Origin: Halorubrum sp. CBA1229
GTDB lineage: Archaea > Halobacteriota > Halobacteria > Halobacteriales > Haloferacaceae
DNA: 64,000 nucleotides
Assembly (NCBI RefSeq): GCF_003721435.2
Contig: NZ_CP054585.1
Coordinates: 1-64,000 of the forward strand
Direction of reading: 5' to 3'
Shown here: piece after piece, positions 1 to 64,000 of the stretch
Layout: each line of letters opens with the position of its first letter
How positions within the stretch are numbered: the first letter of the stretch is position 1
Translations under genes and position numbers: made by a program
Notes under the pieces: generated by a model
The model's input: the letters and a program-made list of their open reading frames with translations, nothing else
What the model was told of the DNA's origin: nothing
Databases searched by the model: none

Positions 1-2043
1 GCCGACGCAGCGGGCGCCGTCGCGGCGCAGGTGTCGGTGGACTACAACCCGACCGCCCAGGAGGCCGGGGCCGCCATCGTCGGGGTCACCTACGATCTGC
101 CAGAGTCGGCGACGACGGCTCGGGTGACCGAGCTGCAGACGCGGAGCGTCGCGGTCGTCGACTCGGTGCCGGGGAACGACGCCGGCGAGAACGCGATCCT
201 CTTCGGCGACGGCGTCCTCCAGTCGGAGATCGCGGCGCTGCTGACCGACACCGCGATCATCGTCTTTCCCGCGGCGCTGCTGCTCATCCTCGGCTTCCTC
301 GTGTTCGCCTACCGCGACCCGATCGACATGGCGATCGGGCTCGTCGCCCTCCTCATGTCGCTGCTGTGGACCTTCGGGTTCATGGGGTACGCACGGATTC
401 CGTTCTCCGACTCGCTCATCACCGTCTTCCCGCTGCTACTGGCGGTCGGGATCGACTTCGGGATCCACATCGTCAACCGCTACCGGGAGGAGCGCGGGGA
501 AGGGTTGGGGATCGAGGCCGCGATGCGGACCACGACCGATCAGCTGCTGATCGCGTTCCTGCTCGTCACGATCACCACCGTCTTCGGGCTCGCCTCGAAC
601 GTGGCCAGCCCCTTCGAGCCGAACCGCGACTTCGGGCTCGTCGCCGCGGCGGGGATCGTCTTCACCCTCGCGGTGTTCGGGGTGTTCCTCCCCGCCGCGA
701 AGGTGCTCGTCGACCGCTGGCGCGAGCGGCTCCCGATCCCCGAGTTCGGGACGACCGCGCTCGGGTCGGGCGGGTCGCGGCTCGGGAGAGTGCTGCACGT
801 CGGCGTCGACCTCTCGCGGATCGCCCCCGTGGCCGTCGTCGCCCTGCTGCTCGTCGGCGGGGCGGTCGGCGGCGCCTACGGGACCGGCGTGAATACCGAG
901 TTCTCGGAGGAGGCGTTCTTCCCGGACGAGGAGCGGCTGGAGACGTACTCGAACCTGCCGGAGCCGCTGGCGCCGACGGAGTACACCTTCCTCCGCGTGC
1001 TCACGCTGTTCGAGGAGGAGTTCGAGCAGAGCTTCGTCGGGAGCGTGACGCTGTACGTCGACCAGTCCGTGCGCGACGACGACGCCCTGGAGCTGATCGA
1101 CCGGACCACGCGCAACCCGCCGGACACCTTCGAGACGACCGACGAGCGCCGCGCCGCCTCCACGAGCGTCGTGACCGTCATCGAGGACCACGCGGAGCGA
1201 GACCCCGAGTTCGCCGCCTTGGTGGACCGCAACGACCGGCTCGGCACGGGCGTCCCGGACCGCGACGTCGACGAGGTGTACGACGCGCTGCTCGACTCCC
1301 CCGCGGAGGACCGGGCGCGCGGGTACATCGCCGAGGACCGCGGGAGCGCGCGGATCGACTACACGATCCGCCCCGGCGTCGACAACTCCGAGGCGGTCGC
1401 GGACGTCCGCGAACTCGCCGAGCGAACCCCGCTCGAGGCGGTGCCGACGGGCGACCTCGTCGTCAACGAGGCCGTGATCGACCGGCTCACCGAGTCCGCG
1501 ATCCGGAGCCTGATCGCCGCGTTCGCGCTCACCGCGGCCTTCCTCGCGCTGTCGTACGCCTACCTGGAGGGGAAGGCGGTCTACGGCCTCCTCAACCTCG
1601 TCCCCGTGCTCGTCACGGTCGGCCTGCTCGTGGGGTCGATGCGGCTGTTCTCGATCCCGCTGACGCCGATCAACGCGCCGATCCTCTCGGTGTCGATCGG
1701 GCTCGGGGTGGATTACACCGTCCACTTCGTCCACCGCTTCGTCGACGAGTTCAAGGCCGGCCTCCCGGTCGACGAGGCGCTCGACGTCACCATCGCGGGC
1801 ACGGGCGGCGCGCTCACCGGGAGCATGCTCACGACCGTCTGCGGGCTGGGCGTGCTCTGGCTCGCGGTGATCCCGCTCCTGCGGGACTTCGGCGTGCTGC
1901 TCGCGCTCGGCGTGCTGTACGCGTACCTCTGTTCGATCCTGCTGGTCCCGTCGCTGGTGGTCGTCTGGGACCGGTACGGGGACCGCGTCGGCCTCGGGCT
2001 CGACGGGAACCTCCGCGACGGGCCCTCGGAGCGGGCGGACTAG
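1..2043 (+). CDS. RND/MMPL-family exporter (5'-truncated by window edge)
   Basis: The reading frame is open from base 1 with no start codon, so the N-terminus lies outside the window and 680 residues are visible. Two hydrophobic blocks of several membrane helices (about residues 85-240 and 500-660) flank a large extracytoplasmic acidic domain, the usual half-and-half RND layout. The repeated 'GIDFGIHIVNRY' and 'GLGVDYTVHFVHRF' segments are typical of MMPL/SSD-like RND proteins in Archaea. The substrate cannot be read from the sequence. Its stop codon overlaps the stop of the converging metal permease gene. Confidence 0.88.
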   Translation, partial: ADAAGAVAAQVSVDYNPTAQEAGAAIVGVTYDLPESATTARVTELQTRSVAVVDSVPGNDAGENAILFGDGVLQSEIAALLTDTAIIVFPAALLLILGFLVFAYRDPIDMAIGLVALLMSLLWTFGFMGYARIPFSDSLITVFPLLLAVGIDFGIHIVNRYREERGEGLGIEAAMRTTTDQLLIAFLLVTITTVFGLASNVASPFEPNRDFGLVAAAGIVFTLAVFGVFLPAAKVLVDRWRERLPIPEFGTTALGSGGSRLGRVLHVGVDLSRIAPVAVVALLLVGGAVGGAYGTGVNTEFSEEAFFPDEERLETYSNLPEPLAPTEYTFLRVLTLFEEEFEQSFVGSVTLYVDQSVRDDDALELIDRTTRNPPDTFETTDERRAASTSVVTVIEDHAERDPEFAALVDRNDRLGTGVPDRDVDEVYDALLDSPAEDRARGYIAEDRGSARIDYTIRPGVDNSEAVADVRELAERTPLEAVPTGDLVVNEAVIDRLTESAIRSLIAAFALTAAFLALSYAYLEGKAVYGLLNLVPVLVTVGLLVGSMRLFSIPLTPINAPILSVSIGLGVDYTVHFVHRFVDEFKAGLPVDEALDVTIAGTGGALTGSMLTTVCGLGVLWLAVIPLLRDFGVLLALGVLYAYLCSILLVPSLVVVWDRYGDRVGLGLDGNLRDGPSERAD

Positions 2044-3095
2044 TCGCTCGTCGACCGCTCGGCGGGGTCGACACCGTCTGCCACGCTCTCGCCCACGCCC
2101 CCCGCCGGCTCGGCGCCATCGGCGCGCTCGGGGACCTCGTCGCCCGCGCGTCGCGACTGGACCTTCCCGGCGAGCACCGCGGCGATGTAGACGCCGACGG
2201 CGACGAGGACGATGGTGCCCCCGGCGGTCGTGTTGTAGTTGAACGAGAGCGTGATCCCGGCGACCACCGCGATCTGCGCCAGCACGACGGACGCCAGCAG
2301 CGCCTCACGGAATCCCCGAGCCAGCTGGGCGGCGGCCGCCACGGGGACGACGAGCATCGCCGCGACGAGGATGACGCCCATGATCTGCATCGCACCGACG
2401 ACGACGAGGGCGGTCAGCGTCGTCATCAGGCGGTTGTACCAGGGAACGTTGATGCCGGCGACCCTGGCGGCCGTCTCGTCGAAGGTGACGTACAGCAGCT
2501 GCTTGTACGTGACCGTGACGACGAGCGCGACGATCGCGAAGAGAACGACCAGCAGGACGGCGTTCTCCCGCGAGACGGTCGAGAGGTTCCCGAACAGGTA
2601 CTGGTTGATGCCGACCGCGAGCCCGCCGGTATTTAAGCTGATGAGGACCGCGCCGAGCGCGAACCCGGTCGAGAGCACGATCGCCATCGAGACGTCGTTG
2701 TACGCGTCGGTGGTCTCAGCGATCAGCTCGATCGCTAAGGCGGCGATCACGGCGACGATGACGGCGGTGACGTACGGCGAGATCCCCGTGCCGAGCACCG
2801 AGTTGACGAACAGCCCGACGGCGACGCCCGCGAAGGCGGTGTGCGCGAGCGCGTCGCCGATGAGCGCGAGCTGCCGGTGGACGAGGAAGGTGCCGATCAG
2901 CGGCGCCATCACCGCGATGAGCGCGCCCACGAGGAACGCGTGGTGCATGAAGACGTACTCCAGCATGGGGATCCCGAGTCGGTCGCCGACCCATCCGAGC
3001 CCGTCGCTCCACAGCCCGACGAGCCGCGAGAGGAGGTCGAAGGGGGCGGAGAGGAGCGGAACGAGCGCGACGGACGAGGAGACGGGCGGGATCAC
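2040..3095 (-). CDS. Metal ABC transporter permease (ZnuB/MntB type)
   Basis: This 351-residue integral membrane protein of the ABC-3 family forms the channel of a zinc/manganese/iron-type importer. About eight hydrophobic segments follow a short N-terminus, and 'RQLALIGDALAHTAFAGVA' is the characteristic cytoplasmic coupling segment. The C-terminal 45 residues are acidic and probably disordered. Translation starts at GTG, overlapping the stop of the ATPase gene as GTGA, so the two are translationally coupled. It is the last gene of the binding protein-ATPase-permease operon. The metal is inferred only to be a transition metal. Confidence 0.93.
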   Translation of the reverse strand: MIPPVSSSVALVPLLSAPFDLLSRLVGLWSDGLGWVGDRLGIPMLEYVFMHHAFLVGALIAVMAPLIGTFLVHRQLALIGDALAHTAFAGVAVGLFVNSVLGTGISPYVTAVIVAVIAALAIELIAETTDAYNDVSMAIVLSTGFALGAVLISLNTGGLAVGINQYLFGNLSTVSRENAVLLVVLFAIVALVVTVTYKQLLYVTFDETAARVAGINVPWYNRLMTTLTALVVVGAMQIMGVILVAAMLVVPVAAAAQLARGFREALLASVVLAQIAVVAGITLSFNYNTTAGGTIVLVAVGVYIAAVLAGKVQSRRAGDEVPERADGAEPAGGVGESVADGVDPAERSTSD

Positions 3096-3880
3096 GTGAC
3101 GATCCCTCCCTCTTCGAGCTGCACGTTCGTCCCGTAAGCGCGGGCGAGCGCGTCGCTCTCGGCGAACGCCGCCGGGTCGCCGTCGAAGTACACCTCGCGG
3201 TTGAGACAGACAACGCGCGAGGCGTGCTCGATGACGGCGCCGATGTCGTGTTCGACGAGCAGGACGGTGAGCCCGTCCGCGACGAGCCCGTCGAGGAGGT
3301 CGAAGAAGGCGTCGACCGACTCGGCGTCCACGCCGACGGTCGGCTCGTCCAGAACCAGCAGCTCCGCCTCGCCGGCGAGCGCACGGGCGATGTACGCCCG
3401 CTGACGCTGCCCGCCCGAGAGCGCGGTGATCTTCCGATCGGCAAGGTGCTCGATCCCGACCGTTTCCAGCGCGTCGCGGGCGCGGTCGCGGTCGGCGGCG
3501 GTCACGCGGCCGAAGCCGGCGTGCGGGAACCGCCCCATCAGGACGACTTCGGCCACCGTGATCGGCATCCGCTTCTCGTCTTCCGTCACGTCCTGGGCGA
3601 CGTAGCCGACGCGCTCGCGCTCGGAGAACGCCCGGGCGGGATGACCGAGCAGCTCGGCCGACCCCGCGTCGGCCTCGTGGAGGCCCAAGATCAGGCGGAG
3701 CAGGGTGCTCTTGCCGGAGCCGTTCGGCCCGACGATCCCGACGTACTCGCCGCGGTCGACCCGTAGGTTCACGTCTTCGACGACCGGCGTCGCGGCGTAG
3801 CCGAACGTCAGCCCGCGGACGTCAACGAGGGGTTTCCCGTCGGTCGCGGCGGAGCGCTCGGCGGCGGTCGCCTCGCTCAT
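3092..3880 (-). CDS. Metal ABC transporter ATP-binding protein (ZnuC type)
   Basis: A 262-residue ATPase subunit. Walker A is GPNGSGKST at residues 51-59, the signature is LSGGQRQRAYIARAL and Walker B is LLVLDEPTVG. The ATG at 3878-3880 was chosen because it overlaps the stop of the upstream binding-protein gene (ATGA); an upstream extension of this frame is only a shadow of that gene. The fold and context fit the zinc/manganese family of importers. It powers uptake through the adjacent permease. Confidence 0.94.
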   Translation of the reverse strand: MSEATAAERSAATDGKPLVDVRGLTFGYAATPVVEDVNLRVDRGEYVGIVGPNGSGKSTLLRLILGLHEADAGSAELLGHPARAFSERERVGYVAQDVTEDEKRMPITVAEVVLMGRFPHAGFGRVTAADRDRARDALETVGIEHLADRKITALSGGQRQRAYIARALAGEAELLVLDEPTVGVDAESVDAFFDLLDGLVADGLTVLLVEHDIGAVIEHASRVVCLNREVYFDGDPAAFAESDALARAYGTNVQLEEGGIVT

Positions 3881-4950
3881 GGCTCGAAGTTCCGGCCGTA
3901 GTCGGCGAACGTCACGTCCTCGAGATCCTCGACGCCGAGGAGGATCCGGAACGTCGGCAGGTTCACTTCGCGGGCGATCTCGAAGTAGCCCCAGCCGCGC
4001 TCGACCCACGACTCCGCCGTCCCGGCGTACGGCGTCACCGGGAAGTACGCCTCGACGTCGGTCTGTTCCAACAGCTGTCTCGCCGGGCGGATCGGCTCGA
4101 AGACGGCCGCGCCGATGTGGCGGATGTCGTTGGCGGCGATCGTGTCCTGCGCACGCTGCATGTCGGCCGGCCGGACGTCGTTGCTGGCCGCGAGGTTCAC
4201 CACCAGCGGCTCGATCGTCGCGCCGTAGCGCTCCGAGACGTACTGGAACGCGTTGTGCGCGGCGAGGAACGCCACGTCGCGCTCGGCGGCGTCGAAGACG
4301 GCCGTCCACTCCTCGTCGAGCGCGTCGAGCTCCGCGTCGATCGCGTCGGCGTTCTCGCGAATGGTGGCCTCGTCGTCGGGAGCGACGCTCGCGAGCCCGT
4401 CGGCGATGTTCGCGACCGCGACCTTCGCGCGCTGCGGGTCGAGCCAGAAGTGCGGGTCCTTCGCGTCCTCGACTGCCTCGTCCTCGGTCAGCGAGTCGGC
4501 GAGGTCCAGGAGCTCGACGCCGGCGCGGGCGTTGATAAGCGCCGTCTCCGTCGTCTCCGCTTCCAGCGTGTCGATCGCACGGTCGACCCACGGCTGGAAG
4601 TCGGGGCCGACGTGGACGAGGGCGTCGGCGTCGGTGATCCGACGCTGGATCGACGGGTCCGGCTCCCAGCCGTGGCCGTGGAGCCCGGTCGGAACCAGGT
4701 TCTCGACGTTCAGGGCCGTTCCCTCGGCGAGCGTGTCAGCGAAGTCGTAGAAGGTGAAGAACGAGGCCACGACCGTGTACTCGCCGTCGTCGGTGCCGGT
4801 GTCGCTGCCCGCCGAATTCGCTCCGTCGGACCCGCCGGGCTCGGCCGCGTTCCCCGTGCAACCGGCGAGACCTCCCGCGAGGACGCCGGCGCCGATGCCG
4901 GCGAACCGCCGTCGGGAGAGGACCGCCGCTTCGTTCGTGTCGTTGCTCAT
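3877..4950 (-). CDS. Metal-binding lipoprotein of ABC importer (ZnuA/PsaA family)
   Basis: A 357-residue solute-binding protein. The N-terminus has a twin-arginine signal (SRRRF) followed by a lipobox ending GGLAGC, so it is probably exported by Tat and lipid-anchored outside the membrane. Likely metal ligands lie in 'GLHGHGWEPDPS', 'DPHFWLDP' and 'AHNAFQYVS', the usual histidine sites of cluster A-I metal receptors. I prefer the ATG at 4950 over an upstream one at 4983, because a TATA-like box lies 26 nt upstream of 4950, implying a leaderless mRNA. First gene of the three-gene operon. Confidence 0.93.
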   Translation of the reverse strand: MSNDTNEAAVLSRRRFAGIGAGVLAGGLAGCTGNAAEPGGSDGANSAGSDTGTDDGEYTVVASFFTFYDFADTLAEGTALNVENLVPTGLHGHGWEPDPSIQRRITDADALVHVGPDFQPWVDRAIDTLEAETTETALINARAGVELLDLADSLTEDEAVEDAKDPHFWLDPQRAKVAVANIADGLASVAPDDEATIRENADAIDAELDALDEEWTAVFDAAERDVAFLAAHNAFQYVSERYGATIEPLVVNLAASNDVRPADMQRAQDTIAANDIRHIGAAVFEPIRPARQLLEQTDVEAYFPVTPYAGTAESWVERGWGYFEIAREVNLPTFRILLGVEDLEDVTFADYGRNFEP

Positions 4951-4970
4951 TACCGGTTGTTTGACGGGGG

Positions 4971-4980
4971 CAATATAATA
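4971..4980 (-). promoter_or_regulatory. TATA box of the metal-uptake operon
   Basis: On the minus strand this reads TATTATATTG, centred about 26 nt upstream of the ATG at 4950. The spacing implies transcription starting at or next to the start codon. Confidence 0.6.
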
Positions 4981-5000
4981 CACTTTGGGTCTAAGAAAAA

Positions 5001-5018
5001 AATTAGACTAGTCTAATT
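5001..5018. promoter_or_regulatory. Perfect 18-bp palindrome, candidate DtxR/SirR-type metal operator
   Basis: AATTAGACTAGTCTAATT is its own reverse complement. Its TTAG...CTAA arms resemble operators of DtxR/IdeR/MntR-family metalloregulators. It lies about 25 bp upstream of the TATA box of a metal ABC operon, where a metal-responsive repressor or activator would be expected. The regulator gene is not in the window. Confidence 0.6.
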
Positions 5019-5146
5019 CCCCGCTGATAGGGGATAACTTGGCGGCCGACACCGGCGCGCGGGACGGGGAACGTCGGCCGCGAGCCCCCCGCAGCCGTCA
5101 CGTTTGAGCGCCGCAAACACGGTCGTCGGCCTCGAACGCTCCCGCC

Positions 5147-5208
5147 GACCGCGACCACCCCCGCGACCGCGACCACCCCCGCGACCGCGACCACCCCCGC
5201 GACCGCGA
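5147..5208. repeat. 18-bp tandem repeat, about 3.4 copies
   Basis: Three identical copies of GACCGCGACCACCCCCGC run head to tail at 5147-5200, followed by a partial fourth. The array ends 38 bp before the yhbY start codon, in the 296-bp gap between the metal operon and yhbY. The rest of that gap (about 5019-5146) holds no gene I can support. Confidence 0.9.
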
Positions 5209-5246
5209 ACCTCAAGCTTCAACTGCCGCGACCGTGTGAACGACGT

Positions 5247-5492
5247 ATGAGCGATCAACAGCTTCGCAAGGAAGCGCACGACCTCGACGTCACCGTCTGG
5301 GTCGGGAAGAAGGGGGTCGACGCCGTCGTCGACGAGACGGCCGACCAGCTCGACGACGCCAAGCTCGTGAAGGTGAAGTTCCTCCGGGCTGCCCGGGGCG
5401 GGACCACGACCGACGAGCTCGCCGCCGAGTTGGCCGACGCCGTCGGCGCCGACCTCGTGGAGACGCGCGGGAACACGGCGGTACTCCACTGA
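5247..5492 (+). CDS. yhbY: YhbY-family CRM-domain RNA-binding protein
   Basis: An 81-residue single-domain protein. The CRM/YhbY fold is indicated by 'VWVGKKGVDAVVDE' near the N-terminus, the equivalent of the GxxG-like RNA-binding turn, and by 'LVKVKFLRAARG' in the middle. Bacterial members bind pre-50S ribosomal particles, and an archaeal role in ribosome assembly or RNA binding is inferred by family. Its stop codon overlaps the start of the MscS gene by one base, so the two are probably co-transcribed. Confidence 0.88.
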   Translation: MSDQQLRKEAHDLDVTVWVGKKGVDAVVDETADQLDDAKLVKVKFLRAARGGTTTDELAAELADAVGADLVETRGNTAVLH

Positions 5493-6385
5493 TGAGCGCC
5501 GCCGCCGACGGAGCGGGAGTGGTCGCCGTCGCGGGGACGCTGGAGCCGTTCCTCGGCCCGCTGACCGGGATCGTCATCGACGCCGCGATCTTCCTCGCCG
5601 TCGTCGTCGCGACGTACGTTGTTTATAAGGCCGTCATCGCGCCGCTCGTCGGTCGGCTGTTCGACAGGCAGGGGCTCGACGAGCACGCGCGGCGCCCCCT
5701 CCAGAAGATCGTCGCGTTCCTCGTGCTGTTCGCGGGCGTCACCGTCGCGTTCGGCGCGGCGGGCTATCAGGGGTTCCTGCGTTCGCTGGCGACCATCGCC
5801 GCGGCGGCGACGCTCGCGATCGGCTTCGCGCTCCAAGACGTGATCAAGAACTTCGTCGCGGGCGTCTTCATTTACACCGACAAGCCGTTCCGCATCGGTG
5901 ACTGGATCGAGTGGCAGGGGAACTCGGGGGTCGTGGAGGACATCTCCTTCCGAGTCACCCGCGTGCGCACGTTCGACAACGAGCTGCTCACGGTGCCGAA
6001 CGCCGTGCTCACCGGCGACGTGGTGAAGAACCCGGTCGCGAAGAAGACGCTGCGCCTGAAGTTCGTCTTCGGGATCGACTACGAGGACGACGTCGAGAAG
6101 GCGACCGACATCATCGTCGAGGAGGCAGAGAAGAGCGACGCCATCCTCGACGACCCCGCGCCGTCGGTCCGGCTGACCGAACTGGCCGACTCATACGTTG
6201 GTCTGCAGTCGCGGATCTGGATCGACGACCCGTCGCGGGCCGACTTCGTGAAGGCACGCGCCGACTACGTGAAGGCGGTCAAGAAGCGCTTCGACGAGGA
6301 GGACATCTCGATCCCGTTCCCGCAGCGGACCGTCTCAGGGCGGAACGAGTGGACGGACCCCTCGTCGTTCGGCGGCGCGGCGTAG
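5492..6385 (+). CDS. MscS-family mechanosensitive channel
   Basis: A 297-residue small-conductance-type channel protein. About three N-terminal membrane helices end in an alanine/glycine-rich pore segment (roughly residues 85-120). The conserved MscS beta domain begins at 'KPFRIGDWIEWQGNSGVVEDI', and a soluble alpha/beta C-terminus follows. Such channels release solutes on osmotic downshock, which suits a halophile. It overlaps yhbY by one base (TGATG). Confidence 0.93.
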   Translation: MSAAADGAGVVAVAGTLEPFLGPLTGIVIDAAIFLAVVVATYVVYKAVIAPLVGRLFDRQGLDEHARRPLQKIVAFLVLFAGVTVAFGAAGYQGFLRSLATIAAAATLAIGFALQDVIKNFVAGVFIYTDKPFRIGDWIEWQGNSGVVEDISFRVTRVRTFDNELLTVPNAVLTGDVVKNPVAKKTLRLKFVFGIDYEDDVEKATDIIVEEAEKSDAILDDPAPSVRLTELADSYVGLQSRIWIDDPSRADFVKARADYVKAVKKRFDEEDISIPFPQRTVSGRNEWTDPSSFGGAA

Positions 6386-6490
6386 GCGCCCGGCCGAGCG
6401 CCGGTGGCGGCTCTCGGACGCTCCGCCCGGCGGGGCTCCCCCCGGCGCCCGATAGTAACGAACTTGAGGGTCCGGTAACTCGTTTGGCCC

Positions 6491-7828
6491 ATGCATGTGG
6501 TCGTCATCGGGGCCGGCGAGGTCGGGACGAGCATCGCCGCGAGCCTCGCGTCGGACCACGAGGTCGTCGTCGTGGACGTCGACCCCGACCGCGCGGAACA
6601 GCTCAAGTACGAACTCGACGTGCTCACTATCGCCGGCGACGGCACGACCTCCGAGATCCAGACGGCGGCGGAAGTCGGCCGCGCGGACATGGTCATCGCC
6701 TGCACCGACAACGACCAGACGAACCTCGTCGCCTGCGGCGCCGCGAAGACGCTGGGCGACGGGTTCACCATCGCCCGCGTGAAGAGCACGGACTTCCTCC
6801 GGACGTGGGAGGGCAGCGAAGGCGCCTTCGGCGTCGATTTTATGGTGTGTACGGACCTGTTGACCGCGGAGAACATCGTCCGCGTCATCGGGCTCCCGGC
6901 CGCGATCGACGTCGACCCGTTCGCGAGCGGGCTGGTCCAGATGGCCGAGTTCGAGATCGCCGAGGAGAGCCCCGTGGCCGGGCAGACCGTCTCCGAGGCC
7001 GACCGCTTCGAGTCGCTCACGTTCGTCGGGCTGTTCCGCGACGGAGAGATGACGATCCCGCGGGGCGACACCGACATCAGGGTCGGCGACCGCGCGGTGG
7101 TCATCGGGAGCCCCGAGAGCGTCCAGGCGTTCGCGACCGACGTGGCGCCGGAGACCACGCCCGATCACGCCGACGAGATCGTCGTGGTCGGCGGCAGCGA
7201 GATCGGGTATCAGACCGCCAGACTGCTGGAGGAGCGCGACTTCAAGCCGCGGCTGATCGAGCGGGACCCCGACCGCGCGCGGTGGCTCGCGGAGAACCTC
7301 CCGAACACCGTCGTCATGGAACACGACGCGACCGACACCGAGTTTCTCAGCCGCGAGCACGTCGACGAGGCGGACATCGTCGTCACCGCGCTGCGCTCGG
7401 ACGAGAAGAACCTGCTCATCTCCGTGCTCGCCAAGCGGCTCGGCGTCGAGCGCGTGATCGCGGTCGTCGACAGCCCCGACTACGTCACCGTCTTCGAGGA
7501 GATCGGGATCGACATCGCGATCAATCCGCGGACCGTGACCGCCGAGGAGATCACGCGGTTCACCTACGAGAGCGTCGCGGAGAACATCGCCGTGCTGGAG
7601 AACGACCAGGCGGAGGTCCTCGAACTGGAGCTCACCGAGGGGTGCGGGCTCACCGGCCGACCGATCTCGGAGCTCGTCGCCGACAGCGACGCGCGGTTCG
7701 TCATCGGCGCGATCACTCGGGACAACGAGCTCGTCACGCCGCGGGGCGACACCGTTCTCCGGCCGGGCGACCACGTCATCCTGTTCGTGGAGTCCGACTC
7801 GGTGAGCGCGATCACCTCGATGGCGTGA
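6491..7828 (+). CDS. trkA: TrkA potassium-channel regulatory subunit (two RCK modules)
   Basis: A 445-residue cytoplasmic NAD(H)/nucleotide-binding protein that gates TrkH. The first RCK-N domain begins at residue 1 with VVIGAGEVGTSIA, and the second begins near residue 230 with VVVGGSEIGYQTA. Each is followed by an RCK-C (TrkA-C) domain, the second ending with 'VLRPGDHVILF'. This is the normal full-length duplicated form. It lies directly upstream of two trkH genes, the first only 8 bp away, so a trkA-trkH operon is likely. Confidence 0.95.
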   Translation: MHVVVIGAGEVGTSIAASLASDHEVVVVDVDPDRAEQLKYELDVLTIAGDGTTSEIQTAAEVGRADMVIACTDNDQTNLVACGAAKTLGDGFTIARVKSTDFLRTWEGSEGAFGVDFMVCTDLLTAENIVRVIGLPAAIDVDPFASGLVQMAEFEIAEESPVAGQTVSEADRFESLTFVGLFRDGEMTIPRGDTDIRVGDRAVVIGSPESVQAFATDVAPETTPDHADEIVVVGGSEIGYQTARLLEERDFKPRLIERDPDRARWLAENLPNTVVMEHDATDTEFLSREHVDEADIVVTALRSDEKNLLISVLAKRLGVERVIAVVDSPDYVTVFEEIGIDIAINPRTVTAEEITRFTYESVAENIAVLENDQAEVLELELTEGCGLTGRPISELVADSDARFVIGAITRDNELVTPRGDTVLRPGDHVILFVESDSVSAITSMA

Positions 7829-7835
7829 GTTTCCC

Positions 7836-9338
7836 GTGACCAGCAATATCCGGGTCGGCTGGCGGGCGAGCGTCGGGCTCACCGGCGACGTCCTCGCGGC
7901 CCTCCCGGTCCCGCTCGCGTTCCCGCTGCTGATCGCCCTCTACTACGGCGAGTCGCCGCTGCCGTTCGTCGCCGCGATCGCCGTCTCGCTCGCGCTCGGC
8001 GCGGCGTTCCGGTCGGTGCAGGACCCGGCGGAGGACCTCGGGCCCCGCGAGGCGTTCCTCGCCGTGGCGCTGATCTGGTTCCTCGTCGCCGCGGTCGGCG
8101 CGGTCCCGTTCGTCGTCGCGGGCGTCGGTACGATCGCGCACCCGGTGAACGCGATGTTCGAGGCGATGAGCGGGCTGACGACGACCGGCGCGACGGTCCT
8201 CCGAGACTTCTCGCTCCACTCGAAGTCCGTGCTGATGTGGCGGCAGGTGATCCAGTGGCTCGGGGGCCTCGGAATCCTCATCCTCGCGACCGCGGTGCTC
8301 TCCGAGATCGGCGTCGGTGGGGCCCAGCTCATGGAGTCGGAGTCGCAGACGCAGGACGTGAACAAGCTCACGCCGAAGATCTCGCAGACCGCACAGCTCA
8401 TCTGGGGCATCTACTTCGGGCTCACGGGACTCGCGATCGCCGTCTACTTCCTGCTCGGGCTCGCCGTCGACCCGCAGATGGACCTGTACAACGCGATCGC
8501 CCACGCGTTCACGTCGGTGGCGACCGCGGGCTTCTCGCCGGAGCCGGACTCCGTCGGCGCGTTCCACCCGCTCATCCAGTGGGCGGTCGTCCCGTTCATG
8601 GTGATCGGCTCGACCAGCTTCGTGCTCATCTACTTCGCCATCAACGGCGAGCCGATGCGGCTGTTGAAAAACGAGGAGTTTCACTTCTATCTCGGCGCGA
8701 TGGGAACGCTCGCGTCGATCGTCGCCGTCGGCCTGTTCCTCGATCCCGGCATCACGTTCGGCGCCGAGGGGACGATCCGCCACGCCGTGTTCAACGTCGC
8801 CTCCATCGTGACGACGACGGGGTACGCCAGCACCGACTACGTGCTGTGGGCGCCCGCCGCGAAGCACATGCTGTTCATGGGGATGTTCATCGGCGGGATG
8901 GTGGGGTCGACCACCTGCTCGATCAAGTCGCTCCGGTGGCTGGTCGCGCTGAAGTCGTTCCGCCGGAACCTCTACACCGCGATCCACCCCGAGGCGGTGC
9001 GACCGGTTCGGATCTCGGGGAAAACGGTGGACGAGGGGGCGATCCGCGACATCTACGCGTACCTCCTCCTCAGCATCGTGATCTTCTTTCTGCTCGCCAT
9101 CGTCATCGTCGTTGACGCGGAGCGAGGGAACGCCCCCGTGACGGAGTTCGAGGCGCTCGGCGCCGCGGCGACGACCTTCCTCAACATCGGGCCGGCGTTC
9201 GGCGCGGCCGGTCCGTACGGGACGTTCGCGACGTTCCCGATGAGCACGCGGGCCGTGATGGTCGTCCTGATGTGGATCGGACGGATCGAGATCATCCCCG
9301 TGCTCGTCCTGTTCACGAAGGCGTTCTGGACGTCATGA
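7836..9338 (+). CDS. trkH: TrkH-family potassium transporter, paralogue 1
   Basis: A 500-residue membrane protein with four TM-pore-TM repeats. Pore-loop glycines are seen in 'MSGLTTTGAT', 'SVATAGFSP', 'VTTTGYAS' and 'FLNIGPAFG'. It starts at GTG 8 bp after trkA. In the third repeat, where TrkH usually has a glycine-rich gating loop such as GSTGGGIK, this copy has GSTTCSIK; the second paralogue keeps the canonical form. The two copies may therefore gate differently. Confidence 0.94.
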   Translation: MTSNIRVGWRASVGLTGDVLAALPVPLAFPLLIALYYGESPLPFVAAIAVSLALGAAFRSVQDPAEDLGPREAFLAVALIWFLVAAVGAVPFVVAGVGTIAHPVNAMFEAMSGLTTTGATVLRDFSLHSKSVLMWRQVIQWLGGLGILILATAVLSEIGVGGAQLMESESQTQDVNKLTPKISQTAQLIWGIYFGLTGLAIAVYFLLGLAVDPQMDLYNAIAHAFTSVATAGFSPEPDSVGAFHPLIQWAVVPFMVIGSTSFVLIYFAINGEPMRLLKNEEFHFYLGAMGTLASIVAVGLFLDPGITFGAEGTIRHAVFNVASIVTTTGYASTDYVLWAPAAKHMLFMGMFIGGMVGSTTCSIKSLRWLVALKSFRRNLYTAIHPEAVRPVRISGKTVDEGAIRDIYAYLLLSIVIFFLLAIVIVVDAERGNAPVTEFEALGAAATTFLNIGPAFGAAGPYGTFATFPMSTRAVMVVLMWIGRIEIIPVLVLFTKAFWTS

Positions 9339-9450
9339 CGGACGCGAGATCGGGAGTGAATGACCGCTCGTCGCCGGCCGGTCCGGCTATCGACGGCTTC
9401 TTTGCGCGCGGGAAGGCTACGACTGGTATCGGTATTATTAGGGGGCACCC

Positions 9451-10989
9451 GTGACGCGAACGACGGTCAACACGCGAGCGACACTGAGCTACACCGGGAG
9501 CGTCGTCAAATACCTCTCGGCGTCGATGAGCGTCCCGCTCGTCGTGGCGCTGATCTACGGGGAGGACGCGGTCGCGTTCGCGGTCTCGCTGGCGCTCGGC
9601 GTCGCGATCGGCGCGGGCATGGAACGGCTCGACGACGAGCCGGATCTCGGACCGCGGGACGCGCTGGCGGTCGTCTCGCTCGCGTGGCTCATGGCCGCGG
9701 TCGTCGGCGCGATCCCGTACGTCATCGCCGGATACGGAACCGCTTCGGCGCTCGGGCACCCCGTGAACGCGCTGTTCGAGTCGATGAGCGGATTCACCAC
9801 GACCGGCGCGACGGCGACCGCGGAGATCAGCTTCGAGCGGCACTCGCACGCCGTGTTGATGTGGCGGCAGCTCACGCAGTGGCTCGGCGGGATGGGGATC
9901 ATCGTGCTGATGGTCGCGATCCTCCCGCAGCTGGCGGTCAACGGCGCGGAGCTGATGAAATCGGAGGCGCCTGGGCCGGGGCTCCAGAAGCTCACGCCGC
10001 GGATCGCCGAGACGGCGCGGGCGCTCTGGCTGATCTACGCCGGATTCACGGCCGCGCTGATCGCGATCCTGTTCGGACTCGGGCTCACGCCGCTCGCGCC
10101 GAACATGGACCTGTACAACGCGATCGCGCACGGCTTCTCGACGCTCCCGACCGGCGGCTTCTCGCCGCAGGCGGAGAGCATCGCGGCGTTCTCGCCCGTG
10201 GTCCAGTGGGTGTTCGTCCCCTTCATGGTGATCGCCGGAGTGAACTTCGCGCTGTTCTGGTTCGTGCTCCGCGACGACCCGACGCGGATGTTCGAGAACA
10301 CCGAGTTCCGCATGTACCTCGGGCTGGTGACCGGGTTCGCGGCGGTGCTCGCGGTCGGTCTGTTTTACGGCGGGGCCCCCGCGACCGAGATCGGCGGGAT
10401 CACCGAGGGCGTCACGGAGAACGCGCTCAGACAGGGGGTCTTTCAGATCGCCTCGCTGCTGAACTCGACCGGGTTCGCGACCGCGGACTTCGCGCAGTGG
10501 GACACCCACACGCAGTTCCTCCTGCTGTTCGCGATGTTTCTCGGCGGCTCGGCGGGTTCGACCGGCGGCGGGATCAAGATCATCCGGTGGCTCATCCTGT
10601 TGAAGACGCTTCGCCGGGAGCTGTACACGACGGCGAACCCCGACGTCGTCCGACCGGTACGGCTCGGCGGCGAGGTCGTCGACGAAGACGTGATCCGCGG
10701 TATCTTGGTGTTCACGCTGCTGTACTTTCTGCTGTTCGCGCTCGCGGCCGTGTTCATCGAGATCGACACGGCGCGGGTCGGAGAAGCGCTCACCGGGACG
10801 GAGGCGTTCGCGGCCTCGCTGGCGACGATCGGGAACATCGGGCCGGGGCTCGGGCCGCTCGGCCCCTTCGGGAGCTACGAGTTCCTGCCGAACACGACGA
10901 AGCTGTTGATGATCGGGCTGATGTGGATCGGTCGGCTGGAGATCGTCCCCGTGCTCGCGCTGTTCGTCGCCGGAATCGACGAGCGCTGA
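9451..10989 (+). CDS. trkH: TrkH-family potassium transporter, paralogue 2
   Basis: A 512-residue paralogue of the preceding gene, with the same four-repeat TM-pore-TM architecture. Pore signatures include 'MSGFTTTGAT', 'LPTGGFSP', 'LNSTGFAT' and 'ATIGNIGPGLG', and the gating loop is the canonical 'GSAGSTGGGIK'. The start is GTG. It lies 112 bp downstream of the first trkH, so it may have its own promoter. TrkA upstream probably serves both. Confidence 0.94.
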   Translation: MTRTTVNTRATLSYTGSVVKYLSASMSVPLVVALIYGEDAVAFAVSLALGVAIGAGMERLDDEPDLGPRDALAVVSLAWLMAAVVGAIPYVIAGYGTASALGHPVNALFESMSGFTTTGATATAEISFERHSHAVLMWRQLTQWLGGMGIIVLMVAILPQLAVNGAELMKSEAPGPGLQKLTPRIAETARALWLIYAGFTAALIAILFGLGLTPLAPNMDLYNAIAHGFSTLPTGGFSPQAESIAAFSPVVQWVFVPFMVIAGVNFALFWFVLRDDPTRMFENTEFRMYLGLVTGFAAVLAVGLFYGGAPATEIGGITEGVTENALRQGVFQIASLLNSTGFATADFAQWDTHTQFLLLFAMFLGGSAGSTGGGIKIIRWLILLKTLRRELYTTANPDVVRPVRLGGEVVDEDVIRGILVFTLLYFLLFALAAVFIEIDTARVGEALTGTEAFAASLATIGNIGPGLGPLGPFGSYEFLPNTTKLLMIGLMWIGRLEIVPVLALFVAGIDER

Positions 10990-11109
10990 CTGTCCGCGTT
11001 CGAGAACACCAGCGACGCGCTCTAACCGCGGGAGACGTGACTTGGACTCATCTAACGGCTCGGCGTCTGAGAGCGTATCTTCTTAACTGGCGAGGCTATG
11101 AGTGTTGGT

Positions 11110-11550
11110 ATGACGAGCACTAACCAACCGGAGGAACGGGACCTGCTCGACCACGTTCTCCTGCCGGTCGCCCACGAGGAGGACGCGCTGGCGACGGCGC
11201 GCGCGCTCGAACCCTATCGACCGGAGCGCGTGACCGCCCTCCACGTCGTCGAGAAGGGCGGCGGCACTCCCGACAAGTCGCCGGTCGAACAGTCCGAGGA
11301 GCTCGCGGCCGAGTCGTACGCCGCGGTCCGAACGGTGTTCCCCGACGCCGACGACCACACCGCGTACGCCCGCGACGTCGTGGAAGCCATCTTCGACGCC
11401 GTCGACGAGGTCGGCGCGAGCGCCATCGCCTACCGCTCGCGGGACGGCAACCGCCTGCTGCAGTTCCTCTCCGGCGACCTCTCGCTCAAGCTCGTGACGA
11501 AGTCGCACGTACCCGTAATCGCGCTCCCGCGCGAGGGATCGACCGAATGA
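11110..11550 (+). CDS. UspA-family universal stress protein
   Basis: A protein of about 146 residues with one Usp fold. It opens with '[13 protein letters not shown]' and closes with the '[15 protein letters not shown]' strand. A CTTAA box about 26 nt upstream makes the ATG at 11110 attractive; an in-frame ATG at 11098 would add four residues. The stop overlaps the next gene by 4 bp (ATGA), coupling it to the permease. Haloarchaeal Usp proteins often accompany transporters and may sense nucleotides. Confidence 0.88.
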
Positions 11551-13916
11551 GCGACGAGGAGCTGGCAAAGGACCTCGGCCCCCTCGCCGCGCTCACGATC
11601 GGGATCGGGACGATGATCGGGGCCGGGATCTTCGTCCTCCCCGGTACCGCGGTCGCGCGGGCCGGGCCGCTCGCGGCGGCCACGTTCGTCCTCGGCGGCG
11701 TCATCGCCCTGTTCACGGCGCTGTCCGCCTCCGAGCTCGGGACGGCGATGCCGAAGTCCGGCGGCGCGTACTTCTACGTCAACCGGGCGCTCGGACCCAT
11801 GTTCGGCTCCGTCGCCGGGTGGGCGAACTGGCTGGGGCTCGCGTTCGCCTCCGCGTTCTACATGTACGGCTTCGGCGAGTACGTCAACGCGCTCGTCGGA
11901 CTCGGAGCGGTCGGGCTCGGTCCGGTGACGTTAGAGGCCGCACAGGTGATCGGGCTCGCCGGCGCGCTGCTTTTCATCGCGGTCAACTACTTCGGCGCGA
12001 AGGAGACGGGCGGGCTCCAGATCGTCATCGTCATGTCGCTACTGGGTATCCTCGCCGTCTTCACCGTCGTCGGCCTGCTGAACGCCGATATGGAGTCGCT
12101 GCGGCCGATCGCGCCGCCGGGGACGACGAGCCAGGTGCTCCCGGTGACGGGAATCATCTTCGTCTCGTACCTGGGATTCGTCCAGATCACTTCGGTCGCC
12201 GAGGAGATCAAGAACCCCGGGCGGAACCTCCCGCTCGCGGTGCTCGGCTCCGTCGTGATCGTCACGGTCGTCTACGCGCTGTTCCTGGTCGTGCTGCTCG
12301 CGGCCGTGCCGAACGAGCTCGTCGCGAACAACGAGACCGCGGTGGTCGACGCCGCCCGTCTCCTGTTCGGTCAGTACGAGGTGTTCGGCTTCTCGCTCGG
12401 CGCCGTCGGCGCCGGGATGCTGCTGATCGGCGGGCTGCTCGCGACCGCGTCGTCGGCGAACGCGTCGATCCTCTCGTCGTCGCGGATCAACTTCGCGATG
12501 GGCCGCGAGAAGATCGTCACCCCGAAGCTCAACGAGATCCACGATCGCTTCGGCACCCCGTACAAGTCGATCGCGCTCACCGGCGCGCTCATCCTCGTGT
12601 TCCTCGTCGCCGGGGGCGTGGAGTCGCTGTCGACGATGGGCTCCGTCCTCCACCTCATCGTCTACGGCCTGCTCAACATCGCGCTCATCGTGATGCGCGA
12701 GTCGGGGGTCGAGGGGTACGACCCCGACTTCGAGGTCCCCTTCTACCCGTTCGTCCCGATCATCGGAACGCTGTCGTCGTTCGCGCTGATCGTCTACATC
12801 GAGCCGACGATCATCCTGATCTCGTTCGGCCTCGTCGCCTTCGCCCTGCTCTGGTACCTGCTGTACGCCCGCCGGAAGGTGGAGGCGCGCGGCGTGTTGG
12901 GGGCGTGGATCCTCGACCGCTCCGACGAGCTGCCGAAGGCCGCCGTGTCGGCGGCCACGTCAGTCCAGCCGAGCGGCGACGACTACCGCGTGATGGTGCC
13001 GCTCGCGAACCCCGCGACGGAGGAGCACCTGATCACGCTCGCGTCGGCCATCGCCAAGCAGCGGGACGGGACGGTCGTCGCGGTCAACATCGCGAACGTC
13101 CCCGACCAGACGTCGCTTGAGGCCGCCCGCGACCGCGGCGCCCACGAGGCGGCGCACGACCTGCTGGACAAGGCCCGCGACGACGCCGAGACGTTCGGCG
13201 TCGACGTGGAGACGCACGTCGTGCTCTCGCACCGCGTGTTCGAGGAGGTGTTCGACGCCGCCCGGACCTACGGCGCCGACATCACGGTGATGGGGTGGGG
13301 CGAGGACTCTCACGGATCACCGGGGCGCGCGGAGACGGCGGTCGACGAGCTCGCCCACTCGCTCCCGTCCGACTTCCTCGTGTTCCGCGACCGCGGGTTC
13401 GACCCCTCGCGGATCCTCGTGCCGACCGCCGGCGGCCCGGCCTCGGACCTCTCCGGGGCGGTCGCCAAGATGCTCCAGACGGAGTTCGACGGCGAGGTCA
13501 CCCTGCTGCACGTCGCCGACGACGAGGCGGCCGGCCGGCGGTTCCTCATGGGGTGGGCCGCCGAGCACGACCTCGCGGACGCGACGCTCCGCGTCGAGAG
13601 CGGCGACATCGAGGAATCCATCGAGCGCGAAGCACGGGACGCGACGATGCTGATCATCGGCGCGACCCAGAAAGGGCTGCTCTCGCGACTCGTGAGCGGC
13701 TCGCTCGTGTTACAGGTTCTCGAGGACGTCGAGTGCTCGGTACTGCTCGCCGAGAAGCGCGACGAGCGGGGGCTCCGAGCGCGGCTGTTCGGAAGCGGCG
13801 CCCGGGAGAACGCCCCGGGCGACGTCGACGCCCCCGAGGCGGACGACGCCACCGCCGAGGCGCGAGGCGACGGCGGGGTCGGGCGGGCGGAAGCGGACGA
13901 GCAGACGGCGGAATAG
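11547..13916 (+). CDS. APC amino-acid permease fused to two C-terminal Usp domains
   Basis: A 789-residue fusion. Residues about 1-440 form an APC-superfamily permease of some twelve helices, with the family start signature '[16 protein letters not shown]'. After a short linker come a Usp domain (about 480-620) and a second one (about 630-745). The second carries the nucleotide-loop-like '[15 protein letters not shown]'. A 45-residue acidic tail ends the protein. The Usp domains probably regulate transport by ligand binding. Substrate is unknown; the permease part most resembles cationic amino-acid carriers. It overlaps the uspA gene by 4 bp. Confidence 0.92.
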
Positions 13917-13980
13917 GGAACGAAGAGATGAACGAACCGAACGAGCGAGCGAACGGACGGCCACCGAGGAGATAGGGACC

Positions 13981-14844
13981 GTGTTCGAGACGACGAACGG
14001 GTCCGGAGACGAGGGCCCGACGGTCATGGTCGCGGTGTCGAACCCGCGCACGGAGAGCGCGCTCGTCACGCTCGCGGGCGCGATCGCCCGGCACGAGGGC
14101 GGTCGCGTGCTCGCGACGCACGTCGTCACGGTCCCGGACCAGACGTCGCTGGAGAAGGCCGCCGAGAACCGCACCGGTCTCGACGAGTCCTCCGAGGAGC
14201 TGCTGGCCGCCGCGGCCGCCGACGCCGAGGCGTTCGACGTGCCGATCGAGACGAAGACGATCCTCTCGCACCGCGGGATCGAGGAGGTGTTCGACGCCGC
14301 GCGGACGAACGACGCCGACACCGTCGTGATGGGCTACGGCGGGACCCGGTTCGCCGGCGGGCGCGTCGAGGGGTCGCTGGACGAGGTCGCTCGCGACCTC
14401 CCGTGCGACTTCCTCGTCTTGGACGGCCGCCGGCTGGATCCATCCGACGTGCTCGTGCCGACCGCCGGCGGCCCCTCCTCCGACCTCTCCGCGGAGGTCG
14501 CGGCGGCCCTCCGGAACGTTTCCGACGCTGACCTCACGTTGCTGCACGTCGTCGAGCCGGGGGACGAGGCGGCCGGCCGGGAGTTCCTCGCCGACTGGGC
14601 GGCCGGACACGACCTCGGCGACGCGGAACTGCGCGTCGAGACGGGCGACGTCGAGGAGACGCTCGGTCGCGTCGGCGAGGAGTACGACCTCGTGATCGTC
14701 GGCGCGACCGAGCGCGGGCTCCTCTCGCGTATCGTTCGGGGGTCGCTGGCATACGAGGCGATCGAAACCCTCGACACGCCGGTGTTGCTCGCGGAGCGCC
14801 CCTCGTCTCGGTCGCTTCGTGAACGGTTGTTCGGTCGGCGCTGA
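13981..14844 (+). CDS. Double-Usp-domain protein
   Basis: A 287-residue soluble protein of two Usp domains (about 15-145 and 150-280). It is closely similar to the C-terminal half of the preceding permease, sharing 'VPDQTSLE', 'GIEEVFDAA', '[14 protein letters not shown]' and 'GATERGLLSRIVRGS'. It therefore looks like a stand-alone duplicate of that regulatory module. The GTG start lies 64 bp downstream of the permease gene, probably in the same operon. Confidence 0.9.
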   Translation: MFETTNGSGDEGPTVMVAVSNPRTESALVTLAGAIARHEGGRVLATHVVTVPDQTSLEKAAENRTGLDESSEELLAAAAADAEAFDVPIETKTILSHRGIEEVFDAARTNDADTVVMGYGGTRFAGGRVEGSLDEVARDLPCDFLVLDGRRLDPSDVLVPTAGGPSSDLSAEVAAALRNVSDADLTLLHVVEPGDEAAGREFLADWAAGHDLGDAELRVETGDVEETLGRVGEEYDLVIVGATERGLLSRIVRGSLAYEAIETLDTPVLLAERPSSRSLRERLFGRR

Positions 14845-14861
14845 GACCGGACGACGGCCGT

Positions 14862-15215
14862 TTATTTCTCGGTCCGCACCGACCCCATGAACGACCAGTG
14901 CGCCTTCCGGCTCCCGTCGGGCTGGAGCTCCTCCGTGACGTGGTAGAGGTAGGGGCCGTGCGGACAGTCGTCGCAGCCCTCCGCACAGGAGTACTCCTTC
15001 ACGACCTCGGTGTAGCCGTCGTGTTCGGTGACCCGCAGGATGTCGTCGCCGGCCGCCGCGTCGACCGGGAGCTCCGTCTCCTCGTGGTAGTGCAGCAGCT
15101 CCTGCGCGTGGACGATCGCCTTCCGGAGCTCCTCCGGCGTGCAGTCGGTCAGCTGCTCGACGAGCTTCGGCGGTAATCCTTCGGGCGGGGTCGGCCGTTG
15201 CGAGCCGTCGGTCAT
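14862..15215 (-). CDS. Conserved small protein with Cys cluster (DUF6788-like)
   Basis: A 117-residue soluble protein. A helical region including 'TPEELRKAIVHAQELLHYH' is followed by a cysteine cluster, SCAEGCDDCPHGPYLYHV. Three closely spaced cysteines before a 'GPYLYH' segment recall DUF6788-type proteins, but the assignment is tentative. The function is unknown; metal binding or nucleic-acid contact is possible. The start ATG is at 15213-15215, and the gene diverges from the mutase gene. Confidence 0.75.
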   Translation of the reverse strand: MTDGSQRPTPPEGLPPKLVEQLTDCTPEELRKAIVHAQELLHYHEETELPVDAAAGDDILRVTEHDGYTEVVKEYSCAEGCDDCPHGPYLYHVTEELQPDGSRKAHWSFMGSVRTEK

Positions 15216-15306
15216 GGGCGGATATCGATTCCGAACCCACATAACAGTCGGTGCGGCTTCTGGGCGGGGGCGAATCCGCCGGCCGCCTTTTAAAATATAA
15301 TGAATA

Positions 15307-15312
15307 TTTATA
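15307..15312 (+). promoter_or_regulatory. TATA box of the mutase gene at 15337
   Basis: TTTATA is centred 27 nt upstream of the ATG in an AT-rich patch, fitting a leaderless transcript. Confidence 0.55.
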
Positions 15313-15336
15313 CGAGTCCGGCGGGTAGCGGTCGGC

Positions 15337-17037
<1,701 letters not shown>

Positions 17038-17088
17038 GCGAGGCGTATAAAAACCCGGGGACGACGTAACGGACGGACCGCCCGCGCG

Positions 17089-17352
17089 TTACGCCGGATC
17101 GACCGGCCGGGCGGACTCCGCGCACCACGCGTTGCCCCGGCGGCCGGCCCGCCGGAGATCGAGCTCGACGACCGACCCGGCGTCGAGCGCCGACAGCTCG
17201 TCTTCCACGTCGGGATCGTCGTACTCGACGACGTACAGCGTCCCGTTGCGTGGGTATTCACGGAGCGTGATCGCCCCGTGGTCGTTGCACGCGTCGACGA
17301 TCGTGTACTTGCCAGTGCGGTCCATCCCGTGTGGCGCTACGAAGTGGCCCAT
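17089..17352 (-). CDS. Conserved haloarchaeal small protein
   Basis: An 87-residue acidic soluble protein of unknown function. It is predicted mostly beta, beginning 'MGHFVAPHGMDRTGKYTIVD' and containing a single internal cysteine pair (DACND, AWCAES). No catalytic motif is visible. It lies between the mutase and the phosphopantothenate synthetase, on the opposite strand. Codon use matches its neighbours, which supports a real gene. Confidence 0.65.
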   Translation of the reverse strand: MGHFVAPHGMDRTGKYTIVDACNDHGAITLREYPRNGTLYVVEYDDPDVEDELSALDAGSVVELDLRRAGRRGNAWCAESARPVDPA

Positions 17353-17436
17353 GTTAACGTTTGTGCGTCCTGGTGTCGGGGTCGCACACGGCGCCGCGAA
17401 CGGTCCACTTTAATCGGCGCGCCGCCTCGCTCGGGT

Positions 17437-18201
17437 ATGACGGAGACGGAGGTCCCCGAGGACCACCCGCGGTACGCCTCGCTCGTGACGCGCCACCGGA
17501 TCGAGGCGGGCGTCGAGAAGGGGATCACCTCGAGGCAGGGGCTCATCGCGCAGGGGCGCGCCGAGGCCTTCGACTACCTCCTCGGCGAGCGGACGCTCCC
17601 GAGCGCGGACCGCGCCGCGCGCGCCGCGGCCGCGACGCTGCTCGCGGCCGATCACCCGGTGATCTCGGTGAACGGCAACGTCGCCGCGCTCGCCCCCGCG
17701 GAGACGGTCGAGCTCGCCGACACGGTCGACGCCGACCTAGAGGTGAACCTCTTCAACCACACCGACGAGCGCGTCCGGCGCATCGCCGACCACCTCCGCG
17801 AGCACGGCGCCGACGAGGTGAAGGGGCTGACCGGCGACGGCGAGATCCCCGGGCTGTCGCACGCCCGCGGCGTCGTCGACGCCGACGGGATCGAGGCGGC
17901 GGACGTCGTCGTCGTCCCGCTCGAGGACGGCGACCGCGCCGCGGCGCTCGACGCGATGGGGAAGACGGAGGTCGTGATCGACCTCAACCCGGGGAGCCGG
18001 TCGCCGCAGACGGCGGACGTGCCGATCATCGACAACCTGATCCGCGCGGTCCCGAACGTCACGGCCCACGCGCGGGACCTCGCCGACGCCTCGGAGGAGG
18101 AACTGCGGGAGATAGCGGCGGAGTTCGACGCGGACGAGGCGCTCGCGGCCGCGGAGACCGCGATCCGTGAGGGATCGTTCGCGACGCCGGACGAGTCGTG
18201 A
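17437..18201 (+). CDS. 4-phosphopantoate--beta-alanine ligase (archaeal phosphopantothenate synthetase)
   Basis: A 254-residue enzyme that joins 4-phosphopantoate to beta-alanine using ATP, the archaeal route to coenzyme A. Recognisable segments are the N-terminal 'HPRYASLVTRHRIEAGVEKG', 'NGNVAALAPAE', 'KTEVVIDLNPGSRSPQTA' and 'IIDNLIRAVPNV'. The length is normal for the family. The ATG at 17437 is preceded by a TTTAA box at about 17409-17413. The partner pantoate kinase is not in the window. The neighbouring CoA-ester mutases give a loose metabolic theme. Confidence 0.9.
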   Translation: MTETEVPEDHPRYASLVTRHRIEAGVEKGITSRQGLIAQGRAEAFDYLLGERTLPSADRAARAAAATLLAADHPVISVNGNVAALAPAETVELADTVDADLEVNLFNHTDERVRRIADHLREHGADEVKGLTGDGEIPGLSHARGVVDADGIEAADVVVVPLEDGDRAAALDAMGKTEVVIDLNPGSRSPQTADVPIIDNLIRAVPNVTAHARDLADASEEELREIAAEFDADEALAAAETAIREGSFATPDES

Positions 18202-18210
18202 ACGCTGTAT

Positions 18211-18254
18211 CCCCTCCCTACTCACTCGCTTCGCTCGTTCGTTGAGGAAGGGGC
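18211..18254. repeat. Solitary hairpin resembling the TnpB-element ends
   Basis: An imperfect palindrome with CCCC...GGGG arms and a loop containing CTACTCACTCGCTTCGCTC. It closely resembles the left-end hairpin of the IS605-type element at 39935-39977 (CCCCGACCTACTCGCTCACT... TTGAGG). It is followed by CCTTAGCGCCTC, which forms a second small stem. It could be a relic end, a MITE-like element, or a terminator for the upstream gene. Confidence 0.5.
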
Positions 18255-18285
18255 CTTAGCGCCTCAATTCAGGTAACCGGCGAGC

Positions 18286-18360
18286 CGCGATCGGTCGGGT
18301 CGCGCTCGATCGGGTCGCAATCGACCGTGTCGCAATCGGCCAAGTCGCAATCGGCCGGGT
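18286..18360. repeat. 15-bp tandem repeat, five degenerate copies
   Basis: Five 15-bp units of the pattern CGCAATCGGCCGGGT run head to tail; the last three are most alike. They lie in the 255-bp gap before the Lrp-family gene and end about 97 bp upstream of its start. The rest of the gap holds the hairpin at 18211 and no gene. Confidence 0.85.
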
Positions 18361-18456
18361 CGTCACCGCGACCGGGCTCCGGGAGTTGTTGGGAATACGA
18401 CGGATAGCGTCCCGCTACGCCGGAACTGCAAAGTCACCGCGCGACCTAGCGCGACC

Positions 18457-18906
18457 ATGGAACTCGACGAGACGGACCGCGCGATCCTCAGGATCCTCCA
18501 AGAGGACGCCCGGACGCCGTTCTCGGAGGTCGCGCGCCGAATCGACATGTCGAGCGCGACCGTCCACGACCGGGTGGGGCGGATGGAGGAGGCTGGCGTC
18601 ATCCAGGGGTACCACGCCGAGGTCGACCCCAAGGCGGTCGGGTACGGCGTCAGCGCGTTCGTCGGGCTCCGCGTGGAGCAGGGGCGCGAGGAGGACGCGC
18701 TCGAACGGCTCCGCGACATCGAGGGCGTCAGCGAGATCCACCTGACGACCGGGGAGTGGGACGTAATCCTCCGCGTCGTCGCCGCGGACACCGACAGCCT
18801 CCGCGATCTGATGTTCGAGCGGATCGCGGAGATGGACGGCTTCTCCCGGTCCCAGACGATGATCATCCTCGGCACCGACTTCGAGGCCGACGGCCCGCCG
18901 ATCTGA
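18457..18906 (+). CDS. Lrp/AsnC-family transcriptional regulator
   Basis: A 149-residue regulator. The N-terminal helix-turn-helix covers about residues 1-60 ([17 protein letters not shown], then [18 protein letters not shown]). The C-terminal RAM effector domain follows ([19 protein letters not shown]). Family members respond to amino acids or related metabolites and usually also control their own promoter; the tandem repeats upstream are possible but unproven sites. Normal full length. Confidence 0.92.
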
Positions 18907-18992
18907 GGGGCGGCCGGGCCGCGGGGCGGGTCCGAGCCGCGGGGCGAGTCCGGACCGGAACGCTCAACTCGGGAACGGTCCGAACGGGAATT

Positions 18993-20147
18993 ATGAGCAC
19001 ACCGGTCGCCGAACGGGTCGGGCAGTCACCGGAGCGGGCGTGGGCCGCTGTCGTCGGCGGGATCGCGCTCCTCCTCGCGATCGGGTCGGCCGTCTTCCCG
19101 CGAGCCGTGTACGACCGGTTCGTCTGGCAGTACTTCTGGGGACCCGTCGTCGCCGACGGTCGGGGCGCGCAGTGCGCCGTCCGAGACGCCGGCGGCACGG
19201 AGCTGCTCGGGAGTTCGTCGGCGTGTCAGGCGGCCGTCGGCGCGGGCGAGGTCGTCGCGTTCCCGGGGTACACCACCGTCTCGACGGTGAGCTACGTGGT
19301 CGTCCTGCTGGGGATGCTGATCGGCGTCGTCTTCCTGCTCCGCCGGCTGGATATCGGCGACGAGCTCCGGTTCTTCTACGCGCTGTTCCCGTTCATGCTG
19401 CTCGGCGGCGCGCTCCGCACCGTCGAGGACTCGGGGGTCGCCGCGCTCCGCGCCGGCACGGAGCCGCTGATCCCCTTCCCCGCGAGCGCGCTGCTTATCA
19501 GCCCGTTCATCTACTTCACCGCGTTCGGGTTCACGCTCGCGTGCGTCCTCGCCGCGTACGGGCTGGCGAACCGCGGGATCGTCGACGACTACGCCAGACC
19601 GCTGTTCGCGATGGGAGCGCTCGCGCTCGCGGCGTCGCTCGCCTACCTCTCGTACCTCGCCGCCGCGACCGACTACGTCGAGTTCTACCCGCAGGTGCTC
19701 GCGTTGACGCTGGTCATCGCGACCGTCGCGGCCGCGGTCACGTGGAAGGTCGCGACCGCGTACGAGCCGACGATCCGACAGGGGACCGGCGTCGCGGGGA
19801 TCATCATCATCTGGGGGCACGCGATCGACGGCGTCGCCAACGTGATCGGGCTCAACTGGATGCCGGCGCTGACGGGGACGGCGAACCTCGTCCCGAAACA
19901 CGTCGTCAACGCGCTGATCGTGAACTGGACCGGCCGGCTCCTCCCGGACTCGATCCTCGCCGTCACCGGCGACGCGTGGCCGTTCCTGCTCGTGAAGCTC
20001 GTGGCCGCGACGTTCGTCGTCTGGGTGTTCAACGGCGAGATGTTCGAGGAGTCGCCGCGCTACACGCTGATGCTCCTGATCACGGTGCTCGCGGTCGGGC
20101 TCGGTCCGGGCACGCGTGACATGCTGCGCGCGACGTTCGGTATTTAA
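18993..20147 (+). CDS. DUF63-family polytopic membrane protein
   Basis: A 384-residue protein with roughly nine membrane helices, matching the archaeal DUF63 family. Its function is unknown. Landmarks are '[20 protein letters not shown]', '[17 protein letters not shown]' and 'VPKHVVNAL'. The ATG at 18993 was preferred over the longer open frame because hydrophobic coding character begins there. It may be co-transcribed with the Lrp gene 86 bp upstream. Confidence 0.85.
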
Positions 20148-20169
20148 ATAGAACGCGCTGCGCACCGCC

Positions 20170-20835
20170 TCACGCCACCTTCGTCGACACCGCGATGCCG
20201 GAGCCGACCGGGAGGATCGCCGTCTCGACCGCGTCGTCGGAGCGGACGGCACCGACGTACTCGCCGATCCCCCGAGTCTCGCCGTCGCGCTCGGGGTCGG
20301 GCAGCGGCGCTCCCTCCTCGAAGTGCGCGACGAGGTCCGCGAAGTCGATCGGGCCGCGCGTGATGTTGTCGGCCACGATCACCCCGCCGGTCCGGACCTT
20401 GGGGAGGACGGTCCGGTAGGCCTCCGCGTAGCGGCTCTTCTGGTGGTCGATGAGGGCGATATCGAAGGGACCGTCGTAGCGCTCGATCGTCTCCATCGCG
20501 TCGCCGACCTCGAACGTCACGCGGTCGGCGTAGCCGCCGTCTGCGGCGAACCGGACGCCGCGCTCGGCCTCGTCCGCGTCGAACTCCGTGCAGATCACCG
20601 CCTCGGCGCCGCCGCGCAGGAACCACGTCGCGGAGTAGCCGAAGCCGGACCCGAACTCGAAGACGCGCCGGGCGTCGGTCAGCCGGGCGAGCAGCCGGAG
20701 CACCGACCCCGCCTCCGGCCCGATGATGGGGAATCCCCAGTCGTCGGCCAGCTCGGCCATCGCCGCCTGCGTCGCGGTGTGTTCTGGCGCCGTCGCGGCG
20801 AGGAAGCGCTCGGCCGGGTCGGAGAGGACGTCCAT
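20170..20835 (-). CDS. SAM-dependent O-methyltransferase (class I, caffeoyl-CoA/catechol type)
   Basis: A 221-residue Rossmann methyltransferase. The glycine-rich SAM site is [16 protein letters not shown] near residue 65. Other landmarks are '[18 protein letters not shown]' and '[14 protein letters not shown]', typical of the O-methyltransferase 3 family. The substrate is unknown. I chose the ATG at 20833-20835 over an upstream ATG because the extension lacks family features. It diverges from the methylmalonyl-CoA mutase gene. Confidence 0.87.
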
Positions 20836-20919
20836 GCGTACGAATTGACCGGACGCCACTTGAAACCGGTCGCCGGCGACCACGCGAGGCGGCCGAGACC
20901 ACGCCATTCCCGAAAAGGG

Positions 20920-20924
20920 TTAAG
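20920..20924 (+). promoter_or_regulatory. TATA-like element of the methylmalonyl-CoA mutase gene
   Basis: GGGTTAAGTC has its TTAAG core centred 28 nt before the ATG at 20950, consistent with leaderless transcription. Confidence 0.5.
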
Positions 20925-20949
20925 TCACGGTCGAACGACTGATTCAGTA

Positions 20950-22626
20950 ATGTACGATCCCGAGGAACTGGCCGAGATACGGGAGGCCAAGGAGTCGTGG
21001 GAGGCGGGGACCTACGGCGAGACGGTCGACCGGTTCGGGGAGCGCAAAGACACGTTCACCACCGACACGGGCGGTCAGGAGGTCGATCCGCTGTACACGC
21101 CGGCCGATATCCCGGACCACGACTACCGCGAGGATCTGGGGAACCCGGGCGAGGAGCCGTACACGCGCGGCGTCTACTCGACGATGCACCGCGGGCGGCT
21201 CTGGACGATGCGCCAGTACGCGGGGATGGGCACCGCCGCGGAGACGAACGAGCGGTTCAACTACCTCATCGACGAGGGCTCGTCGGGGCTCTCGATGGCG
21301 TTCGACCTGCCGACGCAGATGGGGTACGACTCCGACGCCGCGATGGCCGAGGGGGAGGTGGGGCGCTCGGGCGTCGCCATCGACACCCTCGACGACTTCG
21401 AGACCGTCTTCGACGGGATCCCCTTAGACGAGGTGTCGACGTCGATGACGATCAACGCGCCCGCCGCCGTCCTCCTCGCGATGTACGTCGCGATGGGCGA
21501 CGAGCAGGGCGTCCCGCGCGAACAGCTCCGCGGGACCATCCAGAACGACATCATGAAGGAGTACATCGCGCGGAACCTCTACATCTACCCGCCGAAGCAG
21601 TCGATGCGGCTGATCACGGACATCTTCGACTTCTGCGCCGACGAGGTCCCCAACTTCAACACGATCTCCATCTCCGGCTACCACATCCGCGAGGCCGGCT
21701 CGACCGCCGCCCAAGAGGTCGCGTTCACTCTCGGGGACGGGATCCAGTACGTGCAGGCCGCGATCGACGCCGGTCTCGACGTCGACGAGTTCGCCCCGCA
21801 GCTCTCCTTCTTCTTCAACGCCCACAACAACGTCTTCGAGGAGGCCGCCAAGTTCCGCGCCGCGCGCCGGATGTGGGCGCAGATCATGGAGGAGCGGTTC
21901 GACGCGGAAGACCCCAAGTCGAAGCAGCTCAAGTTCCACACCCAGACCGGCGGCTCCACCCTCACCGCCCAGCAGATCGAGAACAACGTCGTCCGGGTCG
22001 CGTATCAGGCGCTCGCGGCGGTGCTCGGCGGCACCCAGAGCCTCCACACCAACGGGAAAGACGAGGCGCTCGCGCTCCCCACCGAGAAGTCGGTCCGCAC
22101 CGCGCTGCGCACTCAGCAGATCCTCGCCCACGAGTCGGGCGCGGCCGACACGATCGATCCGCTCGCCGGGTCGTACTACGTGGAGAACCTCACCGACGGG
22201 ATCGAGGAGGAGGCGTTCGAAATTCTGGAGGAGGTCGACCGCCGCGGGGGGATGTTGGAGGCGGTCGAGAGCCAGTGGGTCCAGCGGCAGATCCAGGACG
22301 TCGCCTTCGAGCGCCAGCGGGAGATCGAGGAGGGCGAACGCGTCATCGTCGGCGTCAACGAGTTCGAGGTCGACGAGGAGCCGGAGATGGACCTCGAAGA
22401 GGTCGACCCCGAGCAGGAGCAGAACCAGCGCGAGCGGTTACAGGCGGTGAAGGCCGACCGCGACGACGACGCGGTCGAGGACGCGCTCGGGGCGCTGCGC
22501 GAGGCCGCGCGGGGCTCCGAGAACGTGATGCCGCACATCGTCGACGCCGTGAAGGCGTACGCGACGGTCCAGGAGGTCTCGGACGTGCTCCGCGACGAGT
22601 TCGGGGAGTACAAGCCGGGGCGGTGA
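20950..22626 (+). CDS. mcmA: Methylmalonyl-CoA mutase large subunit
   Basis: A 558-residue catalytic subunit interconverting methylmalonyl-CoA and succinyl-CoA; the B12-binding subunit is separate and not seen here. The catalytic tyrosine (Tyr90, in TMRQYAGMG) and carboxylate-binding arginine (Arg208, in YIARNLY) match Tyr89 and Arg207 of the Propionibacterium enzyme, so true methylmalonyl specificity is expected. '[13 protein letters not shown]' and '[15 protein letters not shown]' are intact. The paralogue at 15337 differs at both key residues. The epimerase of the same pathway is about 1 kb downstream. Confidence 0.93.
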
Positions 22627-22690
22627 GGCGACCGGCCCGCGAGGGCGTCGGTCGACGACGGCGACGGTGGCGTCCGGCTTCGCGACGCGC

Positions 22691-23491
22691 TCAGTTCGCG
22701 CCGCGGACGACGTGGCCGTACTTCAGCAGCGCGACGAACACCGCGCCGCCGAAGGCGTTGCCGATCGTCGCCAGCACGAGGAACCCGGCGTAGTCGGACA
22801 GCGAGATGGCGTCCGAGACGATCAGCCCGAACAGCACCTCGACGTTGCCCGCGATCGAGTGCGGGAGGTGAAGGAGCCCGATCGTGCCGGCGACGATCAG
22901 CACGAGGAGGATTCGGGCGGTCGTGTCCTGTGCCGCCGCCACGAGCCACGCCAGCAGCCCCATCAGCCACCCGGCGAAGACCCCGCCGACGAACAGCCAC
23001 GGGAGGTCGTGGTCGACGAGCTTCAGGGCGATGGTCTCGAACGACTTGGGGTCGACCACGCCGAGCTCCGGCATCAACAGGGTCACGAGCAGGGTGAACA
23101 GCAGGCCGCCGACGAGGTTCCCGACGTACACCAGCCCCCAGAGCCGGCCCAACTGTTTGAACGACGCCTGTCCGTCGAGCACCGGGATCACGGCCAGCGT
23201 CGTGTGCTCGGTGAACAGCTCTGAACGGCCCAGGATGACGAACATGAACCCGATGGAGTAGACGCTCGCCAGCAGCAGCTCGGTCCCGAGGTCGCCGAAG
23301 CTCCCCGGCGAGAGCGTTAAGATCACCGCCATCATCAGCGGGCCGAAGCCGATGTCGAGCCCCGCCGACAGCCCGGAGAGCAGCAGTCCGGAGCGCTCCC
23401 GCTGCATCTCGTGGAGCGCGCTCTCGAGCAGCGAGCCGAGGATGTTCCGCGACGTCATCTGCTCCGTCGAGTCGGTCTGTGAGTCGCTCAC
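22691..23491 (-). CDS. Formate/nitrite transporter family protein (FocA/NirC)
   Basis: A 266-residue membrane channel with six predicted helices. Landmarks are 'LILGRSELFTEHTTLAVIP', the family's conserved FTEN/FTEHT segment, and 'VGNLVGGLLFTLLV'. Proteins of this group pass small monovalent anions such as formate, nitrite or acetate. In haloarchaea the substrate is uncertain. It converges on the mutase gene and diverges from the epimerase gene. Confidence 0.92.
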   Translation of the reverse strand: MSDSQTDSTEQMTSRNILGSLLESALHEMQRERSGLLLSGLSAGLDIGFGPLMMAVILTLSPGSFGDLGTELLLASVYSIGFMFVILGRSELFTEHTTLAVIPVLDGQASFKQLGRLWGLVYVGNLVGGLLFTLLVTLLMPELGVVDPKSFETIALKLVDHDLPWLFVGGVFAGWLMGLLAWLVAAAQDTTARILLVLIVAGTIGLLHLPHSIAGNVEVLFGLIVSDAISLSDYAGFLVLATIGNAFGGAVFVALLKYGHVVRGAN

Positions 23492-23578
23492 TGGTGGAGT
23501 CGCCCGCCACTACTCGGGGCCAGTACCCAAGCCTTTGGATCCCGGCGGGCCCGGGGGGAATCGGAACCGGCTCGGTCG

Positions 23579-23585
23579 TTATAAG
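23579..23585 (+). promoter_or_regulatory. TATA box of the epimerase gene
   Basis: TTATAAG is centred 28 nt before the ATG at 23610, indicating a leaderless transcript. Confidence 0.55.
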
Positions 23586-23609
23586 ACAGCGGGGGCCGAT
23601 CCGAGACGC

Positions 23610-23996
23610 ATGCGATTCGATCACGTCGGTGTCGCGACGCGCGACGCCGCCGATCTCGCCGAGCTGTTCGACGGCCTGCTCGACGCACCGGTCGCCCACG
23701 ACGAGACGTTCGACGGGATGGAGGTCGTCTTCCTCGAACTCGACGGCGGCGGTTACTTCGAGCTGTTAGAGCCCGACGACGGCGGCGCGATCGCCGACTA
23801 CCTCGACCGGGAGGGATCGGGGATCCACCACGTCGCGCTCGCGACCGACGACCTCCCGGCGGCGCTGGACCGCGCCCGCGACCTCGGTGTCGATCTCATC
23901 GACGAGGAGCCGCGCCCCGGCGCGTGGGGCCACGAGGTCGCCTTCTGCCACCCGCGCTCGACGGGCGGGGTGCTCGTGGAGTTCGTCGAGCACTGA
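23610..23996 (+). CDS. mce: Methylmalonyl-CoA epimerase
   Basis: A 128-residue VOC-fold metalloenzyme racemising (2R)/(2S)-methylmalonyl-CoA, the step before the mutase. The two beta-alpha-beta modules show likely metal ligands His5 (MRFDHVGVATRD), the glutamate in 'YFELLEPDD', His in 'GSGIHHVALATDD' and Glu in 'VLVEFVEH'. Length is normal. Proximity to mcmA supports the assignment over other VOC enzymes. Confidence 0.92.
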   Translation: MRFDHVGVATRDAADLAELFDGLLDAPVAHDETFDGMEVVFLELDGGGYFELLEPDDGGAIADYLDREGSGIHHVALATDDLPAALDRARDLGVDLIDEEPRPGAWGHEVAFCHPRSTGGVLVEFVEH

Positions 23997-24054
23997 GGGC
24001 GGCGAGTCGCGCTCCGCGGTCGCGGGTCGCTCGTCCGACCCGACAGCCCGTGGC

Positions 24055-26211
24055 TCAGTCCTCTTCCGCGGCCGCGGGGTCGTGCGTCTCGTACCAGCCG
24101 AGGATCTTCTCTAGCCGGTGGATCGCCCGGTCCGGGTCGCCGATGTCGTGGTGCTCGTCCGGGTAGACGACGAGCTCGGCGTCGACGCCCTGCTTCCGGG
24201 CCGCGACGTACAGCTGCTCGGACTGCGAGGGCGGGCACCGCCAGTCCTCCCCGCCGGCCATCACGAGCAGCGGCGTCTCGATGTTCCCGGCGTCGAGGAC
24301 GGCCGTCGAGGCGTCGTACGCCTCCGGGTTCTCCCACGGGAGGCCGTACTCCGCCTCGAACCACGTGTGCGTGTCGTCGGTGCCGAACGCCGACCGGAGG
24401 TCGTAGATGCCGTGTTCCGGCGCGGCGGCCGCGAAGAGGTCGGGCTCCCGCGTGACGAGGAACCCCTGCGCGATCCCCCCGTACGAGAAGCCGTGCCCGA
24501 ACACGCGGTCGGGGTCGACCCAGCCGCGGTCGACGAGCGACGCGACGCCCGCGGCGATATCGTCGACCTCGGCGGTCCCCCACGCGCCGGTCAGCTGGGC
24601 GGTGAACTCCCGGCCGCGGGAGGTGCCGCCCCGGTAGTTCGGACGGAAGACGAGGTACCCGCGGCTCGTTAACGCGGCGTGCGCGAAGCTGAACACGGGC
24701 TCGTCGTACGACATCGGCCCGCCGTGGATCGCCACCACGAGCGGGTGGTCGCCGTCGGCCGGGTCGGCGTCCGGGTCGTGGTAGACGACGCCGTCGAGCG
24801 TCCAACCGTCCGACTCCCACTCGACGCGTGTCGCCTCCGGTACCGAGAACTCCTCGATCAGGGAGTCGTTGACGGCCGTGAGCCGGCGGAGCGAGTTCGC
24901 TTCCGTCTCCGAGCCGAGGTCGGCGACGTCGACCGCGTACAGGTCGGTCCCGTCGGTCGGGTCCGAGAGCACCGCCACCGCCGTCGAGCCGTCCGCGGCG
25001 ACGTCGAAGCCGGCCAGCGCGCGGTCGCGCCCCTGCGCCGCGAACACGCGCTCGGCGGTCCCGTCGGTCTCCACCCGGACGAGCCGCGTGTGGCTCTCGT
25101 CGGCGATCGGGACGTAGATCGCTCCGTCGACCCAGACCGGCTCGCCACCGCGCGCGACCGTCCGGTCGAGGTCGGCCGTGAGGGAGGCGACGCCGTCGCC
25201 CGCCTCGCCCTCGTCTCTCTTACCGTCGTCCCTCCCGCCGCCGACGAGGTACACCTCGGCCGGCGCGGGCGGGTCGTCCGGGTCGCCCGCGACGGACGCC
25301 AGCTCGTCGCGTCCCGGGCGCCACGTCGGGACGCCGTGAGAGAGCTCGCCGCCGGTGAGCCGCTCGGCGTCGCCGCCCGCGGGCGACACCGCGTACACGT
25401 CGCGGACGGTGGTGTCGTCGGGCCGGTCGAGCCGGCAGGAGGTGAACGCGATCCGGTCGCCCTCGCCCCAGTGGGGGTCCATCCCGGCGATGTCCTGGAA
25501 GGCGCCGCCGCCGTACGCGTCGTCGAGGCGTCGCGGGTCGCTCTCGGGGTCGTCGAGGTCGACGACGAAGAGGTACGGCGTCACGTCGTCGGTCCAGCCG
25601 ACGCCGTTCACCTTGTGCTGGAGCCGGGTCGTCTCGATCGGACCGCCCTCCTCGCGCACCTGATCGAGGTAGTCGGACTCCTCGTCGGTCGGGTCGCGCG
25701 ACTCGATCACCAGCCGGTCGCCACCGGGCGACCAGTCGAAGTCGGCGACGCCCTCGTCGCGCTCCGTGACCTGTCGGGCGTCGCCGCCCAACGCGAGGTC
25801 GAACAGCCACACCTGGGGCTTGGGCTCGTCGTCGCCGGCGGGCGCGTCCCCGTCCTCGGCGTCGTCGTCTCCCCCGTTCTCGTCGTCCGCCGCTTCCGCC
25901 TCATCCCCGTCGCCCTCCTCGTCTCGGTCCCGCCACCCGACGCGTCGCTCGACGTCGCGGTCGCGGGCGGCCACGAAGGCGAGGCGGTCGCCGTCGGGCC
26001 CCCACGCCGGCGCGGAGGCGCCGGGCGCGCTCGTCAGCCGGTGCGGCTCGCGGGAGTCGTCGGTCGGGACGACGAAGAGGGAGTCGACCGCCTCGTCGGC
26101 GGCCTGATCGTACTCGGTCGCGGTGAAGGCGACGCGGTCGCCGGACGGGGAGAGGGAGACCTCGCCGATCTGCGTCAGGTCGTAGTAGGCGTCGAGCGGC
26201 AGCGCTGACAT
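24055..26211 (-). CDS. S9-family serine peptidase (prolyl oligopeptidase/acylaminoacyl peptidase type)
   Basis: A 718-residue enzyme. An N-terminal beta-propeller of WD/TolB-like repeats (about 1-460) includes a very acidic insert near residues 95-135. The C-terminal alpha/beta-hydrolase domain has Ser576 (GHGFSYGG), Asp656 (GGEDWRCPPSQ) and His688 (PDEHHDIG) as the catalytic triad. No signal peptide is seen, so it is probably cytoplasmic and cleaves short peptides. The ATG at 26209-26211 starts the propeller; an upstream in-frame ATG adds only a non-homologous-looking tail. Confidence 0.93.
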   Translation of the reverse strand: MSALPLDAYYDLTQIGEVSLSPSGDRVAFTATEYDQAADEAVDSLFVVPTDDSREPHRLTSAPGASAPAWGPDGDRLAFVAARDRDVERRVGWRDRDEEGDGDEAEAADDENGGDDDAEDGDAPAGDDEPKPQVWLFDLALGGDARQVTERDEGVADFDWSPGGDRLVIESRDPTDEESDYLDQVREEGGPIETTRLQHKVNGVGWTDDVTPYLFVVDLDDPESDPRRLDDAYGGGAFQDIAGMDPHWGEGDRIAFTSCRLDRPDDTTVRDVYAVSPAGGDAERLTGGELSHGVPTWRPGRDELASVAGDPDDPPAPAEVYLVGGGRDDGKRDEGEAGDGVASLTADLDRTVARGGEPVWVDGAIYVPIADESHTRLVRVETDGTAERVFAAQGRDRALAGFDVAADGSTAVAVLSDPTDGTDLYAVDVADLGSETEANSLRRLTAVNDSLIEEFSVPEATRVEWESDGWTLDGVVYHDPDADPADGDHPLVVAIHGGPMSYDEPVFSFAHAALTSRGYLVFRPNYRGGTSRGREFTAQLTGAWGTAEVDDIAAGVASLVDRGWVDPDRVFGHGFSYGGIAQGFLVTREPDLFAAAAPEHGIYDLRSAFGTDDTHTWFEAEYGLPWENPEAYDASTAVLDAGNIETPLLVMAGGEDWRCPPSQSEQLYVAARKQGVDAELVVYPDEHHDIGDPDRAIHRLEKILGWYETHDPAAAEED

Positions 26212-26318
26212 GGGCGCACCGAACGGCGGCCGGAGGAAATACGTTCGGGCCGCGGAGGTCGGCCGGGCCACGGAAGTCGGGCCGACCGCGGCGGGCGGCG
26301 GAGTCCGCTCGCCCGTCG

Positions 26319-26326
26319 TTTTTAAG
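26319..26326 (+). promoter_or_regulatory. TATA box of the cyclase-family gene
   Basis: TTTTTAAG is centred 28 nt upstream of the GTG at 26351. This fixes the preferred start and implies a leaderless mRNA. Confidence 0.55.
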
Positions 26327-26350
26327 CGGCGGCGCGCTCCACCGGCGCAC

Positions 26351-27070
26351 GTGTTCCGCGACCTCTCCCGCCCGATCGAGACGGGGATGCCGACCTACCC
26401 CGACGACCCCGAGGTGACGCTCGCGCCCGACGCGACCCACGAGGCCGACGGCTACGCGACGAGCGAGCTCCGGACCGGGACCCACGCCGGGACCCACGTC
26501 GACGCGCCCCGGCACACGCTCTCCGAGGGGGAGACGATCGACGAGATCGATCCGGGCCGGTTCGCGTTCGACGCCCGCCTCGTGGACCTCCGGCCGCTGG
26601 CGCCGCGGGAGGCGATCACGGCCGAGGCGCTGGCGGGGGCGGTCGGGGAGGGAGCGGGCGCGGCCGACGGCGACTCGGCGGAGGCCGACTCCACGGTCGA
26701 CCTTCTCGTCTGCCGTACCGGCTGGGCCGCTCGCTGGGGGACCGAGCGCTACCGCGACCACCCGTACCTGACCGAGACCGCTGCGACGTGGTGTCGAGAG
26801 CGAGGCGTCGGCGTCGGGCTCGACGCGTTCGGGCCGGACCCGACGCCGGCCGCGGACGGGTCGCTTCCGACGGACGACTCACCCCCGACGAACGACGAGC
26901 CTGACGGCACGCCCGCTCACGACGCCCTTTTAAATGGCGGCCTGCCGATCGTCGAGAACCTCCGCGGGCTCGCCGGGCTGCCGGCGCGGTTCCGGCTGTA
27001 CGCGTTCCCGCTCCGCCTGCGCGGCGGGGACGGGTCGCCGGTGCGGGCCGTCGCGGAGTGGGAGGAGTGA
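26351..27070 (+). CDS. Cyclase-family metal-dependent hydrolase (KynB-like)
   Basis: A 239-residue protein with the cyclase/arylformamidase metal motif HxGTHxDxP (THAGTHVDAPRH) at about residues 52-63, and 'LLVCRTGWAARWG' in the core. An acidic, probably disordered insert lies near residues 165-190. Bacterial relatives hydrolyse N-formylkynurenine or form cyclic products; no kynurenine genes are nearby, so the substrate is open. The GTG start is supported by TATA spacing. Confidence 0.87.
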   Translation: MFRDLSRPIETGMPTYPDDPEVTLAPDATHEADGYATSELRTGTHAGTHVDAPRHTLSEGETIDEIDPGRFAFDARLVDLRPLAPREAITAEALAGAVGEGAGAADGDSAEADSTVDLLVCRTGWAARWGTERYRDHPYLTETAATWCRERGVGVGLDAFGPDPTPAADGSLPTDDSPPTNDEPDGTPAHDALLNGGLPIVENLRGLAGLPARFRLYAFPLRLRGGDGSPVRAVAEWEE

Positions 27071-27183
27071 TCGGGCGAACCGCGGCGGGGTCGCGGACGC
27101 TCCGCGCGCCCGATCGCCGGCCGGGAGACAGACCAAACCCGTTTTAAGCGTCGGCGACGAACCGCGACTCAAGGTCGATATCC

Positions 27184-27465
27184 ATGGAGATGCCACGTCG
27201 TTTCAACACGTACTGTCCACACTGTGACTCGCACCACGAGCACGAAGTGGAGAAGGTTCGATCGGGTCGGGCGACCGGAATGAAGCGAGACGCGCGCCAG
27301 CGGCGCCGCGCGCTCGCGACCATCGGCAACGCCGGCGGGTACTCGAAGGTGCCCGGGGGCGACAAGCCGACGAAGAAGACCCACCTGAAGTACCGCTGCG
27401 GCGACTGCGGCAAGGCCCACATGCGCGAGGGATGGCGCGCCGGCCGACTCACCTTCCAGGAGTAA
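27184..27465 (+). CDS. rpl44e: Ribosomal protein L44e
   Basis: A 93-residue large-subunit ribosomal protein of archaeal/eukaryotic type. A zinc finger is formed by 'CPHCDSHH' near the N-terminus and 'CGDCGKAH' near the C-terminus, with a basic stretch ([13 protein letters not shown]) between. It is first in the conserved cluster L44e-S27e-aIF2alpha-Nop10-PAC2. A TTTTAA element at 27142-27147 is its likely promoter, giving a short leader. The ATG at 27190 is an alternative start. Confidence 0.96.
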
Positions 27466-27467
27466 GC

Positions 27468-27641
27468 ATGGCGGGAAGCTTCCACCGCGTCGCCTGCGGC
27501 GACTGCGAGAACGAACAGGTCGTCTTCGGCAAGGCCTCCTCCGTGGTGTCGTGCGCGGTCTGCGGCACGACGCTCGCGACCCCGACCGGCGGGGAGGCCG
27601 AGCTCCACGGCGAGATCGTCGAAACCGTTGAGGCGCGGTAA
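27468..27641 (+). CDS. rps27e: Ribosomal protein S27e
   Basis: A 57-residue small-subunit ribosomal protein. Its C4 zinc ribbon is 'CGDCENEQ' and 'CAVCGTTL', preceded by the family-typical N-terminus. It begins two bases after the L44e stop, showing tight operon organisation. The length is normal for archaeal S27e. Confidence 0.96.
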   Translation: MAGSFHRVACGDCENEQVVFGKASSVVSCAVCGTTLATPTGGEAELHGEIVETVEAR

Positions 27642-27659
27642 CCGCCTCACCAACCCCGT

Positions 27660-28460
27660 ATGAAGTACAGCGGCTGGCCCGAACCCGGCGAGCTGGTGGT
27701 CGGCGACGTCGACGAGATCGCCGACTTCGGCGTCTTCGTCGACCTCGACGAGTACGAGGACAAGCGCGGCCTCTGCCACATCAGCGAGGTCGCCTCCGGC
27801 TGGATCAAGAACGTCCGCGACCACGTCCGCGAGGGGCAGACGGTCGTCGCGAAGGTGCTCGAGGTCGACGAGTCCGCGAACCAGATCGACCTGTCGATCA
27901 AAGACGTCAACGAGCACCAGCGGAAGGACAAGATACAGGCCTGGAAGAACTCGCAGAAGGCCGACAACTGGATGCTCATCGCGCTGGGCGAGGACGTCGA
28001 CGACGACCGGTACACCGAGGTCGCCAACGCGCTCCTCGCCGAGTACGACTCGCTGTACGACGCCTTCGAGGCGGCGGCGATAAGCGGCGACGAGGCCCTG
28101 GACGGGGTCGACGTCGACGACGACGCACGCGAGGCGATCGTCGAGGCCGCCCGCGACAACGTCTCGGTGCCGTACGTCGACGTGACCGGCTACGTCGACC
28201 TCGAGTCCGCGGCCCCCGACGGCGTCGACGACGTGAAGGCGGCGCTGGAGGCCGCCGAGGGCGACGGCGATATCCCGGACGGCGTCGACCTCGAGGTCGG
28301 CTACGTCGGCTCGCCCGAGTACCGGATCAAGGTCCGCGCGCCCGACTACAAGACGGCCGAGGACCAGCTGGAGACCGCCGCGGCCCGCGCCCGAAAGGCG
28401 ATCGAGGACGCCGGCGGCGTCGGCGAGTTCCACCGCGAGCGCCGCGAGGACGACGAGTAG
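27660..28460 (+). CDS. eif2a: Translation initiation factor aIF2 subunit alpha
   Basis: A 266-residue subunit of the heterotrimeric factor that brings initiator tRNA to the ribosome. The N-terminal S1 domain (about 10-85) begins '[20 protein letters not shown]'. A helical middle domain and a C-terminal alpha-beta domain ([17 protein letters not shown]) follow. Length and order match the archaeal family. It lies 18 bp after rps27e in the same operon. Confidence 0.96.
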
Positions 28461-28490
28461 TCGCTCCGACCGACGACTCTTTGTATACCC

Positions 28491-28676
28491 GTGAAATCCG
28501 ACATCCGCGTCTGCACGAACTGGGAGACGGCTCACGACCGCCCGGTGTACACGCTCGGCGACAGCTGTCCCGAGTGCGACGGCCCGACCGCGAACAGCGC
28601 GCCCGCGCCGTTCAGCCCCGAGGATCCCTACGGCGAGTACCGGCGGCGCGCGCGGCGCCGCGGGGCGTCCGAGTAA
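28491..28676 (+). CDS. nop10: Nop10-like H/ACA RNP component
   Basis: A 61-residue protein starting at GTG. It combines an N-terminal strand (SDIRVCTNWETAHDRPVYTL) with the pair 'CPECDGP', then 'PFSPEDPYGEYRR', the conserved Nop10 C-terminal helix signature. It is a structural part of the guide-RNA pseudouridylation complex with Cbf5, Gar1 and L7Ae. Placement after aIF2alpha is the usual archaeal arrangement. Confidence 0.94.
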   Translation: MKSDIRVCTNWETAHDRPVYTLGDSCPECDGPTANSAPAPFSPEDPYGEYRRRARRRGASE

Positions 28677-28759
28677 CACCGGTTCCGCGCCGACGTCGAG
28701 TCCCGCCCACAACGCCGGAATAGCCACCCTCTTGTGACCGCCGCCCGGACGGATGCGAC

Positions 28760-29512
28760 ATGGACGACATCGAGATCGACGAGGTGGCGACGCCGGAGCT
28801 CGACGACCCGGTGCTCATCGAGGGGCTCCCGGGCGTCGGCCACGTGGGGAAGCTGGCGGCGGAACACCTCCTCGAGGAGTTCGACGGCGAGTTAGTCCGC
28901 CGCGTGTACACGACGGAGTTCCCGCCGCAGGTGAGCGTCGACGGCGACGGGGTCGCGGAGCTGACCTGCGCCGAGTTCCACGCCGTCGAGACCGACGGCG
29001 CCGACCTGCTCGTGTTGACCGGCGACCACCAGGCCGGCTCGAACGCGGGGCACTACACGCTCACGACCACGTTCCTCGATATCGCCGAGGAGTTCGGCGC
29101 GACGCGGGCGTACGCGCTCGGCGGGGTTCCCACCGGGGAGCTCGTCGAGGAGTACACCGTGCTCGGCGCGGTCTCCGACGCGGACCTCATCGACGGACTG
29201 ACGGAGGCCGGCGTCGAGTTCCGCCCCGACGAGCCCGCCGGCGGCATCGTCGGCGTCTCCGGGCTGGTGCTCGGGCTCGGCGGGCGCCGCGGCTTCGACG
29301 CCGCCTGTCTGATGGGCGAGACGAGCGGCTACCTCGTCGACCCCAAGAGCGCCCGCGCGGTGCTGGAGGTGCTCGAAGCGGTCCTCGACTTCTCCGTCGA
29401 CTACGAGAGCTTAGAGGACCGCGCCGAGGAGATGGAAGAGGTCGTCGGCAAGATCCGCGAGATGCAGGACGGCCCCGCGGTGCCGGACGACGACCTGCGG
29501 TACATCGGGTAG
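28760..29512 (+). CDS. PAC2-family proteasome-assembly chaperone homologue
   Basis: A 250-residue soluble protein of the PAC2 (DUF75) family. Landmarks are 'PVLIEGLPGVGHVGKLAAEHL' at the N-terminus, 'VLTGDHQ' and 'GVSGLVLGLGGRRGFDAAC'. The C-terminal helix is predicted to be coiled (YESLEDRAEEMEEVVGKI). Archaeal members are proposed, by homology to yeast and human factors, to help 20S proteasome assembly. Last gene of the translation/nop10 cluster. Confidence 0.9.
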   Translation: MDDIEIDEVATPELDDPVLIEGLPGVGHVGKLAAEHLLEEFDGELVRRVYTTEFPPQVSVDGDGVAELTCAEFHAVETDGADLLVLTGDHQAGSNAGHYTLTTTFLDIAEEFGATRAYALGGVPTGELVEEYTVLGAVSDADLIDGLTEAGVEFRPDEPAGGIVGVSGLVLGLGGRRGFDAACLMGETSGYLVDPKSARAVLEVLEAVLDFSVDYESLEDRAEEMEEVVGKIREMQDGPAVPDDDLRYIG

Positions 29513-29592
29513 GAGCCGGTTCGGCCGATTTTTAAACGGGAACGACCGCGCGTTCCGGCAAGGCTAAATCGGACCCGAATAATCGTTCGTTT

Positions 29593-30759
29593 ATGACCGA
29601 CGCACGCGTCGCCGGAGTCGGGCTCACGCGCTTCGGGAGCCACGAGGACCGCGCGGGACGCGACCTCTTCGCGACGGCAGCGGAGCGCGCGTTCGAGGAC
29701 GCCGGCGTCCCGCGAGGGGACGTCGAGGAACTGAACTACGGGAACTTCATGGGCGCGCTCGCCGAGCACCAGGGCCACCAGGCGCCGCTGATGGCCGAGG
29801 CCGCCGGCGTGCGCTGCCCCGCGACCCGGTACGAGTCGGCGTGCGCCTCCGCGGGCGTCGCGGTCCGCGAGGCCGTCCGGACCGTCGCCGCGGGCGACGC
29901 CGACGTCGTCCTCGCGGGCGGGATGGAGCGCATGACGAACCTGCCGACCGCCGAGGTGACGGAGGGGCTCGCGATGGCCGCCGACGACCTGTTCGAGGTG
30001 CGGTCGGGCGTCACGTTCCCCGGCGCGTACGCGCTGATGGCGACCGCCTACTTCGACGCGTACGGCGGGGAGCGCCGGGACCTGGCCCATATTGCGTCGA
30101 AGAACCACGCGAACGCGCTCCCGAACGAGTACGCCCAGTTCCGCCGGGAGGTGTCCGTCGACGAGGCGATGGACGCGCCGCCGGTCGCCGAGCCGCTCCA
30201 CCTCTACGACGCCTGCCCGATCACCGACGGCGCGAGCGCGCTCGTGATCGTCTCCGCGGAGTACGCCGCGGAACACGACGTGGACGCCCCCGTCGCGGTG
30301 ACGGGGACCGGACAGGGGACCGACCGAATGGCGCTCGGCGACCGCGAGTACCTCGCGCGCACGCCGGCCGCCGACGACGCCGCCGAGGCGGCCTACGCGG
30401 CCGCCGGCGTGGGACCGGACGACGTCGACGTCGCGGAGGTCCACGACTGCTTCACCATCGCCGAGGTGCTCGCCACGGAGTCGCTCGGGCTCTTCGAGGT
30501 CGGCGAGGGGATCGCCGCCGCGCGCGAGGGGGTCACGACCGCCGACGGCGACCTCCCGGTGAACCTCTCGGGCGGCCTGAAGGCGAAGGGGCACCCGGTC
30601 GGCGCGACCGGGGGCTCGCAGATCGCCGAGCTGACGCGGCTGCTCCGCGGCGACCATCCGAACAGCGAGCACGTCCCCGACGCCGACGTGGGCGTCGCGC
30701 ACAACGCCGGCGGGACCGTCGCCAGCGCGGTCGTCCACGTGCTGGAGGTGGCGGAATGA
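29593..30759 (+). CDS. Thiolase-family acetyl-CoA acetyltransferase (SCP2-like)
   Basis: A 388-residue thiolase. The nucleophilic cysteine lies in 'YESACASAGVAVREAV' near residue 88. The other active-site segments are 'EVHDCFTIAEVL' and 'SGGLKAKGHPVGATG'. It is the archaeal type that works with a DUF35 partner, and the adjacent gene encodes exactly that, overlapping by 4 bp. The likely reaction is acetoacetyl-CoA formation or cleavage for mevalonate or fatty-acid metabolism. An HMG-CoA synthase gene is not in the window. Confidence 0.92.
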   Translation: MTDARVAGVGLTRFGSHEDRAGRDLFATAAERAFEDAGVPRGDVEELNYGNFMGALAEHQGHQAPLMAEAAGVRCPATRYESACASAGVAVREAVRTVAAGDADVVLAGGMERMTNLPTAEVTEGLAMAADDLFEVRSGVTFPGAYALMATAYFDAYGGERRDLAHIASKNHANALPNEYAQFRREVSVDEAMDAPPVAEPLHLYDACPITDGASALVIVSAEYAAEHDVDAPVAVTGTGQGTDRMALGDREYLARTPAADDAAEAAYAAAGVGPDDVDVAEVHDCFTIAEVLATESLGLFEVGEGIAAAREGVTTADGDLPVNLSGGLKAKGHPVGATGGSQIAELTRLLRGDHPNSEHVPDADVGVAHNAGGTVASAVVHVLEVAE

Positions 30760-31232
30760 GCGACGACGGCGCGGCGGAGAACGGTGGCGGCGCGGAGAGC
30801 GACGGCGGAGACGCGGACGCTACCGGGGCCGCGCCGACGCCGGTCACCGACGCCGACTACGACGAGTGGCTCGACGCGGTCGCGGCTGGCGAGGGCTACG
30901 CGCTCGTCTGTCCGGAGGGGCACGGGTCGCTCCCGCCGCGGCGGCGCTGCCCGGAGTGCGGGTCGACCCCGCTCTCGCGGGAACCCTTCGCCGAGACCGG
31001 CCGCGTGGAGACGTTCAGCGTCGTCCACGTCCCCTCGCCGCGGTTCGCGGACGACGCCCCGTACGTCACCGCCGTCGCCGACCTCGGCCCGGTCCGGACG
31101 AGCGGGGTCCTGCGCGGCGTCGACCCCGAGGGCGACGCGGTCGAGGTCGGGCTGTCGGTCGAGGTCGGCGTCGAGGAGCGGGCGACCGACGGGGAGCCGC
31201 TGGTGGTGTTCCGCCCGGTCGACGGCGAGTGA
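30756..31232 (+). CDS. DUF35 OB-fold/zinc-ribbon partner of thiolase
   Basis: A 158-residue protein. A disordered acidic N-terminus of about 30 residues precedes a rubredoxin-like zinc ribbon (CPEGHGS and CPECGSTP) and an OB fold. DUF35 proteins bridge thiolase to HMG-CoA synthase in archaea and help substrate channelling. In this ribbon the first pair reads C-x2-G rather than C-x2-C, so zinc binding may be weakened. A strong Shine-Dalgarno (GGAGGTG) lies just before the ATG, inside the thiolase gene. Confidence 0.9.
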   Translation: MSDDGAAENGGGAESDGGDADATGAAPTPVTDADYDEWLDAVAAGEGYALVCPEGHGSLPPRRRCPECGSTPLSREPFAETGRVETFSVVHVPSPRFADDAPYVTAVADLGPVRTSGVLRGVDPEGDAVEVGLSVEVGVEERATDGEPLVVFRPVDGE

Positions 31233-31286
31233 GGGCGCTCGGTCGCCCGTCCGGGGGACCGACGTTTCCGCTGCCCGACCAAATGG

Positions 31287-31292
31287 TTAAAC
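31287..31292 (+). promoter_or_regulatory. TATA-like element of the REC-PAS-GAF kinase gene
   Basis: GGTTAAAC is centred about 27 nt before the ATG at 31317, fitting a leaderless start. Confidence 0.45.
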
Positions 31293-31316
31293 GGCGGTCA
31301 CCTGTAGTCGTGTCCA

Positions 31317-34055
31317 ATGAGCGACCGGATCCGCGTCCTCCACGCCGACGACGACCCAGATCTCGCCGAAGTGACGAGATCGTTTCTCGAACGCGAGGAC
31401 GAGCGGATCGACGTCGAAACCGTCCCGAACGCGACCGAGGGACTGGAGCGGATCGAGGCGGGCGGGTTCGACTGCGTCGTCTCCGATCACGACATGCCCG
31501 GACCGAACGGGATCGAGTTCTTACAGCGCGTCCGGGAGCGCGACCCTGACCTCCCCTTTATCCTGTACACCGGAAAGGGGTCGGAGACGGTCGCCAGCGA
31601 GGCGATCTCCGCCGGGGTGACGGATTACCTCCAGAAGGGCGGCGGCACCGAGCAGTACGAGATCCTCGCGAACCGGATCGCCGACGCCGTGATGAAGCGC
31701 CGCGCCGAGCGCGAGGCCGAGCGGACCCGGACCCACCTCCGCGCGATCACCGACAACTCGATGGACGCGATCGTCACCATCGACGAGGAGAGCACGGTCC
31801 AGTTCGCGAACCCCGCCGTGGAGCGGCTGTTCGGCTACGCGCCCGACGAGCTGGAGGGCGAGTCGCTGACGAAACTGATGCCCGACCGGAAGTCGGCGGA
31901 GCACACCGCGGCGCTCGAACGATACGTCTCCGGCGGCGACCCGAAGACGGACTGGTCGGCCGTCGAGTTCCCGGGCCGGCACCGCGACGGCCACGAGGTG
32001 CCCCTGTCGATCTCCTTCGGCGAGTTCGAGGAGGACGGCGAGCGCCGGTTCGTCGGGATCATCCGTGACGTGACGGAGCGCGAGCGGCATCGCGCGTTTC
32101 TCGAGCGCTCCAACGACATCGTCATGGCGCTCGACGCGGACGGGACGTTTCAGTACGTCAGCCCGTCCGCCGAGTCGCTGCTCGGCTTCGAGTCGGCGGA
32201 GCTCCTCGGCGAGAACGCGTTCGCGTACGTCCACCCGGACGACCGTGACCGGGTCCGCGAGGGGTTCCGGAAGTCGGTCACCGGCGACACGGAGAATCCG
32301 ACGATCGAGCACCGGCTGGAGCGCGCCGACGGCGACTACTTGTGGGTGGAGTCGGTCGGCAGCAACAGGCTCGACGACCGCGGGATCGACGGGTACGTGA
32401 TCAACACGCGGGACGTCTCCGACCGGAAGCGGCGCGAGGAGAAGCTGGCCCGCCTCCGCGAGTGGACGCAGGATCTCAACTACGCCCGGACGGTCGACGA
32501 GACGACGCAGCTGGCGGTCGACGCCGCGGCGGCGATCGTCGGAGGGGGGCTGAGCGGGGTCCACTTGGAGAACGAGGCGGGGGACGCGCTCGAACCGGCC
32601 GCGCTCGCCGAGTCCGTCCCGATGTTCTTCGACGAGCAGCCCTCGTACGACCGGGACGCGCCGCCGGGGTCGCGCGCGGCTCTCGTGTGGGAGGCGTACC
32701 GCGGCGGCGAGCCCATCGCCGTCGACCAGCTCTCGACTTGGGACCAGCTCGGCGAGGAGACGCCCGCGGAGAGCCTGGTACTCCACCCGATCGAGGGCCA
32801 CGGGGTGTTCGTCATCTCCGCGTCGACGGCCAACGCGTTCACCGACACGGACGTCCTCATCGCCCAGATACTGGCGAACCACTTGGAGGCCGCCCTCGAC
32901 CGCGTCGCCCGCGAGACCAGCCTCGAACGGCTCCACGACGCGACGCGGAGCCTGATCCGCGCGGACTCGCGGGAGGAGATCGCCGAGCAGATCGTCGACG
33001 CCGCGGCGGAGGTGCTCGGCTTCTCGATCACCACCGTCCGGCTCTACGACGAGGACGCCGGCGGGCTGGTCCCGGTCGCCGTCTCGGAGGCGGTCGAGGG
33101 GACGCTCCCCGAGCGACCGGTGTTCACGCCGGACAGCGGGAGCCTCAACTGGGCCGCCTACGAGGCGGGCGAGGTCCGGGTGTACGACGACATCGAGACC
33201 GTCGACGCCGTCGACAAGGGGACCGGACTCAGGAGCCTGCTGATCCTCCCGGCCGGCGAGTACGGAACGATATCGATCGGCGAGACCGAGCCGGGCGTGT
33301 TCGACGGGACCGACGAGTTCCTCGCGCGCATCCTCGCGACCGCCGCGGAGACGGCGTTCCAGTCCGAGGCGAAGACCGAGCGGCTCCACCGGCGGAGCGA
33401 CGAGCTAGAGCGGCAGAACGACCGGTTAGAGGAGTTCGCCAGCGTCGTCTCGCACGACCTCCGCAACCCGCTCAACGTGGCGGAGGGACGGGTCGAGCTG
33501 GCCCGAGACGACTGCGACACGCCGCATCTCGACATCGCTGCCCGGGCCCACGAGCGGATGGAGACCCTGATCGACGACCTGCTCACGCTCGCCCGAGAGG
33601 GAGAGCGGGTGAACGAGACGCGTCCGGTCGAACTCGCGTCGGTCGTCGAGTCCTGCTGGCTGAACGTCGACACCGCGAACGCGACGCTCGCCGTCGAGAG
33701 CGACCTGACGCTGCAGGCCGACGAGAGCCGGCTGCAACAGCTGATGGAGAACCTGATACGCAACGCGATCGATCACGGCGGCAACGGCGTCAGCGTCGCG
33801 GTCGGCGATCTCGACGACGGCGAGGGGTTCTTCGTCGCGGACGACGGCCCCGGGATCGACCCCGACGAGCAGGCAGCCGTGTTCGACGCGGGCTACTCGA
33901 CCTCGGAGGGGGGTACGGGGTTCGGACTGCGGATCGTCGAGCAGGTGGCGACCGCTCACGGCTGGGAGGTGCGGGTGACAAACGATCCCGACCTGGGGGG
34001 CGCCCGGTTCGAGGTGAGCGGCGTCGAGGTCGCGGAGCGAGCGGTCGAAGAGTGA
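31317..34055 (+). CDS. Hybrid sensor histidine kinase: REC-PAS-PAS-GAF-GAF-HisKA-HATPase
   Basis: A 912-residue soluble signalling protein. The receiver domain covers about 1-125, with acidic pocket D11-D13, phosphoacceptor Asp57 (SDHDMPG) and a lysine in YLQKGG. PAS domains span about 140-255 and 260-375. Two GAF-like domains span roughly 390-545 and 545-690, and the second resembles the haloarchaeal bacterioopsin-activator type. HisKA has phosphorylatable His713 (SHDLRNP), and the HATPase shows 'NLIRNAIDHG' and 'DDGPGIDPDEQ'. An N-terminal receiver suggests it takes phosphate from another kinase. No membrane segment is seen, so the signal is probably intracellular. Confidence 0.93.
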   Translation: MSDRIRVLHADDDPDLAEVTRSFLEREDERIDVETVPNATEGLERIEAGGFDCVVSDHDMPGPNGIEFLQRVRERDPDLPFILYTGKGSETVASEAISAGVTDYLQKGGGTEQYEILANRIADAVMKRRAEREAERTRTHLRAITDNSMDAIVTIDEESTVQFANPAVERLFGYAPDELEGESLTKLMPDRKSAEHTAALERYVSGGDPKTDWSAVEFPGRHRDGHEVPLSISFGEFEEDGERRFVGIIRDVTERERHRAFLERSNDIVMALDADGTFQYVSPSAESLLGFESAELLGENAFAYVHPDDRDRVREGFRKSVTGDTENPTIEHRLERADGDYLWVESVGSNRLDDRGIDGYVINTRDVSDRKRREEKLARLREWTQDLNYARTVDETTQLAVDAAAAIVGGGLSGVHLENEAGDALEPAALAESVPMFFDEQPSYDRDAPPGSRAALVWEAYRGGEPIAVDQLSTWDQLGEETPAESLVLHPIEGHGVFVISASTANAFTDTDVLIAQILANHLEAALDRVARETSLERLHDATRSLIRADSREEIAEQIVDAAAEVLGFSITTVRLYDEDAGGLVPVAVSEAVEGTLPERPVFTPDSGSLNWAAYEAGEVRVYDDIETVDAVDKGTGLRSLLILPAGEYGTISIGETEPGVFDGTDEFLARILATAAETAFQSEAKTERLHRRSDELERQNDRLEEFASVVSHDLRNPLNVAEGRVELARDDCDTPHLDIAARAHERMETLIDDLLTLAREGERVNETRPVELASVVESCWLNVDTANATLAVESDLTLQADESRLQQLMENLIRNAIDHGGNGVSVAVGDLDDGEGFFVADDGPGIDPDEQAAVFDAGYSTSEGGTGFGLRIVEQVATAHGWEVRVTNDPDLGGARFEVSGVEVAERAVEE

Positions 34056-34077
34056 GCGGCGGTCGCGACGCCGCGGT

Positions 34078-34848
34078 CTACTCCCGGACGAGCAGTTCGA
34101 CCTCGTGGCCGTCCTGGTCCTTCGTGAACGCGTAGTTGTGGTCGCACGACTCGGGGTCGCGGTAGTCCGGCGCCTCGCGGGTCATCAGCTTCTCCCACGC
34201 CTCGTCGAGGTCGTCGACGCGGACGCAGAGGTGGCCCCAGCCGTCGCCCATCGTGTACTCGCGGCCGTCGTAGTTGTAGGTGAGCTCCAGCTTCATCGCC
34301 TCCTTCGGGGCGTCCTCGGGGGCCATGAAGTAGTTCGAGAACGTGTCCGCCTCCCAGCGGCCACTCGGCTGCTCCGTGTACTCGAACTTGCGGGTCCAGT
34401 AGCCGAGCGCCTCGTCGGCGTCCTCGACGCGGATCATCGTGTGGTCGATGCTCCACTTCTCGCCGTAGTCGCGCTTGACGATCTCGATCTCGTGGCCGTC
34501 GGGATCTTTCACGAACGCGTAGCGGTTCCCGCAGGACTCGGGGTCGCGGTAGTCCTCGACGCCCTCCGCCATCAGCTGGTCGTACGACTCCTGGAGGGCG
34601 TCCTCGGGGACGCGCACGGCGATGTGGCCCCACGCGTCGCCGATCTCGTACGTGTGGTCGCCGTGGTTGTAAGTGAGCTCCAAGAGCGCGCCGTCCTCGT
34701 GGACGTCCTCGGGGCCGAGGTAGACGTTGGTGAACGTGTCCGCCTCCCAGCGGCCCTTCTCCTCGTAGTCGAGGTGCGTCTGGTACCAGTCGAGGCTCTC
34801 CTCTAAGTCCTCGACGCGGATCATCGTGTGGTCGAAGGTTCCGTCCAT
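34078..34848 (-). CDS. Tandem VOC-domain protein (glyoxalase/dioxygenase fold)
   Basis: A 256-residue protein of two similar VOC modules, each starting with an 'FDHTMIRVEDLEESL'/'IDHTMIRVEDADEAL' strand and containing 'GRWEADTF'. The two halves are clearly an internal duplication. Candidate metal ligands are the histidine of each DHTMI and glutamates in 'LELTYN' and 'GHEVELL'. Members include glyoxalase I and extradiol dioxygenases; the specific reaction cannot be called. The start at 34848 fits a CTTTTGAG promoter element about 25 nt upstream. Confidence 0.86.
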   Translation of the reverse strand: MDGTFDHTMIRVEDLEESLDWYQTHLDYEEKGRWEADTFTNVYLGPEDVHEDGALLELTYNHGDHTYEIGDAWGHIAVRVPEDALQESYDQLMAEGVEDYRDPESCGNRYAFVKDPDGHEIEIVKRDYGEKWSIDHTMIRVEDADEALGYWTRKFEYTEQPSGRWEADTFSNYFMAPEDAPKEAMKLELTYNYDGREYTMGDGWGHLCVRVDDLDEAWEKLMTREAPDYRDPESCDHNYAFTKDQDGHEVELLVRE

Positions 34849-34918
34849 ACGCGAAACATCGGCCGCTCGCCTCAAAAGCGTACTGAAGGGGGCACGGGCG
34901 ACCGAGAGCGCGTCTCGG

Positions 34919-34980
34919 CTTAAAAATAAAGAATGAGGTATTTATTTTATTTAATTCTTTGTAGGTGATTAGATATATCC
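34919..34980. promoter_or_regulatory. AT-rich promoter patch upstream of the UbiA gene
   Basis: A 60-bp AT-rich tract in the 192-bp gap between the divergent VOC and UbiA genes. It contains 7-bp inverted arms AAAGAAT (34928) and ATTCTTT (34954), and a TATA-like ATATAT near 34974. It probably drives the UbiA gene, with a leader of about 40 nt. Nothing else is visible in the gap. Confidence 0.4.
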
Positions 34981-35040
34981 GGCGGTTCGAGTGCCAACTG
35001 GCGAGCGTCACCGGTCGGCGGGGGCGCTCGGCCTCGAACC

Positions 35041-36177
35041 ATGTCCGAACAGATAGATCCGCCGTCGGACGCTACCGACGGCACCGATTCGCCGCATCGC
35101 TCCGAACCGTTCGCATCGACGACGCCACCGCGTCGCTCCGGGATGCGATCGGACGGATCCGTAACCGAACCGAGCGAACAGAAGAGTCCGCCGGACGCGT
35201 CCCCGACGCCGACCGGGACGACCGGCGACGGGCGGCGCCTGCTCGCCGCCTTCGCGTGGGGGTCGCCGTTCACCGCGCTCGTCGCGGCCGTCGAGGCGTT
35301 CGTCGCGACCGTCCTGCTGGGCGTCCCCGTGACGGCCGCCCCGGCGGTCGTCGCACTCGTCGCCTTCGCCGTGTACAGCATCGATCACGTCGCCGACGCC
35401 GACGCCGACGCCGCGTCGACCCCGGACCGGGCGCTGCTCGCCCGGCGCTACGGGGACCAACTGATGGTCGCCGCCACGCTCGCCTACGGGCTGGCGGTCG
35501 CGATCGCGGTGACTGGCGGGCCGCGCGCGCTCGCGCTCACGCTGCTGCCCGGCGCCTTCTGGGTCGTCTACGCCTCCGACTGGGTGCCGGACCTCGGGCG
35601 GGCCATCGGTACGGTCCTCGCGAGCGCGACCCCGGACCGCCGAGGGCTCGTCGGTCGCGCCGGCGCGACGGTCACCGACGGCGGGCGACGCAGCACCCTC
35701 CCGCGCCTAAAGGACGTGCTGGTACTCAACTCCGCCGTCGTCGCGGCGGCGTGGGCGATCGCCCTCACGTTCCTCCCGATCGCGTTCGGCGGGACCGCGC
35801 CGGGGCCGGTCGTCGCCGTCGTCTTCGCGTACTTCTTCCTGCGGTCGTTCGTCGACGCCGAACTCCCGAACGTCCGGGACGTCGACGCGGACGCGGCCGT
35901 CGGCGTCGAGACGCTGCCGGTCGTGCTCGGCGTCGAGCGGACGCGTCACCTGCTGTACGGCGTCGACATAGTCGCGGCGGGGACCGTGGCGGCCGCGGGC
36001 GCCACCGGCCTGCTTGCGTGGCCGCTCGCCGGCGCGCTCGGCGTCGGCATCGTCGCGTCGGTCTGTGTCACCGCGCTCGCCGGTCGAATCGAGGACGCGT
36101 CGGTCCTCGGCGTCGCGCCGGACTGCAGCTACATCCTCGTCGGGATCGCGGTCGCAGGGGTGCAGCTGGTCGGCTAA
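35041..36177 (+). CDS. UbiA-family prenyltransferase
   Basis: A 378-residue integral membrane enzyme. A hydrophilic tail of about 60 residues precedes some eight helices. The two Mg-diphosphate motifs are the Asp-rich 'SIDHVADADAD' and 'RDVDADAAVGVETLPVVLG'. UbiA enzymes transfer isoprenyl chains to aromatic, glycerol-phosphate or carotenoid acceptors. In haloarchaea the choices include menaquinone, archaeol and lycopene elongation; the sequence alone does not decide. The long hydrophilic N-terminus is unusual and may mean the true start is internal. Confidence 0.88.
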   Translation: MSEQIDPPSDATDGTDSPHRSEPFASTTPPRRSGMRSDGSVTEPSEQKSPPDASPTPTGTTGDGRRLLAAFAWGSPFTALVAAVEAFVATVLLGVPVTAAPAVVALVAFAVYSIDHVADADADAASTPDRALLARRYGDQLMVAATLAYGLAVAIAVTGGPRALALTLLPGAFWVVYASDWVPDLGRAIGTVLASATPDRRGLVGRAGATVTDGGRRSTLPRLKDVLVLNSAVVAAAWAIALTFLPIAFGGTAPGPVVAVVFAYFFLRSFVDAELPNVRDVDADAAVGVETLPVVLGVERTRHLLYGVDIVAAGTVAAAGATGLLAWPLAGALGVGIVASVCVTALAGRIEDASVLGVAPDCSYILVGIAVAGVQLVG

Positions 36178-36236
36178 TCGGCCCTCGCCTTCGATCCGCC
36201 GTCCCGCGGTGGCGTCGGCCCGACAGAGCAAAATGA

Positions 36237-36242
36237 TTTATA
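36237..36242 (+). promoter_or_regulatory. TATA box of the 7TM histidine kinase gene
   Basis: TTTATA is centred 25-26 nt before the GTG at 36265, supporting that start and a leaderless transcript. Confidence 0.55.
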
Positions 36243-36264
36243 CCACCTTTGCGTGGAATAAACT

Positions 36265-38019
36265 GTGATCGGGTTGAGTCCGCTCTCCGTCGCGCTCCTC
36301 GCCGCGGTCGTGACCGGTACGTCGGGGGCGATCCTCGCGTGGCGGGAGCGGCCGGAGGCTGGCGCGACGTGGCTCGCGCTGCTGCTCTTCGGGCAGGTCT
36401 GGTGGACGACGTTCCTCGTCTTCGAGCTGGAGGCGTCGACGCTCGCCGCGAAGGCGCTCTGGTACGACGTGCAGTGGCTCGGAGTGGTGATCGTCCCGGT
36501 CGGATGGCTGCTGTTCGCGCTGGAGTACACGGGCCGAGACCGATACGTTCGCCCGGGCGTCGTGGCGGCGGCCTGCGTCGCGCCCGCGGTGACCGTCCTC
36601 GTGGTCGCGATGGGGGACCCCACCGGACTCATCACGGCCGACCGCCGGGTCGCCGACACCGCGGTCGGGTCGTTTCTCCGCGTCGACCCGGGGCCGTGGT
36701 ACTACGTCATCGCCGGCTACACCTACCTGCTCGGGCTGATCGGGTCGGTCCCCATCCTCCGACTCGTCCGCGACGACGCCCGCCCGTTTCGGGGGCAGAG
36801 CGCGGCGCTGCTCGTTGGCACAGCGGTCCCGTGGGTCAGCAGCCTCCTCCACCTCACCGGAGCGATTCCGGTGCCCGGGCTCGACCCCACGCCGCTCGCG
36901 TTCGCCGTCTCCGGGGTCGCGTACCTCCTCGCGCTCTCGCGGTTCCGGCTGCTCACGCTCACGCCCGCGCCGCGCCGTCGGGCGCGCCAGCTGGTGTTCG
37001 AGCAGCTCCACGACCCCGTGTTCGTCGTCGGCACCGAGGGCCACATCCTCGACTTGAATCGGTGCGCCGCAGACGTGTTCGAGGTCGACCGCCGCTCGGC
37101 GATCGGCGAGCCGGCCGACGCGGTCGTGCCCCGGTACGACGCGCTCGCAGGTGAACGCGGCACCGTCGGCCCGCTCTCCGTCGTGGGACGGAACGGCCGG
37201 CGGCCGTACGAGGTCATGGTGCGAGGCGTGACCGATGACCACGGCCGGTCGATCGGCCGCGTCGTCGTCTTCCACGACATCGGCGAGTACCTCGGGCAAC
37301 AGCAGCGGCTGAACGTGCTTAACAGGGTGTTCCGCCACGACGTCCGGACCGAGACGAACCTGATTCACGGGTACGCCGACCAGCTGCGCGCGGACCCGAG
37401 CGACGAGCGGGCGCTGTCGGTCGTCAAGCAGAGCGCCTCGCGGATCCTCGATCTCAGCGAGCGGACCCGGACAGCGAGCGAGCTGTTCGACCCGGTTTCG
37501 GAGCCGGACCCGCCGGTCCCCCTGGGCGAGGTCGTCGCGGAGGCCGCCGCCGACCTCCGCGAGGAGTATCCGCACGCCGAGGTGACGGTCGACGGCGACG
37601 TGCCGGACGTGCAGGTGCCGGCCACGCTCCGCGTCGTCGCGGCGAACCTCTGTTCGAACGCGGTCGAGCACAACGACGCGGCGTCGCCGTCGGTGTGGAT
37701 CGAGGCGACGATCGAAAGCGGGTGGGTCGAGCTCTCCGTCGCCGACGACGGACCGGGGATCGATCCCGCGGAGTACGAGGCCCTGACGCACGGCGTGGAG
37801 ACCCCGCTGGAGCACGGCAGCGGTATCGGCCTGTGGATCGTGAAGTGGGGGATAGACCAGGTCGGCGGACGGGTCTCCTTCGCGGAGCGGGAGCCCCGCG
37901 GCACGGTCGTCACGGTCTCCGTCCCCGTCGGGGACGTGCCGTCGGGAGACTCGCCGCCGGGCGACGCGGAGGGGTCCGGGACGATCGCATCCGGAGACCC
38001 CGCGAGCCTCGGTCGGTAG
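36265..38019 (+). CDS. Membrane sensor histidine kinase with N-terminal 7TM domain
   Basis: A 584-residue kinase. Seven hydrophobic segments (about 1-230) match the 'histidine kinase N-terminal 7TM' family. A PAS domain follows (about 240-340; FVVGTEGHILDLNRCAADVF). HisKA has its histidine in 'NRVFRHDVRTETNL', and the HATPase shows 'NLCSNAVEHND', 'DDGPGIDPAEYE' and 'GSGIGLWIVKW'. The C-terminal 35 residues are low complexity. The ligand is unknown and no response regulator gene is adjacent. The GTG start agrees with a TATA box 26 nt upstream. Confidence 0.92.
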   Translation: MIGLSPLSVALLAAVVTGTSGAILAWRERPEAGATWLALLLFGQVWWTTFLVFELEASTLAAKALWYDVQWLGVVIVPVGWLLFALEYTGRDRYVRPGVVAAACVAPAVTVLVVAMGDPTGLITADRRVADTAVGSFLRVDPGPWYYVIAGYTYLLGLIGSVPILRLVRDDARPFRGQSAALLVGTAVPWVSSLLHLTGAIPVPGLDPTPLAFAVSGVAYLLALSRFRLLTLTPAPRRRARQLVFEQLHDPVFVVGTEGHILDLNRCAADVFEVDRRSAIGEPADAVVPRYDALAGERGTVGPLSVVGRNGRRPYEVMVRGVTDDHGRSIGRVVVFHDIGEYLGQQQRLNVLNRVFRHDVRTETNLIHGYADQLRADPSDERALSVVKQSASRILDLSERTRTASELFDPVSEPDPPVPLGEVVAEAAADLREEYPHAEVTVDGDVPDVQVPATLRVVAANLCSNAVEHNDAASPSVWIEATIESGWVELSVADDGPGIDPAEYEALTHGVETPLEHGSGIGLWIVKWGIDQVGGRVSFAEREPRGTVVTVSVPVGDVPSGDSPPGDAEGSGTIASGDPASLGR

Positions 38020-38092
38020 ACGCGAGTCGGGAGACGCGGGTCGACGGGCGCGGGTCGGTAGGCACTTACTTCGCCCCGACCGACCGAGGGAT

Positions 38093-38524
38093 ATGGACGC
38101 TACCTATCTCCCCTACGCGCTCCTCGCGATGGGCGCGTACGCGCTCGTCTCGCCGCTGATGCGCGTCGCGACCACGGGCCCGGACGCGGTCCCGAGCGAC
38201 GTCGCCGTCGTGGTCTCGAACACGCTGCTCATCTGTATGGCCATCGGCGTGCTCGCGTACACCGGTCAGGGGTTCGTCACCCACCTCGGGTCGCCGAAGA
38301 TCCTCCACGTGCTCGCGGCCGGTGTGTTCCTCGGGATCGGCATCCTCGCGCTGTACCGGTCGCTCGCGCTGGGACCGGTGAGCGTCGTGACGCCGATCTT
38401 CGCGATGTTCCTCGTCTTCTCGTCGGTGATCGGCTTCCTCTTTCTCGGCGAGTCGTTCACCGCCCGGAAGGCGCTCGGGATCGTCCTCGCCGCCGCGTCG
38501 GTGTACCTCGTGTCCGGCGCGTAA
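38093..38524 (+). CDS. Single-domain EamA/DMT-family transporter
   Basis: A 143-residue protein with about five hydrophobic segments and one EamA module, ending 'LGESFTARKALGIVLAAASV'. Most EamA exporters carry two modules, so this half-size form would act as a dimer. The substrate is unknown. The TnpB element lies only a few bases after its stop codon, but the frame looks complete. Confidence 0.87.
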   Translation: MDATYLPYALLAMGAYALVSPLMRVATTGPDAVPSDVAVVVSNTLLICMAIGVLAYTGQGFVTHLGSPKILHVLAAGVFLGIGILALYRSLALGPVSVVTPIFAMFLVFSSVIGFLFLGESFTARKALGIVLAAASVYLVSGA

Positions 38525-38528
38525 ACTA

Positions 38529-38577
38529 CCCTACCCTCCTCCCTCGGCGCTACGCGCCTCGGTCCTTGAGGGTAGGG
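38529..38577 (-). ncRNA. Right-end hairpin, likely 3' part of the TnpB guide RNA
   Basis: A perfect 10-bp stem CCCTACCCTC/GAGGGTAGGG encloses an inner stem GGCGC/GCGCC. It lies just downstream of the tnpB stop codon on the transcribed strand. In studied TnpB elements the omega/reRNA overlaps the end of tnpB and the right end and runs into flanking DNA, which acts as guide. The RNA itself is inferred. Confidence 0.5.
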
Positions 38578-38599
38578 CTTTGATGTGGACTCCCGGCAA

Positions 38600-39847
38600 T
38601 CAGTCCCCAGCAAGAGGCTGGTGACTCTCACCGTTCAACATCCCACCATTCACACGCACGTCTACTTGTGCGTCTCCGCTCCCCGACTTGGGCGAGGAAC
38701 GGAGTTTGTGTTGTCGCTTCCGAGCGTACCGCACGCCAATATTCTTTGCGGCGTTGTAATCCGCGTTCACCTCGTACCCGCATTTCTGGCACGCGAACTG
38801 TTCGCCGTGGCGGTTGCCGTCGTGCGTAAACCCACAGTCCATCCGAGAACAGCGTTGGGATGTATGGGTCGGCTCGACCTGCTCTACGGAGACTCCCTGT
38901 TCAGGGGCTTTGTAGGAGACGTATTCAAACAGGCGTCGGAACGCCCAGACGTGGTGCCACTTCGCGTGTGGAAGCCGCTCTCGAATGTCGCTCAAGTCCT
39001 CGAACGCGATTACGTCGCAGTCGTGTTCGACGGCTTCCGAGACGAGTTCGTTGGCGATCGTGTGGATGTACTGTTTGCGCCAGGCTTCCTCTCGCTTCCC
39101 GAGGCGAAGCAGGGCCTTGTGTGCGGCCTGCGTGCCGCGCCGTTGCATCTCGCCACGTCGCTTCTCGAACTCACGACACCAGTGGTCGTAGTCGTTCCCC
39201 TGCCAAAACGTGCCAGTTGAGGACACAGCGAGGCTGTTGACGCCGAGGTCGATACCGAGGACCGTTTGGTCGGAGTGCCCGGTATCTTCCGAAACCTCAT
39301 CGTCACCGTCTGTCCGCCGCGTCGAAATGTTGAGGTAGAACTCGTCAGTGGCCGCGTCGTACCGAAGCGTACTCTCGCAGAACTCGTAGTTCTCGGAGAG
39401 TACGTACCGCTCGTAGGGCGTCGGACTGTCTGCTGGGAGAACGAACGACGGTTCGACTCGGCCCTCAACAGTCGCCAGCGACACCTTGTTCCGGTAGAAG
39501 GTGGCGCTCCGCGTGTCGTAGTCCATCGTTTCAGCAGTGAACGTCGGTTGAGAGACGCGCTGTCCCTTTTTCCACCGTTCGACACACGCTTTGACGGCTT
39601 CGACAGCGCGTTTGATAGCGGCTTGGACAAGTTGGGCCTGTAGGTCTGTCTCCTCTCGAAGGTCGGCGTAGAGCGCGTCACGAACCTCTCGCTTGTTGGT
39701 CTTACACTCAGTGTAGGAGGTGTCGGACCAACAGTAGTCGGCGGTTCGGTTCGCGCAGTACAGGTATTGCTCGGCGGTTCGGTGGAGTGCGTCGCGTTGC
39801 TCGTCGGAAACGGCGAGTTTCACGACGGCGGTTCGACGCACGCCCAT
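38600..39847 (-). CDS. tnpB: TnpB RNA-guided endonuclease (IS605 OrfB)
   Basis: A 415-residue full-length TnpB. The split RuvC domain is intact: Asp200 (GIDLGVNSL), Glu283 (IAFEDLSDI) and Asp363 (NADYNAAKNIG). The zinc ribbon uses 'CSRMDC' and 'CQKC'. The N-terminal OrfB/WED-like region starts 'MGVRRTAVVKLAVSDEQRDAL'. TnpB cuts DNA next to a short motif using an RNA from its own right end and favours retention of the element. No tnpA accompanies it. All catalytic residues are present, so it may be active. Confidence 0.95.
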   Translation of the reverse strand: MGVRRTAVVKLAVSDEQRDALHRTAEQYLYCANRTADYCWSDTSYTECKTNKREVRDALYADLREETDLQAQLVQAAIKRAVEAVKACVERWKKGQRVSQPTFTAETMDYDTRSATFYRNKVSLATVEGRVEPSFVLPADSPTPYERYVLSENYEFCESTLRYDAATDEFYLNISTRRTDGDDEVSEDTGHSDQTVLGIDLGVNSLAVSSTGTFWQGNDYDHWCREFEKRRGEMQRRGTQAAHKALLRLGKREEAWRKQYIHTIANELVSEAVEHDCDVIAFEDLSDIRERLPHAKWHHVWAFRRLFEYVSYKAPEQGVSVEQVEPTHTSQRCSRMDCGFTHDGNRHGEQFACQKCGYEVNADYNAAKNIGVRYARKRQHKLRSSPKSGSGDAQVDVRVNGGMLNGESHQPLAGD

Positions 39848-39934
39848 AGTTTCAGGGGGTACCCGACGGTACTTATACGCTTGGGGGTCGGTCGGTCGCG
39901 GTGTGGCGGTTGTGTCGTCCCATGTCGGTTTCCT

Positions 39935-39977
39935 CCCCGACCTACTCGCTCACTCCGTTCGCGCCTTGAGGTCGGGG
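39935..39977. repeat. Left-end hairpin of the TnpB element
   Basis: Arms CCCCGACCT (39935-39943) and AGGTCGGGG (39969-39977) form a stem around a loop containing ACTCGCTCACTCCGTTCG. It lies about 90 bp upstream of tnpB. It shares shape and loop wording with the solitary hairpin at 18211-18254. The remaining sequence up to the MATE gene holds only a CTTTAG promoter-like element near 40080. Confidence 0.7.
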
Positions 39978-40112
39978 GCTCCACCTCGAAAATGCTGAGG
40001 TCCGTCATGTTCGCCCCCGCCGTCGCCGTCTTCGTCGCCGTCGGCCGATCCGGAAACGCCCGCCGCGTGACGAAATCCCTTTAGCGCGGACCGGGAAACG
40101 GTCGTACCCGCA

Positions 40113-41615
40113 GTGGTCCGCCTCCCCAACCCCTTCCGCGCGCTAATCCTCTACATCGGCTTCGCCCTTGCGAGGGCCGGGCTGATCGACCGCCACCGCG
40201 TGGTCCGGACGACCGACCTGGCGTGGCCGCGGATCGTCACGGGGATCGCCCGGATGTCGAAGAACGCCGTCGACGTGGCGCTCGTCGGGGTCGCCGTCGG
40301 CACCAGCGCGGTCGCCGGCGTCGGGTTCGCCGGGCCCTACTGGGGGCTCGCGTTCGCGATCGGCGGCGGCGTCGCCGGCGGCACCATCGCCCTCGTCTCG
40401 CAGCGGTACGGCGCGGACGCGTACGGCGAGCTCGGCGACGCCGTCCGGGCGAGCGTCCTCCTCGTCGTGGTCGTCACGATTCCGGTGTCCGCCGCGTTCT
40501 GGACGCACTCGGCCGCCCTCATCGGCGTCCTGAGCAGCAACGAGGCCGCGATCGCCCTCGGGGCAGAGTACCTCCGGATCGTCGGGCTCGGCGTCCCGTT
40601 CGCCGCGCTCAACCTCGTCGGGAGCCGCGTGCTGGTCGGCTGCGACGACGCGTACACCGCGATGCAGGTGCGGGCGGGCGGCGCGGTCGCGAACATCGCG
40701 CTCAGCGCGGCGTTCATTTTCGGACTGGGGCTGGGCGTCGAGGGCGCCGCGCTCGGGACCGTCCTCTCGAACGTGCTCGCCGTCGCGGCGTTCGCCGGCG
40801 GGCTCGTGTGGGGGCGATTCCCCGGTGTCGGCGAGTTTCCGATCGCGATCGACCCGTTCGGCTCGTACGTGAACCCGGACATGCTCCGCGATCTCGTGGA
40901 GATCGGCCTCCCGGTCGGCGCGCGCAACCTCGTGTGGACCGTCGCCGAGTTCCCGATGCTCGCCATCCTCGACGTGTTCGGCGAGAACACCGTCGCCGCG
41001 TTCGTCATCGCCCGCCGCATCTGGGGGATCATGAACGCCCCCGGCTGGGGGTTCGGACTCGCCTCCTCGAGCCTCGTCGGGCAGGAGCTCGGCGGCGAGG
41101 ACCCCGCGGAGGCGGAGGCGTACGCCCGCGACATCATCCGCTTCTCCGTGGCGACGTACGTGGTCTTCGCGGCGGTGACCGCCGTCTTCGCGAGCGATAT
41201 CGTGGTGCTGTTCGCGGAGGGCCCCGAGAGCCCGGAGGTGCCGATCGCGGTCGCCCTCGTCTACGCGGCCTGCGTCGCCGTCGTCTTCCAGGGCGTCTCC
41301 GGCGGGGCGGCGGGGCCGCTCGACGCGGCCGGCGACACGAAGATCCCGTTCGCGAGCCAGTTCTTCGGGATGTTCTGCGTCTCGATCCCGCTCGCGTACG
41401 TCGGCGCCAACGACGCGACCCCCGCGATCGGCGTCCCCCTGACGGGGGTGACGATCCCCGAGATCGCGCTCCCCGCGATCGGGCTGTGGGGGCTCTATCT
41501 GGCGTTCCTCGCCGAGACGTCGATCCCCGCCGCGATCAACTACTGGCGGTTCCGCTCCGGCAAGTGGAAGGGGATAAGCGAGGCGTACCGCCCCGAGGCG
41601 CCCGCGGACGACTGA
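40113..41615 (+). CDS. MATE-family multidrug/Na+ antiporter
   Basis: A 500-residue exporter with twelve predicted helices in two homologous halves. The first half includes 'ARMSKNAVDVALVGVAVG', and the second begins near 'EIGLPVGARNLVWTVAEFP'. MATE proteins expel cationic compounds in exchange for Na+ or H+; the substrate here is unknown. The start is GTG. It stands alone, with the TnpB element upstream and trm5 downstream. Confidence 0.93.
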   Translation: MVRLPNPFRALILYIGFALARAGLIDRHRVVRTTDLAWPRIVTGIARMSKNAVDVALVGVAVGTSAVAGVGFAGPYWGLAFAIGGGVAGGTIALVSQRYGADAYGELGDAVRASVLLVVVVTIPVSAAFWTHSAALIGVLSSNEAAIALGAEYLRIVGLGVPFAALNLVGSRVLVGCDDAYTAMQVRAGGAVANIALSAAFIFGLGLGVEGAALGTVLSNVLAVAAFAGGLVWGRFPGVGEFPIAIDPFGSYVNPDMLRDLVEIGLPVGARNLVWTVAEFPMLAILDVFGENTVAAFVIARRIWGIMNAPGWGFGLASSSLVGQELGGEDPAEAEAYARDIIRFSVATYVVFAAVTAVFASDIVVLFAEGPESPEVPIAVALVYAACVAVVFQGVSGGAAGPLDAAGDTKIPFASQFFGMFCVSIPLAYVGANDATPAIGVPLTGVTIPEIALPAIGLWGLYLAFLAETSIPAAINYWRFRSGKWKGISEAYRPEAPADD

Positions 41616-41742
41616 GCGATCCGCGAACGCGCCGCGCCCTCCCACGCCGCCCTTCCGCCCGCTCCCGCGCTCTCCCGCCCGCGCTCGCGGCCGAACGACC
41701 GAAAGCGTCAGCGTTTATGGCTGGCTCCGCGTTCTTCCGGTA

Positions 41743-42732
41743 ATGAGCGTTCCCTGCGTCGCGGTCGAGCGCGAGCGCGGCGAGGCGGTCCGCGAGCGCC
41801 TCGCCGAGGCCGGCGCCCTCGACGGCGACCACGAGATCGCGGTCGACGGCGACGCGATCTACATCCCGATCGTCGACCCGGAGGCGATCCCCGCCGACCT
41901 CGACGCGAGGGTCGTCGCGCGCGACGCCGCCGAGCGCGACCGCCCGCTGACCCCGGCCGAGATCCTCGGGTACGAGCCCTCGCTGGAGCGGCTCGGCGAC
42001 ATCGTCATCGTCGACGAGGACGACGACGAGCGCGCGAGCGAGATCGCCGACGCGGTGATGGCCTCCGACGTGCCCTGCGACACCGTGCTCAACCGCGCGT
42101 CGCCGATCGAGGGAGAGCTCCGCGTCCGCCGGTGGGACGTGCTGGCGGGGAACGGCACCGAGACGGTCCACCGCGAGTACGGCCACGAGTTCCTCCTCGA
42201 CGTCGCCGAGGTGTACTTCTCGCCGCGGCTCGCCACCGAGCGCCACCGCGTGGTTGAGCAGGCCGAGCCGGGCGAGGCCGCGATCGACATGTTCGCCGGC
42301 GTCGGCCCGTACGCGGTGCCGCTGGCGTCCCGCGGCGCCGACGTTGTCGCCTGCGACCTCAACGAGCGCGCCGTCGAGTACCTCCGCGAGAACGCGGCTC
42401 GGAACGGCGTCGCCGACCGCGTGACCGCTGTCGCGGGCGACGTGCGTGAGATCGCGGACGACTACGCCGACGCGGCGGACAGCCTCGTGATGAACCTCCC
42501 GCACTCCGCCGACGCGTTCCTCGACACCGCGGTCGCGCTGGCCGGCGACGACTGCCTGGTCCACTACTACGACATCCAGCACGAGGACGACCCGTTCGGC
42601 CCCGGAACGCGGGCGATCCGCGAGGCGGCAGGCGACGAGTACGAAGTCGCCGTCGAGACCGAGCGCGTCGTCAGGTCGTACGCGCCCCACGAGTACAACG
42701 TCTGTCTGGACGCGAGACTGACGCGGGAGTGA
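41743..42732 (+). CDS. trm5: tRNA (guanine-N1)-methyltransferase Trm5
   Basis: A 329-residue class I SAM methyltransferase that makes m1G37 next to the anticodon, preventing frameshifting. An N-terminal D1-like region is followed by the THUMP-independent RNA-binding segment containing 'EYGHEFLLDVAEVYFSPRLA'. The SAM motif is 'AIDMFAGVGPYAVPLASRGA', and the catalytic motif is 'MNLPHSADAFL'. Length and order match archaeal Trm5. Confidence 0.92.
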   Translation: MSVPCVAVERERGEAVRERLAEAGALDGDHEIAVDGDAIYIPIVDPEAIPADLDARVVARDAAERDRPLTPAEILGYEPSLERLGDIVIVDEDDDERASEIADAVMASDVPCDTVLNRASPIEGELRVRRWDVLAGNGTETVHREYGHEFLLDVAEVYFSPRLATERHRVVEQAEPGEAAIDMFAGVGPYAVPLASRGADVVACDLNERAVEYLRENAARNGVADRVTAVAGDVREIADDYADAADSLVMNLPHSADAFLDTAVALAGDDCLVHYYDIQHEDDPFGPGTRAIREAAGDEYEVAVETERVVRSYAPHEYNVCLDARLTRE

Positions 42733-42816
42733 GACCGGGGCGCCCCGTCCGCGCGGCGCTCCGCGCGCCGCTCGATCCCCGATTTTCCTCGCCCGTCGTT
42801 TCAGTCAGGTAACGCG

Positions 42817-42822
42817 TTTATA
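42817..42822 (+). promoter_or_regulatory. TATA box of the small gene at 42847
   Basis: TTTATA is centred 27-28 nt before the ATG at 42847. This favours that ATG over an upstream in-frame GTG at 42835. Confidence 0.55.
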
Positions 42823-42846
42823 CCGATACGGCACGTGGTAACGCAC

Positions 42847-43068
42847 ATGAGTGACGCACCAGACCCGGAGGAGCGCATCGACGAGACGACGACGTGGCCC
42901 GACCTCGCTATCGGGCTGTACGATAGGCTGACCGGCCGCAACGCGGAGATCGTGTACGAGTTCGAGGAGATGAGCGTCGACGTCCCGAGCGGCACCGGCG
43001 ACGACGTCGAGCACGCCAGCTGGCGGCTCGACGGAACCGTTCGGGTCACGACCCGTGAACAGGACTGA
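42847..43068 (+). CDS. Small acidic haloarchaeal protein, function unknown
   Basis: A 73-residue acidic protein with no recognised motif. The middle is amphipathic (WPDLAIGLYDRLTGRNAEIV) and the C-terminal half looks like beta strands. The good TATA box and the 14-bp overlap with the next gene indicate a real two-gene operon. I do not recognise the family. Confidence 0.65.
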   Translation: MSDAPDPEERIDETTTWPDLAIGLYDRLTGRNAEIVYEFEEMSVDVPSGTGDDVEHASWRLDGTVRVTTREQD

Positions 43069-43444
43069 CGCGAGGGCACCGCTCTCGGTCGCCACGGAGG
43101 ACCTGACGCTCACGGTCGAGGGCGTCGACCTCGACGTCCGCTCGACGGGCGACCGCCTGTTCGTCGAGGCGGCGACCGTCCGCGACGCGGTCCGCGTCGC
43201 GCGGAACCTACCCGGGGACAACGACGCGCACGGGGCGGCCGCGCTGTTGACCGCCACCGACCTCACCGCCGAGGTACGCGTCCGCGGCCGGACGATCGCC
43301 GTCGTCGGCGCCGACGCTCGTCCGGGGTTCCTCTCTCGCGAGCTCGGCGTCGAGCCGGCGGAAGTGCGGCTCGCGGGCGTCCTCGGGGCCGGGGTGAGCG
43401 GGATCTCCGCGGCCGCGGAGGCACCGAGACGACTCTTCTCGTGA
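43055..43444 (+). CDS. Conserved hypothetical protein, second gene of a small operon
   Basis: A 129-residue protein starting at GTG inside the end of the preceding gene. Its N-terminal half is a predicted beta domain (LTLTVEGVDLDVRSTGDRLFV). The C-terminal third is glycine/alanine-rich (AGVLGAGVSGISAAAEA) and mildly hydrophobic. No function can be assigned; the overlap suggests it works with the 73-residue protein. Confidence 0.6.
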   Translation: MNRTDARAPLSVATEDLTLTVEGVDLDVRSTGDRLFVEAATVRDAVRVARNLPGDNDAHGAAALLTATDLTAEVRVRGRTIAVVGADARPGFLSRELGVEPAEVRLAGVLGAGVSGISAAAEAPRRLFS

Positions 43445-44058
43445 GAATCGGGCCCGCCGAGACATCGGCGGACGTCGCCACTTTACGGCGAGTCTCCCGT
43501 CGGCGACCGCCGACGGGATCGGGTACGTGGATCGACAGCGTGACCGCCGTCCCGCCCGGGACGAGCGGGTCGGGACGGCACGGCCCGTCACATGACAAGA
43601 GTTCACGGCCGGTGGACCGTCGGGACCAGAGGCGATTTCGCGCTTGGCACGTCGGAGACGTGGATCACACGACGGCCGTGGTGGAACGCTGTTAGTGGTG
43701 ACCGCCACGTCGGGTCGCCGTGGGGGGTGCGACCGACGGGACTACTGACGCCCGGCACGGGCTTCGACCGGGCACGCACCGTCGAGGGAGTCGATCCCCG
43801 CCATCGCGGCGCACGATCGGTGCGACCACATCTCGATTAGAGCCTGAACAAGTATTTATGTTTTTTCCTTATACACCTGTGATTGTACCTGAGAAAACAG
43901 ACGGATCGGAATGTATTGGGCATAATTCCGAAACGAACGCCAACGGCGCATCTACCGAGTGCGATCCGACGATCCGCGGATCGGTCGCGCCAGTTCGGCC
44001 CCCGCGCCGTCGCCGTTTCGGAACCCTTATTTTGCCGTTCGGGAATGGTAAGACGCGC
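43445..44058. other. 614-bp intergenic region before tRNA-Thr
   Basis: No convincing gene. Open frames here have no recognisable features, and one runs straight through the tRNA. The first 400 bp is GC-rich. An AT-rich promoter-like patch (TATTTATGTTTTTT) lies at about 43852-43867. The tRNA promoter is probably the CTTATTTT element near 44027. Confidence 0.6.
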
Positions 44059-44131
44059 GCCGGAGTAGCTCAGCTGGCAGAGCGATTCCTTCGTAAGGAA
44101 TAGGTCGAGGGTTCAAATCCCTCCTCCGGCT
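44059..44131 (+). tRNA. tRNA-Thr (anticodon CGT)
   Basis: A complete 73-nt cloverleaf without encoded CCA. The acceptor stem is GCCGGAG/CTCCGGC and the D arm GCTCAGCTGGCAGAGC. The anticodon stem ATTCC/GGAAT has loop TTCGTAA (anticodon CGT, reading ACG), and the T arm is GAGGG-TTCAAAT-CCCTC. There is no intron. It borders an AT-rich island, consistent with tRNA genes being common integration sites. Confidence 0.95.
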
Positions 44132-44167
44132 CTTCTATCGAAACAAAGCGGAGTCGAACAGCCGAAG

Positions 44168-44208
44168 GAGAATTTGAATCACAGAGCGAAGCGGAACCAC
44201 CGCGGTTC
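44168..44208. repeat. Island-flanking imperfect repeat, copy 1
   Basis: A 41-bp segment starting GAGAATTTGAATCAC and containing AGCGAAGCGG. It matches 45948-45988 at 29 of 41 positions without gaps, in the same orientation. It lies 36 bp after the tRNA end. Confidence 0.5.
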
Positions 44209-44532
44209 GCATCTCCCTTGTCTGGCTTTCTCCATCTTATTCAAGATTGCATTATTGAATCCAGTATAACGGTTCCGATGGTCCTATCAGGAAGTTGGAA
44301 TCGGTGTTTCAGAGTGGTCAGCATGAACCGCTCTGACAAAATCCCTGAATACCCGTTTATGAGGCGCCAACAGGATCGTACTGGCGGCTGTGAAAGTTCG
44401 ATGGGCCGTACCCTTCTATCAGTAATTCTGTACTTAGAATCAGCGACCCGTCGATGATGGGGTATCAATACGTTAGTTATGAATGTGTCTAATTAAATAT
44501 TAGAAACTATGCTACTAATTATTAGTGCTTAC

Positions 44533-44540
44533 TTTTATTA
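44533..44540 (+). promoter_or_regulatory. TATA box of the island nuclease gene
   Basis: TTTTATTA is centred 27-28 nt before the ATG at 44564. This selects that start over an upstream in-frame GTG at 44525, which would overlap the TATA box. Confidence 0.6.
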
Positions 44541-44563
44541 TTCCCACGAACTATGATATTCAG

Positions 44564-45802
44564 ATGTCCCAAGGTGTTGACAGGCGCGGATACGTTTTTG
44601 TAGTGGATAAGTTCTCATACCCCGTTCACAGGTCCCGTGGATTTTGTGGAGTTAAAGAGCCAAAATTAGAGTGGAATTTTAGTGGACAATCCGGTTTGTA
44701 TGCTGACCTTCTCGGAACGCGACCGGGTGATTTGGTATTCTTGTACCAACGCAGAATCGATGAATCACCGGAGGATCGCGGATTTAGGGGAGTCTATGAA
44801 ATAACGAGCCGGCCCTTTGTTGATACACAAACTATCTCTTGGAACGGCCATACTGTCAGAGGTGAATGTCCTGAATGTGGTTCAACGTATCCCGAAGACT
44901 GGGGTAGGGACCCGAACAAAGACCCATGGACTTGCGATAATTGTGACAGTGACGTTCCGCAGGGTGAGCATATTGTTCCTAACCGGGTTCTGATCCAACC
45001 TGATAATTATTATCCAAATAGTGTGACTGATAATACGGCGTATGTTGATCAAACCGATCCTGGTTTTATTTGGACAAAGATATTCCGAAAGATGTATGGC
45101 GTGGGTACGGAACGAAGCGCGGCACCGTTACTTCCGGAAGAAACAGAGAAACTCCTTAGATTGCTGGAACGGGAAAACGAAGGGACTTCAGAAGTCCCTG
45201 ATTTTGAGCCATATCCCGCGCAGGAGAATAGAGATTACTTGAGTCCTAAATTGGGGGATGGTCCCGAAGTTCCATACGAACACTGGCTACACGCTTGGAT
45301 TTTGAATAATATTGACGAAGAGATACCAGTATTATCCGACATCGTCGGACCTCTCTCAGAACTGGAATGGTTCGGAAATGAGATCGTGTACGGGATAGGT
45401 CGCTCAAAAGTTGATCTACTTCTACTACATGAGAGAGATGGCCACAGGTACAAAGCAACGGTAGGTGAATTAAAACAAGAAGAAATCACGGTGGATAATA
45501 TCAATCAAATTGACAGATATTCGTATTGGATTTCACAGTTAGCAACAGCAAATGCCGAACCTCCCGTGGAGGATCTACAACTTCATCCAGTCATCATAGG
45601 ATCTGGAATAGAACCAGATGCGCGTACAAAGCTTGGATCGATGGAAGAACGTCAGTTGGAAATCCCATACTCACGTGCTGATTCAAGAACCACTTCGCGA
45701 ACAGACTGCACAGTTCAGATTCAAACGCCGACAGCTGTGGAGTATACTGTGTCGGACGGTAGTATCAGATTCGAGTACATTTCCGGACAATCGAGCCTGT
45801 AA
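44564..45802 (+). CDS. Putative defence nuclease: EVE/PUA-like N-terminus, zinc ribbon, PD-(D/E)XK
   Basis: A 412-residue protein in an AT-rich island beside tRNA-Thr. The N-terminal about 100 residues (GYVFVVDKFSYPVH, then GDLVFLYQ and GVYEI) look like an EVE/PUA-type modified-base reader. A zinc ribbon (C102, C105, C124, C127; CPEC/CDNC) interrupts that region. The C-terminal domain shows Asp284 (KVDLLLL) and Glu302-x-Lys304 (GELKQ), the D-ExK pattern of PD-(D/E)XK and NucS-like nucleases. I infer modification-dependent DNA restriction, but no homologue was checked. Base and codon use differ sharply from neighbours, indicating transfer. It has no partner gene. Confidence 0.72.
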   Translation: MSQGVDRRGYVFVVDKFSYPVHRSRGFCGVKEPKLEWNFSGQSGLYADLLGTRPGDLVFLYQRRIDESPEDRGFRGVYEITSRPFVDTQTISWNGHTVRGECPECGSTYPEDWGRDPNKDPWTCDNCDSDVPQGEHIVPNRVLIQPDNYYPNSVTDNTAYVDQTDPGFIWTKIFRKMYGVGTERSAAPLLPEETEKLLRLLERENEGTSEVPDFEPYPAQENRDYLSPKLGDGPEVPYEHWLHAWILNNIDEEIPVLSDIVGPLSELEWFGNEIVYGIGRSKVDLLLLHERDGHRYKATVGELKQEEITVDNINQIDRYSYWISQLATANAEPPVEDLQLHPVIIGSGIEPDARTKLGSMEERQLEIPYSRADSRTTSRTDCTVQIQTPTAVEYTVSDGSIRFEYISGQSSL

Positions 45803-46083
45803 AAACCACTCAGAGAACCATCTCAGTTGATCAAAAAAGATTGACGTTGTAATAGGTGTATATTATGCCAAGTATTCAATTTAGCGGGGATAGATAGATA
45901 CTCATTTAATAGACAAGGTTATTCCTCTCAATTAATCAAATTAAGACGAGAATTCAAATAAGGAAGCGAAGTGGCACGGCCACAGTTCCTTTGCTTCTGT
46001 CGTTCTCTCGTCGACCCACAGCAGAGAACTAGGCGACGGGTCAACAGAGCGGCGGCGCCTAGCGGACGACGCGAGGCCGAGCG
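45803..46083. other. AT-rich island, right non-coding part
   Basis: No gene seen. The strand is AT-rich up to about 45960, then returns to chromosomal GC. It holds the second copy of the 41-bp repeat. Confidence 0.6.
45948..45988. repeat. Island-flanking imperfect repeat, copy 2
   Basis: Begins GAGAATTCAAATAAG and contains AGCGAAGTGG; 29 of 41 positions match copy 1 at 44168. It marks the right edge of the AT-rich DNA. Confidence 0.5.
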
Positions 46084-46287
46084 TTAGGTCCGCCGTTCGG
46101 TGATCCGCGCCACCACGACGCCGGCGGCGACGAGGAGGACGCCGATGAGGGCGTTCAACGCGACGCCGATCGACTCGCCGGCGGCCGCGTTCACGACACC
46201 GAGGTACAGGAAGAACACGGCGACCGCGGCGTGGAGGACGAAGACGCCGGTCGGCGCGTTCGCTCCGAAGCTGAAGCCGATCTCCAT
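46084..46287 (-). CDS. Small two-helix membrane protein
   Basis: A 67-residue protein with two hydrophobic segments (about 13-33 and 38-60) and a basic C-terminus, 'ARITERRT'. It starts at ATG 46285-46287. Function unknown. Its high-GC composition matches the chromosome, so it lies outside the acquired island. Confidence 0.65.
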   Translation of the reverse strand: MEIGFSFGANAPTGVFVLHAAVAVFFLYLGVVNAAAGESIGVALNALIGVLLVAAGVVVARITERRT

Positions 46288-46452
46288 ACTACCTGTACGT
46301 CGATTCCGGTGAAAAAGAGCCGGGTTCCGGTGATTCGGCCCCTGCATCGGTTCGTCGAGAGGCCCGAGAGCGTCCCCCGAGCAGGTCACCGTCGCCTCCG
46401 CACGCGTCGCGACGGATCCGATCGTCCGTCCACCCGATTACCGATCGGATAC

Positions 46453-46470
46453 TTATTCTTTAAAGAATAA
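46453..46470. promoter_or_regulatory. Perfect 18-bp AT-only palindrome, promoter/operator
   Basis: TTATTCTTTAAAGAATAA is its own reverse complement and stands in GC-rich sequence. Its centre, TTTAAA, could itself be the TATA box of the small zinc-ribbon gene, so a dimeric regulator binding here would block transcription. Confidence 0.5.
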
Positions 46471-46510
46471 TAGGGCTGAGGCTATGTTACCTGGCACCAT
46501 ATGGCGTGAT

Positions 46511-46642
46511 ATGCGACCAGAAACCGGAGTCGACGAACGAGAACTGTACGAGTGTTTCGAATGCGGGGCCCGAACGGAGTCGGGCGGGACGTGCGAGTGC
46601 GGCGGCGAACTCATGCATCTGGGTCGGTCGCGGGACCTGTGA
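46511..46642 (+). CDS. Rubrerythrin-like zinc-ribbon mini-protein
   Basis: A 43-residue protein with a C4 zinc ribbon: 'YECFECGAR' and 'TCECGGEL'. It resembles the very small rubrerythrin-like-domain proteins common in haloarchaea. An in-frame ATG at 46484 would add nine residues and lies about 23 nt after the palindrome's TTTAAA, so it could be the leaderless start instead. Function unknown; the paired cysteines imply metal binding. Confidence 0.7.
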   Translation: MRPETGVDERELYECFECGARTESGGTCECGGELMHLGRSRDL

Positions 46643-46721
46643 CGAGAGCCGAGTTCGGATAGTCGATCGGTCGCTCCCGCCTCACGCCCGAGCGTCGATC
46701 CGGGCGCGACCGCCGCGAGCG

Positions 46722-47954
46722 TCACTCGCCGTCGTCCCCGGTCTCCTCGCCGTCGGTGTCGTCGGCGTCGGCCGCGTCGGCCGCGGCGTCGTACTCGGGC
46801 AGCGAGAGCACGTTCTCGCGCCCGAGCCGGAACCCCTCCAGGTCGCCCTCGTCGCGGAGCCCCGTCACGACCTGGCTCGTCTTGGCGGCGGTCCAGTCGA
46901 GCTCCTCGGCGACCTGCTTCTGTTTCATCCGACCGCCGTTGGCCTCGACCAGCCGGAGCACCTGCTCTTCGTTGCTCAACAGGTCCTCGTCGACCGGTGG
47001 CGCCGCCCCGTCACCGTCTCCGTCCGCGCCGGGCTCCGCTCCGCCCTCGTCGGCGTCCGGCTCGCCGACGGCCGCGGCGCTCGCGCCGGCTCCAGCGGCG
47101 GTCGCCTCCGTGCCAGTCGCGCCGTCCCCGTCGACCGCGTCCCCGCTCTCGGCGGCCGCCTCGGCTCCCGTCGTGTCGGGCGCGTCCGCGGTCGCCGTCG
47201 GCGCCCCGTCCGAAGCCGACGCGCGCCACGGCCGACGGCGGTAGCCGACGACGGCGAGGACGGCGATGAGCAGTCCGAGCGCGACGAGGGGGAGCGGTCC
47301 GGCGGCGAGCCCCTCGGGCTCGACGGTCACGCGCGGCTGTCCCTCCGTGAAGTCCACCGGGCCCTCCCAGACGACGGCGTTCTCGCGGGTCTCCGTCGGC
47401 GACGGCGAGACCTCGCCGAGCCGATACCCGTCGTCCCACGAGACGATGAGGGACGACGTCTCGTCGAGGAACAGCGCGTCGACGGCGTCGCCGACGACGA
47501 GGCGGTCGCCGTCGACGGCCGCGAAGTTGCTCCATTCGAACCGGTACGTCAGGACGCCGTACGACTGCGGGAGCTCGCGCCGCTCGGCGGTCACCGTGAC
47601 GTTCGAGACGTTCATCTCGCGGCCCGTCGCGTTCTCGGCGGTGTCGGCCGTCGCGCGCATCCGTTCGCCGAACCGGCCCGTGTACGCGTCCGGGTTCGAC
47701 TCCACGTCCGCGCGGAGCTCCTCGAAGGCCTGCTCCTCGTCGTCGCTCGCGAGGCGAACTCGGTACTGCGTCTCCCAGACTGCATCGCCGTCGGGCTCGA
47801 CGTTGACCTCGATCAGGACGTCGTCCGGAGTGACGTCCATCTGGTCGAAACCGCCCGGCGGGAGGCCCGCACCGCCCTGGGCGGCCCCGATCGACGCGAA
47901 GCCGGCGCTGGCGACGACCGCGACGGCGACGAGAAGAAGTACCGTTCGCTGCAC
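46722..47954 (-). CDS. Membrane-anchored protein with C-terminal winged helix-turn-helix
   Basis: About 410 residues. A signal sequence (VQRTVLLLVAVAVVASAGF) leads into an extracytoplasmic beta-rich domain (about 30-210). One membrane helix follows (PLPLVALGLLIAVLAVVGY), then an acidic, alanine-rich linker and a cytoplasmic winged-helix domain (about 330-385; EEQVLRLVEANGGRMKQKQV). This layout suggests an envelope sensor acting directly on DNA. I prefer the GTG at 47954, at the signal peptide; an ATG at 47993 is possible. The neighbouring secreted protein may be its partner. Confidence 0.8.
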   Translation of the reverse strand: MQRTVLLLVAVAVVASAGFASIGAAQGGAGLPPGGFDQMDVTPDDVLIEVNVEPDGDAVWETQYRVRLASDDEEQAFEELRADVESNPDAYTGRFGERMRATADTAENATGREMNVSNVTVTAERRELPQSYGVLTYRFEWSNFAAVDGDRLVVGDAVDALFLDETSSLIVSWDDGYRLGEVSPSPTETRENAVVWEGPVDFTEGQPRVTVEPEGLAAGPLPLVALGLLIAVLAVVGYRRRPWRASASDGAPTATADAPDTTGAEAAAESGDAVDGDGATGTEATAAGAGASAAAVGEPDADEGGAEPGADGDGDGAAPPVDEDLLSNEEQVLRLVEANGGRMKQKQVAEELDWTAAKTSQVVTGLRDEGDLEGFRLGRENVLSLPEYDAAADAADADDTDGEETGDDGE

Positions 47955-48097
47955 AGCCCAACAGTTACGAGGCTCGGGTAAATCGCTTCCCATCTTCCAA
48001 GCAAGCGTGCGGGGCACGCGGGGCGCTCCTCTGGCGGCCGCGGTCACCGCGACGTCCGGTCGGGGTCGGCTCGGTGGTGTGCCGAGCCGGAGGCGAC

Positions 48098-49201
48098 CTA
48101 TCCATCGATGCCGACGACCCGACGAACGTACTCGGCACCGTCAGTCAACGGTCCGGAGAGTCCTGCCACGACGTCTTCGACGGCGTTCGCGGCGCCGGCA
48201 TCGGATCCGGAACCGCCCCCGCCGCCGCGGTTATCGCCCGCGGCGGGCGGAGACCGCTCGTCGCCCGTCGGCGAGCTCCCCGCGTCGGAGCCGTCGCCTC
48301 GGTCGCCGCCTCCTTGCCCGGCGTTACCGCTCGCGGACCCACCAGTCGAATTTCCGGCGGTCGTCTGAGCGCTGGTCGCGTTCGTCGGGCGGTCGGTCGC
48401 GTTCGTCGGACGGTCGATCGCGTTCGTCGAGCGATCGGTCGCGTTCGTCGCGTTGCCGTCGCCCCCGGATTCGGTACCGCGGCCGGGTCGTCCGTCAGCG
48501 CCGGGCGAGCCGCCGCCGGCGCCCGGACCGGCGCCCGGGCCGGCTCCCGGGCCCATGTCCGCGGGCGGGCCGCGTCGCTCGGACGCCAGCGGGCCGCCCA
48601 CATCGTTGCCGGCGACGCCGCGAGCGATCGCCGCGACCTCCGGGCCGCTCGCCTCGCTCGCCCGCTCGCGGAGCGCGCCGAGTCGTGCCTCGTTCAGGCC
48701 GCGGTCGGCCCTGACCGACTCGGGGAGCCCGCGAACCACGTCGGCGCTCCGGTTGGCCTCGCGCTTGACCGTCTCGGCTCGGGCGCCGATCTCCGCCATC
48801 CGGGCGGCGAACTCGCCCCGGCTCAGCTCACCGGCGTCGCGGCGCTCGCGGAGCTCCCGCTGGCGCCGCTCGATCTCCGTCAACCGGTCCTCGGTCCGGT
48901 TCAACCGCTCCGCGACGAGGGCGGCCCGCTCCTCGTCGGTCTCCGTCCGGTTGAGCGCCACCTCGAACGCCCGGGAGTCGACCTCGCCGGCTATTTCGGC
49001 CCGCTGGACCCCGATCACGCCGGAGAGGCGTTCGCCGGGGCTGATCTCCGTCCCGTTCGCCGTCTCGTTCCCCTCGCTCGTCTCGTTCGTCGCCACCGGG
49101 TCGTCCTGCGCGGCGACCGTCCCGATGGGGCCGGCCGCGGCGATCCCGGCGACGCCGACCAGCACGACCGCGACGATGAGGAGCGCGATACCTCGTTTCA
49201 T
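48098..49201 (-). CDS. Secreted, sequon-rich haloarchaeal surface protein
   Basis: A 367-residue protein. The signal peptide (MKRGIALLIVAVVLVGVAG) is followed by a region rich in N-x-T/S glycosylation sites (ATNETSEGNETANGTE). A charged helical, probably coiled-coil domain spans about 60-210 (ERLNRTEDRLTEIERRQREL). A long Gly/Pro/Asn low-complexity tail contains repeated 'NATDRPT'-like units. The start fits a TATATAAA element about 29 nt upstream. Probably a glycosylated envelope protein; function unknown. Confidence 0.78.
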   Translation of the reverse strand: MKRGIALLIVAVVLVGVAGIAAAGPIGTVAAQDDPVATNETSEGNETANGTEISPGERLSGVIGVQRAEIAGEVDSRAFEVALNRTETDEERAALVAERLNRTEDRLTEIERRQRELRERRDAGELSRGEFAARMAEIGARAETVKREANRSADVVRGLPESVRADRGLNEARLGALRERASEASGPEVAAIARGVAGNDVGGPLASERRGPPADMGPGAGPGAGPGAGGGSPGADGRPGRGTESGGDGNATNATDRSTNAIDRPTNATDRPTNATSAQTTAGNSTGGSASGNAGQGGGDRGDGSDAGSSPTGDERSPPAAGDNRGGGGGSGSDAGAANAVEDVVAGLSGPLTDGAEYVRRVVGIDG

Positions 49202-49226
49202 CACCTGACCGTAGGCGACGTATCCG

Positions 49227-49234
49227 TATATAAA
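49227..49234 (-). promoter_or_regulatory. TATA box of the sequon-rich surface protein gene
   Basis: Reads TTTATATA on the minus strand, centred about 29 nt upstream of the ATG at 49201. Confidence 0.55.
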
Positions 49235-49326
49235 CCGATCTCCGTTAAGTCGGATCAACGCGGATTAAACGCGGTACAGCGGCGGGGCGGCCGTTACCGA
49301 TGCGCCCCGCCGTAATCGACCCCGAC

Positions 49327-50796
49327 TCAGTACGACTTCGCGAAGTAAGCGGTCCGTTTCGCGTCCTCGCCGCAGATGGCGCAGGTCTCGTCGCCGTCGA
49401 CGAGGGGGTCCTCGTCCTCGAACGGCACCATCACGATCTCGGCGGCCATCGGCTCTTTGATCGGCTCCTCGCACTCCTCGTCGCCGCACCACGGCGTCTT
49501 CACGTAGCCGCCGTGCTGGCCGAGCGTCCCGAGGATCTCGGCGCGGTCCTCGGCCTCGCGGACCTCGCCGTCGAGCGTCTCCTCCGCGGCCGCGTACAGC
49601 TTCGCGTAGATCTCGTCGAAGTGGTCGCGGACGGTGTCGGCGACGCCGTCCCGCTCCTCGACGACGCTCTCCCCGTCGGGGCGGTGGACGAGAGTGAGCT
49701 CGCCGTCCTCGACCTCGTGGGGGCCGATCTCGATCCGGAGCGGGACCCCGTTGAGCTCGTGTTCGTTGAACTTGAATCCGGGATTGCGCTCGTCGCGGTC
49801 GTCGAGCTCGACGCGGACGCCGGCGTCGTCGAGGTCGTCGGCGACGCCCTCGGCGTACTCCAGCACCTCGTCTTTGGTGTCCTCCTGCCAGATCGGGACG
49901 ACGACGACCTGTTCGGGAGCGACGCCGGGCGGGAGCACGAGCCCCTGCTCGTCGGAATGGGTCATGATCAGCGCGCCGAGCGCGCGCCACGAGAGCCCCC
50001 ACGAGGTGGTGTGCGCGAGCCGCTCCTCCTCGTCCTCGTCGGAGAAGGTGATGTCGAACGCCTCCGCGAACGACTGCCCGAGGTGGTGGGAGGTGCCGGC
50101 CTGCACCGACTTCCCGTCGGGCATCAGCGCCTCGACGGTCGTCGTCGTGTCGGCGCCGGGGAACTTGTCGTGGTCGGGCTTCTGTCCCTTCAGGACGGGC
50201 AGCGCCAGCAGGTCCTCGTAGACGGACTCGTACTGGTCGAGCCGCGTCATCGTCTCGTCCCACGCGTCCTCTGCGGTCTCGTGCGCGGTGTGGCCCTCCT
50301 GCCAGAGGAACTCCTTCGTTCGGAAGAACGGCTTCGTCTCCGTCGCCTCCCAGCGCACGACCGAACACCACTGGTTCACGCGCAGCGGGAGGTCGCGGTG
50401 GCTCCGGACCCACTGGCTGATGTACGGCGTGATGATCGACTCGGAGGTGGGCCGGACCGCGAGCCGCTCCTCGAGCTCCTTCGTGCCCGCCTCGGTCACC
50501 CACGCCACCTCGGGGTCGAACCCCTCGACGATGTCCTTCTCGCGTTCGAGGTACGACTCGGGGATGAAGAGGGGGAAGTAGGCGTTCTGGACGCCGGTGT
50601 CCTTGAACTTCGCGTCGAGGAACCCCTGCAGGCGCTCCCAGACGGCGTACGCCCGCGGTCGAGTGACGATGAATCCGCTCATCCCCTCGGGGCCGTAGTC
50701 GGCCAGCCCCGCCTTCTGTACGACCTCGGCGTACCACTCGCCGGTGTTGTGTGACTTGGACTCGGTGATCCCGAGCTCCTGGTCGTCGTCGCTCAT
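49327..50796 (-). CDS. proS: Prolyl-tRNA synthetase (archaeal/eukaryotic type)
   Basis: A 489-residue class II synthetase charging tRNA-Pro. Landmarks are 'GMSGFIVTRPRAYAVWE' near the N-terminus, motif 2 'LPLRVNQWCSVVRWE' and 'FLWQEGHTAH'. An anticodon-binding domain follows. The C-terminus has the zinc-binding 'CGDEECEEPI'/'CAICGED' cysteines and ends in the typical Tyr. Full-length. Confidence 0.96.
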   Translation of the reverse strand: MSDDDQELGITESKSHNTGEWYAEVVQKAGLADYGPEGMSGFIVTRPRAYAVWERLQGFLDAKFKDTGVQNAYFPLFIPESYLEREKDIVEGFDPEVAWVTEAGTKELEERLAVRPTSESIITPYISQWVRSHRDLPLRVNQWCSVVRWEATETKPFFRTKEFLWQEGHTAHETAEDAWDETMTRLDQYESVYEDLLALPVLKGQKPDHDKFPGADTTTTVEALMPDGKSVQAGTSHHLGQSFAEAFDITFSDEDEEERLAHTTSWGLSWRALGALIMTHSDEQGLVLPPGVAPEQVVVVPIWQEDTKDEVLEYAEGVADDLDDAGVRVELDDRDERNPGFKFNEHELNGVPLRIEIGPHEVEDGELTLVHRPDGESVVEERDGVADTVRDHFDEIYAKLYAAAEETLDGEVREAEDRAEILGTLGQHGGYVKTPWCGDEECEEPIKEPMAAEIVMVPFEDEDPLVDGDETCAICGEDAKRTAYFAKSY

Positions 50797-50996
50797 TATC
50801 GTGTGAAGGGCGGGTCGCGGGCTTAAAACGTCCGAAGCCGTGCGAGTCGTTCAGCCTCGCTGCGCGAGCCGTTCGGGCGCGGTCGCGCGATCCCTCGACC
50901 GCCCGACGGCCGACGGGTCAGCGGTCGACGCCGCGCTCGTTTCAGATCGCCGGAACGCGGAGAAACGTTAACCCCTTCCGGGCGCCTACGCCCGAT

Positions 50997-51599
50997 ATGG
51001 ACCTGTCGGGGCTGCGTCGGTACACGCCCGAAGAGGTGACTCGGGCGCGCCGCGAGGCCGCCGTGCTCGCGCCCGTCGTCGAGCGCGGCGGCGAGGCCCA
51101 CCTGCTGTTCACCAAACGCGCGTCCCACCTCGGGAAACACCCCGGACAGATGAGCTTCCCCGGCGGCGGGCGCGAGCCCGAGGACCGAACCCTGACCGAC
51201 ACCGCGCTCCGCGAGGCGAACGAGGAGGTCGGGATGCGCCCGGACGAGGTCGACGTCTTGGGGCGCCTCGACGACACCCGGACTTCCTCCGCTTACCGGG
51301 TCCGGCCGTTCGTCGGCGTCGCGCCCGACCGCGAGTACGTCCCCGACGAGTCGGAGGTCGCGGAGGTGGCCGTCCTCCCCGTCAACGGGCTGACCGACCG
51401 CGCGAACTACGAGTCGGAGCGTCGTATCGGTCACCCGGAGTACGGCGACCACCGGGTCCACTTCTTCCACGTCGACGGCTACACCGTCTGGGGCGTGACG
51501 GGCCGGATGGTCGTCCAGCTGCTGGAGCGCACGACCGACTGGCGCGCGCCGGAGGAGGTTGACCGAGTGGTCGGCGCCGACGCCGAGCTCCCGATCTAA
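50997..51599 (+). CDS. NUDIX hydrolase, CoA-pyrophosphatase type
   Basis: A 200-residue NUDIX protein. The UPF0035 signature is visible before the box (LFTKRASHLGKHPGQMSFPG). The NUDIX box follows (GGGREPEDRTLTDTALREAN, then EEVG). This combination marks coenzyme-A diphosphatases such as NudL/PCD1, which cleave CoA or its oxidised derivatives to 4'-phosphopantetheine and 3',5'-ADP. It diverges from proS across a 200-bp gap in which I see nothing else. Confidence 0.9.
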   Translation: MDLSGLRRYTPEEVTRARREAAVLAPVVERGGEAHLLFTKRASHLGKHPGQMSFPGGGREPEDRTLTDTALREANEEVGMRPDEVDVLGRLDDTRTSSAYRVRPFVGVAPDREYVPDESEVAEVAVLPVNGLTDRANYESERRIGHPEYGDHRVHFFHVDGYTVWGVTGRMVVQLLERTTDWRAPEEVDRVVGADAELPI

Positions 51600-51652
51600 C
51601 CGGTCCGGATTCGAACGAGCGATTTTAGTACGTACCAGCAAAATCCGCCGGC

Positions 51653-52000
51653 GTGTCCGAGCTCGTTGAGACGCTCCGCGGCGTCGACGGCGCCGAGGCG
51701 CGCGTGATAGCCAGCCTCGACTCCCTCGACTTCGATGTCGAGTACGTCCGGGAGGACCTCGAGTCGCGGTACTCCGACCAGGACCTCGAGTCCGCGTACC
51801 GGCTCGTCATGGCGAACCAGGTCACCGGCGACGAGTTCAAGGGCCTGATCGGCGAGGAGTTCGAGGCGCAGACGCTGTTCTTCGAGAACATCGTCGTGCT
51901 CGTGTTGCCCTCCGCGCGCTACGAGGCCGTCTTCGCGTCGTTCGACCGCGACGAGCCGTTCCCCGTCACGGACCTCGTCGACGCCGCCGTTCAGCGCTGA
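51653..52000 (+). CDS. Conserved haloarchaeal protein, function unknown
   Basis: A 115-residue acidic protein starting at GTG. It is predicted alpha/beta, with 'LDFDVEYVREDLESRYSDQD' and 'FFENIVVLVLPSARYEAVFA'. A TTTTAG element lies about 27 nt upstream, consistent with a leaderless start. No catalytic motif is visible. It may be co-regulated with the NUDIX gene but has its own promoter. Confidence 0.68.
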   Translation: MSELVETLRGVDGAEARVIASLDSLDFDVEYVREDLESRYSDQDLESAYRLVMANQVTGDEFKGLIGEEFEAQTLFFENIVVLVLPSARYEAVFASFDRDEPFPVTDLVDAAVQR

Positions 52001-52034
52001 TCGACCTGGAGACGGCCGTTCTGCGGCGCGTTCG

Positions 52035-52553
52035 TTACTCGGCGCGTTCGACCGCCAGCCGCAGCGCGATCGGGGCGCCGTCAGCGAGCGCGGCGACGAG
52101 ATCGCGGTCGAGGTCGGCGGCCGCACCGTCGCCGTCGACGAGGATCGTGCGCTCGTCGTCGGTGTAGTCGCTCGTCCGCCCAACCATCGACCGGTCGTCG
52201 AGGAGCGTGAGATCGGGATCGCCGCGGCCGACGATCTCGTCGACGTACGCGGGGTCGTCGAGCTCGACCCCCTCGTCTCCGGGCTCCCCGACTCCGATCG
52301 TCGCCGTGATCGTCGCCTCCGCGTTTCGGCACGCCTCGCGGAATTCGGGGGAGAAGTCGCGGGGCGCGCGGTCGGCCTCGATACCGATGATACAGTCGCC
52401 CGCCGGCGTAAGCCAGTCGTCGGTTGTGAGCTCGACGGTGCTCGCGTGCTCGGCGGTGACGTGCTCGTGGCCGACGGCCCGAACGACCTCGACGAGGGGG
52501 TCGTCGCCGCCGTCACCGCCGTCGCTCTCGGCGTCGGTCTCAGCGTCGCTCAT
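52035..52553 (-). CDS. DUF371-family protein
   Basis: A 172-residue archaeal DUF371 protein. An acidic disordered N-terminus of about 20 residues precedes 'VGHEHVTAEHASTVELTTDD' and 'TPAGDCIIGIEADRAPRDF', the family's conserved core. Function is unknown. It sits 40 bp downstream of the amidohydrolase gene on the same strand. Confidence 0.82.
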   Translation of the reverse strand: MSDAETDAESDGGDGGDDPLVEVVRAVGHEHVTAEHASTVELTTDDWLTPAGDCIIGIEADRAPRDFSPEFREACRNAEATITATIGVGEPGDEGVELDDPAYVDEIVGRGDPDLTLLDDRSMVGRTSDYTDDERTILVDGDGAAADLDRDLVAALADGAPIALRLAVERAE

Positions 52554-52593
52554 GTCCGTCGGCTCCGCAGCGGCGGGACAAGTGACCGTCGCT

Positions 52594-53424
52594 TCAGGCG
52601 TCGGCGCCCTCGGCGAGCGCGGGGATCAGCCGGGCGGGGTTCTTCGCCAGCACGCGGCGCATCAGGTCCTCCGAGACGTCGAGCGTGAGCACCTCCATCA
52701 CGCCGACGTTCGGGTGGATGTCGGGCGCACCGGAGCCGAAGAGGACGCGGTCGGGGTGTTCTAAGACGCCGCGCTCGAGCACCTCGCGGTAGCGCACCGC
52801 GCTCGTGTCGACGTAGAGCCGGTCGTGCTCGTCGAGCAGGTCGAGCGTCTCGTTCATCAGATCGGCGTCGAGGGGGTAGCCGCCGAAGCTCGAGAGCACG
52901 AGCGGAAGGTCGTAGTCGAGGAGCTCGCGCTCGACCGCCTCGGGCGGGAACTCCCTGCCGGCGTGGACGAAGAGCGGGAGGTCGGCCGACTCCAGCCGAC
53001 CGAGCACGTCCTCGTTCGGGAGGCCGTCGACGTGCGGGGCGAGCGTGAACCCGTGAAAGCGGTCGTCGTAGGAGTACTGCTCGACGTCGTCCGGCCGGGC
53101 GTGGTGGTCGTCGCGCTCGGCGCGGAGGTTCCGCACCGCGGCGACCGGGCCGTTCCCCGGGTCGCGCGGGCCGTTGAGTCGGGCGAACGCGACGAACGGG
53201 CGGTCGATGGAGAGCCGCGCGACCGCGTTGTTCGCGCGGAGGTAGCTCCGGCCGGGCGGGCGCCGGCCCGGGCTCGCGACCGCGCGCACGACGCCCGCTT
53301 GGAGCATCTCCCGTTCCAGCCGCTCGGGGGAGATGTCTCGGCCGTGCGTGGCGACCGAGGACTCGTCGGGGTCCAGCGTCGCGCGGGTGTCGACGATCCG
53401 GAAGTCGTGTTCGAGCCCGAGCAT
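52594..53424 (-). CDS. Amidohydrolase-family (TIM-barrel) metal-dependent hydrolase
   Basis: A 276-residue member of the amidohydrolase-2 group. The C-terminal half is characteristic: 'LPLVLSSFGGYPLDADLMNE', 'LYVDTSAVRYREVLERGV' and 'DRVLFGSGAPDIHPNVG'. The usual N-terminal HxH metal motif is not obvious (FRIVDTRATLDPDE). The first metal site may therefore be lost or altered, as in several uncharacterised archaeal relatives. Substrate unknown. Confidence 0.83.
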   Translation of the reverse strand: MLGLEHDFRIVDTRATLDPDESSVATHGRDISPERLEREMLQAGVVRAVASPGRRPPGRSYLRANNAVARLSIDRPFVAFARLNGPRDPGNGPVAAVRNLRAERDDHHARPDDVEQYSYDDRFHGFTLAPHVDGLPNEDVLGRLESADLPLFVHAGREFPPEAVERELLDYDLPLVLSSFGGYPLDADLMNETLDLLDEHDRLYVDTSAVRYREVLERGVLEHPDRVLFGSGAPDIHPNVGVMEVLTLDVSEDLMRRVLAKNPARLIPALAEGADA

Positions 53425-53518
53425 CTACCGGCCCGTCTCGGGGTATCCGGATGTGCCTGTCGGTCTCACGCTCGGGTCCCGTCGCTACCGGGTCCGACAT
53501 CCTTGCCCCCGGACGCCC

Positions 53519-54706
53519 TCAGGGCCCCGCGGTCGAGACGATCTTCACCACGTCGCCCTCGCTCAGCTCGTGCTTCTCGCCGATCCGCCGCGAGGAGCGG
53601 GCGTCGACCGCGTGGAGGTACCCCTCGCCGATGTCGGTGTGGACCGCGTACGCGAGGTCCGGCGGCGTCGCCCCCGACGGGAGGAGGAACGCGTCCGGGA
53701 GGACGTTGCCCGTCCCATCGGTCCACTTCGAGGCGTCCTGTACCGGGTAGACGGTGATACGGTCGAGCAGGTCGTAGACGGCGGCGTTCAGCGCGGTCTG
53801 GACGCCCGTTCCGCCGTGTTCGGTCATCGCGTCGCGGATCGCGTCGAGCCCCCTGCGCTGCTCCTCGGAGACGTCGCCGAGGATCTCGAAGTCGCCGTCG
53901 CCCGGGTCGTAGTCGACGACGCCGGCCTCCGCGGCCCGGCGCAGACCGAGCTCGCCGTCGGCGGTCGCCGGGATCACCGGCTTGTCCGTCCCCTCGCGGA
54001 TCCGGTCGAGCGCGCCCTCGGGCGCGGCGTCGACCTTGTTCGCGACGACGACGATCGGCTTGGTGCGGCGGCGTATCGCCCGCGCGAGCGCCTCGCGGTC
54101 GTCGCCGGTCCACGCCTTCGGATCGTCGGGGTACTCCAGCCCGCGGAGGACCGCCGTCACGTCGCGCTCGGTCGCGCCGAACCCGGTCAGCAGGTCCGTG
54201 ATAGACGCCTCCAGGTCGAAGTCGGGCGACCGCGACTTCCGCTCGACGCTCTCCCAGTTGTCGTCGACGATGCCCGCGAGCCACAGGTCCATCTCCTCCT
54301 CGACGAAGTCCACGTCGTCGAGCGGGTCGTGCGAGCCGACCTCGACCGGTTCGCCCTCCGCGTTCGTCGCGCCCGAGGCGTCCACGACGTTCAAGACGAC
54401 GTCCGCGTTCGTCAGCTCGTCGAGGAACTGGTTGCCGAGCCCCTTCCCCTCGTGGGCACCCGGCACGAGCCCAGCCACGTCGAGGAGCTCAACCGGGACG
54501 TACCGCTTCCCGCCGCGACAGTTCTCCGAACCGCACCGCTCCTCGCGGTCGAGACAGGGGCACTCCGTGCGGACGTGGGTGACCCCGCGGTTCGCGTCGA
54601 TCGTCGTGAACGGGTAGTTCGCGACGTCGACGTCGGCCATCGTCGCGGCCGTGTAGAAGGTGGACTTCCCGGCGTTCGGCTTTCCCGCCAACGCGACCGT
54701 GATCAT
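53519..54706 (-). CDS. ychF: YchF/Obg-related GTPase
   Basis: A 395-residue P-loop NTPase. G1 is ALAGKPNAGKSTFYTA at the N-terminus, followed by 'YPFTTIDANRGVTHV' and, for G3, 'DVAGLVPGAHEGKGLGNQFL'. A helical insert and C-terminal TGS domain (DIGEGYLHAVDARSSRRIG) complete it. Bacterial YchF/OLA1 proteins have NxxE at G4 and prefer ATP. Here G4 is NKVD, the standard guanine-specificity motif, so GTP is the likelier substrate. Cysteines in 'CPCLDREERCGSENC' suggest a metal site. Probably ribosome-associated. Confidence 0.92.
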   Translation of the reverse strand: MITVALAGKPNAGKSTFYTAATMADVDVANYPFTTIDANRGVTHVRTECPCLDREERCGSENCRGGKRYVPVELLDVAGLVPGAHEGKGLGNQFLDELTNADVVLNVVDASGATNAEGEPVEVGSHDPLDDVDFVEEEMDLWLAGIVDDNWESVERKSRSPDFDLEASITDLLTGFGATERDVTAVLRGLEYPDDPKAWTGDDREALARAIRRRTKPIVVVANKVDAAPEGALDRIREGTDKPVIPATADGELGLRRAAEAGVVDYDPGDGDFEILGDVSEEQRRGLDAIRDAMTEHGGTGVQTALNAAVYDLLDRITVYPVQDASKWTDGTGNVLPDAFLLPSGATPPDLAYAVHTDIGEGYLHAVDARSSRRIGEKHELSEGDVVKIVSTAGP

Positions 54707-54798
54707 AGTCGAGGGTCGCGGCGGGACGAAAAGCGCCTTTCGGTCGCCCGCGCCCCGGTCATTATTTGCCGACCTCCCGGTCGACGCCCGCTGACCCC

Positions 54799-55389
54799 CT
54801 ACGGAAACTCCACGAGGTCGTCGTCGACGCCGCGGAGACTCTCGGCGAGCTTGGAGTCAGGGGGTACCGCATTCAGGAACGCCTCGGAGCCGAACTGCGC
54901 GTCGCCGTTCACCGACACCATTCCGAGGTCCGCGGGGTCGCCGTCGAGCCCGGTGAGGAACGCGACGGTGCGGACGGCCGGAACGTCGTCGACGCGGGCC
55001 GCGACGTCGACGGAGCCGTACAGCGACCGGTGGGTCGCCACGTGGTGCACGCAGGTCGGCGTGGGCGCGAACAGCAGCAGGAATCGCGCGCCCGGCTCGG
55101 TGCGACCCAGCTTCGGCCGGAGCGCGTGACGTTCGTCGCCGTGAAAGTACCGCTCCATGCGCCGGTACTGGCGCAGGATCTCGTTCGCCCCGGTGGCTCG
55201 GCGCACGGCGGCGTCGGCCTTGAGCTCGATCACGTGATCGACGCGCTCGGGCGTCCGCAGCCGGACGTACGCGTCGACGACCCCGCGACGCCCGTCGGCG
55301 TCGTACGGCTCTTCCAGCCGGATCTTCGGGTCGTCGTGGGCGGCGGCGTAGTGGTCGACGACGCGCGTCGCCAGCTCGTCCTCCCGCAT
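54799..55389 (-). CDS. Small protein with possible PD-(D/E)XK nuclease core
   Basis: A 196-residue protein. Asp39 (GVVDAYVRL), Glu55-x-Lys57 (HVIELKAD) and a following helix (NEILRQYRRMERYF) match the D-ExK arrangement of PD-(D/E)XK nucleases. The rest (GARFLLLFAPTPTCVHHVAT) is a conserved alpha/beta segment. High GC and normal codon use indicate a resident gene. The start ATG at 55387-55389 was chosen because an upstream extension is a proline/serine-rich shadow. The function is a hypothesis. Confidence 0.65.
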   Translation of the reverse strand: MREDELATRVVDHYAAAHDDPKIRLEEPYDADGRRGVVDAYVRLRTPERVDHVIELKADAAVRRATGANEILRQYRRMERYFHGDERHALRPKLGRTEPGARFLLLFAPTPTCVHHVATHRSLYGSVDVAARVDDVPAVRTVAFLTGLDGDPADLGMVSVNGDAQFGSEAFLNAVPPDSKLAESLRGVDDDLVEFP

Positions 55390-55537
55390 CGATTCGGACC
55401 ACGGCGCCGACGGCGAATAAAGCCGCCGACGGCGGGGCGCCGATCGGCGCCCCCGACCCCCGCTCGGACCCTTCGACGGTTCCGGCGATCCGGATTTCGT
55501 CAAGGGGTTTGTAAGGCTCGAACCCCTACGTTCGACG

Positions 55538-56035
55538 ATGTCTGATAGACTGAGTAGACGGCGGTACGTCGCTGGAACCGGGGCCGCGCTGGCCCTCGGA
55601 ACGCTCGCCGGCTGTTCCGGCGGCGGAGGGGACGGCGGCGACGGCAACGACGTCCCCATGGAAGACGACGTCCCGAGCGCGATCGACGACCACCTCGCGG
55701 AAGCCCGGCTGTACGAGGGGACCATCGCCGACTACACCGGGCAGGACGAGGTCACCGTCTCGGTCGGCGCCGGAGAGGTCGGCTTCGCGTTCGACCCCCC
55801 GGCGATCCGGATCGACTCCAGCACGACCGTCGTCTGGGAGTGGACCGGCGAGGGCGGCGCCCACAACGTCGAATCCGTGGAGGGGTCCGAGTCCGACTTC
55901 AGCAGCGGTAACGCCGTTAGCGAAGAGGGCTCGACCTTCGAGCAGTCGTTCGACAACACCGGGATCCAGCTCTACCGGTGTACGCCGCACGAGGCCAACG
56001 GGATGCTCGGCGCCATCGAGGTCGTCGAGAGCTAA
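55538..56035 (+). CDS. Halocyanin-type blue copper lipoprotein
   Basis: A 165-residue protein. A twin-arginine signal (SRRRYVAGT) and lipobox (LGTLAGC) imply Tat export and a lipid anchor facing outward. The cupredoxin domain carries the type 1 copper ligands His (GGAHNVES) and Cys-His-Met (YRCTPHEANGM). Halocyanins shuttle electrons on the outer membrane face, plausibly to the terminal oxidase encoded about 4-7 kb away. Confidence 0.93.
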   Translation: MSDRLSRRRYVAGTGAALALGTLAGCSGGGGDGGDGNDVPMEDDVPSAIDDHLAEARLYEGTIADYTGQDEVTVSVGAGEVGFAFDPPAIRIDSSTTVVWEWTGEGGAHNVESVEGSESDFSSGNAVSEEGSTFEQSFDNTGIQLYRCTPHEANGMLGAIEVVES

Positions 56036-56124
56036 GTCCGGGTCGCTCCCGTCGCGGGGTTCGACTTTTACGGACGCGTCGGGACCTGTGCCACTAGCTT
56101 AGCCCTCGAGAGTCGAGACGCAAC

Positions 56125-56643
56125 TCAGGGGAGGTACGACCAGCGCACGTCCACGATGCGGTCGTGCTCGCTCGTCACGGTCGGTCGCGCGAGGTGGTCG
56201 TTCGCGTTGACGCCCGCCTCGGCCAGCCCGATGAGGGCGTCTTCGAGCGATCGATCCGAGCGCTCGACCGACGGGTCGCGCTCGTAGGGGGCGTCGATCG
56301 GCTCCCCGGGGTCGTTCGCGACCGCGACCTCGTCGGCGAGGTCCCCGCCGATGGCGCGCGGCGGCTGGTGGAACCGCCAGTCGCCGACCGTGAGGAACAG
56401 CCAGACGTCGCCGTTGATGGCGTGGTACTCCCCGGTGACGGCCGAGTCCTCGTGGGCGACGATCCGCGACAGAACCGCCGTTTTCGTCCGGTAGAGGGCG
56501 TCTTTTCGCGCGGAACGGACGTTGCTCTCGGTGACGTCGCCGCGGTCGTAGGCGGCGGTCGCCTCGTCGGCGAACTGCTTCGCGACCTTGTTGACGACGT
56601 ACAGCGATTCGAGCAGGTCGTCCGTCGGTTCGAGCGGATCCAC
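56125..56643 (-). CDS. Conserved haloarchaeal hypothetical protein
   Basis: A 172-residue soluble protein. The N-terminal half is helical (LESLYVVNKVAKQFADEA), followed by a beta-rich part (YHAINGDVWLFLTVGDWRFH). It is acidic and has no cysteines, signal or membrane segment. It converges on the halocyanin gene. I do not recognise a function. Confidence 0.68.
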   Translation of the reverse strand: MDPLEPTDDLLESLYVVNKVAKQFADEATAAYDRGDVTESNVRSARKDALYRTKTAVLSRIVAHEDSAVTGEYHAINGDVWLFLTVGDWRFHQPPRAIGGDLADEVAVANDPGEPIDAPYERDPSVERSDRSLEDALIGLAEAGVNANDHLARPTVTSEHDRIVDVRWSYLP

Positions 56644-56806
56644 GGTGGTGCCTCGTTGGTGTCGGAGTCACGTCCGCGCGTCGAAGACATAGGCGTTTCG
56701 GGGTCCCGCGGACCGCGAGCGGACGTCGCACGGGCCGCGAGCACGCGCCGGAACGGGGGCCGGATGGTTAATTCTTTAAGCACACGGACGAAGGTGAGGC
56801 CAAGAA

Positions 56807-57082
56807 ATGTCGGACGACTCGCTCAAACTGTACACAGCGATATACGTCGCGCTCCTGGTCGCGGCGACGCTGAACTTCGTTCTCTTCGAGGCCGCGTTCC
56901 TCGACTTCACGTACGCCCAGGCGCTCGGCGGAACGCTGCTGATAGCGACGGTCAAGACGCTGCTCATCGTCGCCTACTTCCAGCACCTCCGGTGGGAGAA
57001 CCGCTCGCTGACCTACGTGATGGCGCTCGCGCTCGCGCTGACCATGCTGCTGATGGCCGCGGCGACGTACTCCATCTCGTAG
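56807..57082 (+). CDS. Cytochrome c oxidase subunit IV-like protein
   Basis: A 91-residue membrane protein with three helices. It matches the prokaryotic COX4 (caa3 subunit IV/CtaF) family: 'ALLVAATLNFVLFEAAF', 'KTLLIVAYFQHLRWENRSLT' and a final helix. It lies about 2.8 kb from the fused oxidase subunit I-III gene on the other strand. A TTTAAG element about 30 nt upstream is the likely promoter. Confidence 0.9.
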   Translation: MSDDSLKLYTAIYVALLVAATLNFVLFEAAFLDFTYAQALGGTLLIATVKTLLIVAYFQHLRWENRSLTYVMALALALTMLLMAAATYSIS

Positions 57083-57186
57083 CGCCGTCGCCCGCTCCTC
57101 CCGGTCTCCGAGTTTCGCCCGAATCGAGTGCGGCAGTTCTGACACGTTCGGGCGTGTTTTTTGTAGTCGTGTGTGAAGGGTATCGT

Positions 57187-57936
57187 ATGGAACTCCGCGA
57201 CGCCACCGCAGCCGACGTCGACGCGATCCGCGAAGTCGCCCGCGAGTCGCTGCTCGCCTCGTACGACCACGCCGTCGAGGAGGCGCTGCTCGCCGAGGCG
57301 GTCGACAAGTGGTACGACTCCGACGACCTCGTCGCGGACATCGACGACGAGAGCACCGTCTGCCCCGTCGCCGTCGTGGACGACGACGTGGTCGGGTTCG
57401 CCGAGAGCTACGTGGTCGGGCGCCGGGAGCGGGTCGGCGAGATCGACTGGGTGCACGTCCACCCGGACCACCGCGAGTCCGGGATCGGCTCCGCGCTCCT
57501 CGAGCGCGTCGAGGCGGAGCTCAGCGACGCGGACGTCGACCGCATCGAGGCGCGGGTCCTCGTCGCCAACGAGGCCGGCACCGCCTTTTACGAGGCCGAG
57601 GGGTACGAGCTCGTCGGCGAGCGTGCCGTGGAGATCGGCGGGGAGACGTTCGACGAGCGGGAGTACCGCAAGCAGGTCAGCCGGCTGACCGGGATCTCCG
57701 AGGGCGTCGTCGAGACGGACGCCGGCGACACCGTCTACGTCGCCTTCGACGAGAACGAGCGGGGCTCTAAGGGCCCCTTCTACGTCGCCTACGCCGACCC
57801 CGACCGAGAGCAGCGGTACGGCTACTTCTGCGGGAACTGCGAGGGGACCGACATCGCCATCGACACGATGGACCGCATGGAGTGCACCGACTGCGGTAAC
57901 CGGCGGAAGCCGTCGCGGTGGGACGCCGCCTACTGA
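57187..57936 (+). CDS. GNAT N-acetyltransferase fused to a C-terminal zinc-ribbon domain
   Basis: A 249-residue fusion. The GNAT domain (about 1-150) shows the acetyl-CoA motif 'VHVHPDHRESGIGSALL' and 'GTAFYEAEGYELVGE'. The C-terminal about 90 residues (DUF5816-like) end in a zinc ribbon with 'CGNCEGTDI' and 'CTDCGNRRKPSRW'. The ribbon may guide the acetyltransferase to nucleic acid or protein. Substrate unknown. The GNAT half alone would be a common annotation, so the fusion is worth noting. Confidence 0.85.
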   Translation: MELRDATAADVDAIREVARESLLASYDHAVEEALLAEAVDKWYDSDDLVADIDDESTVCPVAVVDDDVVGFAESYVVGRRERVGEIDWVHVHPDHRESGIGSALLERVEAELSDADVDRIEARVLVANEAGTAFYEAEGYELVGERAVEIGGETFDEREYRKQVSRLTGISEGVVETDAGDTVYVAFDENERGSKGPFYVAYADPDREQRYGYFCGNCEGTDIAIDTMDRMECTDCGNRRKPSRWDAAY

Positions 57937-57962
57937 GCCAGACGCTCAGTCGCCGAGCCGAT

Positions 57963-58955
57963 TCATAAGGTGTCTTTCACGCCGAGCACCCGCTCCTCCG
58001 CCTCGCGGCCGGGGTCCCACTCGCTCCCGTCGCGCTCGGCCTCTCGGTGCTCGGCGACGGTCCGGGCCATCGCCTCCTCGATCGGGGTCGACTCCCAGCC
58101 GAGGTCGGCGAGCGCGCACGTGTCGAGCAGGTGCGGGTACTCGCGGTAGAGCGCGAACTCGTCAGGTTCGAGCCCGCCGGCCGCGAGGGCGTCGGCGCTC
58201 GCGGGCACGACCTCGCAGTCGGTACCGGCGACCTCGGCGATCGTCGTCACCGTCTCCTCGAGGGTGAGCGCCCGGCGGTCGCCGACGTTGTAGGCGGCCC
58301 CGGGCTCGCCGCGCTCGGCGACGATCCGGAGCGCGCTCGCGACGTCTTCGACGTACGCGCGGTGCCAGAGGTTCTGGCCGTCCCCGGGGACGACGACGCG
58401 GTCGTGCGAGAGCACGCGGTCGATCCAGTAGTCGAGCCGTTCCGTGTAGTCGTACGGGCCGTAGACGATACACGGGCGGACCGCAGTCGCGTTGACCCCG
58501 TTCTCGGCGGCGTCGAACACGACCCGGTCGCCCTCGGCCTTCCGGTTGCCGTACGTCTCCATGCTCTCGTCGGTCGCCTGTTCGGGCGTACACGGCTGGA
58601 GCGGCGTCTCCCACTCGCGCTTCGGGATCTCCTCTTCGGCGTAGCTCGACCCCGACGAGACGTACACGTAGCCGTCGACGTCGGCGAACACGTCGACCGC
58701 GGCCTCGACGTCGGCCGGATGGTAGGCGACGCAGTCGATCACGATGTCCGGCTCCGCCGAGAGCTTCGCCGTTCGGAGGTCGCGCTCGTTCGTCCGGTCG
58801 CCCTCGACGTGCGTCACGCGGTCGTCGCCCGCGAAGGGGTTCTCGTGAGTCCCGCGGTTCAGCATCGTCACGTCGTAGCCGTTCCCGAGCAGATCGGAGA
58901 CGGTGTGTCTCCCGATGAACCGCGTGCCGCCGATAACGAGCGCCGTGTCGGTCAT
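57963..58955 (-). CDS. NAD-dependent epimerase/dehydratase (extended SDR)
   Basis: A 330-residue SDR enzyme. The cofactor site is 'ALVIGGTRFIGRHTVSDL', and the catalytic Tyr and Lys lie in 'YGNRKAEGD'. The N-terminal variation GGTRFIG places it with isoflavone-reductase/CSP41-like sugar-nucleotide enzymes. 'RPCIVYGPYDYTERLDYWID' is the substrate loop. Probably modifies a nucleotide sugar or related substrate. The ATG at 58953-58955 begins the Rossmann strand directly. Confidence 0.89.
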   Translation of the reverse strand: MTDTALVIGGTRFIGRHTVSDLLGNGYDVTMLNRGTHENPFAGDDRVTHVEGDRTNERDLRTAKLSAEPDIVIDCVAYHPADVEAAVDVFADVDGYVYVSSGSSYAEEEIPKREWETPLQPCTPEQATDESMETYGNRKAEGDRVVFDAAENGVNATAVRPCIVYGPYDYTERLDYWIDRVLSHDRVVVPGDGQNLWHRAYVEDVASALRIVAERGEPGAAYNVGDRRALTLEETVTTIAEVAGTDCEVVPASADALAAGGLEPDEFALYREYPHLLDTCALADLGWESTPIEEAMARTVAEHREAERDGSEWDPGREAEERVLGVKDTL

Positions 58956-59040
58956 ACCGATCCTCGGGCCAGCGCCCTCAAAAGCGTGACCGAAGCGGAC
59001 CGGGACAGGCGAGTCGGCGGGAGGATCGGATCTCCGCCCC

Positions 59041-59181
59041 TCAGTCGTCGGCGCGCGGTCCGTCGCCGCGCCACCGCTTGTAGAGGAGGTACGCGATCCC
59101 GAGGCCGAGGACCCACGTTCCGACCCCCACCACCGCGAATCCGATCCCGACGAGAAAGTCGCCGGCCGGGATACCGAGCAT
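59041..59181 (-). CDS. 46-residue single-helix membrane micro-protein
   Basis: ATG at 59179-59181 to TGA at 59041-59043. The sequence has one long hydrophobic stretch (GDFLVGIGFAVVGVGTWVLG) followed by a basic stop-transfer region (LLYKRWRGD) and an acidic tail. The composition is that of a real membrane peptide. It fills the gap between the SDR gene and the membrane zinc-ribbon gene. Function unknown. Confidence 0.6.
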   Translation of the reverse strand: MLGIPAGDFLVGIGFAVVGVGTWVLGLGIAYLLYKRWRGDGPRADD

Positions 59182-59260
59182 ACCACGACTCAGCGTCTCG
59201 GCCTCATAAACGCTCCGAGCGAGGGGCAGTTACACGGTCCCGGGGTCCGTAGCTCGCGCC

Positions 59261-59809
59261 ATGACAGACCGCAGTCGCCGTCGACCGTGGCTCGCCGTGC
59301 TGTTGGCGCTCGTCGTCTCCGGGCTCGGACACGCGTACCTCCGCCGCTGGGCGCGTGCGTTCGGCTGGTACGTCGCGGTCACCGCGACGCTCGTCCTCGT
59401 CGTTCCCGACGCGGCGGTGGATCGGCTCGTCGCCGGCGACCCGCCGCCGATCGCCGATATCGCCCCGGCCGTGCTCGTCGTCGCCGCCAGCGTGATCGAC
59501 GCGTACGTCCTCGCGCGCCGCAACAACCGCGAGTACGAACGCGACAAGCGGACGAAGGCGGGAGCGACCTCGGAGCGAGTGACCTCCGGAACCGCGCCGG
59601 AGCGGGCGGACACGGGAGCGTCGACGGGACAGACGGACCCGGGAGCGTCGACAGGCCGGACGGACACCGAGACGCTGACCGATCGCTCCGACCGGTCGAC
59701 GGTCGACGACGGGGGCGACGTCGAGGCGGTGTCGTGTCCGCACTGCGGCCGCGAGACCGACCCGGCGTTCGATTTCTGTCAGTGGTGCGCCGAGCCGGTC
59801 GACGAGTGA
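59261..59809 (+). CDS. Membrane protein with C-terminal zinc ribbon
   Basis: A 182-residue protein. Two or three N-terminal hydrophobic segments (about 10-90), with 'GLGHAYLRRWARAFGWYV' at the start, precede a disordered Thr/Asp/Gly linker. A C4 zinc ribbon ends it (CPHCGRE and CQWCAEP). This resembles a common haloarchaeal class of small membrane proteins (DUF7575-like). No reaction can be assigned. Confidence 0.75.
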   Translation: MTDRSRRRPWLAVLLALVVSGLGHAYLRRWARAFGWYVAVTATLVLVVPDAAVDRLVAGDPPPIADIAPAVLVVAASVIDAYVLARRNNREYERDKRTKAGATSERVTSGTAPERADTGASTGQTDPGASTGRTDTETLTDRSDRSTVDDGGDVEAVSCPHCGRETDPAFDFCQWCAEPVDE

Positions 59810-59849
59810 GGACACGGGAGAGCGGCGCGGGGGCTAACGGGACGCGGCC

Positions 59850-59875
59850 AAAATACAAAAGAACCCGACAAAAAC
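59850..59875 (-). terminator. Candidate oligo-T terminator after the oxidase operon
   Basis: On the minus strand T-rich runs (TTTTTG and TTTTGTATTTTGG) begin about 24 nt after the coxA-coxC stop codon. This is the usual form of an archaeal intrinsic terminator. Confidence 0.5.
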
Positions 59876-59898
59876 CGAATGCGGCGGCGAACGCCGCC

Positions 59899-62397
59899 TC
59901 AGAAGAGGTAGAACAGCGGGAAGATGAACACCCAGACGATGTCGACGAAGTGCCAGTAGAGGCCGAAGTACTCCACCGGCCGCTCGTCCTCCAGGTAGTG
60001 CCCCTGGTACGCCCGGACGAACAGGTAGCAGGCGATCAGGAGCCCGATGACGACGTGGAGCCCGTGGAGCCCCGTGGTGACGTAGTAGATCGACGCCTGA
60101 ACCGGATCTCCGTGGGCGTTCGAGCCGATCATCACGCCGCGGTCGAACACCTCGTGGTGCCACTCCCACATCTTGATGCTGAGGAACGTGAGCGAGAGCA
60201 GAATCGTCGCCCCAAGCGAGGCCAGCAGCCCCTGCCGGCTCTTCCGGTGGGCGGCGACGAGCGCCAAGATCACGGTGAACGAGGAGGTGATCAGCACGAA
60301 CGTGTTGATGAGGCCGGGGAGCGACTCCGTCAGCGGCTCCCACGTCATCCACCCGGCGTTGTACCGGACGAAGATGGCCGCCGAGAGGAACGCGCCGAAG
60401 ACAATCACGTCGGACGCCAGGAAGAACCACATCCCCAGCTTCACCTTCTCGACGCCGTTGAACGGCCACCGCTCGGCGAACTCACTGGGCGGTGCGTAGA
60501 AGTCCTCTAACCCCCACTTCACGCCGCTCGCGATCAGCCCGACGAGTCCGACGACGATGAACACCGGGTACATCACGTTCGAGATCTCGACGCTCGTCGA
60601 CGCGAGCGACTCGCCCACGATGAACGTGACCGAGTCGGCGAACCCGGAGAGCCCGAACAGGAAGAACCCGGTCATCAACGAGAGGGCGAACGGCCAGATG
60701 CTCGCGTGGCTCGGGTGTTTGTCCCAGTACGGGTACTCCTTGATGTGGTCGGAGTGCGTGTCGCCGCCGTCGGTCGCGGCGTTCCCGTCGCCGTCGGTCT
60801 TCACCGCCGGACCGCCGTCGGGAACGTAGTCTTTCACGAACTCGAGCTTGCCGGACGCGTACGATGGGCGGTTCGGCCAGTTCTCGAGCGGCGGCGGCGA
60901 GGAGACGGCCCACTCGGCGGTCCGCGAGTAGTCCCACGGATTATCGCCCGCCTCCGGTCCGGAGACGTACGACTTCGCGAAGTTGTAGAACATGATGAAG
61001 AAGGAGAACCCGAGGATGAACGCCCCGATCGTCCCGATCTGGTGGAAGGTCTGGAACTCGGGGTTGTACTCGAAGACGCGACGCGGGGTCTCCCAGCCGA
61101 GGAACATGGAGAAGTACACCATGTTGAAGCTGACGAAGAAGATCACGAAGTGGAGCTTCCCCAGCAGCTCGTTGTACATCTTCCCGGTCACCTTCGGGAA
61201 CCAGTAGTAGGCGCCGCCGAACAGCGCCGTCGCGCCCCCGAACATCACGTAGTGGAAGTGCGCGACCACCCAGTAGGTGCCGCGGAACTCGTAGTCGAGG
61301 ACGATGGCGCCGAGGAACACCCCGGTGATGCCGCCGAGGATGAAGAGTAGCAGCGCGCCGAACGCGAAGAGGAACGGCGTCGTGAACTGGATCCGTCCCT
61401 TGATCAGCGTGTAGATCAGCGAGAAGACGACCAGGTCGAAGGGGAGCGAGATACCGATGGTCGTCGCCATCATCAGCGTCTTGATCTCCAGGTTGATCGT
61501 CGTGAGGAACATGTGGTGCATCCACACGAGGAACGACTGGACGGAGATGAGACAGATGGCGATGATGACCCACTTCCGGCCGACGAGCCGGCGCCCGGAG
61601 AACGTCTGGAACAGCTCCAGCATGACCCCCAACGCCGGGAAGAAGACGATGTACACCTCCGGGTGACCGAAGAACCAGAACAGGTGCCCCCACAGGAGGG
61701 AGCCGCCCTCGGTCGCGGAGAAGTACACCGAGCCGAGCACGCGGTCGGAGGCGAGGATGAGCCCGACGGCGAGCAGCGCCGCGAACGCGAACAGCATCAT
61801 CCACACGGTTGCGAGGATTCCCCAGGTGAACATCGGCATGTCCATGATCCCCATCCCCTCGGCCCGGGAGTGGTGGATCGACGTGAGGAAGTTCACCGTC
61901 GACGCCGTGATACCGATCGTGAACATCGCCAAGGCGAGCACCGCCCCGGTCGACCCGATGCTCGGCGTGTACATCGGGACGTTGAGCGGGGCGTACATCG
62001 TCCACCCCGCGCTCAGCGTACCGCCCTGGAAGAAGCTGATCCCCAGCAGCACGCCGGAGAACAGGTACATCCAGTACGAGAGCGCGTTCAGCCGCGGGAA
62101 CGCGAGGTCGTCGGCGCCGATCTGGAGCGGAACGAAGTAGTTCGCGAACCCGAAGCCGAACGGCGAGAGGAACCAGAACACCATTATCAGCCCGTGGGCC
62201 GTGACCGCCTCGTTGTACGCGAGCCCGGAGAGCACCTGGTTCGCGGGGTCCCAGAGCTGGACGCGGATCAGCAGCGCGAGCACGCCGCCGAACAGCAGGA
62301 AGAACAGCGCCGTGATCGTGTATAAGATTCCGATGTCCTTGTGGTTGGTCGTGACGAGCCAGCGCTTGACGGACGTCGTCGGCGGGAGCTCGCTCAT
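59899..62397 (-). CDS. coxA: Cytochrome c oxidase subunits I and III, fused
   Basis: An 832-residue fusion of heme-copper oxidase subunit I (about 1-530) and subunit III (about 580-832). Subunit I ligands are intact: low-spin heme His ([10 protein letters not shown]), the CuB His-Tyr pair ([10 protein letters not shown]), two CuB histidines (MHHMFLTT) and the high-spin/low-spin pair (HFHYVMFGG). Subunit III shows '[17 protein letters not shown]' and '[14 protein letters not shown]'. An acidic linker joins them. It reduces O2 to water and pumps protons. It is coupled to coxB by a 4-bp ATGA overlap. Confidence 0.96.
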
Positions 62398-63164
62398 GCG
62401 GGGACACCTCCGACGGCGGCGGCGTCGATGCTCGCGCTGGAGGAGTTGCCGGACTCACCCTCCGTGTTCTCGTACCACTCCTCCCACTCGTCCTGCGGGA
62501 TGACCGTGATCTGGCCTTTCATCGCCGAGTGTCCGGAGCCGCACAGCTCGAAGCACTCGACCCTGAACGTCGCCTCGCCGCCCTGCGCCTCGACCTCTTC
62601 GGAACTCACGGAGAACCAGTTACTGTTGGACTCTCCGGGGATGGCGTCGGATTTTATCCGTAACTCCGACGAGCCGAAGTTGTGCCACACGTCGCGTGAG
62701 GTCACCTCGATGTCGATCCGCTGGTCGGCCGGCACGATCATCTCTCCCGTCGTGGTGTGGCCGTTCGGGTACTCGTACTCCCAGCCGAACTGGTACCCCT
62801 CGACGAGGATCTCGATGTCGCCCTCGTCGCCCGTGTCGGGACCCTCCTCGACGTAGAGGAGAATTCCGTACGCGTACACGACGAGACTAATGACGACGAT
62901 CGCGCTCAGACCGAACGACAGGAAGAGCTTCTTTGCTTTCGGACCGCCCTGTCCCGTCGGGAGCTCGCCGACGGTCGGCGCGTCGAAGTCCTTTCTCGGT
63001 TCGCCCCCGTCGTCGCGGTACTTGTACACGTTCCACAGCGTGTACGCGACGACTATCGTACCAACGAGCGTACCGAGCGCGAGGAAGACGAAGAAGATCT
63101 CGTCGAAGACCTCCGCCTGCGCGCGCCAGTCGCTCCCCTGTTGCAGGATAATTGGATCTATCAT
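62394..63164 (-). CDS. coxB: Cytochrome c oxidase subunit II
   Basis: A 256-residue protein with an N-terminal membrane hairpin (about 20-45 and 85-115) and an outer cupredoxin domain. The dinuclear CuA site is complete: His in '[11 protein letters not shown]', then [14 protein letters not shown], with C-x3-C-x3-H-x2-M. A cytochrome c or halocyanin donor would dock here. The start at ATG 63162-63164 was chosen because the membrane hairpin and family N-terminus follow. It is the first gene of the oxidase operon. Confidence 0.94.
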
Positions 63165-63418
63165 GTTCGTCTCTCTGCTCTTGTTCCTCCCTTGGCGATG
63201 GTACACTTAGCTCTTGTGTAGCGAGACCAGAAGCGCCGGTCCGAGCCACCGCGTGAGACGCGTCTGCGACGCCGCGGGCGCGGGGTCGACCGTCCACCGA
63301 ACCGCACCGGATCGGACGTGTCTTTGAACCGGATCGGACGCGAATCGGGAGCCGAACCGGACGAGTATACGAAGGCTATTTGTACACGCGAACGGACCGG
63401 CTAATAACGAAACTCACC

Positions 63419-63874
63419 ATGGTCACACTCTCGCTCTTGAGCACGGCACTAATGGGGCTGCTCGCCGCGGCCACCTTCCTCGCCGTCGCGCAGGTCGGCG
63501 CGCAGCGAACGGCGCCCGGAACGGACGAATCGCCCGACAGATACGCCGCGGTCGTCGGTGCGCTCGCCGACATCGTTCGGAAACCGGTCGTCTGGGCCGT
63601 CGCGTTCATCGTCATCGCGGTCGGCATCGGCGGCGTCGCGTTGCTCGCGGTCGGCGACTTCGGACTGCCGGAGGGGCTCTCCGGTAGCCTCCTCGGCGTC
63701 GCCTACGCCGCTGTCGGACTGCTGGTGACCGGGTTCGTCTTCCTCGGTGCGTACTTCGGCGCCCGCGGGCGCGGGCTGGGCAACGCGCACGGCGTCGCGG
63801 CCGGCTCGTTCGCCGCGGGACTCGTCTTCCTCGTTCTCATCGCGGTCCAGCTCCTCGTCGGCGTCGTCGGCTGA
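63419..63874 (+). CDS. Four-helix haloarchaeal membrane protein
   Basis: A 151-residue integral membrane protein with four hydrophobic segments (about 1-25, 55-80, 90-115 and 125-150) and a short charged loop after the first. It diverges from coxB across a 254-bp gap with no other gene. It might assist oxidase assembly, but this is inferred only from position. The ATG at 63419 is preferred over an upstream TTG. Confidence 0.72.
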   Translation: MVTLSLLSTALMGLLAAATFLAVAQVGAQRTAPGTDESPDRYAAVVGALADIVRKPVVWAVAFIVIAVGIGGVALLAVGDFGLPEGLSGSLLGVAYAAVGLLVTGFVFLGAYFGARGRGLGNAHGVAAGSFAAGLVFLVLIAVQLLVGVVG

Positions 63875-63967
63875 GACCGGTTCCGCGTCTCTTTTCTGCA
63901 GACCGGCTCGCGCCGACCGCAGGCTCTCCGGCCGTCTCGCGCCGATCGCGGGGGAAGCTCAGCGATT

Positions 63968-63977
63968 AAAAAAAAAA
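63968..63977 (-). terminator. Oligo-T terminator on the minus strand
   Basis: Ten consecutive A on the plus strand give T10 on the minus strand, starting 4 nt after the stop codon of the gene entering from the right. Confidence 0.55.
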
Positions 63978-63981
63978 TTCG

Positions 63982-64000
63982 CTACGCGACCGCGACGCCG
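63982..64000 (-). CDS. C-terminal end of a gene continuing past the window
   Basis: In the minus strand the last 19 bases read ...GVAVA-stop (TAG at 63982-63984), followed at once by an oligo-T run. This is the pattern of a gene end plus terminator. Too little is visible to name it. Confidence 0.35.

Follow-up and report, generated by a model that had tools for sequence, protein, structure and literature searches.

The window analyzed here, a stretch of 64,000 nt at the start of contig NZ_CP054585.1 of Halorubrum sp. CBA1229, carries an intact gene for a protein that is probably a single-gene, nucleotide-independent, modification-dependent (type IV-like) restriction enzyme. A small mobile segment would have brought the gene in as cargo at a tRNA-Thr hotspot, and the enzyme would guard this haloarchaeon against viruses whose DNA is modified. 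In the proposed mechanism, an N-terminal EVE domain would flip a modified base out of the DNA duplex and bind it, with a zinc ribbon in an EVE loop stiffening or extending this reader, and a NucS_C-like PD-(D/E)XK domain (D284, E302, K304) would cut nearby, probably as a dimer with Mg or Mn. We read these parts as a one-gene modification-dependent endonuclease because the EVE domain of VcaM4I flips a modified base, and because PD-(D/E)XK domains with a D…ExK motif are metal-dependent nucleases. The coordinates of all features are collected in Table 1.

Table 1. Features of the insert, the EVE-nuclease gene and its predicted product, and methyltransferase loci elsewhere in the host genome (contig C1).
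Feature	Position	Strand	Basis
tRNA-Thr(CGT), insertion neighbour	44059..44132	+	ARAGORN; same tRNA beside the empty site in five congeners
Imperfect 41-nt direct repeat, left copy, possible attachment-site scar	44168..44208	+	ungapped match
AT-rich insert, ~1.85 kb, approximate ends, absent from congeners	44217..46066	.	blastn against congeners
TATA-like box TTTTATTA	44533-44540	+	sequence; 24-31 nt 5' of ATG
EVE(+zinc ribbon)-PD-(D/E)XK gene	44564..45802	+	412 aa; ORF calls and profile-profile matches
Putative EVE domain, N-terminal part, residues 8-94	44585..44845	+	profile-profile match; alignment with archaeal EVE domains; weak Pfam EVE match (53-91)
Putative zinc ribbon inserted in EVE, residues 95-135	44846..44968	+	C102, C105, C124, C127; alignments
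Putative EVE domain, C-terminal part, residues 136-206	44969..45181	+	profile-profile match; alignment with archaeal EVE domains
Predicted NucS_C-like PD-(D/E)XK nuclease domain, about residues 238-365	45275..45658	+	profile-profile match to NucS_C-type proteins
D284 codon, predicted metal ligand	45413..45415	+	invariant in four-member alignment
E302-L303-K304 codons, predicted catalytic E-x-K	45467..45475	+	E302 and K304 invariant; aligned with the NucS_C ELKR motif
Q315 codon, the conserved Q after E-x-K in NucS_C-type domains	45506..45508	+	invariant; profile alignment
Imperfect 41-nt direct repeat, right copy	45948..45988	+	ungapped match
Host PF00145 loci	C1: 2043390, 3166921, 3194083-3195522		Pfam match
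Host PF01555 loci (two)	C1: 1662546, 1666716		Pfam match

A single-gene insert beside tRNA-Thr(CGT)

The earlier note had described a lone gene that starts shortly after a TATA box in an AT-rich island, and our comparisons bear this out. The GC fraction drops from about 0.69 to 0.43–0.48 across about 44.1–46.0 kb; the gene itself has 46% GC (69% for the window) and a GC3 of 0.405. In blastn comparisons, homology to congeners stops at 44196–44216 and resumes at 46067–46090. The gap between the tRNA and the next gene, which is the one at 46.1 kb, measures 21–166 bp in five congeners versus 1955 bp here. Because these congeners show the tRNA directly before the 46.1-kb gene, we delimit an insert of about 1.85 kb, of which the EVE-nuclease gene is the only clear gene, at a site that is empty in the congeners. 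A search of the host genome returned no second copy of this gene.

The TATA-like box is spaced from the ATG as would fit a leaderless haloarchaeal gene, a fit that on its own is weak evidence in such AT-rich DNA. An in-frame GTG at 44525 is disfavoured as the start, since it would put the TATA-like box inside the open reading frame, and the alignment of the putative EVE domain likewise favours the ATG at 44564.

The imperfect 41-nt direct repeat is at most suggestive of an attachment-site scar, with 22 of 1000 shuffles scoring as high in one scheme and 0 of 1000 in another. No clean repeat of the tRNA end turned up where it was sought, at the distal edge of the insert; the insert DNA gave no match to plasmid records, and the insert contains no integrase. 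In a sixth congener (G332), a tyrosine recombinase gene abuts the 3' end of the same tRNA, and beyond it lies low-GC DNA that includes an HsdR-like gene (both names are our reading of the translated sequences). The tRNA-Thr(CGT) is therefore a site of integration where, elsewhere in the genus, a restriction element has inserted, and we regard it as an integration hotspot for defence cargo.

Two further observations concern this site. The element at tRNA-Thr(CGT) in G332 (L120, 1–4900) also holds a gene for a SprT/YgjP-like metallopeptidase. Just 3' of the tRNA-Thr in L122, the tRNA-flanking sequence recurs in partial tandem copies, and a second tRNA-tail-like CTCCTCCGGCTTC is present at about 4950–4980 of L120; both look like scars of earlier integrations.

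Putative reader domain and zinc ribbon

Taken alone, the window protein matches the Pfam EVE family with 14.3 bits (cut-off 23) over residues 53–91, and a PDB search aligned the EVE-type protein PH1033 to these same residues, without significance. For profile–profile comparison, the query family comprised the window protein aligned with its Halobaculum and Thermus relatives; against a profile of 24 archaeal EVE domains from which the G405 relative was left out, hhalign returned a probability of 91.8 and a score of 50.3. The score was no higher than 19.3 with any of 100 column-shuffled EVE profiles, and 14.0 with the profile reversed. The window protein alone scored 41.9 against the EVE profile (controls ≤22.7), and the full-length relative from G405 lies above the Pfam EVE cut-off (28.8 vs 23 bits). 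These results support an N-terminal EVE (PUA-superfamily) reader of very diverged sequence.

The zinc ribbon has its cysteines at C102/C105 (CPEC) and C124/C127 (CDNC), and its matches to zinc ribbons in Pfam are weak. In the hhalign alignment the EVE profile runs on past both flanks of the ribbon, and the multiple alignment agrees; as judged from these alignments, the ribbon (about residues 95–135) is an insertion within the EVE domain and not a linker before the nuclease. A ribbon is found at the same site in the Thermus relative and is absent from the Halobaculum and G405 relatives. When the ribbon was deleted from the sequence so that the Pfam EVE match could run unbroken, the score rose only slightly, from 14.3 to 15.5 bits, still under the cut-off of 23.

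We also mapped the base-binding pocket of VcaM4I (P24, W82, Y130) onto the window protein and judged the mapping unreliable. Of the three pocket residues, only W82 may have a counterpart, namely W93, which directly precedes the ribbon.

Predicted nuclease domain

Pfam searches of the window protein gave no direct NucS_C match and no NucS N-terminal domain, the N-terminus being occupied by the putative EVE domain and its ribbon. When the three-sequence family was compared with 34 NucS_C-type domains, hhalign reported a probability of 95.4 and a score of 57.2 (60 shuffles ≤17.8), with the motif D…E-x-K…Q aligned between the two. In a full-length alignment of four members, namely the window, Halobaculum, Thermus and G405 proteins (26–31% identity to the window protein), only 22 columns are invariant, and D284, E302, K304 and Q315 are among them. 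Both results support a C-terminal NucS_C-like PD-(D/E)XK nuclease domain. Single-sequence AlphaFold2 modeling reached a pLDDT of 33.6 for the whole protein and 31.7 for the nuclease region, values too low for use; the nuclease model has a PD-(D/E)XK-like order of elements (helix-helix-strand-strand-strand-helix-strand), which we do not count as evidence.

The earlier note had proposed an EVE/PUA-like N-terminus, a CPEC/CDNC zinc ribbon and a PD-(D/E)XK nuclease around D284, E302 and K304, in the order reader, ribbon, nuclease. Each of the three parts recurs in these comparisons, and the nuclease residues, invariant in the four-member alignment, are more than a chance pattern; the proposed order does not stand, as the ribbon is placed inside the reader.

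Relatives and distribution

The family of full-length relatives is rare and patchy. Among 391 genomes of the class, the only true relative besides that of the host is a plasmid protein of Halobaculum limi (WP_277556200.1, genome G109), which BLASTP matches to the window protein with an E value of 3e-29. A second relative, of 521 aa, is encoded on plasmid pTthSNM7-6d of Thermus thermophilus (WP_244345634.1, E 7e-18; L006, 4923–6488), where it is annotated as a hypothetical protein, and a third, of 325 aa (E 3e-12), was reached from the Halobaculum protein in G405, which belongs to another Halobacteriota lineage. The pairwise BLASTP matches of the window protein with all three span most of its length, and the match with the Thermus protein takes in most of that protein as well. 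Scans of genome contigs and of viral contigs and a tblastn search of phages returned no homologues. Weak profile matches in other haloarchaea were mostly to the ribbon only or to the nuclease only and are not counted as relatives.

In PADLOC, the window protein matches the REase_II model PDLC03582 (E 4.6e-11), the best stretch covering positions 25–248 of the 521-position model. The Thermus protein scores 1263 bits against the same model and fits it from end to end, so the model must rest on that protein or a near-identical one.

Methyltransferase context and alternative explanations

The REase_II label raises the alternative of a conventional sequence-specific type II enzyme, in which the PUA-like domain would read an unmodified site and a protecting methyltransferase would be encoded elsewhere in the genome. 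The ribbon-bearing Thermus relative fits this scheme, as a gene for a DNA cytosine methyltransferase lies on the same 22-kb plasmid, some 2.5 kb downstream and separated from the gene of the relative by a transposase; integrase and VapC toxin genes are on this plasmid as well. The host, too, could supply a protecting enzyme from three PF00145 (C5-type) loci, with four matches of which two are pieces of one frame, or from two PF01555 (N4/N6-type) loci, all situated at contig positions 1.66–3.20 Mb and far from the EVE-nuclease gene. The three archaeal copies, however, are all lone genes that adjoin no DNA methyltransferase gene: no METHYLTRANSFERASE partner neighbours the window gene, and none lies within 8 kb of the H. 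limi copy or within about 7 kb of the G405 copy. Transfer of such a lone gene to a host that lacks the protecting enzyme would presumably be toxic, and the EVE domains of characterised nucleases read modified bases (PMC7897488). On balance we consider a type II enzyme rather unlikely.

The same host genes bear on what a modification-dependent enzyme could read. With C5-type and N4/N6-type methyltransferase genes present, the host's own DNA is probably methylated, and an active enzyme would have to leave those marks unread in their host contexts. Compared with the marks of the host, a likelier target is for this reason a modification on viral DNA (halovirus 7-deazaguanines, for example) or methylation in a foreign context. 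There is a slim chance that the protein belongs to a distinct type IV-like family, in which the ribbon in the EVE domain alters recognition, for instance towards the bulky haloviral dPreQ1 (a 7-deazaguanine). We know of no archaeal restriction enzyme that reads dPreQ1. In the halovirus HVTV-1, about 30% of G is present as dPreQ1 (PMC6884629).

It seems improbable that the protein serves not restriction but repair or an RNA-linked function, in which either the NucS_C-like part would act on DNA with mismatches, damage or branches, or modified RNA would be the ligand of the EVE domain. The family nearest to its nuclease domain, NucS_C, is best known from the mismatch and branched-DNA endonuclease NucS/EndoMS. 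Many stand-alone archaeal EVE proteins, which we also met among the archaeal EVE domains collected, are conserved outside defence (PMC7641849). Such a role would sit poorly with a distribution so patchy that only the host and one other of the 391 class genomes hold a true relative, with the location of the gene, which lies in foreign DNA inserted at a tRNA hotspot, and with the NucS N-terminal domain not being found by Pfam.

A nonfunctional cargo gene left over from a decayed mobile element, as the blurred ends of an insert devoid of integrase and the single genomic copy might suggest, is very unlikely given 412 open codons, the retention of the complete sets of four catalytic-type residues and four zinc cysteines, and a plausible TATA box and leaderless start.

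Comparison with known systems

The EVE-PD(D/E)XK architecture, which the earlier note did not recognise as described, is already known: Bell, Wolf and Koonin 2020 (PMC7641849) give it as a core architecture among predicted type IV restriction enzymes, and a full-length, ribbon-bearing relative is in PADLOC as REase_II. The window protein shares with the EVE-PD(D/E)XK class the EVE reader joined to a PD-(D/E)XK nuclease, the single gene and the patchy, defence-type distribution, and differs from it in the zinc ribbon inserted in the EVE domain and in its very diverged sequence; the term 'zinc ribbon' is absent from the main text of that paper, which we searched. The same survey (PMC7641849) lists DCD and YTH domains, too, as partners of PD(D/E)XK nucleases, in fusions found chiefly among archaea and hyperthermophilic bacteria. 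We therefore regard the protein not as a new kind of system but as a rare and diverged addition to a predicted class that is already known; what is unusual in the protein is the ribbon inside the reader.

Among the relatives, the Thermus protein has full-length homology and the same layout of EVE domain, ribbon and D...E-x-K motif, but is longer, shares only about 22% identity with the window protein, and comes from a plasmid with a cytosine methyltransferase gene and under a type II label. The Halobaculum limi protein resembles the window protein in its full-length homology, its lone gene and its nuclease motif, and differs in lacking the zinc ribbon. Of the characterised enzymes, VcaM4I (EVE-HNH) likewise joins an N-terminal EVE reader to a nuclease in an NTP-independent design; its EVE domain flips 5mC/5hmC, taking the modified base into a hydrophobic pocket, and the enzyme differs in its HNH instead of PD-(D/E)XK nuclease, in having no ribbon and in its demonstrated activity on 5mC/5hmC (PMC7897488). 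NucS/EndoMS (PF01939) has the same type of C-terminal nuclease domain, with D...ExK...Q, but has its own N-terminal DNA-binding domain, in the place of which the window protein has the putative EVE domain, and acts on mismatches or branched DNA. CMoRE (PMC12923530) was considered as kin and rejected, being an unrelated GIY-YIG enzyme.

If the modification-dependent reading is correct, the gene would provide a compact, single-gene haloarchaeal defence against viruses with modified DNA. To our knowledge, no enzyme has been shown to restrict haloviruses with heavily modified DNA. The ribbon, common to a haloarchaeon and Thermus and absent from closer archaeal relatives, would be a natural variation of a base-reading domain, so that the specificity of readers with and without it could be compared; this could yield a reagent for the detection of modified bases.

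Simpler relatives of the EVE-nuclease architecture exist in Halobacteriota, haloarchaea included. A lone 299-aa protein (L010, 214–1113; genome G574) has an EVE domain (27.7 bits) followed by a NucS_C domain (36.3 bits), both over the Pfam cut-offs, and a lone 306-aa protein (L022, 303–1223; genome G141) has an EVE-like start followed by a NucS_C domain.
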